From Lachnospiraceae bacterium (GTDB taxonomy: Bacteria; Bacillota; Clostridia; Lachnospirales; Lachnospiraceae): a DNA stretch of 64,000 nucleotides. This document shows positions 1 through 64,000 of the stretch, one piece after another (positions within the stretch are counted from its first letter, which is position 1; every line of letters starts with the position of its first letter). Made by a program: the position numbers and the translations under genes. The notes below the pieces were generated by a model that did no database searches, was not told the origin of the DNA, and saw only the letters and a list, made by a program, of their open reading frames with translations. The stretch is from NCBI GenBank assembly GCA_021770755.1, contig JAETQI010000018.1, forward strand, positions 1 to 64,000. Direction: 5' to 3'.

Positions 1-261
1 TCCTCTACTTTCTTTCACACTATCTCTACTATTTGGCAGAGACTTTATATGTTTTTGATAATGATTACGAATAATAGCTTTTAAGATGTTTTATTCTGAT
101 ATAAGCCCCTGCCGCATGGCAGAGAGCTTGAATGTTTTTAAGAGTCTACATACAGATAATAATAGATAATCGTTTTTTAAGATGTATACGGGATAGTAAA
201 TTGAACGATTGTGTGGTAAAATAAGGAAGAAGTAAATTGGTGAGATACAGGAAGGGTCTAT

Positions 262-1326
262 ATGGAAGAACAACACAAAAGGCGCGTGCGGTACAAGGGG
301 ACGCACCCCAGAAAATTCGAGGAAAAATACAAGGAGCACGATCCGGAGAAATACGCGGATACGATCGAGAGGGTGATCAGCAAGGGCAGTACGCCGGCAG
401 GCATGCACCGGTCCATCATGGTTCAGGAGATCCTGGACTTTCTGCAGATACAGCCAGGGCAAAAAGGACTGGATGCCACGCTTGGCTATGGCGGGCACAC
501 GCGCAGGATGCTGGAACAGCTACAGGGCAGCGGTCATATCTATGCACTTGATGTGGATCCGATCGAGATCGTCAAGACAAAAGAACGGTTGGAGCGGGCC
601 GGATATGGTCCGGAGATTCTGACGATCCTGCAGGAAAATTTTGCCGATATTGACCGGATCGCGGCGAAGCATGGACCGTTTAATTTTGTCCTTGCGGATC
701 TGGGCGTGTCGTCCATGCAGATCGACGATCCGGGCAGGGGCTTTTCCTACAAGGTGGAGGGACCGCTTGATCTGCGGCTGGATCCCGGACAGGGGGTATC
801 TGCGGCAGAGCGCCTGAAAGAACTGACACAGGACGAGCTGACGGGAATGCTCGTAGAAAATGCAGACGAGCCTTATGCGGCAGAGATTGCCGCCGAGATC
901 GTCAGGACACTGCGCCGCAGGGAGCCGATACAGACGACCACACAGCTAAAAGCAGTCATAGAGCGGGCGTTGTCCGCTCTGCCTGATGACGGCGGGAAGA
1001 GAGATATCATCAAAAAGACCTGTCAGCGCACATTTCAGGCACTGCGCATCGATGTGAACAGCGAATTCGAAGTGCTCGAAGCATTTCTCGGCAAGCTTCC
1101 CGATGTGCTGGCGCCAAACGGCAGGGCAGCGATCCTGACTTTTCACTCCGGCGAGGACAGAATGGTCAAGAAAGCCTTCAAACTGGGAAAGAAACAGGGT
1201 GTGTTCCGAGAGATCTCCGAGGAGGTCATGCGTCCGTCTGCGGAGGAATGCAGGCAGAACGGACGCGCGCGTTCCACCAAGATGCGCTGGGCGGTAAAGG
1301 ACGGTTCAGAGACGAAATATCAATAG
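262..1326 (+). CDS. rsmH: 16S rRNA (cytosine-N4)-methyltransferase, RsmH/MraW family
   Basis: Protein contains MHRSIMVQEIL..GLDATLGYGGHTRRML, LADLGVSSMQIDDPGRGFSY and ILTFHSGEDRMVKKAF, typical RsmH motifs. Confidence 0.93.
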   Translation: MEEQHKRRVRYKGTHPRKFEEKYKEHDPEKYADTIERVISKGSTPAGMHRSIMVQEILDFLQIQPGQKGLDATLGYGGHTRRMLEQLQGSGHIYALDVDPIEIVKTKERLERAGYGPEILTILQENFADIDRIAAKHGPFNFVLADLGVSSMQIDDPGRGFSYKVEGPLDLRLDPGQGVSAAERLKELTQDELTGMLVENADEPYAAEIAAEIVRTLRRREPIQTTTQLKAVIERALSALPDDGGKRDIIKKTCQRTFQALRIDVNSEFEVLEAFLGKLPDVLAPNGRAAILTFHSGEDRMVKKAFKLGKKQGVFREISEEVMRPSAEECRQNGRARSTKMRWAVKDGSETKYQ

Positions 1327-1338
1327 GAGAAAACAAAA

Positions 1339-1749
1339 ATGGGCTATATTGAAGAGACAAACGAATTGCGGCTGGATTTTAAGAAGATCGCGGATATGTC
1401 CGGTCAGGAGGTGATCCCTGTCGCGATCCAGAATGCAGATACCAGCGAGGTGATCCTCGTAGCATATACCAACGAGCTGGCGCTGCTCGAGTCAGTCAGA
1501 CTGCGCAGACTGGTGCTCTGGAGCACCTCGCGGAACGAGTTATGGCACAAGGGAAAGACATCGGGCAATGAGTTTGAACTGACAGAGATCCTGGTCAACT
1601 GCGAGCAGAATTCGCTGGTGTACAAAGTCCGTCCGATGAATGGGAACATCTGTCACACGTCATACAGAGGAGTGGCAAACAATTGTTTCTACAGGCGGCT
1701 TGACATGGATACCATGAAGCTGGTGAATCTAAACGGGGAAGGAGCATGA
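1339..1749 (+). CDS. HisI-like (phosphoribosyl-AMP cyclohydrolase family) protein, divergent metal site
   Basis: VILVAYTNELALLESV, WHKGKTSGN and CHTSYRGVANNCF resemble HisI; the canonical DCDxD is NCEQN. Confidence 0.75.
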   Translation: MGYIEETNELRLDFKKIADMSGQEVIPVAIQNADTSEVILVAYTNELALLESVRLRRLVLWSTSRNELWHKGKTSGNEFELTEILVNCEQNSLVYKVRPMNGNICHTSYRGVANNCFYRRLDMDTMKLVNLNGEGA

Positions 1750-1807
1750 TAAAAGGGGAGAATCATATGTGGACAATGCATGAAAAATGAAATAGGAAGG
1801 AGCAGAC

Positions 1808-3238
1808 ATGAAAGTACAGGAAAGTTTATTTATTCAGAAAAAGAAACCGCTGCTAAAGAAGTTATTGGATATGCTGCTGGAGCGGTATCCGTATGCATCG
1901 ATATTGGCGGAGGACGCAAAGTCAGGGAACTACAGTGTTTCAAGGAAAAATATGAGTGTCGGCGAGGCAAAACGCGGCACTTCCAGGGGATTCGTGGTGA
2001 AGGTATCGGACGGGAAGCATTATGCGGAGTATTCTTTTAACCAGATCGCGGAGCAAGATCTGGACGATCTCTGCGCCCGCATCGCGGAATTGGTGGAGTC
2101 CTCTGATAAGGTTATGCCGGAAGGCTTATGCGAGAGCGAATATCATGTGCCGGCAGAGGAAAAGGCGGAGTTTTGCGGCAGTACGGATTATGAGATCGAT
2201 CCTGAAACGCTGGGAGATGATGCGATACTGGCGCATCTTGTAAAGATTAAGGATGAAGGACTGGCATTCAACGAAAAGATCCTGGATTGTCAGGTGATCG
2301 CCAGTTATCAGAGATACACGAAACTGTTCTGGTCGAAAGACCGCATGATGGAACAGAGTGTGATGTGGATGACAGGCCTGCTTTGTTTTGTCGCGGCTAA
2401 GGGGGAGGAGTTCAAGACATATTACCGGACGTACTCCAATCTGGGCGGTGCAGAAGTGCTTTCGCGGATCGATGCGGATATCGAGGAATGCGCGAAAGTC
2501 GTGCTGGAGCTTCTCGACAGTGAGACGATCACGCCGGGAGAATACGACTGTATCTGTTCGCCGGAGGTCACAGGCATGATCGTGCATGAGGCGTTTGGTC
2601 ATGGTGTCGAGATGGACATGTTTGTGAAGAAGCGTGCGCTCGCGGAACAGTATGTGGGTGAGCGCGTGGCATCAGATCTTGTCACAATGCATGACGGCGC
2701 CACGGCAGCCAGGGAGGTGGCGACCTATTATTTTGATGATGAAGGAACGATGGCACACGATACGACAGTGATCGATCGGGGAATCCTCAAAAGCGGGATC
2801 AGTGACCTGCAGTCCGCCCTGGTACTGAACACAGAGCCGACTGGAAACGGGAGAAGGGAGAGTTTCCGCAGGAAGGCGTACACGCGCATGACCAACACCT
2901 TTTTTGAGGGTGGTGCAGACACAAAAGAAGAGATGATCGCATCGATCCGGTATGGATTCCTGCTGGAAAATCCGGAGAGCGGCATGGAAGATCCAAAGAA
3001 CTGGGGAATTCAGTGCATGGTCAATATCGCGAGGGAGATCCGTGACGGCAGACTGACGGGGAAGATCTTTTCGCCGATCGTCCTCACAGGCTATGTACCC
3101 GATCTGTTAAAGTCGATCTCCATGATGTCAGAGAACGTGTATCTCGGCGGTAGCGGTATGTGCGGAAAGGGATATAAGGAGTGGGTGAAGGTATCGGATG
3201 GAGGTCCTTATATCAAGGCAAAGATCCGTCTGGGTTAA
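1808..3238 (+). CDS. TldD/PmbA family metallopeptidase (TldD-like)
   Basis: HEAFGHGVEMD metal-binding motif, GYVPDLLKSISMMSENVYLGGSGMCGKG C-terminus; paired with a TldE-like gene. Confidence 0.85.
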   Translation: MKVQESLFIQKKKPLLKKLLDMLLERYPYASILAEDAKSGNYSVSRKNMSVGEAKRGTSRGFVVKVSDGKHYAEYSFNQIAEQDLDDLCARIAELVESSDKVMPEGLCESEYHVPAEEKAEFCGSTDYEIDPETLGDDAILAHLVKIKDEGLAFNEKILDCQVIASYQRYTKLFWSKDRMMEQSVMWMTGLLCFVAAKGEEFKTYYRTYSNLGGAEVLSRIDADIEECAKVVLELLDSETITPGEYDCICSPEVTGMIVHEAFGHGVEMDMFVKKRALAEQYVGERVASDLVTMHDGATAAREVATYYFDDEGTMAHDTTVIDRGILKSGISDLQSALVLNTEPTGNGRRESFRRKAYTRMTNTFFEGGADTKEEMIASIRYGFLLENPESGMEDPKNWGIQCMVNIAREIRDGRLTGKIFSPIVLTGYVPDLLKSISMMSENVYLGGSGMCGKGYKEWVKVSDGGPYIKAKIRLG

Positions 3239-3264
3239 AGTATTAGGAAAGGCAGGGATAAAAA

Positions 3265-4551
3265 TTGATAGAACAGATCAAAACTGTATTAGCGCAGTTG
3301 GGAATAAAAGAATATCGCATCATGGAGAGTGTGCAGGCGTCGATAGAATGCTTTTTTGTCAGGAAAAAACTGGATCTAAAGAGGCGGACGGATCTGACAG
3401 ATTACGATGTTGTCGTATTTTGCCCGCATGAGCAGGACGGAAAAAAGAAACTTGGTTCTTCGGCGGTCATCATCCACCCGGAAATGGATACGGAAGAGAT
3501 CAGGCAATCGCTGCAGAAAGCATACCATGCAGCAGCGCTGGTAAGCAACGAATACTATGAGCTGAATGCTGGAAAAAGGGAGGAGTTTGTCAGAGCGGAC
3601 AGCCAGTTTGCGGGTCAGAGTCTCGAGGAGAGCACCCGGCAGATCGTGGAGGCGTTGTACGAAGCGGACAATGCTGAGAAAGTGTTTATCAATTCCGCGG
3701 AAGTATTCACGACGCGTACCGTGCGCCGGATCGTAAATTCCAGAGGGGTGGATGTCAGCTACGAGACATATCTGGTTTCCGGAGAGTATGTGGTACAGTG
3801 TGTCGAACCGCAGGATGTGGAGACATATCACCATTTTTCTTATCATGATGCCAAACTGGACGCATTGCGCCAGGACGTGGCGGAAGCGCTTGCGATGACA
3901 CAGTCAAGGGCGGAGGCAGAAAGGGCGCCAAGGGCAGGAAAATACACGATCCTTCTGTCGGGGAAGAACCTGCAGGAGATCATGCAGTATTACTGCGGGC
4001 GTTCCGGTGCGGGCGTCGTTTACCAGAAGTATTCCAATTATCAGATCGGCGATCAAGTGCAGGGCGATGCGATACAGGGCGATGCGCTCACGATATATAT
4101 GAAAGCGAAAGAACCCTACAGCGATGAGGGGATCGCGATGAAAGACCGACTGCTGATGGAGAACGGGACGCTGAAAATGTTTCACGGGGGATGCAGGTAT
4201 TCTTATTATCTTGGCATCGAACCCACGGGAAATTATACCAGCATCTCGGTTCCGGTCGGCAGCAGGACGATGGAAGAGCTGAAAGCGTCCCCGTATCTGC
4301 ACATCGTGAGCTTTTCGGATTTTCAGATGGATATCATGTCCGGACATTTTGGCGGGGAGATCCGCCTGGCGTTCCTGTATGACGGTGAAAAAGTGACACC
4401 CGTGACAGGCGGATCGGTCAACGGCAGTATCCTGGCAGTACAGGCAAATATGCTCTTTTCCAAAGAGCGCTATCAGAATGACGAATATGAGGGACCTTAT
4501 GCGGTAAGGATCGAGGGCGTGGATGTAGCCGGGACAGATCAGGACCAATAG
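3265..4551 (+). CDS. TldE/PmbA-like metallopeptidase partner
   Basis: Adjacent to the TldD-like gene; NSRGVDVSYETY and EPTGNYTSISVPVGSRTMEEL resemble the TldE/PmbA family. Confidence 0.75.
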   Translation: MIEQIKTVLAQLGIKEYRIMESVQASIECFFVRKKLDLKRRTDLTDYDVVVFCPHEQDGKKKLGSSAVIIHPEMDTEEIRQSLQKAYHAAALVSNEYYELNAGKREEFVRADSQFAGQSLEESTRQIVEALYEADNAEKVFINSAEVFTTRTVRRIVNSRGVDVSYETYLVSGEYVVQCVEPQDVETYHHFSYHDAKLDALRQDVAEALAMTQSRAEAERAPRAGKYTILLSGKNLQEIMQYYCGRSGAGVVYQKYSNYQIGDQVQGDAIQGDALTIYMKAKEPYSDEGIAMKDRLLMENGTLKMFHGGCRYSYYLGIEPTGNYTSISVPVGSRTMEELKASPYLHIVSFSDFQMDIMSGHFGGEIRLAFLYDGEKVTPVTGGSVNGSILAVQANMLFSKERYQNDEYEGPYAVRIEGVDVAGTDQDQ

Positions 4552-4552
4552 G

Positions 4553-5296
4553 TCAGGCTTTTCTGGATTTGCGGGCTGACAGCGCTGCGGTGAGATAGAT
4601 GCAGGCGGCGCCAAACGCGAGATACAGCAGCCGGGCGGCAATAAATCCGGCACCGACCGTAAATGCCGGCTCACCGTCCGCACCGGCAGGGAGCGTCAGC
4701 GGAACGGACGAGAAGTATCCCGCGCCAAAAAGGTCAAAGGCACCTGTGACATTGCAAAGGACAAGGACAGCCATCATCAAAACATAGATCAGGCCGCAGT
4801 GCAGGCTGCCGAGGAGCTGTCCCAGACCATTTACAAATATAAAACAAGGCAGCAGGAGCAGGACGGACGGCAGGATGAACGGCGCAAAATCGCGGAATCC
4901 AAAAAGGCGCATGTAAAACAACAGTGCGAGCAGGATCACCACGAGACTGATCAGCAGAAAGCAGATGCCGGCAGTCACCGTCCGTATCGTGACCTGGTCA
5001 AAGGGCGAGAACGGGGCGGCGGCTGTCAGGACCTCAACCTGCCGCTGCTTCTTACTGTAGTAACTGGACAGCAGGAGCAGAACAGTGACCGCCGCGACCG
5101 GGAGCGTCCTGCCGAGATAAGTGCAGTAGCTCCACACGGAAAAGGGTGCAGTGTACGCAGTGCCCCTGATGATGTCATAGGACAATAAAAACCATGCGGA
5201 CAGGCCGTTCATGAGCAGCAGTCCCAGAAAGAGTCTGTTAAAGAGCATCCGCTTCAGTTCATAGCACAATATTTTGAAAAAACATATTTTATTCAA
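4553..5296 (-). CDS. ABC transporter permease (multi-TM)
   Basis: Six-TM-like hydrophobic protein, overlaps the permease/peptidase gene. Confidence 0.6.
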   Translation of the reverse strand: MNKICFFKILCYELKRMLFNRLFLGLLLMNGLSAWFLLSYDIIRGTAYTAPFSVWSYCTYLGRTLPVAAVTVLLLLSSYYSKKQRQVEVLTAAAPFSPFDQVTIRTVTAGICFLLISLVVILLALLFYMRLFGFRDFAPFILPSVLLLLPCFIFVNGLGQLLGSLHCGLIYVLMMAVLVLCNVTGAFDLFGAGYFSSVPLTLPAGADGEPAFTVGAGFIAARLLYLAFGAACIYLTAALSARKSRKA

Positions 5297-7469
5297 GGTT
5301 CAGATCCTCCTCTGTCAATCCGCAGCAGCGCAGAAAATCTGCATATCGAAAATCGTTTTCATAATTATATTCCTCCCGTGCCATATACATCTGGCGCAGG
5401 ATCTCGTCCATCTTGTCTTCGCCCCCGACCAGCTCTTCGGCTTTCAGGATCATCAGCGGCATGCGCTGATACTGGTTGATGACTTTGTTCGCTGACCGGA
5501 TCTGCGCCTGATACAGTTCCGGGAGCAGATCGAGATATTCCGGGTGGCGGTTGTAGAAGCTTCGATTCTGTTCGTCCACAGCCTCCTTCCACGCATCGAT
5601 GTAGTACTGTTGTGCATAGAGCTCTCCGTATTTTTCTTTGACAAGACGGTAAGTGGAGTAGACAGTCAGTCCCTCTGAACTCCACAGTTCCTCATCTGCA
5701 CAGGAGAGTCCGAGTCCGCCCCACCACTGATGGAGCATCTCGTGGATAAAGACCTCCGTCGCACTGGCGCCCTTGTCCGTGTCGCTCAGTGTATCCGGCG
5801 CCAGCACAGTCTCAAACCATGTGGACACGCCGCGCAGCGCATAACCGCCCCCGAACATGGCGCTCTCCTGACGAAGGAGCAGGTGGTTGTTATTTGCTGA
5901 GAAGAGTTCCCCGTAATGTTCTGTGCCGTACGTGAGAATATCGATGATCGTCTGTTGGATATCATTTTCCGCGACAATCTCCTCATATGCCGTTCCATAG
6001 GCAAAATCAACCGCCAGGTCACCGATCCGAAAGGCGTCGACCGTGTAATATCCGGCCGTCAGATCGCCGATATATTTGGGGCATCTCGCCCTCCATGTTC
6101 TCGTTCCGTCTCCGTTGTCGACGGAGTCTGTCATCAGTTCATGGTTCAGAAAGGGCGTCAGGTTGTCGGGGATCGTAATGTCAGCCACAGCAGCCTCGTC
6201 CACACCGGTATAGTAGTTTTCCAGGATCGGTACGATCGCAACGGAGGACAGTGAGATATAGTCGCGGTCGATCGTGTCCCGCACCATGGAGCCGGACCAG
6301 TATTTTCCCTGTGTAGGAAGACCGCTGTACTCGATCACAAGTGTCTTGCTGCAAAGCTGCTCCGGAAGCTCGAAATAAGTGGGGCGCTGTCCGTTGATAT
6401 CGCTGTCCACGGTCCGAAAAGGGATATCTTCGCCGTCATAGGTCATTTTGGTGATCGCATAGCCGGGGTTGAGATTCAGTACGTCTTCTCCGCGACAGGG
6501 AACCTGAATGTCATATTCCGCTTTTGCGGAGAGTGTTCCCGTTGCGGGATCCAGATCAAGGCTGTACCGGATCGCGCTGATCCTGTTGGCATCATCGATT
6601 TCCCATACATTGTCCGAAGCAACGTATTCATCGGGGCCATGGTCGATAAAGGGCTGAAAATCCCACAGAAGGATTCCGGCTGTGACGAACATGACGGCGG
6701 GTATCAGAACGGACAGTTTTTGAATGTTTCTCAATATAGAAAAAACAAGCCCTCTCTGATATCTGCGGATACATAATATAGAAAACAGCCATGTGCCTAG
6801 CGCGATACCAAGCCATAGGACCCGTGTGTACAGTCCGATCCGCAGAGGCCAGATGGTCGGGAAACCATCGGAGTATGTGATGACAAACGGATTGATCCAG
6901 CGCATGAAGTAATCGGAGGCGGCGATTCCGCTGATGCTCACGCCGGCGAGCGCGATATACAGTATACAAGTCAGCTCGATGCGCCGCGTGATCTGGTAAA
7001 GCGCATCTGCAAACAGTATGGAGACCCACCAGGTCGGGAGCATGAATACCATAAAATTTGCGAAGTAAAAGCCAGGTGAAAATAAGTAAGACATTTTGGA
7101 GGCGGTGCAGGGCAGATAGACCAGCGCCGTGAGTACAGTCACGGCTGCGGACAGTGTCATCAGCGCCAGCGTCCTTGCTGCGGACAGGAATGCGGGCGGT
7201 GCGACGGCGTCTGTCAGTACATGGACACCGCTGCGCTGCAGTCTGTCGGCCTCCAGGATCATGACCACCGCCCACACTATGGCGCCGGCAGTCGTTCCTG
7301 TCAGTACCGGTGTCAGAATGTAGTGGGCGGACATGGAACGGCCGCCGGAGAAGGCCGTCAGAAGATTGCCCAGCGGCAGTGAGAGTATGGACAGGATCGC
7401 CGCTATCGCTGCAGTCCGGGACAACAGCAGGCGCCTGAACTCGACACGGTATAAAGAAAACAGTCTCAT
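5289..7469 (-). CDS. ABC transporter permease fused to M1-type aminopeptidase domain
   Basis: N-terminal multi-TM region; C-terminal HEMLHQWWGG with downstream WSSEGLTVYS (M1 zinc ligands). Confidence 0.8.
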   Translation of the reverse strand: MRLFSLYRVEFRRLLLSRTAAIAAILSILSLPLGNLLTAFSGGRSMSAHYILTPVLTGTTAGAIVWAVVMILEADRLQRSGVHVLTDAVAPPAFLSAARTLALMTLSAAVTVLTALVYLPCTASKMSYLFSPGFYFANFMVFMLPTWWVSILFADALYQITRRIELTCILYIALAGVSISGIAASDYFMRWINPFVITYSDGFPTIWPLRIGLYTRVLWLGIALGTWLFSILCIRRYQRGLVFSILRNIQKLSVLIPAVMFVTAGILLWDFQPFIDHGPDEYVASDNVWEIDDANRISAIRYSLDLDPATGTLSAKAEYDIQVPCRGEDVLNLNPGYAITKMTYDGEDIPFRTVDSDINGQRPTYFELPEQLCSKTLVIEYSGLPTQGKYWSGSMVRDTIDRDYISLSSVAIVPILENYYTGVDEAAVADITIPDNLTPFLNHELMTDSVDNGDGTRTWRARCPKYIGDLTAGYYTVDAFRIGDLAVDFAYGTAYEEIVAENDIQQTIIDILTYGTEHYGELFSANNNHLLLRQESAMFGGGYALRGVSTWFETVLAPDTLSDTDKGASATEVFIHEMLHQWWGGLGLSCADEELWSSEGLTVYSTYRLVKEKYGELYAQQYYIDAWKEAVDEQNRSFYNRHPEYLDLLPELYQAQIRSANKVINQYQRMPLMILKAEELVGGEDKMDEILRQMYMAREEYNYENDFRYADFLRCCGLTEEDLNLE

Positions 7470-8356
7470 ATTGCGGCAGGCTCCTCTCGTATATTTTTCT
7501 GGTTTTCAGGCCGGTGGATACAGTACAGGTAGGCGTCTTCCAGCGTCGGTTCGCAGCTCTGCGCACAGGGGGGCAGATGTTCGGCGACAATGCGGGAGCG
7601 GATCCCGTCAGCCGTATGGACTTTGGAGACGATCTGACAGCCGTCCGGTGCATCATCGCCTGGTTGTGCGTGACAGGTTCCGACATGATGCACAGTCTGC
7701 GCGATGAGCTGGGCGGGTGTGCCGTCAAAGCGGATCAGGCCGTCGTGGATCACAAGCACCCGGTTACAGACAGCCTGCACATCTTCGACGATATGTGTGG
7801 AGAGCAGAACGATCTTGTCCTGCGCCATCTCCGAGAAAATGTTGCGGAATTTGACGCGCTCCTCGGGATCCAGACCGACAGTCGGCTCGTCCAGTATGAT
7901 CAGCTGCGGATTGCCGAGGAGTGCCTGCGCGATCCCGACACGCTGGCGCTGGCCGCCGGAGAGGCTGCGGATACGCGTCTTTCTCAGCGCTGTCATGTTT
8001 GTGCGTTCCAGCACTTCTGCGATCGCTTTGGAGTCCCTTATATTTTTGAGCGCCGCCATGTAGTCCAGAAACTGCCAGACTGTCAGCTCATCGTACAGTC
8101 CGAAGTTCTGCGGCAGATAGCCAAGCTGTGATTTCAGATATCTTTCCTGTGAGAGAAGCGGTTTGCCGTCTAATGAGATCTCCCCTTTGGTGGGCAGAAG
8201 CCCTGCAATCAACAGCTTCATCAGCGTCGTTTTTCCGGCGCCGTTGGGACCGAGCACACCGATGAAGTTCGGACTCTCTGCGCTGAGGGAAATGTCCTGC
8301 AGCGCCTTTTTGCCCGACGGATAGATCATGGTGATATGGCTGACATCGATTTTCAT
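7466..8356 (-). CDS. ABC transporter ATP-binding protein
   Basis: Walker A GPNGAGKTTLMK, signature LSGGQRQRVGIAQALL, Walker B LIILDEPTVGLDPEER. Confidence 0.92.
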   Translation of the reverse strand: MKIDVSHITMIYPSGKKALQDISLSAESPNFIGVLGPNGAGKTTLMKLLIAGLLPTKGEISLDGKPLLSQERYLKSQLGYLPQNFGLYDELTVWQFLDYMAALKNIRDSKAIAEVLERTNMTALRKTRIRSLSGGQRQRVGIAQALLGNPQLIILDEPTVGLDPEERVKFRNIFSEMAQDKIVLLSTHIVEDVQAVCNRVLVIHDGLIRFDGTPAQLIAQTVHHVGTCHAQPGDDAPDGCQIVSKVHTADGIRSRIVAEHLPPCAQSCEPTLEDAYLYCIHRPENQKNIREEPAAI

Positions 8357-8469
8357 AACATTTTCTGTCTCCTTTGCAGATATTTGATTCATATATTCTA
8401 TCATATCTTTTGCAGGAGTTGTCTGAAGATTGGGTGTATTTTATGTGGAGTTTGTGTGGAGAAGATGAA

Positions 8470-9837
8470 TTATGCTGCGGCTGGAAAGACAGCAGTAAAC
8501 CGTACCCCGTCGCCGGTGTTCTCGATGGTGTGGCGGATCTGACCGTTTTCCAGGATCATTCGCGTGATATAGAGTCCGAGCCCGCTGCCGTGTCCTGCCG
8601 ATCCGCCTGCGCGGTAGAAAGCCTCAAAGAGATGGGGCAGATCCGCTTCACGGATATGTGCGCCGGCATTGTCCACGGTGAGCGCCGCAGTGTCCTGAGT
8701 GCGGGTAAGCCTTATGGAGATGCTGCCGTGTTCGGGCGAGTAGGTGACTGCATTGCCGATCACATTGCCGAGCGCCTTTTTTAATAGCGCTTCGTCCCCG
8801 TATATCTGGATACCGGATTCTATCTCGATGGAAAAATGTATGGAGAGCGGTTCTGCATAGTCCATATATTCGGATGCGAGGGCTTCTGTCATTGCAGACA
8901 GATCCACGGCAGTCACCGATGGTTCGGTATTCATATCCATATGGGAGACCAGGAGCACTTCCCTGATAAAGCTGTTGAGGGACTGCAGGATCTCCGCGCT
9001 GCGCGCCAGATATTTTTCGCGGTCCTTGTAGACGCCGACCTGCATCTGCATGCCCTCGAGCTGTCCGATGACGACGGCGATCGGCGTCCTGAGTTCGTGG
9101 GAGACGCCTGAAAAGAAAAGCATTCTCCGGCGTTCGCGTTCCTTTTCAAGTGCGATTTCGTCCTCGAGCAGAGCGTTTCTGCGGTGGATCTCGTCGAGTG
9201 CTGTGTGCAGTTTGTCGGACAGCTCATTGATACTGCGCGACAGGATCCCGATCTCGTCATCGCGCAGATCCGGGCAGTACCAGCTAAAATCAAGGTTTGT
9301 GATCCTGTCCGCGATCCTGCTGATGCGGATGATGGGCCTGGTCATATGGCGCGAGAACAGGAACGCGCTGACAGAGGAGAGCAGGAGGATCAGGAGTGCG
9401 ACATGCGGAATGCTCCTTTGCACCGCGGCTCTGATCTCATCGGAACGCGTGGGATCATAGCGGGCGACGAGCACATACTCATCGTCAGAATCCGCAAAAC
9501 GGAATGGATACCGGGCTTCCGGCACGATCTCGCTGTGCCCGGTTTTTTGAAAGGTGAATGGACTGACAGCCTCTCCGCTCTGGTCGAGCAGGAGGAGTTC
9601 GGCGCCAGTCTGGCGGAGGAAATCTGTAAAGAGAGGTGTGCTGTCGCTCCTTGGCGTCGTCCACAGACAGGAGACGAACTGCTCTGACTGGCGCGCAAGG
9701 TTCCGGCGCGCGGACTTCTGATCAGCATAGGGAAGAAAGATCCAGATACAGCCGTAGGCAAACAGGGTGACTGACAGCGAGAGGAGGAGCAGCAGAAAAA
9801 AGGTTTTAAGGGTCAGCTTGTGCATCAGTTTGTTCAT
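8470..9837 (-). CDS. Sensor histidine kinase
   Basis: Two TM segments, HAMP-like region, VSHELRTPIAVVIGQLEG, HGSGLGLYI. Confidence 0.92.
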   Translation of the reverse strand: MNKLMHKLTLKTFFLLLLLSLSVTLFAYGCIWIFLPYADQKSARRNLARQSEQFVSCLWTTPRSDSTPLFTDFLRQTGAELLLLDQSGEAVSPFTFQKTGHSEIVPEARYPFRFADSDDEYVLVARYDPTRSDEIRAAVQRSIPHVALLILLLSSVSAFLFSRHMTRPIIRISRIADRITNLDFSWYCPDLRDDEIGILSRSINELSDKLHTALDEIHRRNALLEDEIALEKERERRRMLFFSGVSHELRTPIAVVIGQLEGMQMQVGVYKDREKYLARSAEILQSLNSFIREVLLVSHMDMNTEPSVTAVDLSAMTEALASEYMDYAEPLSIHFSIEIESGIQIYGDEALLKKALGNVIGNAVTYSPEHGSISIRLTRTQDTAALTVDNAGAHIREADLPHLFEAFYRAGGSAGHGSGLGLYITRMILENGQIRHTIENTGDGVRFTAVFPAAA

Positions 9838-10525
9838 TTTGTCTCCTTTTTAATTTGTAACCGATGCCGCGGACTGTCTCGATGCAGTCCGCTGTGCCCA
9901 GCTTCCGCCGGATATTTTTCAAGTGCGTGTCGACAATGCGCGTATCGCTGATGGAAAAATCATATCCCCACAGCTTTTCGATCAGTGTTTTTCTGGTCAC
10001 GACACTGCCTGGTGCCAGCATCAGTTCCTGCAGGATCTCATATTCGCGCAGCGTGAGTTCGACGGGATGGCCGCTGACGCGGACGGTATGGGTGTCCGGA
10101 TCCAGCGCGATATTCTCAAAGTGCAGGGTTTTGGAGGTGGCTTGCATCGTTTTTGGCACGGACAGCATGGTCCTGCGCAGCACAGCCTCGACTTTTTGCA
10201 GGAGCAGTGCCATGGATACCGGTTTTGTGATATAGTCGTCGATATGGAGTCCGTAGCCGCGCATCTGGCAGGATTCGCTGCCCAGCGCCGTCAGCATGAT
10301 GACAGGAGTGTCACATTTTTCCCGGATCGAGCGGCAGACATCGAACCCGTCGAGACCAGGCAGCATCAGATCCAGCAGGATCAGGTCAAACGGCAGGGCG
10401 GCGGTGAGCTCGAGCGCGCGCTCTCCGTCGCCCGCGGTTGTGATCTCATGATGGGCATTTTCGAGAAAATTCTGTAATAATTCCTGGTAGTCGTGATTGT
10501 CCTCCACGACAAGTATCTTTGCCAT
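9806..10525 (-). CDS. OmpR/PhoB-type response regulator
   Basis: ILVVEDNHDYQELL, DLILLDLMLPGLDGFD, winged-helix C-terminus TRIVDTHLKNIRRKLG. Confidence 0.92.
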   Translation of the reverse strand: MAKILVVEDNHDYQELLQNFLENAHHEITTAGDGERALELTAALPFDLILLDLMLPGLDGFDVCRSIREKCDTPVIMLTALGSESCQMRGYGLHIDDYITKPVSMALLLQKVEAVLRRTMLSVPKTMQATSKTLHFENIALDPDTHTVRVSGHPVELTLREYEILQELMLAPGSVVTRKTLIEKLWGYDFSISDTRIVDTHLKNIRRKLGTADCIETVRGIGYKLKRRQNEQTDAQADP

Positions 10526-11697
10526 TATGCGCCTTCTTTTGAATACAATATTTTCAGGATGATCGGTGTCGAGATCGAGGACACGATGATCAGAAAGATC
10601 ACCGATGTGAAATACACAGGAGTCAGCAGGCCGGCTGACAGTCCTTTCTGTGCCACGATCAGTGCGACCTCCCCGCGCGTCATCATTCCCACGCCGATCT
10701 TTAGCGAATCCAGTCCGTTGAACTTACAGATACGCGCCATCAGTCCGCAGCCGATGATCTTTGAGATCAGTCCGACAGCGACGAACGCGACGGAAAAGAC
10801 CAGGATGCTCATGTTGACACTCTCCACATTCGTTTTCAGACCGATACTCGCAAAGAAGACCGGGCCGAACAGCATGTAGGAGTTGATGTCCATCTTCTCC
10901 GCGATGTAGCTCGAGTCGCGGATGGAGCAGAGGATGATCCCGGCAACATAGGCGCCCGTGATATCGGCGATGCCGAAATATTTTTCTGCTATGTACGCCA
11001 TGGCAAGGCAGAATGCCAGTCCCAGGATCGGGATGCGCCTCGTATGCGGGTACTTGTTGTCCACATACTGGAAGAGCTTATAAAAGATAAATCCGACCAC
11101 GATGGCAAACACAAAGAACAGAACCGTGTTGACCAGCACCGTTGTGGGATTGGAATCCGGGCTCTTGAACCCGATCACAAAGGTGAGTACGATGATGCCG
11201 ATGATGTCATCGATGATCGCCGCGCTCAATATGGTCGTGCCGACATGCCCTTTTAATTTGCCCATCTCTTTCAGTGATTCTACGGTGATGCTCACGGATG
11301 TCGCGGTGAGGATCGTGCCGACAAAGACTGCCTTGTAAAATTCTTCGGATCCCCATGGCGCGACGCCGTAGAACGCCATGTAGAGCAGTGCGCCGCATAT
11401 TAACGGGACAAACACGCCTGCGCAGGCGATCAGGGTGGCGATCGGTCCGGTCTTCATCAGATCCTTTAAGTCCGTCTCAAGCCCTGCCGAGAACATCAGC
11501 AGCACCACGCCGACCTCTGCGAGCTGTACGAGAAAATCCGACTGTTCCACCCAGCCTAAAATGCTTGGACCGATCAGAAGTCCCGCGATGATCTCGCCCA
11601 CGACCTGCGGCGCCTTGCATTTCCTGGCTGCGATTCCGCAGACTTTTGCAGCGACGATGATGATCGCCAGATTCTTAAACATGATATACGATTCCAT
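10525..11697 (-). CDS. CPA2-type cation:proton antiporter (Na+/H+ exchanger domain)
   Basis: VVGEIIAGLLIGPSILGW, SITVESLKEMGKL, SAAIIDDIIGIIVL and multi-TM pattern. Confidence 0.85.
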   Translation of the reverse strand: MESYIMFKNLAIIIVAAKVCGIAARKCKAPQVVGEIIAGLLIGPSILGWVEQSDFLVQLAEVGVVLLMFSAGLETDLKDLMKTGPIATLIACAGVFVPLICGALLYMAFYGVAPWGSEEFYKAVFVGTILTATSVSITVESLKEMGKLKGHVGTTILSAAIIDDIIGIIVLTFVIGFKSPDSNPTTVLVNTVLFFVFAIVVGFIFYKLFQYVDNKYPHTRRIPILGLAFCLAMAYIAEKYFGIADITGAYVAGIILCSIRDSSYIAEKMDINSYMLFGPVFFASIGLKTNVESVNMSILVFSVAFVAVGLISKIIGCGLMARICKFNGLDSLKIGVGMMTRGEVALIVAQKGLSAGLLTPVYFTSVIFLIIVSSISTPIILKILYSKEGA

Positions 11698-11884
11698 TTT
11701 GTTCCCCCTCTTTCGTAGTAATCATCGTATCTTGCAGCCAGGCCATCGTGCGACCACGGCTGCGGAATTATTCCGTCTACATTATAGACGGTTGACGGTA
11801 CAAAATCAATACAGGGAAAAGAGATTTTTTGAAAAATAGTTTTGTGCAAAATTGACAAAAAATACAGCCTTGGAATATAAAAAA

Positions 11885-11940
11885 TGTTATATTCGTTGAT
11901 TGACAAAAATAGGAAACAATACTATATTATAGGCAAGAAA
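11885..11940 (+). promoter_or_regulatory. Putative sigma-A promoter upstream of HPr-like gene
   Basis: TTGACA then a 17-nt spacer then TATATT within ttgattgacaaaaataggaaacaatactatattatagg. Confidence 0.5.
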
Positions 11941-12029
11941 CTGGTTTCAGATATTCATGAAAAGCTTCCGGTATCAAGATCTGGGGGGAGTACAGGAAGC
12001 GTGAATAAAGAAGGATTGGGGAGTTTTAT

Positions 12030-12263
12030 ATGGTCAGCAGAAATATATTTTTATCAGATGTGGATGATGTGATGGAGTTTGTCCACCAGACAGAACAATG
12101 TGCCTACGACATTGATATATCTGTCGATGGCGGCGTGATCAATGCAAAGTCCGTTCTGGGAATGCTCAGTAAAGGTTTCCGCCGCATGATGCAGATAAAC
12201 ATACATGCAGAAAAAGCAAAAGCGGACGAACTGCTGGAGCGGATCGGAAGGTTTTGCGTCTAA
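12030..12263 (+). CDS. HPr-like (PTS HPr fold) small protein lacking the phospho-acceptor His region
   Basis: VINAKSVLGMLSKGFRRMMQINIHAEKAKADELLERI resembles the HPr C-terminal half; no GLHARPA motif. Confidence 0.65.
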   Translation: MVSRNIFLSDVDDVMEFVHQTEQCAYDIDISVDGGVINAKSVLGMLSKGFRRMMQINIHAEKAKADELLERIGRFCV

Positions 12264-12290
12264 TAATCTGCATCAAAGATGATTATTTCG

Positions 12291-12319
12291 TTGACAAAAA
12301 GTGACGGAGCTGTTACAAT
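12291..12319 (+). promoter_or_regulatory. Promoter for T-box/tyrS transcript
   Basis: TTGACA (12291-12296), 17-nt spacer, TACAAT (12314-12319). Confidence 0.7.
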
Positions 12320-12334
12320 ACTTAAGAACTGTCT

Positions 12335-12745
12335 TTATCAGTTCCTTAATATCGATAAAAGCTGTGAAAAGAATAAGTAGCTTTCATGGGAACTTACAGA
12401 AAGCCGCCGGTTGATGAGAGGCGCAAGGGAAAGTGAAAGGGAATACCTCTTGGAGCTGCACACCGAAATCTGCGCGGATGCGGATAGATGCGGATCGGAT
12501 ATAGAATGGATCAGGATCTGGATCCGGGCCAGTGATGGTTCAACGCAAAAGTAGGCTGTGACGGAGTCCCCGAACGTTATATCGGGAGGAGTATCGGAAT
12601 ATACATTGTTTGATCGAATACGGTCGCATTCGATTTCCCGTACTTGCTGAGGCACAGGGTGTGAGTCCTGTGTGAAAAAAGGTGGTAACACGTGGTTTAT
12701 ACCTCGTCCTTTGAACGTTTTAACATTCAAGGGGCGATTTTTTTG
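12335..12745 (+). ncRNA. T-box leader (tyrosine-specific) upstream of tyrS
   Basis: Long leader with GGTTGATGAGAG, candidate specifier TAC (12444-12446), T-box-like AAGGTGGTAACACG and a terminator hairpin just before tyrS. Confidence 0.85.
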
Positions 12746-12747
12746 TC
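12705..12747 (+). terminator. T-box-controlled intrinsic terminator
   Basis: tcgtcctttgaa-cgttttaaca-ttcaaggggcga followed by ttttttt. Confidence 0.85.
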
Positions 12748-12805
12748 CCTTGCACAACAGGTTTGGTGCCCGGACGGGCAGATAGGAAAGGAGCAGGAAG
12801 AGAAA

Positions 12806-14026
12806 ATGCAATTGTACGATGAACTGGTAGCAAGAGGACTGATCGCCCAGGTGACGGACGAGAACGAGATCAAGGAACTGATCAACAACGGAAAGGCTGT
12901 CTTTTATATCGGTTTTGATCCGACGGCGGACAGCCTGCATGTAGGGCACTTTATGGCGCTCTGCCTGATGAAGCGGCTCCAGATGGCGGGGAACAGGCCG
13001 ATCGCCCTGCTTGGAGGCGGCACGGCGATGATCGGTGATCCCTCGGGTAAGACGGACATGCGCAAGATGATGACGACGGAGACGATCCAGCACAATGTGG
13101 ACTGTTTTCAGAAGCAGATGAGCAGATTCATTGAATTCGGAGAGGGCAAGGCGATGATGGTCAACAATGCCGACTGGCTGCTTGGCCTGAATTACATGGA
13201 TGTGCTGCGCGAGATCGGACCGCACTTTTCCGTGAACCGGATGCTCGCGGCGGAGTGCTACAAGCAGCGCATGGAGAAAGGGCTGACGTTCCTCGAATTT
13301 AACTACATGATCATGCAGAGCTTTGACTTCTACACATTGTTCCAGAAATACGGCTGCAACATGCAGTTTGGCGGCGACGACCAGTGGAGCAATATGCTTG
13401 GCGGCACGGAGCTGATCCGCCGCAAGCTTGGCAAGGACGCATATGCCATGACGATCAACCTCCTGCTCAACTCCGAGGGCAAGAAGATGGGCAAGACGGA
13501 GTCCGGTGCGGTGTGGCTTGACGCTGAGAAGACCACTCCGTACGAGTTCTTCCAGTACTGGAGAAATGTGGCGGATTCCGATGTGATCAAGTGTCTCAAA
13601 ATGCTGACGTTCCTGCCGCTCGAGGAGATCGAGGCGATGGAGAAATGGGAGGGCAGCGAGCTCAACAAGGCAAAGGAGATCCTGGCGTTTGAGCTGACGC
13701 AGTTGGTGCACGGCACAGAGGAGGCACAGAAGGCGAAGGAAGCTGCCGCGGCGCTGTTTGCAGGCGGTGCGAATTCGGACAATATGCCAAAGACTGTGCT
13801 GACGGACGAAAACTTTGCGGATGGAAATATCGATATCCTCACACTCCTTGTCGCAGCGGGCATGACCGCTTCCAAATCAGAGGCAAGGCGGGCTGTGGAG
13901 CAGGGTGGTGTGTCTGTCAACGGAGAGAAAGTCACGGATGCAAAGACTGCGTACACGAAGGATTCGTTTGCAGGGGAATTTGTGCTGAAGAAGGGAAAGA
14001 AAAACTTCCAGAGAATATGCTTATAA
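12806..14026 (+). CDS. tyrS: Tyrosyl-tRNA synthetase
   Basis: [49 protein letters not shown]-terminal S4-like domain; ATG preceded by an aaaggagcaggaa RBS. Confidence 0.96.
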
Positions 14027-14027
14027 T

Positions 14028-14073
14028 AAGGTATAAAGACGAGCAGGCAGGCGCCTGCTCGTCTTTATACCTT
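14028..14073. terminator. Bidirectional terminator between convergent tyrS and prs
   Basis: Perfect 21-bp inverted repeat AAGGTATAAAGACGAGCAGGC / GCCTGCTCGTCTTTATACCTT. Confidence 0.85.
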
Positions 14074-15255
14074 GAAGATCTCATTGCCACCAAGATAAAG
14101 CTCAATGATGTGCTGGATCTTTTCGGTGGGTGTAGTCACCTGTTCTATGGACAGGTCGTGATTTAGAAAATCTATGATAGAGGCGAGGAATTTGCTCATG
14201 TCCGCCTCGAGGTAGTACGGTTTTGTCAGCAGTTCGGGCGGACGGTAGCTTAGGTTGGTCGTGATCACCCGCTCAAACATGCCCTCCTCGTATGCCTTGT
14301 CAAATGCGGCAAGACCGTTTGTAAAGATCCCGAACGTCGTGCAGATAAATACGCGCTTGGCCTTCATTGCCTTGAGCTGTCTGGCGGTATCGATCATGCT
14401 GTCTCCCGATGAGATCATGTCGTCAATGATGATGATGTCCTTGCCTTCAATGTCATTTCCCAGAAATTCGTGTGCGACGATCGGGTTCTTGCCGTTTACG
14501 ATCCGCGTATAGTCACGCCGCTTGTAAAACATACCGGTGTCTGCACCGATGACTGTCGAGAAGTAGATCGCCCTGTCCAGCGCACCTTCGTCGGGCGAGA
14601 TGACAATGATATGGTCCTTGTCCAGGATCAGATCCTTCTCTGCGCGCAGAAGTGCCCTCGTAAACTGATAGTGTGCGGTAAAATTGTCAAAACCATTTAA
14701 CGGGGCGGCATTCTGTATCCTTGGGTCGTGGGCGTCAAATGTGATGAAATTGCGGACACCCATCTGGGTAAGCTCCTTGAACGCGTATGCGCAGTCGAGG
14801 GACTCCCTTCCGTTTCGCCTGTGCTGCCTGCCCTCATACAAGAAAGGCATGATCACGCTGACGCGGTGGGCTTTTCCGTTTGTCGCCGCAATGACGCGCT
14901 TTAAGTCCTGATAGTGGTCGTCGGGGGACATGTGGTTCGTGTAACCGTTCATGTTGTATGTCAGGCTGTGATTACATATATCTACGAGGATAAAAAGATC
15001 CTTTCCGCGCACGGTCTCTTCCAGCACGGCCTTTCCTTCGCCGCTGTTAAAGCGGGGCGTGTTGAACTTAAAGAGATAATTTTTTTCCGCATATCCCTGA
15101 AAAGCGGGATCATTGATATATACATTGTTTACTTTGCTGCGAAAATCCACAAGATAATTATTGACCTCGTTTCCAAGTTCCGCGGCGCTGTTTAGGACCA
15201 GCAGTTTTAAAGGTGCCACGGGCATGGCATTTTTAAGCTGTTTTAGATACGACAT
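14065..15255 (-). CDS. prs: Ribose-phosphate pyrophosphokinase
   Basis: MPFLYEGRQHRR, ISPDEGALDRAIYFSTVIGA, IIIDDMISSGDSMIDTARQLK. Confidence 0.9.
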   Translation of the reverse strand: MSYLKQLKNAMPVAPLKLLVLNSAAELGNEVNNYLVDFRSKVNNVYINDPAFQGYAEKNYLFKFNTPRFNSGEGKAVLEETVRGKDLFILVDICNHSLTYNMNGYTNHMSPDDHYQDLKRVIAATNGKAHRVSVIMPFLYEGRQHRRNGRESLDCAYAFKELTQMGVRNFITFDAHDPRIQNAAPLNGFDNFTAHYQFTRALLRAEKDLILDKDHIIVISPDEGALDRAIYFSTVIGADTGMFYKRRDYTRIVNGKNPIVAHEFLGNDIEGKDIIIIDDMISSGDSMIDTARQLKAMKAKRVFICTTFGIFTNGLAAFDKAYEEGMFERVITTNLSYRPPELLTKPYYLEADMSKFLASIIDFLNHDLSIEQVTTPTEKIQHIIELYLGGNEIFKV

Positions 15256-15377
15256 TTGGCATACAGTCCTTTCTGCTTTTTCTTATATTTTATATCATTC
15301 AGGTAGTGACACGTCAAGGAATTTCTAGTATTATTAAAAAGGAGACGCAAATATTTATAAAGGATAAACGATATATT

Positions 15378-16709
15378 ATGAATAAAGAACATTTACACAT
15401 CATCGACAGGGTGGCGCCGGGCAGTATCGCCGAGGAACTGGAGATCGAGGCGGGCGATGCCCTTGTCGCGGTCAACGGGAACCGGATCGGGGATATCTTT
15501 GATTATCAGTACTATACGCAGGACGAATATATTGAAGTGCTGATCCGAAAACCGTCAGGAGAGGAATGGATCCTGGAGATCGACAAAGAATATGATGAGG
15601 ATCTGGGCATTACGTTTGAGAATGGATTGATGGATGATTACCGCTCCTGCCACAATCATTGTATTTTCTGTTTCATCGACCAGATGCCGAAGGGAATGCG
15701 GGACACGCTGTATTTCAAGGACGATGATTCGAGGCTGTCATTTCTGCAGGGAAATTATGTGACGCTGACCAATATGTCTGACGAGGATGTGGACCGCATC
15801 ATCAGGTATCATCTCTCGCCGATCAATGTCTCCTTTCAGACGACGAACCCTGAGCTTCGCTGCAGGATGCTGAACAACCGTTTTGCCGGACAGGCTCTGG
15901 AGAAGGCGTGGAAGCTTGCCAGGGCAGGGATCACCATGAACGGACAGATCGTGCTGTGCAAGGGGATCAATGACGGCGCGGAGCTGGAGAGGAGCATCAG
16001 GGATCTGTCGGCGTACCTTCCGAATCTGGAGAGTGTCTCCGTCGTGCCGGTCGGGCTGTCCAGATACCGCGAGGGTCTGTTTCCGCTCGAGCCGTTCACG
16101 AGAGAAGATGCCAGGCAGGTGCTGGCGCTCATTCACAGATGGCAGGCGGAGCTTTATCCGCAGTATGGCGTTCATTTTATCCATGCGAGTGACGAGTGGT
16201 ATATCCTTGCCGGTGAGGAGCTGCCAGAGGAGGAGCGCTATGACGGTTATCTGCAGCTTGAGAACGGTGTCGGCATGCTGCGGCTTCTGATCGATGAGTT
16301 TCAGGAGGCATTTGACAGGCTGACGACTTCAGAGGATGTCAGGATCGCGCCAGGGGAGCTTTCGATCGCGACAGGGAAGCTTGCCTTTCGTTTTCTGTCC
16401 GACATGGCAGGACAGCTCATGGCGGCATTTCCGCAACTGACGGTTCACGTCTATCCGGTCAGAAACGATTTTTTCGGAGAGATGATAACCGTTTCCGGTC
16501 TGCTGACGGGACAGGATCTGCTGGCACAGCTCCGGGGAAAGGCGCTGGGGGATAAACTGCTGCTGCCGCAGAATGTATTAAAGAGCGGCGAGACCGTATT
16601 TCTTGACGATATGACGCTCCCTGAGCTCGAAAAAGCTTTACAAGTGCCGATAGATATTGTAAAATCAAGCGGGCAGGATCTGCTTGACGCGATAATAAAA
16701 TACGAATAA
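15378..16709 (+). CDS. DUF512 family protein (PDZ-like plus radical-SAM-like CxxxCxFC)
   Basis: [30 protein letters not shown]-like start; [42 protein letters not shown]. Confidence 0.88.
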
Positions 16710-16747
16710 TAATAATGAATAATATAGAAATGGAGATACGGAATCAA

Positions 16748-18091
16748 ATGGAACTTAGAAACAAGAAACCGATCGTGGCGATCGTAGGGCGCCCGAATGT
16801 GGGGAAGTCGACACTGTTTAATATGCTTGCCGGGGATAAGATCTCGATCGTGAAGGACACGCCGGGCATCACAAGAGACCGTATTTATGCGGATGTGACC
16901 TGGCTGAACTGGAATTTTACCATGATCGATACAGGCGGTATCGAGCCGGAAAGCAAGGACATCATTTTATCGCAGATGCGCGAGCAGGCGCAGATCGCGA
17001 TCGACACGGCAGATGTGATCATCTTTCTGGTCGATGTGCGGCAGGGACTTGTGGATGCGGACACGAAGGTGGCTGACATGCTCAGGAGGAGCCGCAAGCC
17101 GGTGGTTCTCGTCGTCAACAAAGTGGACAATTTTGCCAGGATGGAGGCAGACGTCTATGAATTTTACAATCTCGGGATCGGCGAACCGTATCCGATCTCG
17201 TCGGTCAACAAGCTTGGCCTTGGTGAGATGCTCGACGCCGTGACGGCGCTGTTTGACAAGGATGCGCTGACAGAGGAGGAGGACGACAGGCCGCGGATCG
17301 CCATCGTCGGCAAACCCAATGTCGGGAAATCGTCCCTCATCAACAAGATCGCCGGCGAGGAGCGCGTGATCGTGTCCGACATTGCGGGTACGACGCGGGA
17401 TGCCATCGACACGGAGATCGTGTACCATGACAAAGAATATGTGTTCATCGATACGGCGGGGCTGCGCCGGAAAAATAAGATCAAGGAAGAGCTTGAGCGT
17501 TTTATGATCATTCGCACTGTGAGCGCGGTGGAGCGCGCCGATGTGGTCGTGCTGGTGATCGATGCGGTGGAGGGTGTCACGGAACAGGATGCCAAGATCG
17601 CAGGGATCGCGCACGACAGGGGAAAGGGCATCATCATCGCGGTCAACAAGTGGGATGCCATCGAAAAGGACGACAAGACCATCTACCGTTTTACAGAAAA
17701 AGTGCGCAATACGCTGTCCTTTATGCTGTATGCGGAGATCGTGTTCATATCCGCGGTCACGGGACAGCGGTTGAACAAACTGTTTGAGACGATCGATATG
17801 GTGATCGCAAACCAGTCCATGCGCATCTCGACGGGCGTGATCAACGAGATCATCACGGAGGCGGTGGCGCTTCAGCAGCCGCCATCGGACAAGGGGAAAC
17901 GCCTCAAGATCTTCTACACGACGCAGGCAGGCGTGAAGCCGCCGACGTTTGTGGTGTTTGTCAACGACAAGGAACTGATGCATTTTTCATACACGAGATA
18001 CCTTGAAAATAAGATCAGGGAGACGTTTGGCTTCAAGGGAACTCCGCTGAAATTCATCATCAGGGAACGGAAAGAGGACAAATCCAGATAG
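16748..18091 (+). CDS. der: Ribosome biogenesis GTPase Der (EngA)
   Basis: Two GTPase domains: [12 protein letters not shown] and [15 protein letters not shown]-like C-terminus. Confidence 0.96.
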
Positions 18092-18108
18092 GGAGGTCGT
18101 ATTAGAAA

Positions 18109-18759
18109 ATGATTCGGTTGGTATGTTTGTTGATCGGTTATATTTTTGGATGTTTTCAGACGTCTTACATTTATGGAAAGCTGCACGGCATTGACATCAG
18201 GCAGTATGGGAGCGGCAATGCGGGAACGACAAATTCCCTGCGCGTGCTGGGCAAAAAGGCGGGCGCGATCGTTTTGGTTTGTGATATCATTAAGACGGGA
18301 CTTGCCATGACGCTTGTGCGGCTGCTGTTTGGTGGGAAATACGGCGATATATCCTACCTGCTTGCGATCTATGCGGCTGCCGGAGCGATCCTAGGGCATA
18401 ATTTTCCTTTTTACCTGGGATTTAAAGGGGGAAAGGGGATCGCCTGCACGGCAGGGCTTGTGATCTTTTTTCACCCATACATGATCATTCCGCAGATCAT
18501 CACCTTTTTCGGGATCTTTTTTGTGACGCACTATGTGTCACTCGGTTCTCTGGTGGTGGAGATCGTGCTGATCGCGGAGATGGTCATCTTCGGGCAGATG
18601 GGAATTTGGGGAATGGATCAGGCGGCATTGAATGAACTCTATCTCGTCACGACGCTGCTGGCGCTGCTCGCCTTCTGGGGGCATCGCGCCAACATTAAGC
18701 GGCTGATACATAAGGAGGAGAGAAAAACGTATATTAACAAGAGGGAAGAAAGCAAGTAA
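18109..18759 (+). CDS. plsY: Glycerol-3-phosphate acyltransferase PlsY
   Basis: YGSGNAGTTNSLRVLGKKAG, GHNFPFYLGFKGGKGIA. Confidence 0.95.
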   Translation: MIRLVCLLIGYIFGCFQTSYIYGKLHGIDIRQYGSGNAGTTNSLRVLGKKAGAIVLVCDIIKTGLAMTLVRLLFGGKYGDISYLLAIYAAAGAILGHNFPFYLGFKGGKGIACTAGLVIFFHPYMIIPQIITFFGIFFVTHYVSLGSLVVEIVLIAEMVIFGQMGIWGMDQAALNELYLVTTLLALLAFWGHRANIKRLIHKEERKTYINKREESK

Positions 18760-18795
18760 GACCTGAAACAGTACAGGGAAAGGGTGGTGTGTTAT

Positions 18796-19821
18796 ATGGC
18801 AAAGATAGGAATGATCGGAGCGGGTAGCTGGGGAATCGCGCTGACTGTGCTCTTGAACAACAACGGACATGACATCACGGTGTGGTCGGCATTGAAAGAT
18901 GAGATTGACATGCTGAACAGGGAGCATGAGCATAAGGACAAACTTCCGGGGGTAAAGCTCGCGGACGATATCGTATTCACGACAGAGCTTGCGGATGCCG
19001 TAAAAGAAAAGGACATTCTGGTGCTCGCAGTGCCTTCCTCGTTCACAAGGGCAACGGCACACAGCATGAGGGAATGCGTGGCAGAAGGGCAGATCATCGT
19101 GAATGTGGCAAAGGGGATCGAGGAAGCTACGCTCATGACGCTCTCACAGGTGATCGAGGATGAGGTGCCGCAGGCAGACGTGGCAGTCCTGTCAGGCCCT
19201 TCCCATGCGGAGGAGGTCGGAAAGTGTATTCCCACGACGATCGTGGTCGGTGCGAAGACGAAGAAGACAGCAGAATATATCCAGACGGTATTTATGAGCG
19301 ATGTGTTCCGGGTGTACACGAGCCCTGATGTGCTTGGCATCGAGCTTGGCGCGGCGCTCAAGAACGTGGTCGCGCTGGCGGCGGGCATCGCGGATGGGCT
19401 TGGCTATGGCGACAATACAAAGGCGGCACTTATCACGCGTGGTATCACGGAGATCGCGCGGCTTGGCATGGAGATGGGCGGCAGGTTTGAGACCTTCTGC
19501 GGATTGTCGGGTATCGGCGATCTGATCGTGACCTGTGCGAGTATGCACAGCCGCAACCGGCGCGCCGGGATCCTCATCGGACAGGGCAGGACGATGGAGG
19601 AGGCCATGGCGGAGGTCAAGATGGTGGTCGAGGGCGTATTCTCCGCAAAGGCGGCGATGCGTCTGGCAGAAAAATATCATGTCGAACTTCCGATCATAGA
19701 GCAGGTGAACGAAGTGCTGTTCCAGGGCAAGACAGCGGCGGCGGCAGTCAGGGATCTGATGATACGCGACAAGAAGATCGAGATCGCGCATGATGAGGAG
19801 TGGGATGGCAGACCAACATGA
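18796..19821 (+). CDS. gpsA: NAD(P)H-dependent glycerol-3-phosphate dehydrogenase
   Basis: MIGAGSWGIALTVLL, GPSHAEEVG, GIELGAALKNVVALAAGIADGLGYGDNTKAALITRG. Confidence 0.96.
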   Translation: MAKIGMIGAGSWGIALTVLLNNNGHDITVWSALKDEIDMLNREHEHKDKLPGVKLADDIVFTTELADAVKEKDILVLAVPSSFTRATAHSMRECVAEGQIIVNVAKGIEEATLMTLSQVIEDEVPQADVAVLSGPSHAEEVGKCIPTTIVVGAKTKKTAEYIQTVFMSDVFRVYTSPDVLGIELGAALKNVVALAAGIADGLGYGDNTKAALITRGITEIARLGMEMGGRFETFCGLSGIGDLIVTCASMHSRNRRAGILIGQGRTMEEAMAEVKMVVEGVFSAKAAMRLAEKYHVELPIIEQVNEVLFQGKTAAAAVRDLMIRDKKIEIAHDEEWDGRPT

Positions 19822-19868
19822 CCATTCAATGGAATTTAGAGTAAGTGCGTCTTGAAAGGAATTTTGCT

Positions 19869-20042
19869 ATGGATAATGTAAACGCGTGGAAGTATGCGAT
19901 CGGCATCGTGCAATTGGACGGAATAAAGCCATCAGATGATTTCCTCGAACTTGTCGATAAAGAAAAAAAAGGCGAGATGACAGGGGATGATATCCGAAAG
20001 GTACTTTATAAGAAATATAAAGTTGTCGAGGGGAAAACATAA
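19869..20042 (+). CDS. VbhA-like antitoxin
   Basis: WKYAIGIVQLDGIKPSDDFLELVDKEKKGEMTGDDIRKVLYKKYK matches the VbhA-domain pattern; stop overlaps the downstream fic start. Confidence 0.8.
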   Translation: MDNVNAWKYAIGIVQLDGIKPSDDFLELVDKEKKGEMTGDDIRKVLYKKYKVVEGKT

Positions 20043-20683
20043 TGCGCGATCCGTATTTCTATGATGACTGTGATGTCCTGAAAAATAAGATGGGGATCAA
20101 GGATAGTGCAGTTTTGGATCTGGCAGAAGTGGAATTTGCCTGTAATGCGATTCATGAACTTGCGTATGCGCCGTTAACGGGGGATTATGATTTTGAACAT
20201 TATTGTAAAATGCACTTTTACATTTTTAGGGATCTTTATGATTGGGCAGGAATCCCCCGGACTGTATCTATGGAAAAGGAAGAAGCTATATTAGGGTATA
20301 TGTCAATAGAATATGCCCAGCCAGAAGAGATTGCAAAGCAGGCTGAATATGTTCTGGAGAGAATGAACCGCAGAACCTGGGGGAAGATGGATACTTCTGA
20401 ACAGGCGGAATTTCTTTCACAGGATATGGCCGATCTATGGAAAGTGCATTGCTTTAGGGAGGGCAATACAAGAGTTACAATAACATTTGTCTGTCAATTT
20501 GCGGATGATCATGGTATGCCTATTGACAGAAAATTGTTTGAAGAAAATGCTGTTTATACAAGAAACGCCCTGGTGGCAGCCTCCGCATTTTTTCAAAACG
20601 CAGATTTTAGAAAAATGGAGTACCTTGTTAAGATTGTAAGAGATAGTTTGGAAAGGGGACGAACCTCACAAAGAAGATTGTGA
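20042..20683 (+). CDS. Fic family protein (toxin)
   Basis: Fic motif HCFREGNTRVT; coupled to the VbhA-like gene. Confidence 0.9.
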   Translation: MRDPYFYDDCDVLKNKMGIKDSAVLDLAEVEFACNAIHELAYAPLTGDYDFEHYCKMHFYIFRDLYDWAGIPRTVSMEKEEAILGYMSIEYAQPEEIAKQAEYVLERMNRRTWGKMDTSEQAEFLSQDMADLWKVHCFREGNTRVTITFVCQFADDHGMPIDRKLFEENAVYTRNALVAASAFFQNADFRKMEYLVKIVRDSLERGRTSQRRL

Positions 20684-20777
20684 AAGTAGGGGCGGGCGAA
20701 GAGTAGATCGATTTGGAGGATAAATGAGAATAGGGTTCAATAGTGAAAAACATAAATAAAGAAAGGAAACATACAAA

Positions 20778-21593
20778 ATGGCAAACACAGAATTTAACAG
20801 CACGCGGGATTACGTGGCGAGCGAGGAGCTGCTCGCGAGTGTGAATGTGGCGATCGCACTGCAGAAGCCGCTTCTGATCAAGGGGGAGCCGGGCACGGGA
20901 AAAACGATGCTCGCGCAGGCGGTGGCCAATTCGCTCGGCAAGAAACTGATCATATGGAACATTAAGTCCACGACGAAGGCGCAGGACGGACTGTACATGT
21001 ACGATACGATCCAGCGGCTTTACGACGGGCAGTTTGGTGTGGAGGGCGTCGATGATATCGCGCGGTATATCAAACTCGGCAAGCTCGGCGAGGCGTTTGA
21101 GAGTGACGAGCAGGTGATCCTGCTCATCGACGAGATCGACAAGGCGGATCTGGAGTTTCCCAATGACCTGCTGTGGGAGCTTGACCAGATGGAATTTTAT
21201 ATTCATGAGACGAAGCGTACTGTCAAGGCAAAGCACAGGCCGATCGTGATCATCACATCGAATGCCGAGAAGGAGCTTCCGGATGCCTTTTTGAGAAGAT
21301 GCATCTTCCACTACATTGATTTCCCGGATGCGGAGCTGATGGAGGAGATCATCAGGACGCACTATCCCGATGTCGAGGAGAATCTCATGAAGAATGCGAT
21401 GCAGGTGTTTTATGATATCCGCGCACTGCGCGATGTGCGCAAGAAACCGAGCACTTCGGAGCTGATCGACTGGATCAACGCGCTGCAGATCGGCGGGATA
21501 CCGGCGGACACGCTGCGGTCAAAGCTTCCGTTTGTCGGCGTGGTCGTGAAGAAGGACGAGGATCTGGAGACGGTGCGGCAGGAGATTCACTGA
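20778..21593 (+). CDS. MoxR-type AAA ATPase
   Basis: GEPGTGKTMLAQAVA, VILLIDEIDKADLEFPNDLLWELDQMEF. Confidence 0.88.
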   Translation: MANTEFNSTRDYVASEELLASVNVAIALQKPLLIKGEPGTGKTMLAQAVANSLGKKLIIWNIKSTTKAQDGLYMYDTIQRLYDGQFGVEGVDDIARYIKLGKLGEAFESDEQVILLIDEIDKADLEFPNDLLWELDQMEFYIHETKRTVKAKHRPIVIITSNAEKELPDAFLRRCIFHYIDFPDAELMEEIIRTHYPDVEENLMKNAMQVFYDIRALRDVRKKPSTSELIDWINALQIGGIPADTLRSKLPFVGVVVKKDEDLETVRQEIH

Positions 21594-21613
21594 GAACGGA
21601 ATGAGGGAAAAGC

Positions 21614-22816
21614 ATGTTTTCTAAATTTTTCTATACATTGAAAGAAAAGGGACTGGAGGTCTCATTAGGGGAGTGGCTGGATCTGCAGGAAGCGCTTGAC
21701 AAGGGGCTTTGCGAGAGCTCGCTGACGCAGTTTTACTATGTGGCGAGGATGATACTGGTGAAGAGCGAGACCGAGTTTGACAAGTTTGACATGGCGTTCG
21801 AGGAGTGCTTTAAGGGCGTGAAGACCGAGACGGAGGTCGGGAAGAATATGCTGCGGTGGCTCGACAAGTCCGATATGCTGGAGCTTGCCCACGAGGAGGC
21901 GCGGAATCATCTGAATCAGATCGAGGACATTCATGTGGACAAGGACGATGTGGAGGAGAAATTCAAACAGCGTCTGAAAGACCAGAATGAGGAGCACAAC
22001 GGAGGAAGCTTCTGGATCGGGACGATGGGAAAGACGTCCTTTGGAAATATGGGCGGAAATGTGGGCGGCGTGCGTGTCGGCGGGCAGACAGGCTACCAGT
22101 CGGCATTTTCCGTTGTGGGTGCGCGCAAGTACCGAGATTTCAGGGACGACAAGGTGATCGATAACCGCCAGTTCCAGATGGCACTGCGGCGGCTGAGACA
22201 GTTCTCCACGAAGCTGGATATCCCCAAGTCGGAGCTTGACATTGACGAGACGATCGACAAGACCTGCAACAACGGCGGCTATCTGCAGATCGAGATGATG
22301 AAGCCGCGCAAAAATGCGGTGAAGCTCCTGCTCCTGATGGATTCCGGCGGGACGATGATCCCGTATACAAGGCTGATGAACGACCTGTTCCAGTCCGTGA
22401 ACAAATCCAATCATTTTAAGGATGTGAAAGTCTACTATTTTCACAACTGTATTTATTCCAAGCTGTATAAGACACCAGAGTGCGAGAACGGCGACTGGAT
22501 CGACACAGAGTGGATGTTCCGGAATGTCGGCAGTGATTACAAGGTGATCATCGTCGGGGATGCGGCGATGGCGCCGGAGGAGCTCTACTCGGATACAGGC
22601 AATTACAGAGGACCAAACGGCGGGCTGTCGGGTTTTGAGTGGCTCCAGTTGATGAAACGGCACTATAAGAAGATCGTGTGGATGAATCCCAAGATGGCGC
22701 CGGGACGCGCGCCGTGGCGTGAGGCGGAGACTGCCGTGAAAGAGATATTTCCTATGTATAAGCTCACAGTGAAAGGGTTAAACGAAGCGATGGTCAGGCT
22801 GATGGCAAACAGATGA
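21614..22816 (+). CDS. VWA-domain (CoxE-like) protein, partner of the MoxR ATPase
   Basis: LLLMDSGGTMIPYTRLMNDLFQS MIDAS-like (DSGGT); adjacent to the AAA ATPase. Confidence 0.8.
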   Translation: MFSKFFYTLKEKGLEVSLGEWLDLQEALDKGLCESSLTQFYYVARMILVKSETEFDKFDMAFEECFKGVKTETEVGKNMLRWLDKSDMLELAHEEARNHLNQIEDIHVDKDDVEEKFKQRLKDQNEEHNGGSFWIGTMGKTSFGNMGGNVGGVRVGGQTGYQSAFSVVGARKYRDFRDDKVIDNRQFQMALRRLRQFSTKLDIPKSELDIDETIDKTCNNGGYLQIEMMKPRKNAVKLLLLMDSGGTMIPYTRLMNDLFQSVNKSNHFKDVKVYYFHNCIYSKLYKTPECENGDWIDTEWMFRNVGSDYKVIIVGDAAMAPEELYSDTGNYRGPNGGLSGFEWLQLMKRHYKKIVWMNPKMAPGRAPWREAETAVKEIFPMYKLTVKGLNEAMVRLMANR

Positions 22817-22897
22817 GGAGCTGTCCGCGAGGCACGTCGGAGTGGATAGGATATTTTTTGGTAAAAGGGAAATGAGTACGGGGGAGAAGGCGAAGAT

Positions 22898-23314
22898 ATG
22901 GAAAAGAAAGCACCTGAGAGAAAGGTTCATCTGCGGGAGGGCGATGTATTTTACGTCTATGATAAGCGGATCAACAAATGCGTCAGGGAGGGCTGTGAGG
23001 GGACGGTCAAATATGGTCTGACGCTCCAGGTAAACATGGAAAACGGCGATACACTCAATACGTATGAGTGCAACAAGTGTCACATGAAGTACACGGCATA
23101 TCCCAATTATGTGCGTCTCACAGAAACAGAGCTGCTGGACATATATAATAAAGAGGCGGTGGATGCGCGTGACCGCAAGCGCGCTGCAGATGCTGCAAGG
23201 CAGGCAGCACGTGAGAAAAAGAAAAAGGCGTTTGCTGCGCGGAAAGCGGGCAGCAAACAGGCGGCGGGCGCGGTACGTAAAACAGGCGGTAAAAGCAGGG
23301 GGCGCAAAGCTTAA
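22898..23314 (+). CDS. Putative zinc-ribbon protein with Lys/Arg/Ala-rich tail
   Basis: Cys pairs CVREGC and CNKC plus basic low-complexity C-terminus KKKKAFAARKAGSKQAAGAVRKTGGKSRGRKA. Confidence 0.55.
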   Translation: MEKKAPERKVHLREGDVFYVYDKRINKCVREGCEGTVKYGLTLQVNMENGDTLNTYECNKCHMKYTAYPNYVRLTETELLDIYNKEAVDARDRKRAADAARQAAREKKKKAFAARKAGSKQAAGAVRKTGGKSRGRKA

Positions 23315-23372
23315 TGCCGACCAGTTAAATAGTCGCTGTTTATCCTCATTTTATCAGGATCTGACAGGGTAC

Positions 23373-23419
23373 AAAAAGAATCATAACCGAAAAATCGGAC
23401 AATTATGGTTCTTTTTTTG
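23373..23419 (+). terminator. Intrinsic terminator
   Basis: aaaaagaatcataa ... ttatggttcttttttt. Confidence 0.75.
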
Positions 23420-23487
23420 TATTGGAGCGCATAGGTTTAAACAGATGATCAGTTTTTATCGTCAAATAACAGGAAAGGGGGAATACA

Positions 23488-24990
23488 ATGAGCCAGCTTG
23501 ATGCGAATCAGGAATTTAATCTATACAGGGATATCAGCCAGCGCACTGGCGGAGAGATCTATGTGGGAGTGGTGGGGCCCGTCAGGACAGGAAAATCCAC
23601 TTTTATAAAACGTTTTATGGATCTGATGGTGCTGCCGCAGATCGAGAATGAACATGAGAGGACTCGCACGCAGGATGAACTGCCGCAGAGCAGCGGGGGG
23701 CGCACGATCACGACGACAGAGCCCAAATTTATCCCGAAGGAGGCGGCTCAGATCGAGATCAGCGACGGCATCAACGTCAAGGTGCGGCTGATCGACTGTG
23801 TCGGCTATATGGTCGACGGCGCTGCAGGGCATATGGAGGAGGACGTGGAGCGCATGGTAAAGACGCCGTGGTCCAGGGAGGAGATCCCGTTCACGCAGGC
23901 GGCGGAGATCGGGACACGCAAAGTGATCCAGGATCACTCCACGATCGGTATCGTCGTCACCACCGACGGGAGCTTTGGTGAGATACCGCGGAATGCCTAC
24001 AAGCCCGCGGAGGAGCAGACCATATCAGAGCTCAAGGAACTCGGAAAGCCGTTTGTGGTGCTTGTCAACACGACCAGGCCGTATTCCGACGAGGCAAAAA
24101 ATATCGCCGCCGAGCTGGAAAAGAAACATGAAGTCAAGGCGATCCCTGTCAATATCGAACAGCTTAGGCGCGACGATATCACGATGATATTGGAGCAGGT
24201 CATGTATGAATTTCCAGTGTCAGTGATCGAGTTCTACACGCCGAAGTGGATGGATATCATGGAGATCGACAATCCCATGAAAAAAGAAGTGATCGAGAAG
24301 CTGCATGTCATCATGGATAAGGTCAGGACTGTGCGCGACCTGGTGGAGAAGGATTTCAGCCAGTTGCTGGAGAAGGACAGCGAGTACATCAGGCGCTGCA
24401 AATACGACAAGGTGAACATTGCAGACGGCTCCGCTTCCTTTTTGCTCGAGGGGGACACAAAGTATTATTATGAGCTGTTAAGCTCTATGACAGGGGAAAA
24501 CATATCGGGAGAGTATCAGTTGATGCAGCTCCTGTCAAGCCTGGCTGACATGAAACGGGAGTACAAGAAGGTGCTCAATGCGCTCGAGAGTGTCCGCCAA
24601 AAGGGATACGGCGTCGTCACGCCGGAGCGCGATGAGATTATGCTGGATAATCCGACACTGATCAAGCACGGCAATAAATACGGCGTGAAGATCAAGGCGC
24701 AGAGTCCGTCGATCCACATGATCAAGGCAAACATAGAGACCGAGATCGCACCGATCGTCGGCACGCAGCAGCAGGCGCAGGATCTGATCGGATACATCTC
24801 GGATGCGGAGACCTCCAAGGAGGGCATCTGGGAGACGAACATTTTCGGCAAGACGGTGGAGCAGTTGGTCAATGACGGTATCACGAGCAAAGTCTCCATG
24901 ATCGGTGAGGAGAGCCAGATCAAATTGCAGGATACCATGCAGAAGATCGTCAACGACTCCAACGGGGGAATGGTCTGTATCATTATATAA
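23488..24990 (+). CDS. spoIVA: Stage IV sporulation protein A
   Basis: NLYRDISQRTGGEIYVGVVGPVRTGKSTFIKRFMDLMVLP is highly characteristic. Confidence 0.97.
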   Translation: MSQLDANQEFNLYRDISQRTGGEIYVGVVGPVRTGKSTFIKRFMDLMVLPQIENEHERTRTQDELPQSSGGRTITTTEPKFIPKEAAQIEISDGINVKVRLIDCVGYMVDGAAGHMEEDVERMVKTPWSREEIPFTQAAEIGTRKVIQDHSTIGIVVTTDGSFGEIPRNAYKPAEEQTISELKELGKPFVVLVNTTRPYSDEAKNIAAELEKKHEVKAIPVNIEQLRRDDITMILEQVMYEFPVSVIEFYTPKWMDIMEIDNPMKKEVIEKLHVIMDKVRTVRDLVEKDFSQLLEKDSEYIRRCKYDKVNIADGSASFLLEGDTKYYYELLSSMTGENISGEYQLMQLLSSLADMKREYKKVLNALESVRQKGYGVVTPERDEIMLDNPTLIKHGNKYGVKIKAQSPSIHMIKANIETEIAPIVGTQQQAQDLIGYISDAETSKEGIWETNIFGKTVEQLVNDGITSKVSMIGEESQIKLQDTMQKIVNDSNGGMVCIII

Positions 24991-25033
24991 AAGGCGAAGG
25001 ACCGCCGTCAGGGTTTATGTCCGGTTTATGTAT

Positions 25034-26227
25034 TTATGGCATAGCGGATGCCCTATATTCCGAGGGCGTCTTTCCCATCGCTTTTTTAAATACTTTCACA
25101 AAATAATTATTGTCCGTGTAGCCGACATAGCTGCTGATCTCCTGGACAGTCAGGTTTGTCTCCCAGAGCATTTCAGCAGCGTGACGGCATCTTAAGTCCG
25201 CGATATATTGTGTTATGGTGCGTCCGGTTTCCTGCTTGAAGATTTTGGCGAGGTGGGAGGATGAGTAATCCGATAGCTGGCACAGTGCATCCATACTGAC
25301 ATTCTGTGTGTAATTCAGGGAAAGATATTCCACGACTTTAACGACCGCCGGGGAGTAACCGCTGGTATTTACCAGGTGGTCACGCACTGCGGTTGTCAGT
25401 TCGATCAGCATTTCGTAGCAATACTGTGTTTGTTTTGCGATATTGTCAGTACCAGAGAGACGCTGGACGGATTTCTGGGTAATCTGGTCGATCGTGATGA
25501 TGGACAGTCCGCTCTGTTCTGCCGCTTTCCGGGCCAGCGCGCGCAGGATGGAAATAGGGCTTTGATAGACTGGACTGCGGAACAGACCGGTAAGGGAAGA
25601 TGATTCATTCTGCATCTCGTCATAAGCCTGAATGATACTTTCAACCTCACCTTTCTCGATCAGTTTTAAGAGGCGGTTTTCAACATGATAGCGCTGATAG
25701 ACCGCACTGTAGTCAATAGAATCCTGACGATATATCTTCGGTTCTTTCGGTTCTTCCTGAAATCCCAGAAGTCTTCGATACGCATACTCCTGCAAAAGCG
25801 GATCAAACGATACCATACATGCGGTGACCGTGCGCTGGATCTGATAGGTGCTAAGTATTGGCATGGCAGTATAGTATAATTTGATGGAAGTTGCATAAGA
25901 CGCCGGCATTTTGTTTTCGATCAGGATATTCTGCATTTTCTCATCAGAATATTCTGTCCTGGCATAAGGCCCGATCAGGAAAACCTTGTTCCTGAACCGA
26001 AAGAAAAACAGACACACATCGAGTTTGTCCACGATTTCATAAAAGGTCGTGTCATCCATGGAACCTAGTAAATAGGAGAGGGAGTCAACAGCAAACATCG
26101 GCTGTAGAGCCTTCTGGAAGCAGTAAGTGTCCTCGAAGGCGGCGAGCAGCCTGGCATCATTATCATATATCATGACTTCTGCATTCAGGAGATTGTGCAG
26201 AAGTTTTCTGAATAATTCTAAATCCAT
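25034..26227 (-). CDS. AraC family transcriptional regulator
   Basis: C-terminal double HTH: SLNYTQNVSMDALCQLSDYSSSHLAKIFKQETGRTITQYIADLRCRHAAEML ... YVGYTDNNYFVKVFKKAMGKTPSEYR. Confidence 0.93.
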   Translation of the reverse strand: MDLELFRKLLHNLLNAEVMIYDNDARLLAAFEDTYCFQKALQPMFAVDSLSYLLGSMDDTTFYEIVDKLDVCLFFFRFRNKVFLIGPYARTEYSDEKMQNILIENKMPASYATSIKLYYTAMPILSTYQIQRTVTACMVSFDPLLQEYAYRRLLGFQEEPKEPKIYRQDSIDYSAVYQRYHVENRLLKLIEKGEVESIIQAYDEMQNESSSLTGLFRSPVYQSPISILRALARKAAEQSGLSIITIDQITQKSVQRLSGTDNIAKQTQYCYEMLIELTTAVRDHLVNTSGYSPAVVKVVEYLSLNYTQNVSMDALCQLSDYSSSHLAKIFKQETGRTITQYIADLRCRHAAEMLWETNLTVQEISSYVGYTDNNYFVKVFKKAMGKTPSEYRASAMP

Positions 26228-26340
26228 TACTTTTTTCTCATTTCTATTTCAGTTTCTTTTATTGTACCATAATTGTTATTTATTTCAACATCGCCTTATC
26301 AGTTGATCTATCTGGCAACAAAGTTTTGAATCGAATAGTA

Positions 26341-26395
26341 TTGTTCTATAAATGATCAAATATTTCTAACGGTTTTCCCGGAATTTAGATATAAT
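26341..26395 (+). promoter_or_regulatory. Copy 1 of duplicated operator/-10 module
   Basis: aaatatttctaacggttttcc (26358-26378) with TATAAT at 26390. Confidence 0.6.
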
Positions 26396-26483
26396 ATTAA
26401 AAAGTAAGGCAACACCGCTCACAATACAGGTTCGGAGATGAACGTGTTATATTAGATTAAAAAAGTATTAAAAGATAATATAA

Positions 26484-26538
26484 TAGTTCTAAAATAAATT
26501 AAATATTTCTAACGGTTTTCCATGATTTTAAATATAAT
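26484..26538 (+). promoter_or_regulatory. Copy 2 of duplicated operator/-10 module
   Basis: Identical 21-mer at 26501-26521 with TATAAT at 26533, same 32-nt offset as copy 1. Confidence 0.6.
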
Positions 26539-26600
26539 TGTAGTTAGCAAGAATAATCATGATGTATGCGTGCGAATGGTATACAAAAGGAGGAAACAAG

Positions 26601-28082
26601 ATGGAAAAAAATGGAAAACTAACACAGAGCCAGATTGACGGTGTGCAGTACCGCCGCGCGAAATTGTGGCAGATCATTCTGGTCGCTTCCGGCGGAATGG
26701 TCGGCATGGGGTTTTACTGTCTGATCGGGCTGGCGAACTACTCTGCCAACATTGGTTTTGGGATCGCGACAGTTGCCGTGGGAGGCATTTTGACGTTCAC
26801 CCGCGTTTTTGATGCGATCACAGATCCACTGCTTGCATTTATTTACGATAAGGTGAATACACGCTTTGGCAAGGTTCGCATCCTGCTTGCCAGCGGCTGG
26901 ATCGTGATGGTTCTCGCAACACTGCTGATGTATAGCTGGGCGGCTGGAAAAGGACATGGATTCATGGTCTTTGTGCTGCTGTACATGCTTTATATCATCG
27001 GTTACACGCTGTATAACATGACAGGACAGACGCTGTTCGCCCTGATGACCAACGACCCGAAGCAGCGGCCGATGGTGGGCGTGTGGAGCACGATCTTTAA
27101 CTATATCGTTCCGATTGCCCTGAATATGGTTTACTATGTGGCGCTGATGCCAAAGTACGGCGGTTTCAATCTGGAGTTTCTGACCGCGGTCTGCTGGGCA
27201 ACCATCGCGGTATCCGCTGTGGGGCTTGTGACAACCTGTATCGGTATTTCGGAGTTCGACAGACCGGAGAATTTTGCAGGCACAACAACAAAGAAGGAAA
27301 AGCTCAGGATGAAGGACATGATAGAGGTGTTAAGGAACAATCGTCCACTGCGCTGTTACATCGCATCCGGGGCATCGGATAAGATCGCACAGCAGGTGGC
27401 AAGCCAGTCCATCATCAGTACGATGCTTGGCGGGATTGTCATCGGCAATATGTCCATCTCCACGACACTGAGTACCGTGAGCATCATCCCTTCCATTTTG
27501 TTTGCCGTGGTGGGCGCGAAATATGCCGGAAAACATGGCAATAAAAGGACGATCATCACATGGACCTATATGTGTATTTATGTGACCTGCGCAATGATTC
27601 TCTTCTTTGTTTTCTTACATATCGGCGGAAGTACGCGCAGCATTTCAGCAGCCCTGCCGCTTATGGCGATCTATGTGATCCTGACGCTGGCGCTGAACGG
27701 TACGAAGATGTGCGTGACCACCGGAAACAATGCTTTCATGGCAGATGTCATTGACTACGAGCTGGATCGCGGAGGCAGGTATATCCCGGCAGTGGTATCC
27801 GGTGTCTACAGCCTGATCGATAAGCTGGTATCTTCTGTGAGCGCGCTGATTGCGACTGGTGCGGTGGCGCTGATCGGCTATACGGAGACTATGCCGCAGC
27901 CTACGGATGCGTTGACGGGCGGTGTTTTCTGGATGACGATGGTGCTGATGTATGGTTTTCCGCTGGTCGGATGGGTGATCACCCTGATCGCCATGAAGTA
28001 CTGCTCTCTGGATAAAGAAGAGATGGTGGAAGTCCAGAAGCGCATCGCGGATAAGAAAGCGGCCGCATTGAAAGAAAGATAG
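26601..28082 (+). CDS. GPH-family (glycoside-pentoside-hexuronide:cation) MFS transporter
   Basis: 12-TM pattern; TRVFDAITDPLLAFIYDKVNTRFGKVR motif. Confidence 0.9.
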   Translation: MEKNGKLTQSQIDGVQYRRAKLWQIILVASGGMVGMGFYCLIGLANYSANIGFGIATVAVGGILTFTRVFDAITDPLLAFIYDKVNTRFGKVRILLASGWIVMVLATLLMYSWAAGKGHGFMVFVLLYMLYIIGYTLYNMTGQTLFALMTNDPKQRPMVGVWSTIFNYIVPIALNMVYYVALMPKYGGFNLEFLTAVCWATIAVSAVGLVTTCIGISEFDRPENFAGTTTKKEKLRMKDMIEVLRNNRPLRCYIASGASDKIAQQVASQSIISTMLGGIVIGNMSISTTLSTVSIIPSILFAVVGAKYAGKHGNKRTIITWTYMCIYVTCAMILFFVFLHIGGSTRSISAALPLMAIYVILTLALNGTKMCVTTGNNAFMADVIDYELDRGGRYIPAVVSGVYSLIDKLVSSVSALIATGAVALIGYTETMPQPTDALTGGVFWMTMVLMYGFPLVGWVITLIAMKYCSLDKEEMVEVQKRIADKKAAALKER

Positions 28083-28110
28083 GCAGATATCGGAAAAGGG
28101 AGAAAAGTCC

Positions 28111-28483
28111 ATGATCATTGAGAGCAGGGAGTTTGGGCGCATCGAAATGTCAGATATTCCGTTGCCGGAGGGAATCGACGCTGACGTAAACGGAACATAT
28201 ACATATGCCGGCAGGGTGCTTGCCGCGGTCAGGATGCGGGAGAAAGACAGGGACTGGTACCGGGTCTTTACGATGGAAGAGGACGGGAGAGACAGTGATT
28301 GAGAGTGATATCCGTGTGACGGGTGCACATACAGGCAGAATGAGCCTGCGTATCGCATTGCAGTCGAATGAACAGTTCCAGGTTTGTCTGGACAGAAGCC
28401 TGGATGAAAATGGGGAGCCTAGGAGTACTGGTTTTGCTGAATATGACGGGATCAGAAGAAATGTGGCGGATATGGCGGACTGA
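28111..28483 (+). pseudogene. Small gene split over two frames (28111-28302 and the frame of 28205-28483), possibly frameshifted
   Basis: Frame 1 ...VFTMEEDGRDSD* continues in frame 2 as GETVIESDIRVTGAHTGRMSLRI...; removing one G of a GGG run near 28284 would join them. Confidence 0.4.
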
Positions 28484-28529
28484 CAGGCTATGACAGAGAA
28501 TGATATTGAGAAGCAAAGGAGCAGTGAAA

Positions 28530-30782
28530 ATGGCAAGAATTGTGAATAAGATCAACGAACAATGGGAGTTCGAGAAACAGGGGAAGACGACAGAGATCTG
28601 TCTTCCGCATACATGGAACGCAGAGGACGGGCAGACAGGACCGGAACTATACTTCCGCGGCGTCTGCACTTACCGCAGGCATCTGAAGAAGCCGGAGCTG
28701 GCGCCGGGACAGCAGGTTTACATCGAGTTTCGTGGTGTTAATTCTTCTGCGGTTGTGTATATGAACGGGAAAGAACTGGCGCGTCACGACGGCGGTTATT
28801 CCACATTCCGGGTTAATGTCACGGACGCAATGGAAGCGGACAGCACGCTGGAAGTTCTGGTGGACAATGCGCCGAATGCAAAAGTTTATCCGCAGAGGGC
28901 GGACTTTACGTTCTATGGCGGCATTTACCGCGATGTCTATATGATCATCGCAGATCAGTCGCATTTTGATCTGGATTATTACGGCGGAAGCGGATTTCGG
29001 ATTACGCCGGAGGTAAACGGGGAAAGTGCGGTGGTCAGCTTCGATACGTATTCTGTGGGGGAAGCCGAGAAGATTGTTGTCTCCATCGCGGGAGTCGGTG
29101 AGACAGCACTTGCACTGGAAACTGTTGGCGGGAAAACATATGGAAAAGGCAGCATTGATATCGCAAACGTGCATCGGTGGGACGGTGTGGACGACCCGTA
29201 TCTGTATGAGGCGACAGCAGTCCTGTACCGCGGCGGCGAGGCGGTGGACGCGGTCACGGAGCGTTTTGGATGCAGGGAATTTCGTTTTGATGCGAAGGAG
29301 GGCTTTTTCCTGAATGGAAGGCGTTATCCGCTGCACGGTGTTTCACGCCATCAGGACAGGCTTGGCGTGGGAAATGCGCTCACGCGCGAAATGCATGAGG
29401 AGGACATGGAGCTGATCCTCTCCATGGGGGCAAATTCCATACGTCTGGCACACTATCAGCACGACCAGTATTTTTATGATTTGTGCGATGAGAAGGGAAT
29501 CGTCGCGTGGGCGGAGATCCCATATATCACGATCCATATGGATACCGGCAGGGAGAACACGATCCAGCAGATGAAGGAGCTGATCACACAGAATTACAAC
29601 CATGCATCGATCGTGTGCTGGGCGCTCTCAAACGAGATCTCACTCCAGGGCGTGACGGAGGATCTGATGGAAAACCACAGGGTTCTGAATGACCTGGTTC
29701 ATGAGATGGACAGGACGAGGGTTTCCGCGATGGCAAACCTGTTCCTGCTCGAGACGGACAGTCCGCTGGTGTCGCTTCCGGATATCCGCGGCTATAACCT
29801 TTACTATGGCTGGTATGTCGGGGAAGTGGAGGACAATGACACATTTTTTGATGATTTTCATGAAAAATACCCGGATACGGCGATCGGGCTGACCGAGTAC
29901 GGGGCGGATTCCGTCATCACGCTGCAGTCGCCAAAACCGGAAAAGGGCGACTACACGGAGAGCTATCAGGCGGTTTATCATGAGCATATGCTGGAAATGT
30001 TTGCGGCAAGACCGTACCTGTGGGGGACATATGTGTGGAATATGTTTGAGTTTGCAGCCGCAGGAAGGGACGAGGCCGGAGATCCGGGCAAGAACCACAA
30101 GGGGCTTGTCACGTTTGACCGGAAACAGAAAAAGGATGCTTTCTATATCTATAAGGCATGGTGGAGCGCGGAGAAGTTTGTCCATCTCTGCGGGAGACGG
30201 TATCATGACAGGGTGGAGGACACGACGGAGATCAAGGTATACTCCAATCTGGAAAAGATCGCGCTGTATGTGGACGACAAACTCTTTGCGGAGCAGACGG
30301 GAGAGCATGTATTCCGGTTCCAGGTGCCGATTGACGGCGTGCACAGGATCAAAGCGGTGGGCTATAGTCAGGACACTGCCTTTGAGGACAGCGGCTTTGA
30401 GGATAGCATGGAGATTGCAAAAGTGGATGCGCCGAATCCTTCATATTTTATGTCGCCTGAAAAGGTGCGTAACTGGTTCGACGCGCCTGAGGACAACGGG
30501 GAGGATAAAGAAGGATATCTCTCTATCAACAGCACGATGGGTGAGATCCAGGCGACCGAGCAGGGCGCCGCACTGCTTGCGGGCATGATGAGCCAGATGT
30601 CAGGGAAGACAGCCGGAGGAATGGGCGAAGGTGTCGAGATACCGGAGGCAATGCAGAAGATGATAGCCAGACAGCCGTTAAAGAAACTATTGCAGCAGGG
30701 CGGAATGGAACTGGAGCCGGAAAAGCTGCAGCAGCTTAATCAGGCATTGAATCAGATACCGAAGGCAGCGGTGCAGAAGTAA
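28530..30782 (+). CDS. Glycoside hydrolase family 2 (beta-galactosidase/glucuronidase-like)
   Basis: FFLNGRRYPLHGVSRHQDRLGVGNALTREMHEEDMELILSMGANSIRLAHYQHDQYFYDLCDEKGIVAWAEIPY, WALSNEIS, GLTEYGAD. Confidence 0.93.
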   Translation: MARIVNKINEQWEFEKQGKTTEICLPHTWNAEDGQTGPELYFRGVCTYRRHLKKPELAPGQQVYIEFRGVNSSAVVYMNGKELARHDGGYSTFRVNVTDAMEADSTLEVLVDNAPNAKVYPQRADFTFYGGIYRDVYMIIADQSHFDLDYYGGSGFRITPEVNGESAVVSFDTYSVGEAEKIVVSIAGVGETALALETVGGKTYGKGSIDIANVHRWDGVDDPYLYEATAVLYRGGEAVDAVTERFGCREFRFDAKEGFFLNGRRYPLHGVSRHQDRLGVGNALTREMHEEDMELILSMGANSIRLAHYQHDQYFYDLCDEKGIVAWAEIPYITIHMDTGRENTIQQMKELITQNYNHASIVCWALSNEISLQGVTEDLMENHRVLNDLVHEMDRTRVSAMANLFLLETDSPLVSLPDIRGYNLYYGWYVGEVEDNDTFFDDFHEKYPDTAIGLTEYGADSVITLQSPKPEKGDYTESYQAVYHEHMLEMFAARPYLWGTYVWNMFEFAAAGRDEAGDPGKNHKGLVTFDRKQKKDAFYIYKAWWSAEKFVHLCGRRYHDRVEDTTEIKVYSNLEKIALYVDDKLFAEQTGEHVFRFQVPIDGVHRIKAVGYSQDTAFEDSGFEDSMEIAKVDAPNPSYFMSPEKVRNWFDAPEDNGEDKEGYLSINSTMGEIQATEQGAALLAGMMSQMSGKTAGGMGEGVEIPEAMQKMIARQPLKKLLQQGGMELEPEKLQQLNQALNQIPKAAVQK

Positions 30783-30890
30783 CGTTTTGATTTTAATAAA
30801 AGTAAAATGGAGATTAAGAGTGAAAGAAAATTCGAACTGTGAAAGGATCTTTCATGTCTTGTTTGTGACCAGAAAGGAATGATAAAAAAC

Positions 30891-32195
30891 ATGAATCAAT
30901 TTTCAAGTGATTTTCTGATCGGCGCTGCCACGGCGGCGCACCAGGTGGAGGGAAATAATATTCACAGCGATTACTGGGCGATGGAGCACATGGCGCACAG
31001 CACGTTCAACGAGCCGTCGCTGGACGCGGTGGATCATTACAACAGGTATGAGGAAGACATTCAACTGATGGCGCAGGCAGGGCTTTCCGCATATAGGTTC
31101 TCGATCGAGTGGGCGCGCATCGAGCCGGAGGAGGGGAAGTTTGACGAGACAGAGATCGCACACTACAGGAGCGTGCTGGAGTGCTGTCATGCAAACCATA
31201 TCACTCCGGTTGTGACAATGATGCATTTCACATCGCCGGTCTGGGTGATCCGAAACGGCGGCTGGGAAAATGAGCGCACGGTTGATGCGTTTGCGCGTTA
31301 CTGCGGATATGTAGCGGAGCGGCTGGGCGACCTGATGGGGTATGTGGTCACGATCAACGAGGCAAACATGGGACTCCAGGTGGCGGCGATCGAGGAGCGT
31401 TACAAGAGGCAGATGATGGCGAAGATGAGCCAGATGCAGGCGCAGGGGCTGGAAGGCACTGCCCAGATCGGTATGAACTTCAATACCATGATGGAGAACA
31501 TGCAGTTGCAGAAGCAGGAGAACAAGGACGTATTCGGAACGGAGGAACCGCAGAATTTCGTTTCGGGGAGAACCGCGGAGGGAGACATTCTTGTCATGCG
31601 GGCGCACCAGGCGGCGAAAAAGGCAATGAAGGCAGTAAAGCCGGCGCTTCAGATCGGACTGTCGCTCTCCCTGCACGATATCCAGGCGGCGGAGGGCGGT
31701 GAAGAAAATGCGCTGCATGAGTGGGAGGAGGAGTTTTCCCATTATGTTCCCTATATTCTGGACGATGATTTCTTCGGCCTGCAGAATTATACGAGATCCA
31801 TTATCGATGCGGACGGCATCCAGCCGGTTCCGCAGGGGGCGGAGACGACGCAGATGGATTATGAGTTTTACCCGGAGGCGCTGGAGCATGTCATCAGGCG
31901 CGTTTCCAGGGAATTTGACGCAAACGGGAAGAAAATGCCGATCATGGTCACGGAGAACGGCATCGCGACGGAGGACGACACAAGGCGCGTGGCATTTATC
32001 GGACGGGCGATGGACGGCGTTGCTTCCTGCATTCAGTCGGGGATTCCTGTGATTGGATATATGTACTGGTCGCTGATGGATAACTTTGAATGGCAGAAAG
32101 GCTTTTCCATGAAATTCGGGCTGATCGCGGTTGACCGCGCGACGCAGGAGCGCACGCCGAAGCCGAGTCTGGAATTTTTAGGAAAACGAATTTAA
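30891..32195 (+). CDS. Glycoside hydrolase family 1 (beta-glucosidase-like)
   Basis: FLIGAATAAHQVEGNN, YRFSIEWARIEPEEG, VTINEANMG, IMVTENGIAT. Confidence 0.88.
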   Translation: MNQFSSDFLIGAATAAHQVEGNNIHSDYWAMEHMAHSTFNEPSLDAVDHYNRYEEDIQLMAQAGLSAYRFSIEWARIEPEEGKFDETEIAHYRSVLECCHANHITPVVTMMHFTSPVWVIRNGGWENERTVDAFARYCGYVAERLGDLMGYVVTINEANMGLQVAAIEERYKRQMMAKMSQMQAQGLEGTAQIGMNFNTMMENMQLQKQENKDVFGTEEPQNFVSGRTAEGDILVMRAHQAAKKAMKAVKPALQIGLSLSLHDIQAAEGGEENALHEWEEEFSHYVPYILDDDFFGLQNYTRSIIDADGIQPVPQGAETTQMDYEFYPEALEHVIRRVSREFDANGKKMPIMVTENGIATEDDTRRVAFIGRAMDGVASCIQSGIPVIGYMYWSLMDNFEWQKGFSMKFGLIAVDRATQERTPKPSLEFLGKRI

Positions 32196-32213
32196 AGTCG
32201 GGAGTGTGGGATT

Positions 32214-33074
32214 ATGGCAAAAAAGGCGGTACAGCAGATCATGCTGGGAACGGTCACAAAAAACGAGGCACAGACAGGGGAAACGCTGAGAGCGATCAAG
32301 GCGGCGGGCTATGACGGAATCGAGCTGAACGGGTTTATGATCAGGCCGACCTCTTTTCTGGTGCGGGCAATGACAAAGGCGGCAGGAATGCCGGTCGGAA
32401 AGGGCGGCAACTATGACTGGTGCGCTCTTGTGCGCGATGCAGGACTTGCGGTGGTGAGCGTCCATGAGGATTTGGGAAGCATTAAGAGGGAGCCGGATAC
32501 CATTGTCGCGGAGGCGCAGAAGTTCGGCACGGACAAAGTTGTGGTCACAGGCATGTACCGTTTTGACTACTCTGACCGAAATGCGGTGAAAGCGCTTGTC
32601 AAAGACCTGAATGAATCGGGACAGCTTTTGAAAAAATCGGGGATACAGCTTCTCTACCACAATCACAACTGCGAATTTCGAAAAGTGGATAAAAAAATGA
32701 CGGCGTATGACTATATCATAGAAAATACAGATGACACCTGTGTCAGTTTTGAGCTGGATTCCTACTGGCCGACGGAGGCGGGGGTGTCTGCGCTTGCACT
32801 GATGAAAAAGCTCGGCACGCGCATGAAACTCTATCATATCAACGACAGGGGGACGCGCGTGTCAGGCCCGTCCATGACGCCGATCCTCAAATCTGACAGC
32901 ATGGAGCTTGGCTATGGAAACATGGATCTGGAGAGTCTGATCAGGCAGGCATTGTCGGTCGATGTCGATGCTGTGATTCTCGAGAGCCACAAAAACTGGG
33001 TGGACAAATCACCGGTGAAGTCGATTCAGATGAGTGCGAAATTTTTAAACCGTTTTATGACAGATGCCAAATAA
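32214..33074 (+). CDS. Sugar phosphate isomerase/epimerase (xylose isomerase-like TIM barrel)
   Basis: IKAAGYDGIELNG, LLYHNHNCEFRK, SFELDSYWPTEAG, RMKLYHINDRG. Confidence 0.85.
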   Translation: MAKKAVQQIMLGTVTKNEAQTGETLRAIKAAGYDGIELNGFMIRPTSFLVRAMTKAAGMPVGKGGNYDWCALVRDAGLAVVSVHEDLGSIKREPDTIVAEAQKFGTDKVVVTGMYRFDYSDRNAVKALVKDLNESGQLLKKSGIQLLYHNHNCEFRKVDKKMTAYDYIIENTDDTCVSFELDSYWPTEAGVSALALMKKLGTRMKLYHINDRGTRVSGPSMTPILKSDSMELGYGNMDLESLIRQALSVDVDAVILESHKNWVDKSPVKSIQMSAKFLNRFMTDAK

Positions 33075-33093
33075 AAAGTATGGAGGGAAGGTT

Positions 33094-34911
33094 ATGAACT
33101 ATTACTGCAATCCAATCAATGTTCCATATCGCTATCAATTTAATATGGATCCAAGGTCAAACGGAAAACTGCAGATTGACAGGGAGGCGGCAGACCCGTC
33201 CATGATTTTGTTTCAGGGAAAATATTATATGTTCGTATCCATGAATCTGAGCGTGTGGGTGTCCGAGGACATGGCGCACTGGGAAGCGCACAGGCTGCCT
33301 GAAAATCTGCCATTGTACGACTATGCCCCGGACGTGCGCGTGGTCGGGGAGCACGTGTATTTTTCCGCCTCCAAAAAGGGAGAGGTCTGCAATTTTTACC
33401 GGACAAAAGACATCATCAACGGGCCGTACGAGGAGATTCCGGGGACGTTTGACTTCTGGGATCCGAACCTGTTCTGTGACGACGACGGCAGGATTTATTT
33501 TTACTGGGGCTGTTCGAACATCACGCCGCTGTGGGGCGTGGAGCTGGAACCGGAGACCATGCGGCCGAAGACAGAGCGGATCGTGTTAATTGAAGGGGAC
33601 AGTTACGAGAGAGGTTATGAGCGCATGGGCGTGGACCACTGCGAGTTTCCGCGCAGCGAGGAGGAAGTGGAGCAGATGTTTCAGGGTTTTCTGAAACAGA
33701 GCGGTACGCCTGTGGAGCAGCTTCCCCAGCAGTACATTCCGCAGATCAGAGGCATGTTCACGCGCAGACCCTTTATCGAGGGACCGTGGATGGACAAGCA
33801 CGACGGGAAGTATTATCTGCAGTACGCGTGTCCCGGCGCGGAGTACAATGTCTACGCGGACGGCGTCTATGTGAGCGGTTCGCCGCTCGGACCGTTCACG
33901 CTGGCGGCGAACAACCCGTACTCGTATCACCCGGGCGGTTTTATGCCGGGCGCGGGGCACGGTTCCACGATGCGGGACAAAAATGGAAAACTCTGGCACA
34001 CGTCGACGATGCGCATCAGTGTCAACCACCAGTTCGAGCGGCGCGTGGGAATCTGGCCTGCGGGTTTTGATGATGACGGCGAACTCTTCTGCAACCAGAA
34101 TTACGGCGACTGGCCGGTGGCGGTGGATGAGAACGGCAGTGACCCGTGGCGCGAGCCGCAGTGGTATCTGCTGAATTACAAAAAGCCCGTGACAGCGTCC
34201 TCCTGTGCGGAGGGCAGCGAACCCGGCATGGCGGTGAATGAGGATGCAAAGACGTGGTGGCGGGCGGCTTCTGCGGAGCGCGGACAGTGGCTTGCTGTCG
34301 ATCTGGAAAAAGAGATGGATGTCCGGGCAATCCAGATCAATTTCGCGGATGACCAGCTTCTGATCGCGTCTCCAGGAAAAATACAGGGTTCGGTGACACA
34401 GCCAAGATATATCGAGGAGCGGGATCACGTGACCCGGTGGATTCTGGAGGGCTCGCAGGACGGGACGGACTATTTTGTGATCGAGGATAAGTCGGAAGCC
34501 ATGACGGATCTGCCGCACGATCTGATTGTCAGGGAGGAAGGCATCCGGGTGCGCTATGTGAAGCTGACGATCTTACAGATTCCCTACGATGTGACGCCGT
34601 GTATTTCCGGGCTGAGGGTATTCGGCATCGGCGACGGCGAAAAACCGCAGGTTCCGGGATACAGCGTGCACAGAAGCGAAGACCGGCTGGATCTGCTGGT
34701 GGACGTTGATAATACGGCGGATGCCACAGGCTATAACATTTTATGGGGACATGCGGCGGATAAGCTGTATCACAGCTATCAGGTTTATCAGGGCGATGGT
34801 GCGCAGACACACAAAAGGATCGGCGCGCTGGTGAAGGCGCAGGATTATTTTGTGCGCGTCGATGCATTTAATGAGAATGGGATTACCCATGGAAAGGTGA
34901 CAAAATTATGA
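33094..34911 (+). CDS. Family 43-type glycosyl hydrolase with C-terminal discoidin (F5/8C)-like domain
   Basis: READPSMILFQGKYYMFVS, FWDPNLFCDDDGRIYFYWGCSN; later VTASSCAEGSEPGMAVNEDAKTWWRAASAERGQWLAVDLEKEMDVRAIQINFAD. Confidence 0.8.
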   Translation: MNYYCNPINVPYRYQFNMDPRSNGKLQIDREAADPSMILFQGKYYMFVSMNLSVWVSEDMAHWEAHRLPENLPLYDYAPDVRVVGEHVYFSASKKGEVCNFYRTKDIINGPYEEIPGTFDFWDPNLFCDDDGRIYFYWGCSNITPLWGVELEPETMRPKTERIVLIEGDSYERGYERMGVDHCEFPRSEEEVEQMFQGFLKQSGTPVEQLPQQYIPQIRGMFTRRPFIEGPWMDKHDGKYYLQYACPGAEYNVYADGVYVSGSPLGPFTLAANNPYSYHPGGFMPGAGHGSTMRDKNGKLWHTSTMRISVNHQFERRVGIWPAGFDDDGELFCNQNYGDWPVAVDENGSDPWREPQWYLLNYKKPVTASSCAEGSEPGMAVNEDAKTWWRAASAERGQWLAVDLEKEMDVRAIQINFADDQLLIASPGKIQGSVTQPRYIEERDHVTRWILEGSQDGTDYFVIEDKSEAMTDLPHDLIVREEGIRVRYVKLTILQIPYDVTPCISGLRVFGIGDGEKPQVPGYSVHRSEDRLDLLVDVDNTADATGYNILWGHAADKLYHSYQVYQGDGAQTHKRIGALVKAQDYFVRVDAFNENGITHGKVTKL

Positions 34912-37442
34912 GAGCCATCAATTTAAAGACGGAGCATCTGACAGACCCTATCGGGATCGATATCGCGAATCCGTATCTGTCGTGGACGTGTGAGGACGGA
35001 ATCACACAGACGGCTTATGAGATCGAGGCTGTGGAAGACGGAAAACTGCTGTGGGGCAGCGGCAAAGTATCCGGTTCGCAGATGCATGCCGTTTTGGAAA
35101 AAGAGCTGCAGAGCAGACAGCGCGTTAGCTGGCGGGTACGCCTCTGGGACGAGGAGGGGCGCGAGGGCGCGTGGAGTGCGCCTGCCCTCTTTGAGACAGG
35201 TATTATGGATAAAGCACTGTTTAAAGCAGTGTGGATTAATCCGGAGCTTGTCTGCGACCCCGAAGTCCACAAGCCTGCAAGCTACCTGAAAAAACATTTT
35301 CATGCCGCAAAGGGAAAGGCGGCAAGGCTTTACATCACCTGCCACGGACTGTACGAGGCGTATATCAACGGAAAACGCGTCGGTGAATTTGTCCTTGCCC
35401 CCGGCTGTTACAATTATGACAAAAAGGTGGCATATCAGACGTATGATGTCACAGATCTGATCCAGGACGGGGAAAATGTGGCAGAGGTCATTCTCGGGGA
35501 CGGCTGGTACCGGAGCGTGTCGGGAGTCGACGGGGACCGCAATCTCTACGGAACAGACGTGGCGCTCTTTTTTCAGTTGGAGATCGACAAAAAGGTCGTG
35601 TGCGTTTCCGACGAAAGCTGGATGGCGTCGCAGTCGGGACCAATCCGCGAGAACGATATGCAGCAGGGCGAGGTAGTAGATGCCCGAATGGAGGAGATCA
35701 CGGATTACCACGGGGTAAAGGTTGAAGCGTTCGGCGTGGAAACCCTGGCCTGTTCCAACTGCATGCCGGTTGCGGAGATGGAGCATTTCACAGGAAAATG
35801 CATCACGACGCCAAACGGGGAAACAGTCATTGATTATGGGCAGAATATGGCGGGATATATCGCATTCCGCTTAAAGGCGCACGCAGGGCAGACGATCGTG
35901 CTCACACACGGCGAGACGCTGGATGAGAACGGCAATTTCACACAGGAGAACTTCCAGGACCGCAAGCGCCACAAGGAGGGCGGCACCAGGCAGCAGGTGG
36001 TCTACACCTGCAAGGAAGGGGTCAATGAGTACAAGGCAAAGTTTACGATCTGGGGATTCCGCTACGCGAAGGTGGAGACGGACATTGATCTGCAGGATGC
36101 GGAGTTTACCGCGATCGCAGTGTATTCAAAAATGCAGGAACTGGGAACATTTACCTGCTCTGACGCCGATGTGAACCAGCTTGTGCACAACAGTATCTGG
36201 AGCCAGAAGTCCAATTTCTGTGATGTGCCGACAGACTGTCCCACGAGGGAGCGCGCGGCGTGGACAGGCGATATGGGTGTCTTTGCGACGGCAGGACTGT
36301 ATCTGGAGGATTGTTATCCGGTGATTCGTAAGTGGCTGGCGGAATGCCGCCTGACGCAGCATGAGGACGGAAAGCTGAGCAATATCTCCCCGCGGAACAA
36401 TAACCCGAGTTTTTTCTCAGGACTGCTTGCCGGTTCCGTGGGCTGGGGCGACGCGTGCATCATTGTGCCGTATGTGCTTTACCAGCGGTACGGGGACGTG
36501 CGGATTCTGGAAGAAAATTACGCGATGATGCAGAAGTGGTATGCCTTTCTGGAAGGGCGCGCAAAGGATAACCCGGAGGACGCTGCGGAATTGATGAAGC
36601 AGAATCCATACCGTGATCATACCATCGAGACGGGGGTGGATTACGGCGAGTGGTGCGAGCCGGATGTCGACAGCACATCCGCGATGCGGACGCCGCAGCA
36701 AAAGGTTGCGACCGCATATTTTGCGCGTTCCGGGCAGATGCTTGCGGAGATTGCGCAGATTCTGGGAAACCCGGAGGATGCAGAGCATTATCGCATAACA
36801 GCGGAAAATGCAGGGAAAGCGTTCCACTATATTGCGGTGCAGGACGGCAGGATTCACTCTGACCGTCAGGCGGAGTACGTGCGCGCGATCACGTTTGAAC
36901 TGCTGACGGAGGAAGAGAAACGGCAGGCGGCGGATAACCTGAACCGTCTGGTGCAGCAGAACGATTACCATCTCAATACAGGATTTCTCTCGACGCCGCA
37001 CCTGTGCGCGGTGCTCGCGGATCATGGGTATGTAGAGACAGCGTACCGGCTGCTCCTTCAGGACACGATGCCGGGCTGGCTCTATCAGGTGAAAAAAGGC
37101 GCCACGACCATCTGGGAGACATGGGACGGGATCAACGAGGAGGGCGTACCCTCTGCCTCCTTAAACCACTATTCCAAGGGGGCGGTCACAGGCTGGCTGT
37201 TTGAGGGCGTGTGCGGGATCCATCTCGTGGATGGTAAGATTGAGATAAAACCGCAGCCATGCAGCATGTTGGATTACGCGAAGGCTGTGTACCATTCGCC
37301 GGTCGGGGATATCGAGAGCGGCTGGCACTGCGAGGGCGGAAAGTTTTCATATGAGTTTGTTATTCCGGCAAATACCAGTGCGGACATTATTCTGCCTGAC
37401 GGGAGAAAAGAACACGTTGCGGCTGGGAAGCATTGTTTTTGA
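34908..37442 (+). CDS. GH78 family alpha-L-rhamnosidase
   Basis: N-terminal PIGIDIANPYLSWTCEDGITQTAYEI, NFCDVPTDCPTRERAAWTGDMGVFA, WLYQVKKGATTIWETWDGI. Confidence 0.92.
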   Translation: MRAINLKTEHLTDPIGIDIANPYLSWTCEDGITQTAYEIEAVEDGKLLWGSGKVSGSQMHAVLEKELQSRQRVSWRVRLWDEEGREGAWSAPALFETGIMDKALFKAVWINPELVCDPEVHKPASYLKKHFHAAKGKAARLYITCHGLYEAYINGKRVGEFVLAPGCYNYDKKVAYQTYDVTDLIQDGENVAEVILGDGWYRSVSGVDGDRNLYGTDVALFFQLEIDKKVVCVSDESWMASQSGPIRENDMQQGEVVDARMEEITDYHGVKVEAFGVETLACSNCMPVAEMEHFTGKCITTPNGETVIDYGQNMAGYIAFRLKAHAGQTIVLTHGETLDENGNFTQENFQDRKRHKEGGTRQQVVYTCKEGVNEYKAKFTIWGFRYAKVETDIDLQDAEFTAIAVYSKMQELGTFTCSDADVNQLVHNSIWSQKSNFCDVPTDCPTRERAAWTGDMGVFATAGLYLEDCYPVIRKWLAECRLTQHEDGKLSNISPRNNNPSFFSGLLAGSVGWGDACIIVPYVLYQRYGDVRILEENYAMMQKWYAFLEGRAKDNPEDAAELMKQNPYRDHTIETGVDYGEWCEPDVDSTSAMRTPQQKVATAYFARSGQMLAEIAQILGNPEDAEHYRITAENAGKAFHYIAVQDGRIHSDRQAEYVRAITFELLTEEEKRQAADNLNRLVQQNDYHLNTGFLSTPHLCAVLADHGYVETAYRLLLQDTMPGWLYQVKKGATTIWETWDGINEEGVPSASLNHYSKGAVTGWLFEGVCGIHLVDGKIEIKPQPCSMLDYAKAVYHSPVGDIESGWHCEGGKFSYEFVIPANTSADIILPDGRKEHVAAGKHCF

Positions 37443-37477
37443 ATGCTGTGAGGTAGTTTTGGAGAATAAAGGGCGTA

Positions 37478-37520
37478 AAAAGATTCTGACACCAATTTTG
37501 GTATCAGAATCTTTTTTTTT
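37478..37520 (+). terminator. Intrinsic terminator at end of glycoside locus
   Basis: aaaagattctgacacc-aatttt-ggtatcagaatctttttttt. Confidence 0.88.
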
Positions 37521-37777
37521 GACAGATTAAGCTTTATGAAAAGTTCCTTAAAATACAAGATAATCAGAAAAACAAGATTGAAAATTGTATCAAGTTTGAT
37601 TATACTATACATATATAGATAAAGTCATTGCAAGTGGAATTTGTGTTTTTTTTTTGCTTGTGTTGGGATAAAATTATTGTTTATTTTGTCAATAAAAATA
37701 TTAAATTGATTGTTTATAGTTGGTAACATAAAAAGAAATCAATATTGCAATATAATTGTTGTATTATTTAAGGATAA

Positions 37778-39004
37778 GTGTTGAGAAAAAAACATACAAT
37801 AGAAGAAAAGAGGAAAGAGATAATGGATGTTATGTCAGTAATTAAAGATCATAGAATAAACAGTACCAATATATATGTTGAAACAACATTTGGAGAGTAT
37901 TTGCAATATGCTAAAGATATAATCAAGAATAATGATTTACAAAGAAAACGTGTAAAAACATCAAAGACAGTATACTCATTGTTAAAAACAGATTTACTTA
38001 ACGGATGTGTAATTCCCCCGTTAGTATTGGCAATTATAAGCGATGATACGAAAATAGAAGAAATGGAGGGTGATGATCTCCAAAAATATATTAAAACACA
38101 TCGAAATCAAGTTTTGATATTGGATGGTTTACAAAGAACGCACACTTTAATTGCCGCAGAAGCAGACGCTATAGCCCAAAAGACAGAACAGTCTTTTTAT
38201 GAATACAAATTGCGATTAGAAGTTTATATAAATATCAATAAATTCGGAGTTTTATACAGAATGCTTACATTGAACACAGGACAAACTCCGATGTCAGCGC
38301 GCCATCAGCTAGAAATGCTATATAGTGATATGTTAAATACAGAGGTAAATGGTGTTAAGTTAATTACGGAAGTTGAAGGAGCGGTACATGCTGATGAAAA
38401 GGAGTTTGTATTTAAAAATACAATTGATGGATTTAACTCTTACATGAATCGAAGTGAATTGCCAATGGATCGTCAGGAAATGCTTGAGAATATTAAGATG
38501 TTAGAAAAAATGTCTATTGAAAATATATCTGGGGATATTTTTAAACTGTTTTTGGAAAGTTATATAAAAGTGTTTGATACATTATGCGAAATATCGCAGT
38601 ATTGTTATGTTGATCAGGATAGACTTGACGAGTATGAGGTATCTGGGTCTCCTTTTGCAAAAAAAATTAGTAAAGCCTTTTCTACATCTCAGGCAATGAC
38701 TGGATATGGATCAGCTATCGGGATAATGAAAGATAAAGGGCTTATTACAGATTTTGGTTCTTTGGACGAAATAGTAAAAGATATTCAGAAATATTGTACA
38801 GATGAAGATGGTGAATGGTTTATGGAATTTTTAAAAAGAATGGATATGATTAGAACTCAGTCAAAGAAAATAGGAAATGCGCAAAGAATGTATTTTCAAT
38901 ATTTTTTCCGAGAATTGTTTAATAAGGAAAGTGACTCATATGGAGATTTATTATTGGCAACAGAAAACGCATATAAAAAATATGACAGTCAGGTAAATGG
39001 GTAA
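37778..39004 (+). CDS. DGQHR/ParB-like domain protein (DndB-like), putative defence protein
   Basis: GTG start with an aagga-type RBS; GCVIPPLVLAI ... ILDGLQRTHTLIAAEAD ... LNTGQTPMSARHQLEML; AT-rich; 1-nt overlap with next ORF. Confidence 0.6.
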   Translation: MLRKKHTIEEKRKEIMDVMSVIKDHRINSTNIYVETTFGEYLQYAKDIIKNNDLQRKRVKTSKTVYSLLKTDLLNGCVIPPLVLAIISDDTKIEEMEGDDLQKYIKTHRNQVLILDGLQRTHTLIAAEADAIAQKTEQSFYEYKLRLEVYININKFGVLYRMLTLNTGQTPMSARHQLEMLYSDMLNTEVNGVKLITEVEGAVHADEKEFVFKNTIDGFNSYMNRSELPMDRQEMLENIKMLEKMSIENISGDIFKLFLESYIKVFDTLCEISQYCYVDQDRLDEYEVSGSPFAKKISKAFSTSQAMTGYGSAIGIMKDKGLITDFGSLDEIVKDIQKYCTDEDGEWFMEFLKRMDMIRTQSKKIGNAQRMYFQYFFRELFNKESDSYGDLLLATENAYKKYDSQVNG

Positions 39005-40053
39005 TGGAATATAAAACGAATGACAATACGCAAGTCAAATATCATAATAATATTTTTCAAATAGTAGACAAGAAAACAGGAAATGAATATTCTTATCAGT
39101 CACAGTTGCAATTAAATTCGTTATTTTATCCAGAAAATTTTGAAATGTTCTTTTTATTTAATACTACTGATGAGATTTCTGAAAACAGCATTTTTAAATT
39201 GTATACTGATGGTGAGCGTATTGGGTGGATTTTTCCAATACAATCGTTGGAATCTCAAGAACATGATTTTGTTCAGGACAAGTTCTATTTAAGTTATGCT
39301 TATGTTGCTATATATAAATTACTTAAAATGATAGATTTCAGTGAACAGGAGTACTCTGATTTTAATATTTTACAGTATTATTCAGATACGATTCAGATAT
39401 TGATATATGATAAAGAAAATGTAGGTAGAATTGATGGTTTTAATATTTCAAATTATGCTGTAGATTTGTTTTGTAAGGGTTACTCTTTCAGCGGACAGGG
39501 AAATGTCTTTACATGTGCTGAAAAAATTGATAAAAATATAAGAGTAAAGCAATTGCCAGAGTCGATTAGAAATATTTCATATATAAATATTTTATTTATG
39601 GAATTAATACCATTAAAGGAATCGAGCTATTCGAAATTTCATTTGATTTATCAGATTATAGAAATCTTGATAGGAGTAGTGTTTAATTACAAAATAAAAG
39701 AAATGATTGTTGAAATTGCAGAATCACCAGATGATTTGTTTGAAAAACGAGATAAGCTTAATGATATAACATTAGAAAGAAATAGAGTTCGATGGCTGTT
39801 TGATAACTTTTCCAATATTGAGTCGCAAAAGGATGAGATTCTTAATAATCAATGTAAAAGATTATTGGTTGAAAACAAGAAGAATTATGACGAAAATAAT
39901 ACTGGAAGTAATCTGTATTCGGTACGATGTTTGATTGTACATAGCCTGTATTCTTTGAATAATGAAAGTCGTGAATTGCTAGCAGAATTGAATAATAGCT
40001 TTTTAGATGTCGTTTTAGACATTTTAACAACCTTTCATGTAAATACAAGATAA
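39004..40053 (+). CDS. Uncharacterised protein with HEPN-like C-terminus (Rx4H)
   Basis: LIYQIIEILIGVVFNYK ... LYSVRCLIVHSLYSLNNESRELL; RCLIVH at 39925-39942. Confidence 0.55.
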   Translation: MEYKTNDNTQVKYHNNIFQIVDKKTGNEYSYQSQLQLNSLFYPENFEMFFLFNTTDEISENSIFKLYTDGERIGWIFPIQSLESQEHDFVQDKFYLSYAYVAIYKLLKMIDFSEQEYSDFNILQYYSDTIQILIYDKENVGRIDGFNISNYAVDLFCKGYSFSGQGNVFTCAEKIDKNIRVKQLPESIRNISYINILFMELIPLKESSYSKFHLIYQIIEILIGVVFNYKIKEMIVEIAESPDDLFEKRDKLNDITLERNRVRWLFDNFSNIESQKDEILNNQCKRLLVENKKNYDENNTGSNLYSVRCLIVHSLYSLNNESRELLAELNNSFLDVVLDILTTFHVNTR

Positions 40054-40238
40054 AAATGTATGCAAGTGTATCTTCATTGTGGTAATTGGATGGGTATATC
40101 CATCTTGCAACAATGCCGTCAGAATTATAATCCGTTTGGTAAAGCAGTGAACGTAATTACAGGCGTAGTCTTTGCGATTGATGCATGCTTTATAGCGTGT
40201 TCTGGCGTGTAAGTAATCTATAGATAACAAAAGGCTTG

Positions 40239-40708
40239 TCAGTCTGACAGGCCCTTTGCTATCTGCATGGAAAATGTAATGATGTAATCTGCGATCTCCT
40301 CCGGGGATTCCTGCATTCCGTTTTGCAGCCACCATTGAATGACGCTGCTGCAACCGCCCGCCAGGAACGTAAAGCCTGCGTTCCGTTTCGCGTCAGGGCA
40401 GTCGCCTGCCGGCGTTGGGCCAAGCCATTGTCCGATATAAAGCAGGCAGCACTCGGATAATCTTTGGATAAATTGATGTTCACTCATTGGAGTACTGATG
40501 GATTGGATGAGCTGGCTTTTGTTGCGCAGCGTGTTCAGTATGGCAATCACTGCGGCATGTGCGCCGTTAGCTTCGATGGAGGCCAGCATTTTTTCAAATT
40601 CCTGAATCCCTTCTGATTCAATTTTTTCCAATAGATCGTAACAGTCCTCATAGTGTTTATAAAAAGTTCCACGATTGATCTCTGCCTTGTCGCAGACGGT
40701 GAATAAGG
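40239..40708 (-). pseudogene. 5'-truncated TetR/AcrR family regulator
   Basis: Minus-strand translation NSLFTVCDKAEINRGTFYKHYEDCYDLLEKIESEGIQEFEKML...; upstream in-frame TAA and no start codon before the HTH. Confidence 0.7.
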
Positions 40709-40828
40709 AGTTTATATTGATAAATTTCTTTTATTTAAGATGAGGGTGTGCTATAATACGATCATGAAGGAATATAGTGATATCGGATCGATAGAATCAG
40801 CAAATCAACGGTGAGGGAGAGGACAGAT

Positions 40829-41236
40829 ATGGAGAACAGTGAACTGATCCGACTGGCATTGGAGGCAAGAGAGATGGCTTATGTGCCATATTCAAAATAC
40901 ATGGTCGGTGCGGCGCTTCTGACAAAGCAGGGGCGGGTTTACAAGGGTTGTAACATTGAAAATGCCGCCTACACGCCGACAAACTGTGCGGAGCGGACGG
41001 CATTTTTTAAGGCGGTGAGCGAGGGGGAGCGCGCGTTTGAGGCGATCGCGATCGTCGGCGGCTATCGGGGCGCGCCGACAAGCTACGCCTATCCCTGCGG
41101 GGTGTGCAGGCAGGTCATGATGGAATTCTGTGATCCCGCAGAATTTCGGATCATCACAGCAATCTCGGAGGAACAGTATGTGGAGCGGACGCTCACAGAA
41201 CTGCTGCCCGAGGGATTTGGACCGGATAATCTGTGA
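40829..41236 (+). CDS. cdd: Cytidine deaminase
   Basis: YSKYMVGAALLTKQGRVYKGCNIENAAYTPTNCAERTAFFKAVSEG, YPCGVCRQVMMEF. Confidence 0.95.
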   Translation: MENSELIRLALEAREMAYVPYSKYMVGAALLTKQGRVYKGCNIENAAYTPTNCAERTAFFKAVSEGERAFEAIAIVGGYRGAPTSYAYPCGVCRQVMMEFCDPAEFRIITAISEEQYVERTLTELLPEGFGPDNL

Positions 41237-41344
41237 TCCGGAGATCGAGTAGGGGAGTGGCTTTTTCCCCTGCTCGCGCGCGACCTGTGCGCCGCCTTAG
41301 CGGCATATTTCGTCTGCACGGGTCTGTGCATAAAAAAACTCGAT

Positions 41345-43066
41345 TTGGAGGAAAATATGGAGATCACAATATTATTCTTAATATTCGCTGCCGTTTTTTT
41401 ATACGTGATGATCCGGGGGGCTGTGGAGGAGAAGCGCCGCAGGAAAAAATACCGCAGCCAGCTTAAAGAGCTTTACGGCAGTTTCCCGGACAGGACTTAC
41501 AGTGTGGAGGAGCTTGACAGGATCTCGCGTTATTACTGGCACACGCGTGATGAAAAATGCAGTATTGGGAATGACATTGACGAGATCACCTGGAATGACC
41601 TGTCCATGGACAATATTTTTGCGCGCATGAATTTCACACAGTCCTCGTCGGGTGAGGAGTATCTCTATGCGATGCTGCGCTGCCCTGCTGTGGATGACAG
41701 AGACGGCAGACAGGAGAAAATGGAAGCGCATATCCGCTATATGATGGAGAACGAGAAGGAGCGGCTTGACACGATGATGTCCCTCAAAGATCTGGGGCAC
41801 ACAGGAAAATACGCGCTCTTTGACTATCTCGATTATCTTGATGAGCTGGGCGTGCGCGGAAACGGGATGCATTACGGCTGTATCCTTCTGTTGCTTGTGT
41901 CGGTCGCGGTGCTTTTTGTGCGGACTTCGCTGGGCGTGCCGATGCTGATCGCGGCGGCATGTTTTAATATCGTGACTTATATGAAGGAGAAAGGGATCGC
42001 GGCACCTTACGTGACGACATTTTCCTATATCACGCGCATGCTCCGCTGTGCCGACGACATCATCAAGCATGATTATGGTTCGGAGATGGGCGATTATGTT
42101 TCAACGCTGAGATCGGAGCGGGGAAGCTTTAAGGACTTTGAGAAAAACTCGGGGATGGTGCTGAAAATGAATGCCTCCACCGGGAATATTGATGAACTGC
42201 TGTTTGATTATATCAAGATGCTGACACATATCGACCTGATCCGGTTTAACAAAATGCTCAGCATCGTTCATCAGAACAGGCGGGAGATCATCGGGCTTGC
42301 CGGGGATATCGGTTATATAGATGCCGTGATCTCCATCGGATATTTCAGGGCGGCGCTCCCCTATTACACGACGCCGTTCCTGCAGACTGGCTGTGACAGC
42401 CGCTTTGTGATCAGCGAGGGATTTCACCCCTGTATCGACGAGCCTGTGGCAAACAGCTTTTCACAGCGCCGGGGAATGATCATCACAGGCTCGAATGCAT
42501 CGGGCAAATCCACCTTCTTGAAAATGACGGCGATCAATGCCATTCTGGCGCAGACGATCCATACCTGCGCGGCAAAAATGTACAAGGGCAATTATTACAG
42601 GATCTATTCTTCCATGTCACTGCGGGATAACCTTGACAGCGGTGAGAGCTACTATATCGTGGAGATCAAAGCGCTCAAGCGCATCATGGATGCGGCGTGC
42701 GCGAAGGATGACACCCCCCTTTTGTGCTTTGTGGATGAGGTGCTTCGGGGCACCAATACGGTGGAGCGCATCGCCGCGTCGACACAGATCTTAGAGCGGC
42801 TGTCGCAGCAGGGGATCCGCTGTTTCGCGGCGACGCATGACATCGAGCTGACGCATCTGCTCGAGCGGCATTATGACAATTATCATTTTGAGGAGGAGGT
42901 CAAAAACGATGATGTACTTTTCTCATACAGGCTCCTTGAGGGAAGGGCGCATACCAGGAACGCGATAAAGCTCCTGGAGATCATCGGATTCTCAAAGGAG
43001 ATCATCAGAAGGGCGGACGACATGGCAAGGGCGTTTCTGGCAGAGGGTGAATGGTCTGCTGATTAA
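41345..43066 (+). CDS. MutS-family ATPase (membrane-associated MutS-like)
   Basis: IITGSNASGKSTFLKMTAINAILAQTIHTCAA, LLCFVDEVLRGTNTVERIAASTQIL, FAATHDIEL; N-terminal hydrophobic segments. Confidence 0.88.
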   Translation: MEENMEITILFLIFAAVFLYVMIRGAVEEKRRRKKYRSQLKELYGSFPDRTYSVEELDRISRYYWHTRDEKCSIGNDIDEITWNDLSMDNIFARMNFTQSSSGEEYLYAMLRCPAVDDRDGRQEKMEAHIRYMMENEKERLDTMMSLKDLGHTGKYALFDYLDYLDELGVRGNGMHYGCILLLLVSVAVLFVRTSLGVPMLIAAACFNIVTYMKEKGIAAPYVTTFSYITRMLRCADDIIKHDYGSEMGDYVSTLRSERGSFKDFEKNSGMVLKMNASTGNIDELLFDYIKMLTHIDLIRFNKMLSIVHQNRREIIGLAGDIGYIDAVISIGYFRAALPYYTTPFLQTGCDSRFVISEGFHPCIDEPVANSFSQRRGMIITGSNASGKSTFLKMTAINAILAQTIHTCAAKMYKGNYYRIYSSMSLRDNLDSGESYYIVEIKALKRIMDAACAKDDTPLLCFVDEVLRGTNTVERIAASTQILERLSQQGIRCFAATHDIELTHLLERHYDNYHFEEEVKNDDVLFSYRLLEGRAHTRNAIKLLEIIGFSKEIIRRADDMARAFLAEGEWSAD

Positions 43067-43084
43067 GTGATTTGTGGAGGGGAT

Positions 43085-44794
43085 ATGAAAACAGTACTGT
43101 CAAAATATCTAAGACCTTACTATGGACGGATGCTGCTGGGATTTTCCATCAAATTTATCGGGACGATCATGGATCTGTGCCTGCCCTGGATCCTGGCGTA
43201 TATGATCGATACTGTGATCCCGCAGGGCAGACGCAACGCTGTTTTTGTATGGGGATTCGTGATGCTGGTCTGTTCGGTACTCGCACTCTCATTCAATGTC
43301 ATAGCGAACCGCATGGCGTCCAGGGTGGCAAGGGATACGACGGAAACGATACGCCATGACTTGTTCGTGAAGGTCATGTGGCTCTCCAATGCGAGGACGG
43401 ACGATCTCACGAAGCCGTCCCTGATCTCAAGGCTCACGACAGATACCTACAATATCCAGCAGATGCTGGGGCGGGTGCAGCGGCTTGGCGTGCGGGCGCC
43501 GATCCTGGTGATCGGCGGTATCCTCGTGACGCTGACGCTCGATCCGGTCCTGACGCTTGTGCTGGTCTCGGTGATGCCCGTCACAGCGTTTGTCACTTAC
43601 TATTTTTCCAGAAAAAGTATTCCCATGTACAATGCACTGCAGAGGGCTGTCGACCAGTTCGTGCGCCTGCTGCGGGAGGATATCGCAGGGATCCGCGTGA
43701 TCAAAGCGCTCTCCAAGACGGACTGCGAAGCACAGAAATACGATATACTGAACCAAAAGGTGGTCACGCTGGAGCGAAAGGCAGATATCACGATGGCTGT
43801 CGTCAATCCAGCCACAAACCTGTTTCTGAATCTCGGACTGGTGTTTGTCGTGATCGTCGGCGCGTACAGGGTGAACCAGGGAACCTCCGAGGTGGGCAAG
43901 ATCCTCGCGTTTCTTACATATTTTACGATCATATTAAATGCCATGATCAACATTTCAAAAATGTTTGTCATCATCTCCAGGGCAGTTGCCTCCGCAGACC
44001 GTATCATGGAAGTCATCGATGTGCCGGACAGAACGCAGTCCATGCAGTGTGAAAAGCGCGCGGAAGATGAGGCATATATCCGTTTTGAGCATGTGACATT
44101 TTCCTATCGTCAGACGGAAGCAGAGCCAAATCTGGCGGATATCAGTTTTGCGCTGAAAAAAGGGGAGACGCTTGGCATCATCGGCGCGACCGGATCGGGG
44201 AAGAGCACGCTTGCCGCGCTGCTGATGCGCTTTTATGAGATCAATCAGGGAAAGATCTATATAGAGGGCGAGGATATCCGCACCATGCCGGCTGGCAGGC
44301 TCAGGGAAAGGTTCGGCGTGGTCTTTCAGAATGACACGATCTTTGCGGACTCCATTGCGGAGAATGTCCGTATGGGACGGACACTGTCAGACGAGGACAT
44401 CAGAAATGCGATCGCGCACGCGCAGGCAAAAGAGTTTGTCGAGGAAGCGGGACGGGGGTACGATGATCAGATCAATATCCGCGGAGCCAATCTGAGCGGC
44501 GGGCAGAAACAGCGCATACTGATCGCGAGGGCACTGGCGGCAAAGCCGGATATCCTGATCCTGGACGATTCCTCGAGCGCACTGGATTATAAGACGGATG
44601 CCGCCCTGCGCCATGAGCTGTCGGCGCACTTTGCGGACACGACGAAGCTGATCATCGCACAGCGTGTCAGTTCGATACTGCACGCAGATCACATCATGGT
44701 GCTCGAGGACGGGAAGATGATCGGGTACGGGACGCACGAGGAGCTTCTGGAGCACTGCGAAGTGTACAGGGAGATCCGTGATTCGCAGATGTAA
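43085..44794 (+). CDS. ABC transporter ATP-binding/permease protein
   Basis: ABC exporter TM domain plus GATGSGKSTLAALLMRFY, LSGGQKQRILIARALAAKPDILILDDSSSALD. Confidence 0.93.
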   Translation: MKTVLSKYLRPYYGRMLLGFSIKFIGTIMDLCLPWILAYMIDTVIPQGRRNAVFVWGFVMLVCSVLALSFNVIANRMASRVARDTTETIRHDLFVKVMWLSNARTDDLTKPSLISRLTTDTYNIQQMLGRVQRLGVRAPILVIGGILVTLTLDPVLTLVLVSVMPVTAFVTYYFSRKSIPMYNALQRAVDQFVRLLREDIAGIRVIKALSKTDCEAQKYDILNQKVVTLERKADITMAVVNPATNLFLNLGLVFVVIVGAYRVNQGTSEVGKILAFLTYFTIILNAMINISKMFVIISRAVASADRIMEVIDVPDRTQSMQCEKRAEDEAYIRFEHVTFSYRQTEAEPNLADISFALKKGETLGIIGATGSGKSTLAALLMRFYEINQGKIYIEGEDIRTMPAGRLRERFGVVFQNDTIFADSIAENVRMGRTLSDEDIRNAIAHAQAKEFVEEAGRGYDDQINIRGANLSGGQKQRILIARALAAKPDILILDDSSSALDYKTDAALRHELSAHFADTTKLIIAQRVSSILHADHIMVLEDGKMIGYGTHEELLEHCEVYREIRDSQM

Positions 44795-44823
44795 CAGTGA
44801 TTTGGATTTGTCGGAGGTAAGTT

Positions 44824-46593
44824 ATGGCGGAAGGGCAGAAAAAGTATGAGAAACCAAAGAACCGCAAAAAGACGATTTTGCGGCTTGGCGGTTACATGAT
44901 ACAGTACAGGTATCTGGTACTGCTGGCACTTATCCTGACAGTGGGAAGCAACCTGCTGGCGCTGGTGGGACCGATGCTCTCAGGCTATGCGATCGATGCC
45001 ATCGAGCCGGGCGTCGGAAAAGTGGATTTTTCGCGCGTGTTTTATTATGTGGGGCTCATGGTGGTCTTTTATGTGATCTCTTCGATCTTATCGTATATCC
45101 TGTCGGTGCTGATGATCCATATCAGCCGCAAGGTCGTATATCAGATGAGGGAGGACGTCTTCACACATTTGCTGGCGCTTCCGGTCGGGTATTTTGACAC
45201 CCACCAGACAGGGGATATCATCAGCCGGATCTCGTATGACATTGATACGGTCAACGCTTCACTCACAAATGACCTGGTTCAGATCCTCACCACGCTGATC
45301 ACTGTGGCCGGGGCGTTTGCCATGATGGTCGTCATCTCGCCAAAGCTGGTGCTGATCTTCGCCTTTACAGTGCCGTTGTCCGTCCTGCTGACAAAGTTCA
45401 TCACGGGAAAGACGCGCCCGCTGTTTCGTATGCGGTCGCGCAGGCTGGGTGAACTGAACGGTTTTGTGGAGGAGATGATCTCAGGGCAGAAGACGCTCAA
45501 AGCGTATCATCAGGAAGAAAACACGATCCATAAGTTTGACGGCAAAAATGAGGAGGCTGTGGAGGCGTATTACAGGGCAGAGTATTACGGGAGTGTCGTC
45601 GGTCCTGCGGTGAATTTTGTCAATAATCTATCCCTTGCGCTGGTGAGCATGTTCGGGGCGCTGCTGTTCCTGGCTGGACAGATGCGCATTGGCAGTATTT
45701 CTTCTTTTATATTATACTCCAGAAAATTTTCCGGGCCGATCAACGAGGCGGCGAATATCATGAGCGAGCTGCAGTCCGCGCTCGCCGCCGCGGAGCGTGT
45801 GTTTCATATGCTCGATGAGCCGACGGAAGCCGCGGACCGCACAGCTGCGTTGGAACTTGAAGCCGTCGAGGGCGATGTGGTGTTAGAAAATGTGTGCTTT
45901 GGATATAAGAAGGACCAGCAGATCATCAGGAATCTGAACCTGCACGCTGCATCGGGAAAGCTGGTGGCGGTCGTGGGACCGACCGGAGCCGGCAAGACGA
46001 CGCTGATCAATCTGCTGATGCGCTTTTATGATGTGGACACCGGCAGGATCTGTGTGGACGGTCACGATATCTGCGATGTGACGCGCGCAGGCCTGCGCAG
46101 GGCGTACGCCATGGTGCTGCAGGACACGTGGCTCTTTGAGGGGACGGTCTTTGACAACATCGCATACGGCAGACAGGGAGCGACATTGGAGGAAGTGACG
46201 GACGCCGCCAAAGCAGCCAGGATCCATTCGTACATCAGGCGGCTGCCGCAGGGCTATGACACGGTGCTCACGGACGAGGGAACCAACATCTCAAAGGGGC
46301 AGAAGCAGTTGCTCACGATCGCGAGGGCGATGCTGCTGGACGCACCGATGCTCATTCTCGACGAGGCGACCTCCAACGTCGACACGAGGACGGAACAGCA
46401 GATCCAGCAGGCGATGCGGAAACTGATGGAGCACAAGACCTGTTTTGTCATCGCCCACAGGCTCTCGACCATTCAGAACGCGGATGTGATCCTGGTGGTG
46501 AACCATGGAGAGATCGTGGAGCAGGGGACGCACGGGGAGCTGATGGAGCGGGAAGGATTTTATTACCAGATGTATCGGGCACAGTTTGAGTAA
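44824..46593 (+). CDS. ABC transporter ATP-binding/permease protein (heterodimer partner)
   Basis: ABC exporter TM domain plus GPTGAGKTTLINLLMRFYDVDTG, ISKGQKQLLTIARAMLLDAPMLILDEATSNVD. Confidence 0.93.
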   Translation: MAEGQKKYEKPKNRKKTILRLGGYMIQYRYLVLLALILTVGSNLLALVGPMLSGYAIDAIEPGVGKVDFSRVFYYVGLMVVFYVISSILSYILSVLMIHISRKVVYQMREDVFTHLLALPVGYFDTHQTGDIISRISYDIDTVNASLTNDLVQILTTLITVAGAFAMMVVISPKLVLIFAFTVPLSVLLTKFITGKTRPLFRMRSRRLGELNGFVEEMISGQKTLKAYHQEENTIHKFDGKNEEAVEAYYRAEYYGSVVGPAVNFVNNLSLALVSMFGALLFLAGQMRIGSISSFILYSRKFSGPINEAANIMSELQSALAAAERVFHMLDEPTEAADRTAALELEAVEGDVVLENVCFGYKKDQQIIRNLNLHAASGKLVAVVGPTGAGKTTLINLLMRFYDVDTGRICVDGHDICDVTRAGLRRAYAMVLQDTWLFEGTVFDNIAYGRQGATLEEVTDAAKAARIHSYIRRLPQGYDTVLTDEGTNISKGQKQLLTIARAMLLDAPMLILDEATSNVDTRTEQQIQQAMRKLMEHKTCFVIAHRLSTIQNADVILVVNHGEIVEQGTHGELMEREGFYYQMYRAQFE

Positions 46594-46702
46594 GGGCAGG
46601 TACTGGCAGGAAACGGTGCGGTGGTCTGCCTTGCCCCGGACGTGATCCCGATCGATGGCATGAACTGTTATGTGCCAGCGTGGATCATATGATATCAGCG
46701 CA

Positions 46703-47434
46703 TCAGTCATGCCGCTCCTGCATATCGTCATATGTCTCGCAAAAGCGCGCTGAAAAAGAGGGCTCTTCGCCGCCTGCATACAGATGTGAAATATCCCCGA
46801 AACTGCTGACGCGGAAAATGGCAGTCCCTTCCCTGCGCTCTTCCGTGTTGACCGTGGTGACGGATGTGGGCGCCGCTGCCGTGTGATGCCACAAGATCAT
46901 AGGGGAAATGTTCATGAGATGGCTTAAGAGCACACATTCCACCCCGAAGTGGCAGAAGAATGCGAGCGTATCGCGGTTTGGCTTTTCTGCGCGATAGATG
47001 CCCGATTCCCGGACATAGCCGTGTTCTGCCAGCAGTCTGTCAAAGCCGTCGGTCACCCATTGATATTCCCTGCCGACATTTCCCTCCTCCATGGCTGGAT
47101 GCGTCCTCCACAGATCCCGGTCATAAAAACAAGGCTCACCGGTCCAGTCTGCGGGGAGCCAGTCCCATGCGATCGTGCGTCCGCAAGCCACATCGGGGCG
47201 TCTGATCGAAGGCGCAAATTCCCGGAGCCACTCGTGGGTGACAGCGGTGCGGTTCATTTTTTCCAAGGTGCAGGACGCCGTGGCTTTGGTGCGTCCAAGC
47301 GGCGACACATAAAAGTCTCGGATGTCCATTTGGCAGATCCGTTCTGCCAGCAGTCTGGCTTCCCGCCAACCCTTTTCGGTCAGCGTATCGTTTTCATAAT
47401 CCGGGTCGCCGTGGCGTATGATCAATAATCTCAT
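46703..47434 (-). CDS. Histidine phosphatase family protein
   Basis: LLIIRHGDPDYENDTLTEKGWREARLLAERI, VSPLGRTKATA, FFCHFGVE. Confidence 0.88.
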   Translation of the reverse strand: MRLLIIRHGDPDYENDTLTEKGWREARLLAERICQMDIRDFYVSPLGRTKATASCTLEKMNRTAVTHEWLREFAPSIRRPDVACGRTIAWDWLPADWTGEPCFYDRDLWRTHPAMEEGNVGREYQWVTDGFDRLLAEHGYVRESGIYRAEKPNRDTLAFFCHFGVECVLLSHLMNISPMILWHHTAAAPTSVTTVNTEERREGTAIFRVSSFGDISHLYAGGEEPSFSARFCETYDDMQERHD

Positions 47435-47676
47435 AAAGAATCCCTCATTTCGCATATTTCTTTTTTTCTACAGTTTCCAATTATACCATAGGTGGACAGA
47501 AGATGGAAGAAAAAAGAAATATCAACTCAAGATAAGATTTTTCGCCGAAGAATGAAATGAACTGCTTGACGATATACTAAGAAGAGTGATATTATATATT
47601 TCAGAGAAATCAATACATGCTGTTGTGGATCTGGACATGTTTCCAGGCTGCTGTCGGCGGAATGCGAGGTAAGATC

Positions 47677-47820
47677 ATGTCAAATTTAATAGAATTTTTC
47701 AGAATGGTATTATCATACCTGATGGTTTTTGCGGTGATTGCCGCTGTGTCAGGGCTTGGCGGATTCATCGGTGTCAAAGTGTGGAAGCCAAAGGCAAAGT
47801 CAGAACAGGTAAAAGAATAA
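47677..47820 (+). CDS. Small single-TM protein
   Basis: MSNLIEFFRMVLSYLMVFAVIAAVSGLGGFIGVKVWKPKAKSEQVKE. Confidence 0.55.
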   Translation: MSNLIEFFRMVLSYLMVFAVIAAVSGLGGFIGVKVWKPKAKSEQVKE

Positions 47821-47834
47821 AAATATCGGGGATA

Positions 47835-47875
47835 AGGTGTAAAGCTGTATACTTGCAGTCTTTACACTTTTTCAT
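47835..47875 (+). terminator. Intrinsic terminator
   Basis: ggtgtaaag ... ctttacacttttt. Confidence 0.7.
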
Positions 47876-47909
47876 TTTTGTATTCAGAAATAATCGTCTG
47901 ATTTTGTGA

Positions 47910-47938
47910 TTGACAACAAGATTTGGTTGCACTATACT
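47910..47938 (+). promoter_or_regulatory. Promoter of nrdD operon
   Basis: TTGACA (47910-47915), 17-nt spacer, TATACT (47933-47938). Confidence 0.7.
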
Positions 47939-47992
47939 AGAATACAGACACTATATCTAGTATAGTGATTAAATAACAGACACTATATAAAA
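47929..47992 (+). promoter_or_regulatory. Putative NrdR-box cluster
   Basis: Perfect 11-bp inverted repeat cactatactag (47930-47940)/ctagtatagtg (47957-47967) and repeated cagacactatat (also around 47978-47989), overlapping the -10. Confidence 0.6.
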
Positions 47993-48022
47993 GAAAAACA
48001 CGTATAAGGGAGTAGGATGTAA

Positions 48023-50188
48023 ATGAGCGAAGAAATCGATTACAGTGTGCTTTACCAGCCGAAAAAAACCGTTTATGTGATCAAAAAGGACGGCAGCAAA
48101 GAGGCGTTTAATGTGCAGAAAGTCATCACTGCAGTAGGGAAGTCTGCCTATCGCGCGCTGACAAAGTTCACGGATGCGGAGAAGCGCCAAATCTGTCAGG
48201 ACGTCATCGACAAGGTGGACGAGATGGAGGAGGAGAGGATCCCCATTCCGGTGATGCACAACATCGTCGAGAGCGCGCTGGAGGACGTAAAGCCGATCGT
48301 GGCGAAGAGCTACCGCGATTACAGGAACTACAAGCAGGATTTTGTCCGCATGATGGATGATGTGTACAAAAAGAGCCAGTCGATCATGTATGTCGGCGAT
48401 AAGGAGAACGCAAATACGGATTCTGCGCTTGTTTCCACGAAGAGGAGTCTCATCTTCAACCAGTTCAACAAGGAGCTGTACCAGAAATTCTTCCTGACGA
48501 CGGAGGAGATCCAGGCGTGCAGGGACGGATATATCTACATCCATGATATGTCGGCGCGGCGCGACACGATGAACTGCTGTCTGTTTGACGTTGAAAGCGT
48601 GCTCTCCGGCGGTTTTGAGATGGGAAACATCTGGTACAATGAGCCAAAGTCGCTGGATGTGGCTTTCGATGTGATCGGTGATATCGTGCTCAGTGCCGCA
48701 AGCCAGCAGTACGGTGGATTTACCGTGCCCGAAGTTGACAAGATTCTCGCGCCTTATGCGGAGAAAACTTATCAGTCTGCAATAGAGAAATACGTCGGTC
48801 TTGGCATTGACCAGAAAAAAGCAGAAGAGGTTGCGATTGCCGACGTGGAGCGCGAGTTTGAGCAGGGATTCCAGGGCTGGGAGTACAAGTTCAACACAGT
48901 GGCAAGCAGCCGCGGCGATTATCCTTTTATCACGGTGACAGCGGGGATCGGGACGGAGCGCTTTGCCAGGATGGCGACGATCCAGATGCTGAATGTCAGG
49001 CGCAAGGGGCAGGGCAAAAAGGACTGCAAGAAACCGGTGCTTTTTCCGAAGATCGTCTTCTTGTACGATGAAAATCTGCATGGTCCAGGAATGCCGCTCG
49101 AGGATGTGTTTGAGGCAGGGGTCAAGTGCTCTGCAAAGACGATGTACCCCGACTGGCTCAGCCTGACAGGCAAGGGTTATATCGCCAGCATGTACAAGCA
49201 GTACGGGAAGGTGATCTCGCCGATGGGCTGCCGCGCGTTTTTATCGCCGTGGTACGAGCGGGGCGGCATGCATCCTGCAGATGACAAGGATACGCCTGTA
49301 TTTGTAGGACGTTTCAATGTCGGCGCGGTCTCGCTGCACCTGCCAATGATCCTCGCAAAAGCAAGGCAGGAGAGCAGGGATTTTTACGAGGTGCTTGACT
49401 ATTATCTGAACCTGATCCGGCAGTTGCATATCAGGACTTACGCGTATCTCGGAAATATGCGCGCCTCGACGAATCCGCTGGCTTACTGTGAGGGTGGTTT
49501 CCTGGGCGGTCATCTGAAACTTTCGGACAAGATCAAACCGCTGTTAAAATATGCGACAGCATCCTTTGGCATCACGGCATTCAACGAGCTTCAGATGCTT
49601 TACAACGGCAAATCGCTTGTGGAGGACGGCGCGTTTGCAGTGGAGGTGCTTGAATATATCAATAAGGAAGTCAACCGTTTTAAAGAGGAGGACGGAAACC
49701 TCTACGCGATCTATGGGACGCCGGCGGAGAATCTCTGCGGCCTGCAGGTAAAGCAGTTCCGCGCGAAATACGGTATTGTGGAGGGCGTCTCTGACAGGGA
49801 GTATGTCAGCAACAGTTTTCACTGTCATGTGACGGAGGACATCACACCGATCGAGAAGCAGGATCTGGAATACCGGTTCTGGGAGCTGTCCAACGGCGGC
49901 AAGATCCAGTATGTGAAATATCCGATCGATTACAATATCGCAGCGATCAAGACACTCGTGCGGCGTGCGATGGCGATGGGATTTTATGAAGGAGTCAATC
50001 TGTCACTGGCGTACTGTGATGATTGCGGGCACCAGGAGCTGGAGATGGATGTGTGCCCCAAATGCGGCAGTACAAACCTGACGAAGATCGACCGCATGAA
50101 CGGCTATCTGTCGTACTCCCGCGTGCATGGGGACACGAGACTCAATGATGCGAAAATGGCGGAGATCGCAGAACGGAAAAGTATGTAA
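48023..50188 (+). CDS. nrdD: Anaerobic ribonucleoside-triphosphate reductase
   Basis: N-terminal ATP-cone VIKKDGSKEAFNVQKVITAV, YIHDMSARRDTMNCCLFD, C-terminal zinc CDDCGHQELEMDVCPKCG. Confidence 0.96.
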   Translation: MSEEIDYSVLYQPKKTVYVIKKDGSKEAFNVQKVITAVGKSAYRALTKFTDAEKRQICQDVIDKVDEMEEERIPIPVMHNIVESALEDVKPIVAKSYRDYRNYKQDFVRMMDDVYKKSQSIMYVGDKENANTDSALVSTKRSLIFNQFNKELYQKFFLTTEEIQACRDGYIYIHDMSARRDTMNCCLFDVESVLSGGFEMGNIWYNEPKSLDVAFDVIGDIVLSAASQQYGGFTVPEVDKILAPYAEKTYQSAIEKYVGLGIDQKKAEEVAIADVEREFEQGFQGWEYKFNTVASSRGDYPFITVTAGIGTERFARMATIQMLNVRRKGQGKKDCKKPVLFPKIVFLYDENLHGPGMPLEDVFEAGVKCSAKTMYPDWLSLTGKGYIASMYKQYGKVISPMGCRAFLSPWYERGGMHPADDKDTPVFVGRFNVGAVSLHLPMILAKARQESRDFYEVLDYYLNLIRQLHIRTYAYLGNMRASTNPLAYCEGGFLGGHLKLSDKIKPLLKYATASFGITAFNELQMLYNGKSLVEDGAFAVEVLEYINKEVNRFKEEDGNLYAIYGTPAENLCGLQVKQFRAKYGIVEGVSDREYVSNSFHCHVTEDITPIEKQDLEYRFWELSNGGKIQYVKYPIDYNIAAIKTLVRRAMAMGFYEGVNLSLAYCDDCGHQELEMDVCPKCGSTNLTKIDRMNGYLSYSRVHGDTRLNDAKMAEIAERKSM

Positions 50189-50246
50189 AAAACTAAGCGC
50201 ATCTAAGGGTACAGAGGACGTACCCTAAGATTTGCTAAGTTTTTGG
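50189..50246 (+). terminator. Imperfect long hairpin with T-tract after nrdD
   Basis: aaaaactaagcgcatctaagggtac ... gtaccctaagatttgctaagttttt. Confidence 0.6.
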
Positions 50247-50256
50247 AAGAACGCCA

Positions 50257-50347
50257 AAGGGCGGCGTTCTTCGCGTGGTGACGTCAGTTGAAGGGCGGCG
50301 TTCTTCGCGTGGTGACGTCAGTTGAAGGGGCGGCGTTCTTCGTGCGG
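50257..50347. repeat. 34-bp tandem repeat, two perfect copies plus a partial third
   Basis: aagggcggcgttcttcgcgtggtgacgtcagttg at 50257-50290 and 50291-50324; partial from 50325. Confidence 0.95.
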
Positions 50348-50378
50348 TAATATAAGAACTCTGGAGGTTGGATTGATT

Positions 50379-50990
50379 ATGAGATATCACAATATCACAA
50401 AGGATGATATGTTAAATGGGGACGGGCTTCGTGTTGTTTTGTGGGTGGCGGGGTGTGATCACTGCTGCAGGGGGTGTCAGAACCCTATGACCTGGGATCC
50501 CGATGGCGGGCTGGCATTTGATGATGCCGCAAAGGCGGAGATTTTTGAGCAGCTAGATAAACCGTATATTGAGGGGATCACATTTTCCGGCGGCGATCCG
50601 CTCCACTGTGCGAACAGAGAGGGTGTGAAGGAGCTTGCAAAAGAGATCCGGACAAAGTATCCGGATAAGGATATCTGGCTCTACACAGGGGACGTGTGGG
50701 AGAATGCCATGAGATATCCCGTGATCCGATATATCGATGTGCTTGTTGACGGAGAATTTATGCAGGACAGAAAGGATACAACGCTTCTGTGGAAGGGCAG
50801 CAGCAACCAGCGCGTGATCGATGTACAGGCTTCGCTGGCACAGGAAGATCCAAGGATCCCGGTGCTTCACTGTGGAGATCACGACGACATTCCCATGGGG
50901 CGCAGTACGGCTGGAATGACAGATCAGAATATCGTGCCGTTTAGCGCAAACGGAAGCTGTGCGGTCAAGAAAAATGCGTGCGAGGCGTAG
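50379..50990 (+). CDS. nrdG: Anaerobic ribonucleotide reductase activating protein
   Basis: GDGLRVVLWVAGCDHCCRGCQNPMTWDPDGG (CxxxCxxC-type), ITFSGGDPLH. Confidence 0.94.
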   Translation: MRYHNITKDDMLNGDGLRVVLWVAGCDHCCRGCQNPMTWDPDGGLAFDDAAKAEIFEQLDKPYIEGITFSGGDPLHCANREGVKELAKEIRTKYPDKDIWLYTGDVWENAMRYPVIRYIDVLVDGEFMQDRKDTTLLWKGSSNQRVIDVQASLAQEDPRIPVLHCGDHDDIPMGRSTAGMTDQNIVPFSANGSCAVKKNACEA

Positions 50991-50994
50991 GAAC

Positions 50995-51447
50995 ATGAAT
51001 ATCAAGATAAAATATTTTACGGACAAAGTACAGAAATTGGAAAAGATCTCAAAGGGAAACTGGATCGACCTTAGAGCTTCGGAGGATGTTGAGATGAAGC
51101 AGGGGGAGTTTCGGCTGATCCCGCTGGGCATCGCCGTGGAGCTCCCGCGCGGTTATGAGGCGCATGTAGTGCCCAGAAGCTCTACATTCAAAAATTTCGG
51201 GCTGATACAGGTGAATCATCAGGGTGTGATCGACGGTCCTGACCGCGAGACCGGGGAGGGCGGCTATTGCGGAAATGACGATCAGTGGTTTGTTCCGATG
51301 TATGCGATGCGCGACACAGTAGTCCATCTGAATGACCGTATCTGCCAGTTCCGGATCATGGAACAACAGCCGGAACTCGTATTTGAGGAGGTTTCCGAGC
51401 TTACCGGTGCAAACCGCGGAGGTTTTGGATCGACTGGAAGGAATTAA
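50995..51447 (+). CDS. dut: dUTP diphosphatase (dUTPase family)
   Basis: WIDLRASEDV, EAHVVPRSSTFKNFG, GVIDGPDRE, NRGGFGSTGRN. Confidence 0.9.
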   Translation: MNIKIKYFTDKVQKLEKISKGNWIDLRASEDVEMKQGEFRLIPLGIAVELPRGYEAHVVPRSSTFKNFGLIQVNHQGVIDGPDRETGEGGYCGNDDQWFVPMYAMRDTVVHLNDRICQFRIMEQQPELVFEEVSELTGANRGGFGSTGRN

Positions 51448-51487
51448 AGAACGAGCGGAGGAGTCTTTCCCCCGCTCGTTCTTATTC
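51448..51487. terminator. Bidirectional terminator
   Basis: aagaacgagcgg ... ccgctcgttctta between convergent genes. Confidence 0.8.
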
Positions 51488-52933
51488 TGCTGATTTCGGC
51501 AGCCGGTGCCGGAACAGCGCGTGGCTGAGCTTCTGGTAACTGAACGGTATGAGCGGATAGAGATAACTCTGGCCGGATACCATCTTGTTGGTGATGATGG
51601 CGGTAAAGAACAGTATGACGCCTGCAAGATATCCCCAAAACTGGAATATCGCAGTCAGGATCAGGTTGATCAGTCTGAAAAACTTGATCGCATATCCAAG
51701 TTCATAGCTGGGATGCGTATAGTTCGCAATGGCAACAAATGCCATGTATAGCATCACCTCGGCGTTGAACCAGCCGCTCTTTACCGAAAACTCGCCAAGG
51801 ATCAGTGCCGCCATGACACTCAGCGGTGTAGACAGCATATTTGGTGTATTGACAGCCGCGAGCCGCAGCCCGTCGATCGCAAGCTCCAGGATCAGAAACT
51901 GCCAGATCAGCGGAACATTGATATCTTCCTTTACCACGATAAAATCAAATGCGGGCGGGATCCAGTCTGGATTCTGCATCAGCAGCAGGAATGTGGGCGT
52001 GATAAAGTAAGTCAGTATCAGGATCAAAAATCGCGAAAGCCTGAGATACGAACCTGTGAGGGGCGGGAAATAAAAGTCATCCGCTTCCTGTATCATGTCC
52101 AGGATGCTGGTCGGCAGTATCATCGCAGAGGGGGAGTTGTCTACCAGAATAATGATATTTCCCTCTAAGATCTGTGCTGCGGCAGTGTCAGGGCGCTCCG
52201 TATACTTAAATTTTGGAAACGGATTGTACCATTTCGATGTGAACAAGCACTCTGCGAGGCTCTCCTGGTTCAGTGTCAGGGCATCGACTTTGATATCGTT
52301 GATGCGGTCACGTATTTTTCCCAGAAATTCCTTGTCGACCCTGTTATCCATATAACACAGCACGATGTCTGTCCTGGAAGCCTTTCCGGCACTGAGCATT
52401 TCCATGCGCAGGTCCGTGCTTCTGATGCGCCGGCGGATCAGCGCAGTGTTGAATACGACGGTCTCCACAAAACCATCTTTGGAACCGCGCAAAACCTTAT
52501 CCTTTTCAGGCTCTGATACGCCGCGTGCGGGATAGGTACGCGAGTCGATCAGGAGACATTCATCAAAACCCTCGATGATGACCGCGAACACACCGCAGAG
52601 CACATTTTTGGCAATCTCATTGAAATCTTTGGTGAGATCCACCTCAACGTAAGGCATGAGCTGGTTTAACTCTTTTGCATTCTGTGGCATATCATCAGCC
52701 TTTAATCCCATCAAAAACTGCAGGAGCTTCTGCATCAGTACATCCTTACAGAATCCGTCGACAAAGTAGAAAACGGCATTTTTATCACCGATTCGCACAT
52801 CCCTGCTCACAATGTCAAACGATTCATCACTGTGGAGCAGTTCTGATATATATTTTTTATTTTCTTCAAATTCTTGATACATATGGGTAACCATGCCTTT
52901 CTGAGTTTCAAGCGATACACATCGCTGGTTCAT
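51482..52933 (-). CDS. GerA-family spore germination protein (SpoVAF/GerKA-like)
   Basis: LEGNIIILVDNSPSAMILPTSILDMIQEADDFYFPPLTGSYLRLSRFL; multi-TM C-terminal half. Confidence 0.9.
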   Translation of the reverse strand: MNQRCVSLETQKGMVTHMYQEFEENKKYISELLHSDESFDIVSRDVRIGDKNAVFYFVDGFCKDVLMQKLLQFLMGLKADDMPQNAKELNQLMPYVEVDLTKDFNEIAKNVLCGVFAVIIEGFDECLLIDSRTYPARGVSEPEKDKVLRGSKDGFVETVVFNTALIRRRIRSTDLRMEMLSAGKASRTDIVLCYMDNRVDKEFLGKIRDRINDIKVDALTLNQESLAECLFTSKWYNPFPKFKYTERPDTAAAQILEGNIIILVDNSPSAMILPTSILDMIQEADDFYFPPLTGSYLRLSRFLILILTYFITPTFLLLMQNPDWIPPAFDFIVVKEDINVPLIWQFLILELAIDGLRLAAVNTPNMLSTPLSVMAALILGEFSVKSGWFNAEVMLYMAFVAIANYTHPSYELGYAIKFFRLINLILTAIFQFWGYLAGVILFFTAIITNKMVSGQSYLYPLIPFSYQKLSHALFRHRLPKSAE

Positions 52934-53186
52934 TGATATATGGATTCAGTATGTGCCAAAATTGGTATTTCATACATTTTTTTTCATCTTTTATACGATG
53001 CAAATTTACATTTTTGGGGGTTTTTGATATACTAAAGCATGTTTGAAAAATGCTTTCTGCCAGATGTGCGTTACGATCTATATAAGATTAGCCTGAAATC
53101 AAAGATTTCACAATCCTGGTCGGAGTTTGTGTCAAGTGAGGAGGTTTACGCTGGCTGAATGCGGCGCTTGAGGTTAGGGGGATAAC

Positions 53187-53921
53187 ATGTATCAGATTGC
53201 GATATGCGATGATGAACCGGTAATATGTGAGATGGTATCTGGCGTCATCAGGGAATGGAGCCAGGACATCCGGATCACTTGTTTTGATTCCGGGGAAGCG
53301 CTCCTTGCTTCATACGATTCTTTTGACGCGATCTTTCTCGACATCGACATGAAAGGAATCGACGGCATAGAAACAGGAAAGCGGATCCGTGAGCGGGATC
53401 ATGAGACAAAGATCGTCTATCTCACATCCTACCGCGATTATGTGGCGGGCGCGTTTGAGGTTCACGCATTTCAATATCTGCTCAAACCGATCGCGCCCGC
53501 GCGGCTGCAGCAGGTGCTGGAGGAAATCTTCCGCTATGTGAAAAAAGCGGACAAGCAGCGGATCCTGGATTTTCACACATATGAAGGAACAGTGTGCATC
53601 GACGTATCCGACATCTGCTATTTTGAGTTCACAAACCGAAAGATCCGCATGGTGACGATCCAGAATGTTTACCATATGACAGGAAAGATCAGCAGTATCT
53701 ATGATCGCATCAGCGCGATGGGATTTTCCATGCCCCATAAGAGTTTTGTCGTCAATCTCCTCCATGTGAAAAATGTCAGGAATCTCGACATTTTCATGGA
53801 CAACGGTGACCAGATCCCATTGTCACAGAAGAAACAGAAGGAATGGAAACAGGAGCTTACAAATTATTTATCAGGGCGCTTGGAAACTGCATTGGAGCGT
53901 CAGAGACCGGAAGGAGGCTGA
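53187..53921 (+). CDS. LytTR-family response regulator
   Basis: YQIAICDDEPVICEMV, AIFLDIDMKGIDGIETGKRIR, LytTR part YHMTGKISSIYDRISAMGFSMPHKSFVVNLLHV. Confidence 0.93.
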   Translation: MYQIAICDDEPVICEMVSGVIREWSQDIRITCFDSGEALLASYDSFDAIFLDIDMKGIDGIETGKRIRERDHETKIVYLTSYRDYVAGAFEVHAFQYLLKPIAPARLQQVLEEIFRYVKKADKQRILDFHTYEGTVCIDVSDICYFEFTNRKIRMVTIQNVYHMTGKISSIYDRISAMGFSMPHKSFVVNLLHVKNVRNLDIFMDNGDQIPLSQKKQKEWKQELTNYLSGRLETALERQRPEGG

Positions 53922-53924
53922 CAG

Positions 53925-55202
53925 ATGCCGACGATCGCAGACTGGGTATTTGCGTTGCTCGATATTGCTTCCCTGACAGTATGTTCTATGTATCCTGTCA
54001 CACTGCTGCCACATGACGGAAAAGTACAAAACAGCATGATATGCCGTATCGCCAGGATTGCGGCATGGATCATTTTCGCATTATCGACGGTGGTGATTCC
54101 CAGGATTTGGCAGGATGATGCCGTGACGATGATCACACTTACATCATATTACGTTTTCGTGGGATATCTGCTGTATCACAGGAACAGGACAGGGATATTA
54201 TATCAGGTTGGCTTTATGTTCTGCATGTATGCGACACAGGTGATTTCGATCTATATGGCGGCAAAGCTGTACGAGGTCTATTCTCTGGAGTACAGGACCC
54301 ATGTCTATCTGATGATCCTGTTAAAGATCTGCCTGCTGGTCATGGTCACTTTTGTATTTCGGGTATTGATCCGAAAAAGATATATGTCCGTACAGCCGCT
54401 GTTTAAGATCCGCGGAATGCTTCTGGTGCCTGTGCTTAGCGCAGCCCTCATTTTTCTGTTTACGGTCAGTTCCGATGTGTTTCTGATCCGGTTCGGGTAT
54501 GAGTGGCTGATCCTATACTGTGTGCTCGTCCTGGTGATCAATCTGTATTGTCTCTACTTCTGGTATGATGTGTCGAAGACACAGGAGCTAAAGCACAAGC
54601 TGGAACTGATGAGACAGCAGAACGAGCTGACGCACCAGTTTTATGCGGATCTGGAATCGAACTATGCGAAGTCGAGAAAGGTGATCCATGATATCCGAAA
54701 TCATTTGCAGATGCTGGAGCAGTCACAGAAGATTGCAGAATACCAGGGCTATGTCGCAGATGTGCACCAGATGCTGAATGCCCTTGGCATGACTTATTAC
54801 ACGGACAACCGCATGCTCAACATGATCCTGAATGACAAATTAAAACAGTTGGATCAGGATCAGTTCCAGTGCAGCCTGATGGGTGTCCGCCTTGATTTTC
54901 TGTCAGAAATGGACACGACGACAATCTTTGCCAATCTGCTGGATAACGCGTTGGATGCGGGGAAAGGCAACGAACAGTTCAGTCTGAAGCTGCAGGGTGA
55001 ACAGATCCAGGACTTTTGCGTCATAAAGATGTCCAATACCACAAAGGGGACGTACACGCCTGGAAAGTCCTCAAAGACAGGACATGACGGAATCGGTCTG
55101 GAAAATGTGCGCAATGCTGTTGAAAAGTATCACGGAGAGCTGCAGACGGATCAGAAGGGAGAGATATTTTCTGTTACCCTGCTGTTTCCAGACAATAGCT
55201 GA
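53925..55202 (+). CDS. GHKL-type sensor histidine kinase
   Basis: Multi-TM N-terminus, KVIHDIRNHLQMLEQ, IFANLLDNALDAG, GHDGIGLENVRNAVEKYHGEL. Confidence 0.92.
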   Translation: MPTIADWVFALLDIASLTVCSMYPVTLLPHDGKVQNSMICRIARIAAWIIFALSTVVIPRIWQDDAVTMITLTSYYVFVGYLLYHRNRTGILYQVGFMFCMYATQVISIYMAAKLYEVYSLEYRTHVYLMILLKICLLVMVTFVFRVLIRKRYMSVQPLFKIRGMLLVPVLSAALIFLFTVSSDVFLIRFGYEWLILYCVLVLVINLYCLYFWYDVSKTQELKHKLELMRQQNELTHQFYADLESNYAKSRKVIHDIRNHLQMLEQSQKIAEYQGYVADVHQMLNALGMTYYTDNRMLNMILNDKLKQLDQDQFQCSLMGVRLDFLSEMDTTTIFANLLDNALDAGKGNEQFSLKLQGEQIQDFCVIKMSNTTKGTYTPGKSSKTGHDGIGLENVRNAVEKYHGELQTDQKGEIFSVTLLFPDNS

Positions 55203-55238
55203 GGTGCTGCTTGGAGAAAATATATATTTAAGGAAGGA

Positions 55239-55682
55239 ATGGTGGTATTTATGAAAAATCTATTCAAGGGAAAAAGAATGATCGGCAGGATCGCAGGAGT
55301 GCTTGTGATGATACTGACACTAACTGCATGCGGGGCGCAGTCTCTGCCGGAGCAGTTTGACGAGGAGACTGTCAAGGCGGAAGCGCAAAAGGCAATCGAT
55401 CTTTTTAACGGACAGGATTATCAGAGCATTATCGATATGGGAAGTGATGTGTTTCAGGAACAGCTCACGGCGGAAGACTTCGCATCCCAGAGTGATCCAT
55501 ATCATGAAAAGTGCGGTGCGTTTCAGGAGATCACCAAGACCATAGTTCTTGGCAATGTCAATCAGGAAACGCAGGAGTCCTACGGCGGTGTCGTCATGAT
55601 AGGCAGATACGAAAATGGTACGATTCAATTTACGATCGCTTTTGACGAGGACATGAGGCTGGTACAGTTTATCATTAGGTAA
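55239..55682 (+). CDS. DUF3887-like lipoprotein
   Basis: Lipobox LTLTACGAQ; AIDLFNGQDYQSIIDMGSDVFQEQLTAEDF. Confidence 0.7.
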   Translation: MVVFMKNLFKGKRMIGRIAGVLVMILTLTACGAQSLPEQFDEETVKAEAQKAIDLFNGQDYQSIIDMGSDVFQEQLTAEDFASQSDPYHEKCGAFQEITKTIVLGNVNQETQESYGGVVMIGRYENGTIQFTIAFDEDMRLVQFIIR

Positions 55683-55727
55683 GAAGGGCGAAAGATTGAC
55701 TTCGTTTATACGGGTGAGGAGGAAGAT

Positions 55728-56756
55728 ATGGAAAGTATGGAAAAAGGCAGGGAATTGCGCATCTATATTGCAGTCGCCTACGGCGTCACGTTTCTGATGG
55801 GGTTATTGATGTGGTACGGGAACAGTCAAAATATTGATCTGGGCATGTTTGCGAATGCGCAGATGTTTTATCCGGCGGCAGGTGTGATGCTGGCGGTATT
55901 ATGCACAAGAAAAAATGATGCTTTGGTTCCCAGGGCATTTTACGTGTTCTTCATCTGTGTGACAGCGGCGCTTGGCGTGGTGGCGGTTATTTCAGTATTG
56001 AATCCCTACGCGATGATCGCTGCCGGTAATGGATATGTCCTTCCGCTGTGGACGCTGGCGTCTCAGATATTGATCATCGCTTCGAGCATTGCCGGGTGGA
56101 TCATTTTGCTGGCAACGAAGAAAGAAAAACGCAGGGCATATGGTTTGGGGTGGAACCGCACAGCGGACTCATGGTTTTGTATCTTTTTGTTTTTTGTACT
56201 GTATATGTTCCGGACGGCAATCGCGGTTTTGAGCAGTGGTGAATGGGCGATCTTCGGTGAGCTGCTAAGACAGCCGTACACCTGGATCCAGTTGGCGGTG
56301 ATGCCGGTAAATTTCTTTTTTCTGTACTTTGCATTTCTGGGAGAAGAATACGGGTGGCGGTATTATCTGCAGCCATTGATGCAGCGCCGGTTTGGCGTCC
56401 GGGGCGGTGTGCTGCTGCTCGGCGTTGTGTGGGGGATATGGCATCTGCCTGTGGATCTGTTCTACTATACGCAGGACAGTCAGCTTCTCATGATCCTGGC
56501 GCAGCAGGTTACCTGCATCACGCTTGGCATTTTTTTCGCGTATGCTTACATGAAAACAAACAATATCTGGGTTCCGGTGGCGCTGCATTTTATGAACAAT
56601 AACCTGGTTCCCATCATTTCCAACAATTATACTTCCAGCGTGCTTGAAAACCAGACGATCACGTGGGGAGAACTTTTGGTCTCTCTGGTGATGAATGGGC
56701 TGATATTTGGCGCATTCCTGTTTGCAAAGCCGTTTCGGAAAACAGCAGGGCAGTAG
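55728..56756 (+). CDS. CPBP family intramembrane glutamic endopeptidase
   Basis: GEEYGWRYYLQPLMQRRFG, VWGIWHLPVDLFYY, VALHFMNNN. Confidence 0.9.
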   Translation: MESMEKGRELRIYIAVAYGVTFLMGLLMWYGNSQNIDLGMFANAQMFYPAAGVMLAVLCTRKNDALVPRAFYVFFICVTAALGVVAVISVLNPYAMIAAGNGYVLPLWTLASQILIIASSIAGWIILLATKKEKRRAYGLGWNRTADSWFCIFLFFVLYMFRTAIAVLSSGEWAIFGELLRQPYTWIQLAVMPVNFFFLYFAFLGEEYGWRYYLQPLMQRRFGVRGGVLLLGVVWGIWHLPVDLFYYTQDSQLLMILAQQVTCITLGIFFAYAYMKTNNIWVPVALHFMNNNLVPIISNNYTSSVLENQTITWGELLVSLVMNGLIFGAFLFAKPFRKTAGQ

Positions 56757-56820
56757 CATTTTCACAAATCCGACATATTATGATAGTAACTATTGAAAAA
56801 CAACAAGGAGCAGTACAGAT

Positions 56821-56994
56821 ATGCAGGAATGGAAACCACAGATGCCATATCCGGAGCAGTTTCCGGTAGCGATGGCATATGTACCGTGGCAGCGAAATTG
56901 TAATATGTACGAAAATCTTGATGAGGCGTTCAAAACAGGTACGATATTTCCTGAACTTAACAAACCATTTTTAGGGAGGTGCGTGAAGGGATGA
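56821..56994 (+). CDS. cotJA: Spore coat protein CotJA (57 aa, not in supplied ORF track)
   Basis: Direct translation MQEWKPQMPYPEQFPVAMAYVPWQRNCNMYENLDEAFKTGTIFPELNKPFLGRCVKG; directly upstream of cotJB with ATGA overlap. Confidence 0.9.
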   Translation: MQEWKPQMPYPEQFPVAMAYVPWQRNCNMYENLDEAFKTGTIFPELNKPFLGRCVKG

Positions 56995-57275
56995 ACATCG
57001 GATGCAAACCATGTATGGATTCAGAACGCCAGAGACTCCTGCTGGAGATCAGCAAAGTTGATTTCGCGCTGAAGGAGCTTAATCTCTATCTCGATACCCA
57101 TCCATATGATCAGCAGGGAATGGAGAATTTCAGACAGTATAATGCACTGAAGAACAAGCTGGTGAAGGATTACACGGAAAAGTATGGTCCGCTTGTGCTC
57201 AGCATCGTAGACATGGACAGCAGGGAATGGAAATGGGCCACACAGGATTGGCCATGGGAAGGAGGCTATAACTAA
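56991..57275 (+). CDS. cotJB: Spore coat protein CotJB
   Basis: ERQRLLLEISKVDFALKELNLYLDTHPYDQQGMENFRQYNALK; cotJABC order. Confidence 0.9.
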   Translation: MNIGCKPCMDSERQRLLLEISKVDFALKELNLYLDTHPYDQQGMENFRQYNALKNKLVKDYTEKYGPLVLSIVDMDSREWKWATQDWPWEGGYN

Positions 57276-57694
57276 TGTGGAATTATGAGAAGAGATTACA
57301 GTATCCGGTAAAGATTACCCAGACCAATCCCGAGATCGCGCAGGTCATCATCAGCCAGTACGGCGGTCCGGACGGCGAGCTTGCGGCATCCATGCGCTAC
57401 CTGGCACAGCGGTACACCATGCCATACAATACAGTGACCGGCGTGCTGACAGACATCGGTACAGAGGAATTGGCACATTTTGAGATGATCTGTGCGATTG
57501 TGTACCAGTTGACAAGGAACCTCACGCCGGAGGAGATCAAAGAGTCAGGTTTTGACAAATATTACGTAGACCACACGCTTGCACTCTGGCCGCAGGCAGC
57601 AGGCGGCATCCCGTTCAATGCCTGCGAATTCCAGTCGAAGGGTGATGTGATCACGGATCTGATGGAGGATATGGCGGCAGATGCTACCAGTTAG
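57275..57694 (+). pseudogene. cotJC: CotJC (manganese catalase-like), 3'-truncated
   Basis: MWNYEKRLQYPVKITQTNPEIAQVIISQYGGPDGELAASMRYL ... DLMEDMAADATS*; homologues continue with EDxAAEEKARxTYxxL...REREIVHxQRF. Confidence 0.85.
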
Positions 57695-57743
57695 TAAATA
57701 CAACAAAATAAGGAAGGAAAGATAAAGGAACCAATATCTCAAT

Positions 57744-57770
57744 AAGAACCGGTGAAAAGGTTCTTTTTTT
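57744..57770 (+). terminator. Intrinsic terminator at element left end
   Basis: agaacc-ggtgaaaa-ggttcttttttt. Confidence 0.75.
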
Positions 57771-57851
57771 GTGGTTTAAAAAGGTTCACCTTTTTAGATA
57801 GATATAGGAACTATTAACACATAGTATCATTAATTTTTAGGAGGAAAATTT

Positions 57852-58658
57852 ATGATGAACAGAATTATTGCGATTGCAAACCAAAAGGGTGGAGTCGGTA
57901 AGACCACCACAACGATCAGCCTGGGAGTCGGGCTGGCGAAATCCGGAAAGAAAGTATGTCTGATCGATCTGGATCCACAGGGGAACACGACACAGGGGCT
58001 CGGTTATGATCCGGACAGCATCGATATCACGATCACGACGATCATGGACAGGATGATTCACAAAGAACCTATCAATAGTGATTTCGGTGTGCTGCACAAC
58101 AGGGAAGGGGTTGACCTTATTCCCTCCAACATAGACCTGTCAGAAATGGAAATGAGGCTCATATCCATATATATCGGACGCGAAAAGATCCTGGGCAGAT
58201 ATCTGGAAATGATGAAACTCCGGTATGATTATATATTGATCGACTGCAAGCCGTCCCTGGATATCATTACGATCAATGCACTTGTAGCTGCAGACAGCGT
58301 ACTGATCCCGGTGCAGGCGCAGTATTATAGTGCAAGGGGGCTGGAGCAGCTGCTGAATACGATCACAAGGGTTGTAGTAGACGGATACAATCCGAAGCTG
58401 AAAGTAGACGGGATCCTGTTTACACTGGCAAATGACAGGACATGCAATTTTAGACAGGTCTCCCAGATCATCAGGGACGCGTATGGACAGAACATACATA
58501 TTTATGAAAACCACATTCCCCGCTCGGTAAAAGCTGAGGAAGCGCCGATATCAGGGATCAGTATTTATGAATATGACAGAACTGGAGCTGTTGCAGAGGC
58601 GTACGACAGATTTACAGATGAATTTCTGCAGGAGGAAAAAAAGTATGGGAAGGAGTAA
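57852..58658 (+). CDS. ParA family ATPase
   Basis: IIAIANQKGGVGKTTTTISLGVGLAKSGKKVCLIDLDPQGNTTQGLG. Confidence 0.95.
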   Translation: MMNRIIAIANQKGGVGKTTTTISLGVGLAKSGKKVCLIDLDPQGNTTQGLGYDPDSIDITITTIMDRMIHKEPINSDFGVLHNREGVDLIPSNIDLSEMEMRLISIYIGREKILGRYLEMMKLRYDYILIDCKPSLDIITINALVAADSVLIPVQAQYYSARGLEQLLNTITRVVVDGYNPKLKVDGILFTLANDRTCNFRQVSQIIRDAYGQNIHIYENHIPRSVKAEEAPISGISIYEYDRTGAVAEAYDRFTDEFLQEEKKYGKE

Positions 58659-59676
58659 GACATTACCATCATTCTCGTTAAATTCGTTTGTATCACCGTC
58701 ACAAGATGGAGACTGGTATAAAAAGGTGGATTATCAGGACGCCAAAAATATCATCAGGGAAAAGATGAAATCTTCTGTGGAAAATTTCATCGCAATCGGA
58801 TATTATCTGAAGCTTATTGATGAAACCGGGCAGTATAAGGAAGACGGCTATGCAAATATATGGGAGTGTGCAAAGCAGGAATTTGGTTTTTCGCAGCCAA
58901 AGGCTTCACGCTGTATCAATATATGTAAAGCGTACAGCGTGAACGGGGACAGTCCATACATAGATGAGCGGTTTAAAAACTTTAATACAAGCCAGCTGCA
59001 GGAAATGCTGCCATTTAAAGACGATGAACATCTCATAGGACAGATCACCCCGGATATGAGCTCTCGGAAGATCCGGAAGGAAATAAAAAATGCAAAAAAG
59101 GAGGATGCAGGGGATATGAAAGAAAGCAGTCCCCTGCAGGAACAGCAGCAGATCACGGCAATAGAGGGCGAATACCGCGAATTTGTCCCTGCCGCTGACA
59201 GTGATGACAATAATAAGGGTGATCATGACAATATTGACACAGAAACAAATGTCCCCACTAAAAATCCTGCAGAGGTTACGGACAGCAGGAGAGAGGAACT
59301 GATCACGGAGGTACATACAGACAATGAATCCGCAGGAGCAGACGGGGAGGAAACAGGGAATGAGGACACGGAAAACAGCGATCTTCCGCGTCTGTGTAAG
59401 GAAGACGGTATAAATTATGACGCCGGACGTGTCACGATACATCTTCCCGCAGCAGTCGGGGACAAAGTATATTTTATCGGGGGAGATGAAGACAACAATA
59501 TAAGTGGGGGAACCATTGACCAGATCACCCTGGGCGGGGGAATGAGGCCGCAGTTCCGTGTATATGATGCGGAGGAGGGCGTATGGTTTCATTTTGAAAC
59601 ATCCGATTTTGGACAGACTCTTTTTTATTCCCGGGAGGATGCAGGGTCTGTAAAAAGCAGGAGAGGAAAGATATGA
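58645..59676 (+). CDS. ParB-like/DUF3102-like partition or regulatory protein
   Basis: Overlaps parA; KSSVENFIAIGYYLKLIDETGQYKEDGYANIWECAKQEFGFSQPKASRCINICKAYS. Confidence 0.55.
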   Translation: MGRSKTLPSFSLNSFVSPSQDGDWYKKVDYQDAKNIIREKMKSSVENFIAIGYYLKLIDETGQYKEDGYANIWECAKQEFGFSQPKASRCINICKAYSVNGDSPYIDERFKNFNTSQLQEMLPFKDDEHLIGQITPDMSSRKIRKEIKNAKKEDAGDMKESSPLQEQQQITAIEGEYREFVPAADSDDNNKGDHDNIDTETNVPTKNPAEVTDSRREELITEVHTDNESAGADGEETGNEDTENSDLPRLCKEDGINYDAGRVTIHLPAAVGDKVYFIGGDEDNNISGGTIDQITLGGGMRPQFRVYDAEEGVWFHFETSDFGQTLFYSREDAGSVKSRRGKI

Positions 59677-59933
59677 CCAGAACCTATATGATAGTGAACA
59701 CCGAGTTATCCGGGAAAAAACTGCAGGAAGCGGTCAGAAACAGTGGATACAGTATCCGGGAACTGCAGGACATGCTGTATCTGTCATGCCCAAATCCGAT
59801 CTACAAATGGATCCGCGGCAAAGCACTCCCGTCGACAACGAATTTATATCGTTTAAGCAGTATCCTGAATATCCCCATGGAAAATTTACTGGCAGTTGAA
59901 AGCGTGACAATACATGGGGAGGACGGATGCTAA
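59673..59933 (+). CDS. HTH (XRE-like) protein
   Basis: SGYSIRELQDMLYLSCPNPIYKWIRGKALPSTTNLYRLSSILNIPMENLL. Confidence 0.75.
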   Translation: MTRTYMIVNTELSGKKLQEAVRNSGYSIRELQDMLYLSCPNPIYKWIRGKALPSTTNLYRLSSILNIPMENLLAVESVTIHGEDGC

Positions 59934-59977
59934 GGAACTGTAGAAAAATAAGTTTTAGAGGAGAGGGAAAATATGAC

Positions 59978-60304
59978 ATGGAAAAGATTAATGTAAAGGT
60001 TTTAGAGGAATATCGGGGGCACATGGATCCTGAAAGGAAATATCATCTGGTAGATATCAAAACTGGTAGAGAGCCGATAGGAAATCTTAAAAAAGAAGAA
60101 ATAGAAAATTATGCCAATATATTTCATCTGACGCTGGTAGAAAACCTGCCGACGGAGGCACCGGAAGAAAAAAGAGACAGCCTGCTGGGCAGACTTGCGG
60201 AAAAGAAAGAGGAAGCTGCACAAAAACATGAAAAACAGGAGCTGGAACGACAAGAATCAGAACACAGTACGGACAGTCATCAATGTGACCAGTACATGTA
60301 TTAG
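59978..60304 (+). CDS. Hypothetical element protein
   Basis: ORF starting MEKINVKVLEEYRGHMDPERKYHLVDIKTGREPIGNL with upstream gagagggaa RBS. Confidence 0.55.
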   Translation: MEKINVKVLEEYRGHMDPERKYHLVDIKTGREPIGNLKKEEIENYANIFHLTLVENLPTEAPEEKRDSLLGRLAEKKEEAAQKHEKQELERQESEHSTDSHQCDQYMY

Positions 60305-60337
60305 CTATATTGCGGCAATCGCACAATATAGATACCT

Positions 60338-60392
60338 GCCGGAGCCTCCTACTCCGGCAGGGGAAAAAGACGGTTTACGCCGTCTTTTTCTT
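60338..60392 (+). terminator. Tandem hairpins with T-tract
   Basis: ctgccggag-cctccta-ctccggcag then aaaaagacgg-tttacg-ccgtctttttc. Confidence 0.75.
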
Positions 60393-60407
60393 ATGTAGCT
60401 ATAGGAA

Positions 60408-60704
60408 ATGCATCCGAAAGGAGGGGGAAATGTGAAGATTGTGGAATACCTGCAGGTAGGCATGTGTCTGAAAGTTTACAGGGTACAGGCGGGGATATCA
60501 CAGCGGAAAATGGCAGACAGCCTGGGGCTTTCGGCTGCGACATACTCCAATTATGAAAACGGATACAGTAGTCCGGCAATAGAAACAATACAGGATTTCT
60601 GCAATATTCTTGGAATGGAGGTAAGTGATTTTTTCAGATACGCGGTAGAAAAAGCGACAGGTAAAGGAGATGATCCGGTCAAAAATGTCAGTAAAAATTT
60701 ATAG
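60408..60704 (+). CDS. XRE-family HTH regulator
   Basis: RVQAGISQRKMADSLGLSAATYSNYENGYSSPAIETIQDFCNILGMEVSDFF; likely GTG start near 60432. Confidence 0.85.
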   Translation: MHPKGGGNVKIVEYLQVGMCLKVYRVQAGISQRKMADSLGLSAATYSNYENGYSSPAIETIQDFCNILGMEVSDFFRYAVEKATGKGDDPVKNVSKNL

Positions 60705-60946
60705 GTGAGATATGAAAAAAGAGTTAAGGAACTGGATAAAGAATGAGGACAAAGGTGATTAAATGGAAAAATATTATGATCCAGAAGCTGAATACAGGAA
60801 ATCAGTTGCAGTGTGCCCGGGAAGAGTGCATTGGCGATGCATCCCGACGGTCAGGAAAGAAATCCCTGTTAGGAATGACCATCAGGCGATGGGCAGGAAA
60901 GTAGCAGGACAAACACAGGATCAGTTAATATACGAGGAGGCTTAAT

Positions 60947-61861
60947 ATGACAGATATTGATAAAGAAACATTTGAAGTTAGTACGAAAAACAGCGTATTT
61001 TCCATACATGAAGTTGAAGTACAAGAAGCGGAATTTCGGGAACTGCAAGAAGATATGCATACAGAATCAGGAAAACAAATTACAGAGGAACATGAGCATT
61101 CCCGCAACCCGTTTGAAGTGTTGCTGAAAATCGTGGAGAAGAATGCCCCAGAGGAAGTGGCGGTATTAAAAGAGATACAACAGTACATGGAAGAAATGGA
61201 ATCTGACCTTAAATTCATGCGCAGTGAGCTGGATGATCTCAAAAAACAGCTCGCGGAGCGTTCTGACAGCAGTGATCTCGGCAGAAAGGCGGTGGAAAGC
61301 CTGGAAAAGAATGTGGACGGAATGAATGCACATCGTGAGGGATTTTTGAAAAGGATCTTTACGAAAGCAGCGCAGGTGATCAGCAATTTTAAGGCAAGGG
61401 GAGTCATTGCCCTCCACAATATCGTGCAGAAACTCGGGATCAGGGAAAACCTTATGGAAGACCGGAAATACTATCTCGACAATACTGCTAAAATGCAAAA
61501 ATCAATCGACAAACTTGACGCGATCAACTCCGAGATACAGGAAGCCAAGAGTCATTTTAAAAACATCGGGAGCCTTGCAGTTGGAAAAGAGGCTTTGCAG
61601 ACGCCGCAGGACAAAGAAAATATCATTATAAAAAAACTGAAAGTTCCATATACCCATTATAGGGACCGCTACCAGAAAATGGCAGAAAAGGCGGAAAAAA
61701 GGATTAACAGGCTGGAAAGCCTCGAACAGAAGGCTGCACAGGCAAGAAGTACCCTGGGGAAGCTTTCGGATTATAAAAAAGAAGCATCAGCCCGGGAAGC
61801 AGAAAAGAGAGACGACCGAAGCAGGGAAAACACCAGAAAAGAACCGGAGATGGCCATATAA
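60947..61861 (+). CDS. Coiled-coil ICE protein (possibly DUF6674-like)
   Basis: Long charged/coiled-coil sequence EEMESDLKFMRSELDDLKKQLAERSDSS...; located in ICE backbone. Confidence 0.5.
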   Translation: MTDIDKETFEVSTKNSVFSIHEVEVQEAEFRELQEDMHTESGKQITEEHEHSRNPFEVLLKIVEKNAPEEVAVLKEIQQYMEEMESDLKFMRSELDDLKKQLAERSDSSDLGRKAVESLEKNVDGMNAHREGFLKRIFTKAAQVISNFKARGVIALHNIVQKLGIRENLMEDRKYYLDNTAKMQKSIDKLDAINSEIQEAKSHFKNIGSLAVGKEALQTPQDKENIIIKKLKVPYTHYRDRYQKMAEKAEKRINRLESLEQKAAQARSTLGKLSDYKKEASAREAEKRDDRSRENTRKEPEMAI

Positions 61862-61889
61862 CCCAACCAAAATATTCCTAATAGGAGAA

Positions 61890-62924
61890 ATGCATATGAA
61901 AGAATACACGACAGGGAACGCCAAAGTTGACCAGATGGGGCAGATCCGGCTTACCGGAAACGTGACGCCGCAGATGTGGTACAGGACGATCACGCGGGAG
62001 AACGGCAAACCGCACCTTCTTGCCATTGCCATATTGGCGGATATCGTCTACTGGTACAGACCGGCAGAAGTCCGCGACGAATCAAGTGGAAACATAACCG
62101 GATACAGGAAAAGGTTTAAGGCGGACATGCTGCAGCGCAGTTATGACCAGTTCGCGGAATTTTTAGGCGTGACAAAACGCAACGTGACAGATGCGATCGT
62201 GCTGCTGGAATCGCTCGGGGTGATCAGACGGGAGTTCCGCACGGTTGAGATCGGTGGAATGAAATACAATAATGTACTTTTTATCGACCTGTTTCCAGAG
62301 CAGATCCGCAGGCTTACATATCCTGAAACCGAGAAAGAAAATGCAGAATGCGCCCCCTCCCCCTGTCCCGAAAATCAGGGGGAGGGGGCGCACAATTTCT
62401 CCGATGCTGTTGCCCTGTCCCCGATTTCAGAGGGAGAGGGCACGAAGGAATGTGCCCCCTGTCCCGAAAATCAGGGGGAGGGGGCACGGAATCCGGGGAC
62501 ACGTAATACAGAGAATATATCAGAGATTACAACAGAGATTACATCATCGTCCAGGCAGCCGCCATCTCCGGACGACGACCAGAGACAGGAAATGATCCGG
62601 AAATGCCATACAGCAGCACTGGAGGGAGGATGTACACCGGAAATCGTAGATGCTGTTGTGTCGGAACTGCACTGCTATGACGGGCTGCTGTCACTGTCTA
62701 TGCCTGCATTCCTGAATCTGTGCAGAAACATATCGGATCATGTTTCCGGTGACATTGCAAACATGTCCGCCTATATCAGGAAGTGCATAGCGAACATGGT
62801 GCTGTCACAAAAACTGTCGGAAACAAATGCCGCCCACCGGATCCGTGCAGATAATACATTTCTGCAGGAAGGCTATGGTGTAACGGACTGGACAATGTTT
62901 GAGAAAAGTATACTCAGCAACTGA
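61890..62924 (+). CDS. RepA-like replication initiator of ICE
   Basis: PQMWYRTITRENGKPHLLAIAILADIVYWYRP..., RKRFKADMLQRSYDQFAEFLGVTKRNVTDAIVLLESLGVIRREFR. Confidence 0.8.
   Translation: MHMKEYTTGNAKVDQMGQIRLTGNVTPQMWYRTITRENGKPHLLAIAILADIVYWYRPAEVRDESSGNITGYRKRFKADMLQRSYDQFAEFLGVTKRNVTDAIVLLESLGVIRREFRTVEIGGMKYNNVLFIDLFPEQIRRLTYPETEKENAECAPSPCPENQGEGAHNFSDAVALSPISEGEGTKECAPCPENQGEGARNPGTRNTENISEITTEITSSSRQPPSPDDDQRQEMIRKCHTAALEGGCTPEIVDAVVSELHCYDGLLSLSMPAFLNLCRNISDHVSGDIANMSAYIRKCIANMVLSQKLSETNAAHRIRADNTFLQEGYGVTDWTMFEKSILSN
62350..62487. repeat. Three G/C-rich inverted repeats inside rep gene
   Basis: 16-bp perfect arms gcgccccctccccctg/cagggggagggggcgc (62350-62365/62376-62391); shorter copies 62411-62442 and 62452-62487. 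Confidence 0.95.
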
Positions 62925-62944
62925 CCGACAGGCTGGGAAGGGAG

Positions 62945-63586
62945 GTGGTAAGGGTGGCAGGCAATGTATCGGACGAGATTACCCAGAAGTTTCTGGACGA
63001 TGCACCCGGCAAGGCATTAAGGGCTGCAGGCACCACAAAGCGGGCGTTGAAGGAAACGAAGGATACAGCCGTCAATACTGGCAAAAAACTTTTTTCCGGC
63101 ATTGTCCTTGTCTTTAAAGGTGGAAAATTCACTGCGGATACGGTTATGACAAAGATTGGAAACATGATGGCGAATAAAAGCGGGGCGGTGGAGCATGCAA
63201 AAAACAGCATTTCCATGGCGGATCTGTACAGTGCCGGAAAAGTGACACGTCTTGATGACACGATATCCAAAGACGTGATGAAGTATTTCAACCGTCACTG
63301 TGACGGTACGGGCATAAAATATTCAGTCATGAAAGAGTCCGGGACAGACAATTACTATGTGTTTTTCAAGAGCAGCGAGCTCGAGGCAGTCAAAACTGTT
63401 ATCCAGGAATCCTACAAGGATTACCTGAAGGAGCGCAGACAGGAACAGAAGGGAGAGCCGGGACAGGAGAAAACGGAAGATAAAAAAAAAGACAGTGTCA
63501 GGGAGAAACTGAAGGAAAATCATGAAAAAGTACACGGCAGTGAAGAAATGGACAGACACCACAGCCGGGAAGAAAGAAGCAGATGA
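62945..63586 (+). CDS. PcfB family protein (DUF3801)
   Basis: MNISMADLYSAGKVTRLDD-type region plus FNRHCDGTGIKYSVMKESGTDNYYVFFKSSELEAVKTVIQESYKDYLKE; directly upstream of virD4-like gene. Confidence 0.75.
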   Translation: MVRVAGNVSDEITQKFLDDAPGKALRAAGTTKRALKETKDTAVNTGKKLFSGIVLVFKGGKFTADTVMTKIGNMMANKSGAVEHAKNSISMADLYSAGKVTRLDDTISKDVMKYFNRHCDGTGIKYSVMKESGTDNYYVFFKSSELEAVKTVIQESYKDYLKERRQEQKGEPGQEKTEDKKKDSVREKLKENHEKVHGSEEMDRHHSREERSR

Positions 63587-63638
63587 TATCTTATGCAGCG
63601 CCGCATAAAACCGAAAGGAGGAAAAAGAAAAAAGGATT

Positions 63639-64000
63639 ATGACAAAATATCTCACAAAAAAGATCGACAGTTTCAGGGAAATGTCCCTGAAAAAGCAGGT
63701 ATTTTTCCTACTGCCGTACATAATGTCCATGCTTGTATGCTGCAGGGTTGCCGAACTGTACAGGCTTTGTGGCGGAAACCTTGTCAGGATCATGAAAAAC
63801 GTGGAATATCTCTATAAGTCACTGCCGCATTTCGCAGTGACAGACCTGCTCATAGGGATGCCGGCAGGTCTGTTTATTGTCTGGTATATAAAGACGGACA
63901 GGGAGATCCACAAAAAGAACACACGTCCAAAGGAAGAGTATGGTTCTTCACGCTGGGGAAACGCGGAGGACATAAAACCATTCATCGATCCCGACCCGTT
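63639..64000 (+). CDS. VirD4/TraG-type coupling protein, N-terminal part (runs off window)
   Basis: Direct translation MTKYLTKKIDSFREMSLKKQVFFLLPYIMSMLVCCRVAELYRL...EEYGSSRWGNAEDIKPFIDPDP; YGSxRWG typical of VirD4-like proteins. Confidence 0.75.
   Translation, partial: MTKYLTKKIDSFREMSLKKQVFFLLPYIMSMLVCCRVAELYRLCGGNLVRIMKNVEYLYKSLPHFAVTDLLIGMPAGLFIVWYIKTDREIHKKNTRPKEEYGSSRWGNAEDIKPFIDPDP

Follow-up and report, generated by a model that had tools for sequence, protein, structure and literature searches.

A Dazbog defence gene pair in a Lachnospiraceae genome, with a putative HEPN RNase as its second protein

The gene pair analysed here lies in an AT-rich part of the window, by which we mean the whole stretch of 64,000 nucleotides. 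Judged from the sequences, the pair consists of dzbA and dzbB from Dazbog, a known anti-phage system. We established this Dazbog membership together with the linkage of the genes in an operon, the conservation of their motifs and the accessory status of the pair. DzbA probably serves as a sensor and DzbB as a HEPN RNase effector of abortive infection.

Identity and setting of the gene pair

The first ORF matched the PADLOC profile of DzbA (PDLC03835) with an E-value of 3.7e-130 and 432.8 bits over profile positions 2-392 of 393 (391/393 positions). The second ORF matched the DzbB profile (PDLC03836; E 2.1e-62, 209.5 bits) over positions 6-338 of 341 (333/341). Since both matches are near full length, we assigned the pair to the Dazbog defence system. 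It has the gene order and coupling of that system and no structural difference from it; what we add is the HEPN reading of DzbB. An earlier note on this DNA had proposed a two-gene anti-phage module, which the PADLOC matches bear out. It had also taken the module for an uncharacterised one, and this did not hold, since Dazbog (DzbA and DzbB) is already described; PMC10952713 cites Millman et al. 2022 for it.

The G+C content falls to 0.24-0.35 over about 37,500-40,000, compared with 0.50-0.57 in both flanks, so the AT-rich dip noted earlier is real. The remaining layout was also as described there. The two ORFs extend over 37778-39004 and 39004-40053 on the forward strand and have the single base 39004 in common (TAATG), which is the reported overlap of 1 nt. 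They are preceded by a strong intrinsic terminator (37477-37516, forward strand), which belongs to the upstream gene and parts the module from it. Its inverted repeat has 19-nt arms, reaches -19.7 kcal/mol (z -5.56 versus shuffles) and is followed by a T run. Downstream, outside the system, lies the remnant of a 5'-truncated TetR-family gene (40239-40727, reverse strand; TetR_C_8, 2.3e-12), which lacks the HTH start and has an in-frame stop upstream. The search for known RNA families in the module found none. Flanking direct repeats (13-nt core AAATACAAGATAA) were rejected as unconvincing in DNA so AT-rich. The window contains a second, shorter AT-rich dip at 47250-48020 (GC 0.35-0.42), which looks mainly intergenic and sits upstream of an ORF resembling anaerobic ribonucleotide reductase.

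The Dazbog module in the window is accessory. DzbA was present in 3/194 relatives from the window's genus and family, with the window's own genome counted and one of the three being a distant homologue. DzbB was present in 7/397 relatives from the genus and family, four of them with weak C-terminal matches only. The other same-genus genomes searched did not contain Dazbog, save for one distant DzbA homologue. DNA similarity to the genus relatives stops at 37440, where the upstream 844-aa gene ends, and picks up again at 40827, where cytidine deaminase starts; the non-syntenic stretch (37443-40826) carries the module and the TetR remnant. When a strict empty site was sought in the relatives, the two flanks were instead found on different contigs. 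Because similarity is lost between 37440 and 40827 and the flanks are on separate contigs in relatives, we placed the module at a synteny break. The sporadic occurrence agrees with the accessory nature claimed in the earlier note, and core synteny in all relatives was not seen.

Distribution and linkage of dzbA and dzbB

A scan with a DzbA alignment yielded 80 genome loci and 6 viral-contig loci. Alignment-based scans succeeded where single-sequence pattern scans, for DzbA in viral contigs and for DzbB in genome contigs, found nothing. The phage records searched gave no match, nor did the E. coli genomes searched at the DNA level. Dazbog loci were found in Firmicutes, Bacteroidota, Proteobacteria, Cyanobacteria, Actinobacteria and archaeal records. 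The closest relatives of the window copy come from gut clostridia, and intact copies from another genus share 79%/70% identity with the two window ORFs.

Of the 92 DzbA loci examined, a few of which duplicate one another, 84 have DzbB as the next gene downstream, with gaps mostly of -65 to +17 nt. The wide co-occurrence of the two genes is thereby borne out. Most of the 8/92 loci without a DzbB match are at contig ends or contain distant homologues. The sequence ends at or very near dzbA in L080, L081, L094 and L105, and the 399 nt available after dzbA in L070 contain no DzbB piece. L003 and L008 hold distant homologues, and L008 has a diverged DzbB-like neighbour. At the Trichormus sp. NMC-1 locus (L053; 7001-9361) a DDE transposase follows dzbA in the place of dzbB, which was not found in the locus. 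In L066, L084 and L095 dzbB is broken into two ORFs, which suggests frameshift decay or an assembly error. The two proteins have diverged together: their distances correlate over 72 loci with a Spearman coefficient of 0.64, reached by 0/999 permutations. The mean identity to the window is 44% for DzbA versus 26% for DzbB.

The neighbours of Dazbog elsewhere are diverse and include integrases, transposases and some restriction-modification genes. On account of methylase-trigger reports and several plasmid neighbours we considered a general link with methyltransferases. We rejected it, since a C5-methylase-like ORF was present in just 3/86 loci (BLAST) and an adenine-type motif in 3 more. On a Moritella marina plasmid (NZ_CP044398.1, L177:2439-6509) dzbA-dzbB stands right behind a DNA cytosine methyltransferase, which a MvaI/BcnI restriction gene adjoins. 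Similar restriction-modification neighbours are present in Roseobacter pTB3 (L180), B. cereus (L020) and L. plantarum (L179, HsdR). The distant DzbA homologue in the window's genus (genome G030, L176:2400-6219; 169.9 bits) has no full DzbB match downstream and adjoins a C5 methyltransferase, a Vsr-like endonuclease and a probable restriction gene. On plasmid p.1 of Pseudomonas sp. DY-1 (NZ_CP032615.1, L019:9001-11375) the pair is positioned among zot, TspB-like and major capsid protein genes and looks like the cargo of a filamentous phage (inovirus-type); parts of this gene set are present twice on the plasmid.

Predicted domains of DzbA and DzbB

The dzbA ORF is open from GTG 37778. Since homologues begin at ATG 37823 (M16 of the ORF, 72/80), this start is the more probable one, giving a gene at 37823-39004 on the forward strand. 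It encodes 393 aa with a predicted GmrSD_N/DUF262 domain of the ParB/Srx-like type and a helical C-terminal half (AF2 model: pLDDT 89.1, pTM 0.81). Window DzbA scored 27.5 bits against Pfam GmrSD_N, below the curated cut-off of 33.2, and 67/75 of its homologues matched this family (E <= 0.01), compared with only 2/75 for DndB. The forward-strand segment 38123-38137 encodes DGLQR (in ILDGLQR), the window's form of a DG[LM]QR motif which is the counterpart of the DUF262 nucleotide-pocket motif DGQQR. D, G, Q and R are conserved in 80/80 homologues and the third position is L in 78 and M in 2, so the window protein lacks the first Q of (I/V)DGQQR. In the NTGQ segment (38273-38284, forward strand) N, G and Q are likewise found in 80/80 homologues and T in 79/80. 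A Foldseek search of the DzbA model against the PDB gave no significant match; the ParB-like PadC, SspE and BrxU were in the top seven. Within the ParB/Srx superfamily, DzbA appears to fall into the GmrSD_N (DUF262) branch rather than with DndB/DGQHR. The earlier suggestion of a DGQHR/ParB-like, DndB-type protein was right about the superfamily and wrong about DndB and the DGQHR motif, which, given the Pfam counts, makes it a near miss inside ParB/Srx.

The second gene, dzbB (39004-40053, forward strand), encodes 349 aa with a predicted beta-rich N-terminal domain and an all-helical, HEPN-like C-terminal domain (about residues 190-345). Its AF2 model was confident (pLDDT 93.1, pTM 0.90), with most of its strands located before residue 136 and its helices at 192-343. 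The sole invariant residues among 74 distinct DzbB homologues are Y305, R308 and H313, which form the predicted RNase active-site motif YxxRx4H (YSVRCLIVH, 39916-39942, forward strand). The residue after R308 is N in 57 homologues, C in 16, the window included, and S in 1. F212, Y216, Q217 and E220 (39637-39663, forward strand), conserved in 72-73/74 homologues, lie on the C-terminal domain's first long helix. R308-H313 closes the helix 300-313 and is followed by a loop and the helix 320-343. A HEPN motif at such a helix end has been described, as has Rx4H with the usual follower after R (PMC3710099). R308 and H313, corresponding to the HEPN motif Rx4-6H with its typically polar residue after R, are present in 74/74 homologues. 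The RCLIVH motif singled out in the earlier note lies at 39925-39942, as given there, and the invariance of its R and H and their position at a C-terminal helix end uphold the HEPN call.

Our HEPN call is based on the motif and the helix placement. The helices are where a HEPN fold would have them, and Foldseek searches of the model against the PDB and against viral structures gave no significant match. A sequence search of solved structures returned chance matches only. Window DzbB matched none of the Pfam HEPN families. Among all Pfam families, HEPN_Apea and HepT-like were matched by the most DzbB members, though by just 4/69 and 3/69. Aligned to HepT with hhalign, the C-terminal domain reached a probability of 65% and a score of 31.2, while a column-permuted null had a mean of 10.7 and a maximum of 16.7 (n=60). 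Masking of residues 303-316 lowered the score to 12.3, which is the null level. Therefore, the profile signal is real, yet it equals the motif itself, and the masked alignment lends no support to homology with HepT outside Rx4H. In the same test ApeA (three sequences) and HepT, both accepted as HEPN families, scored just 15.8 against each other, so a missing signal outside the motif is not unusual. Taken together, we consider the C-terminal domain of DzbB a likely HEPN RNase. Proteins of 422-446 aa in L007, L010 and L016 carry a C-terminal TRNSLVHS (Rx4H) and weakly match the C-terminal half of DzbB; they are possibly other HEPN defence proteins, and the one in L007 adjoins a type I specificity-like gene.

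Related systems and possible mechanism

GmrSD, BrxU and SspE, which are type IV and phosphorothioate-sensing enzymes, have a DUF262-type domain, as predicted for DzbA, and share with it the motif DGxQR, but the third motif position is Q in these enzymes and L or M in DzbA. They also carry a DUF1524 nuclease, whereas Dazbog has a separate HEPN-motif protein in its stead. DzbB shares with the HepT-like and ApeA HEPN RNases, to which it has the best profile similarity, a C-terminal helical domain and R[N/C]x3H at a helix end, and differs from them by its large beta-rich N-terminal domain. The partner of HepT is MNT and ApeA has none, while DzbB is partnered by a DUF262 protein. HEPN RNases beside ParB-fold proteins, as proposed for Dazbog, were noted by Anantharaman et al. 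2013 (PMC3710099), namely RiboL-PSP-HEPN with ParB and MAE_28990 with ParB and a DNA methylase. HEPN-ParB/DUF262 pairings as such were already recorded in 2013, although those operons involve other HEPN families and the window protein matched neither MAE_28990 nor RiboL-PSP. PD-T4-2, which PMC10952713 files under DUF262 as well as HEPN, pairs for defence the same two domain types that we propose for Dazbog; in PADLOC it was matched by neither window protein. The same 2023 domain review places Dazbog under DUF262. Our reading of DzbB is absent from its HEPN row, and we do not claim priority for it.

How Dazbog works is described as unclear or unknown in reviews of 2025-2026 (PMC12409349, PMC12926258). 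Protection is lost when the DUF262 gene is mutated or deleted (PMC10952713), and the system is activated by phage methylases through an unclear route (PMC12409349). In the mechanism we propose, DzbA would use its DUF262 domain with the DG[LM]QR pocket to sense infection, plausibly as phage DNA methylation or a phage methylase. It would control DzbB and unleash this putative RNase, which would then cleave RNA by means of R308 and H313. Phage production would be halted and the infection would be abortive. We infer the split into sensor and effector, the RNase activity of DzbB and RNA as its target. The more specific version, a modification-sensing and RNA-cleaving abortive system in which a DUF262 NTPase-like sensor of phage DNA methylation switches on a HEPN RNase, is a serious possibility that we put forward tentatively.

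Three other explanations were weighed against this sensor-effector reading. HepT-like HEPN proteins are toxins of toxin-antitoxin pairs, and the tightly coupled two-gene operon with its correlated divergence would suit a classical pair of this kind, in which DzbB is the HEPN toxin, DzbA the antitoxin that neutralises it, and phage resistance a secondary effect. We regard this as unlikely. At 393 aa DzbA is large, it has a conserved motif of the nucleotide-pocket type, it is needed for defence (PMC10952713) and, unlike typical antitoxins, it is the better conserved partner (44% vs 26%). We see a slim chance that the pair acts as a type IV-like restriction system, with DzbA recognising modified phage DNA, the pair attacking that DNA and DzbB being a scaffold or a DNA-acting partner rather than an RNase. 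The DUF262 proteins GmrSD, BrxU and SspE do act on modified DNA (PMC10952713), and PadC, SspE and BrxU ranked high, though not significantly, among the structural matches of DzbA. However, the search for a DUF1524/HNH or other DNase domain in DzbA and DzbB found none, PMC10952713 likewise describes Dazbog without such a domain, and the invariant set of DzbB is the RNase-type YxxRx4H.

It is very improbable that the window holds a decayed or silent Dazbog copy kept by chance at the synteny breakpoint. Neither ORF is shortened, all invariant residues are preserved in both, and their identity to undamaged copies from another genus is 79%/70%, even though a truncated TetR gene adjoins the module and dzbB is broken in other loci (L053, L066, L084, L095).

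As a locus, the window pair is ordinary and represents one more copy of the known Dazbog system. Its wider value is a mechanistic lead, since the YxxRx4H motif of DzbB, invariant in bacteria and archaea, offers a two-residue test of an RNase-based abortive mechanism. If the modification-sensing version of this mechanism is true, Dazbog would couple a type IV-like sensor to an effector that degrades RNA, where a DNase would be.
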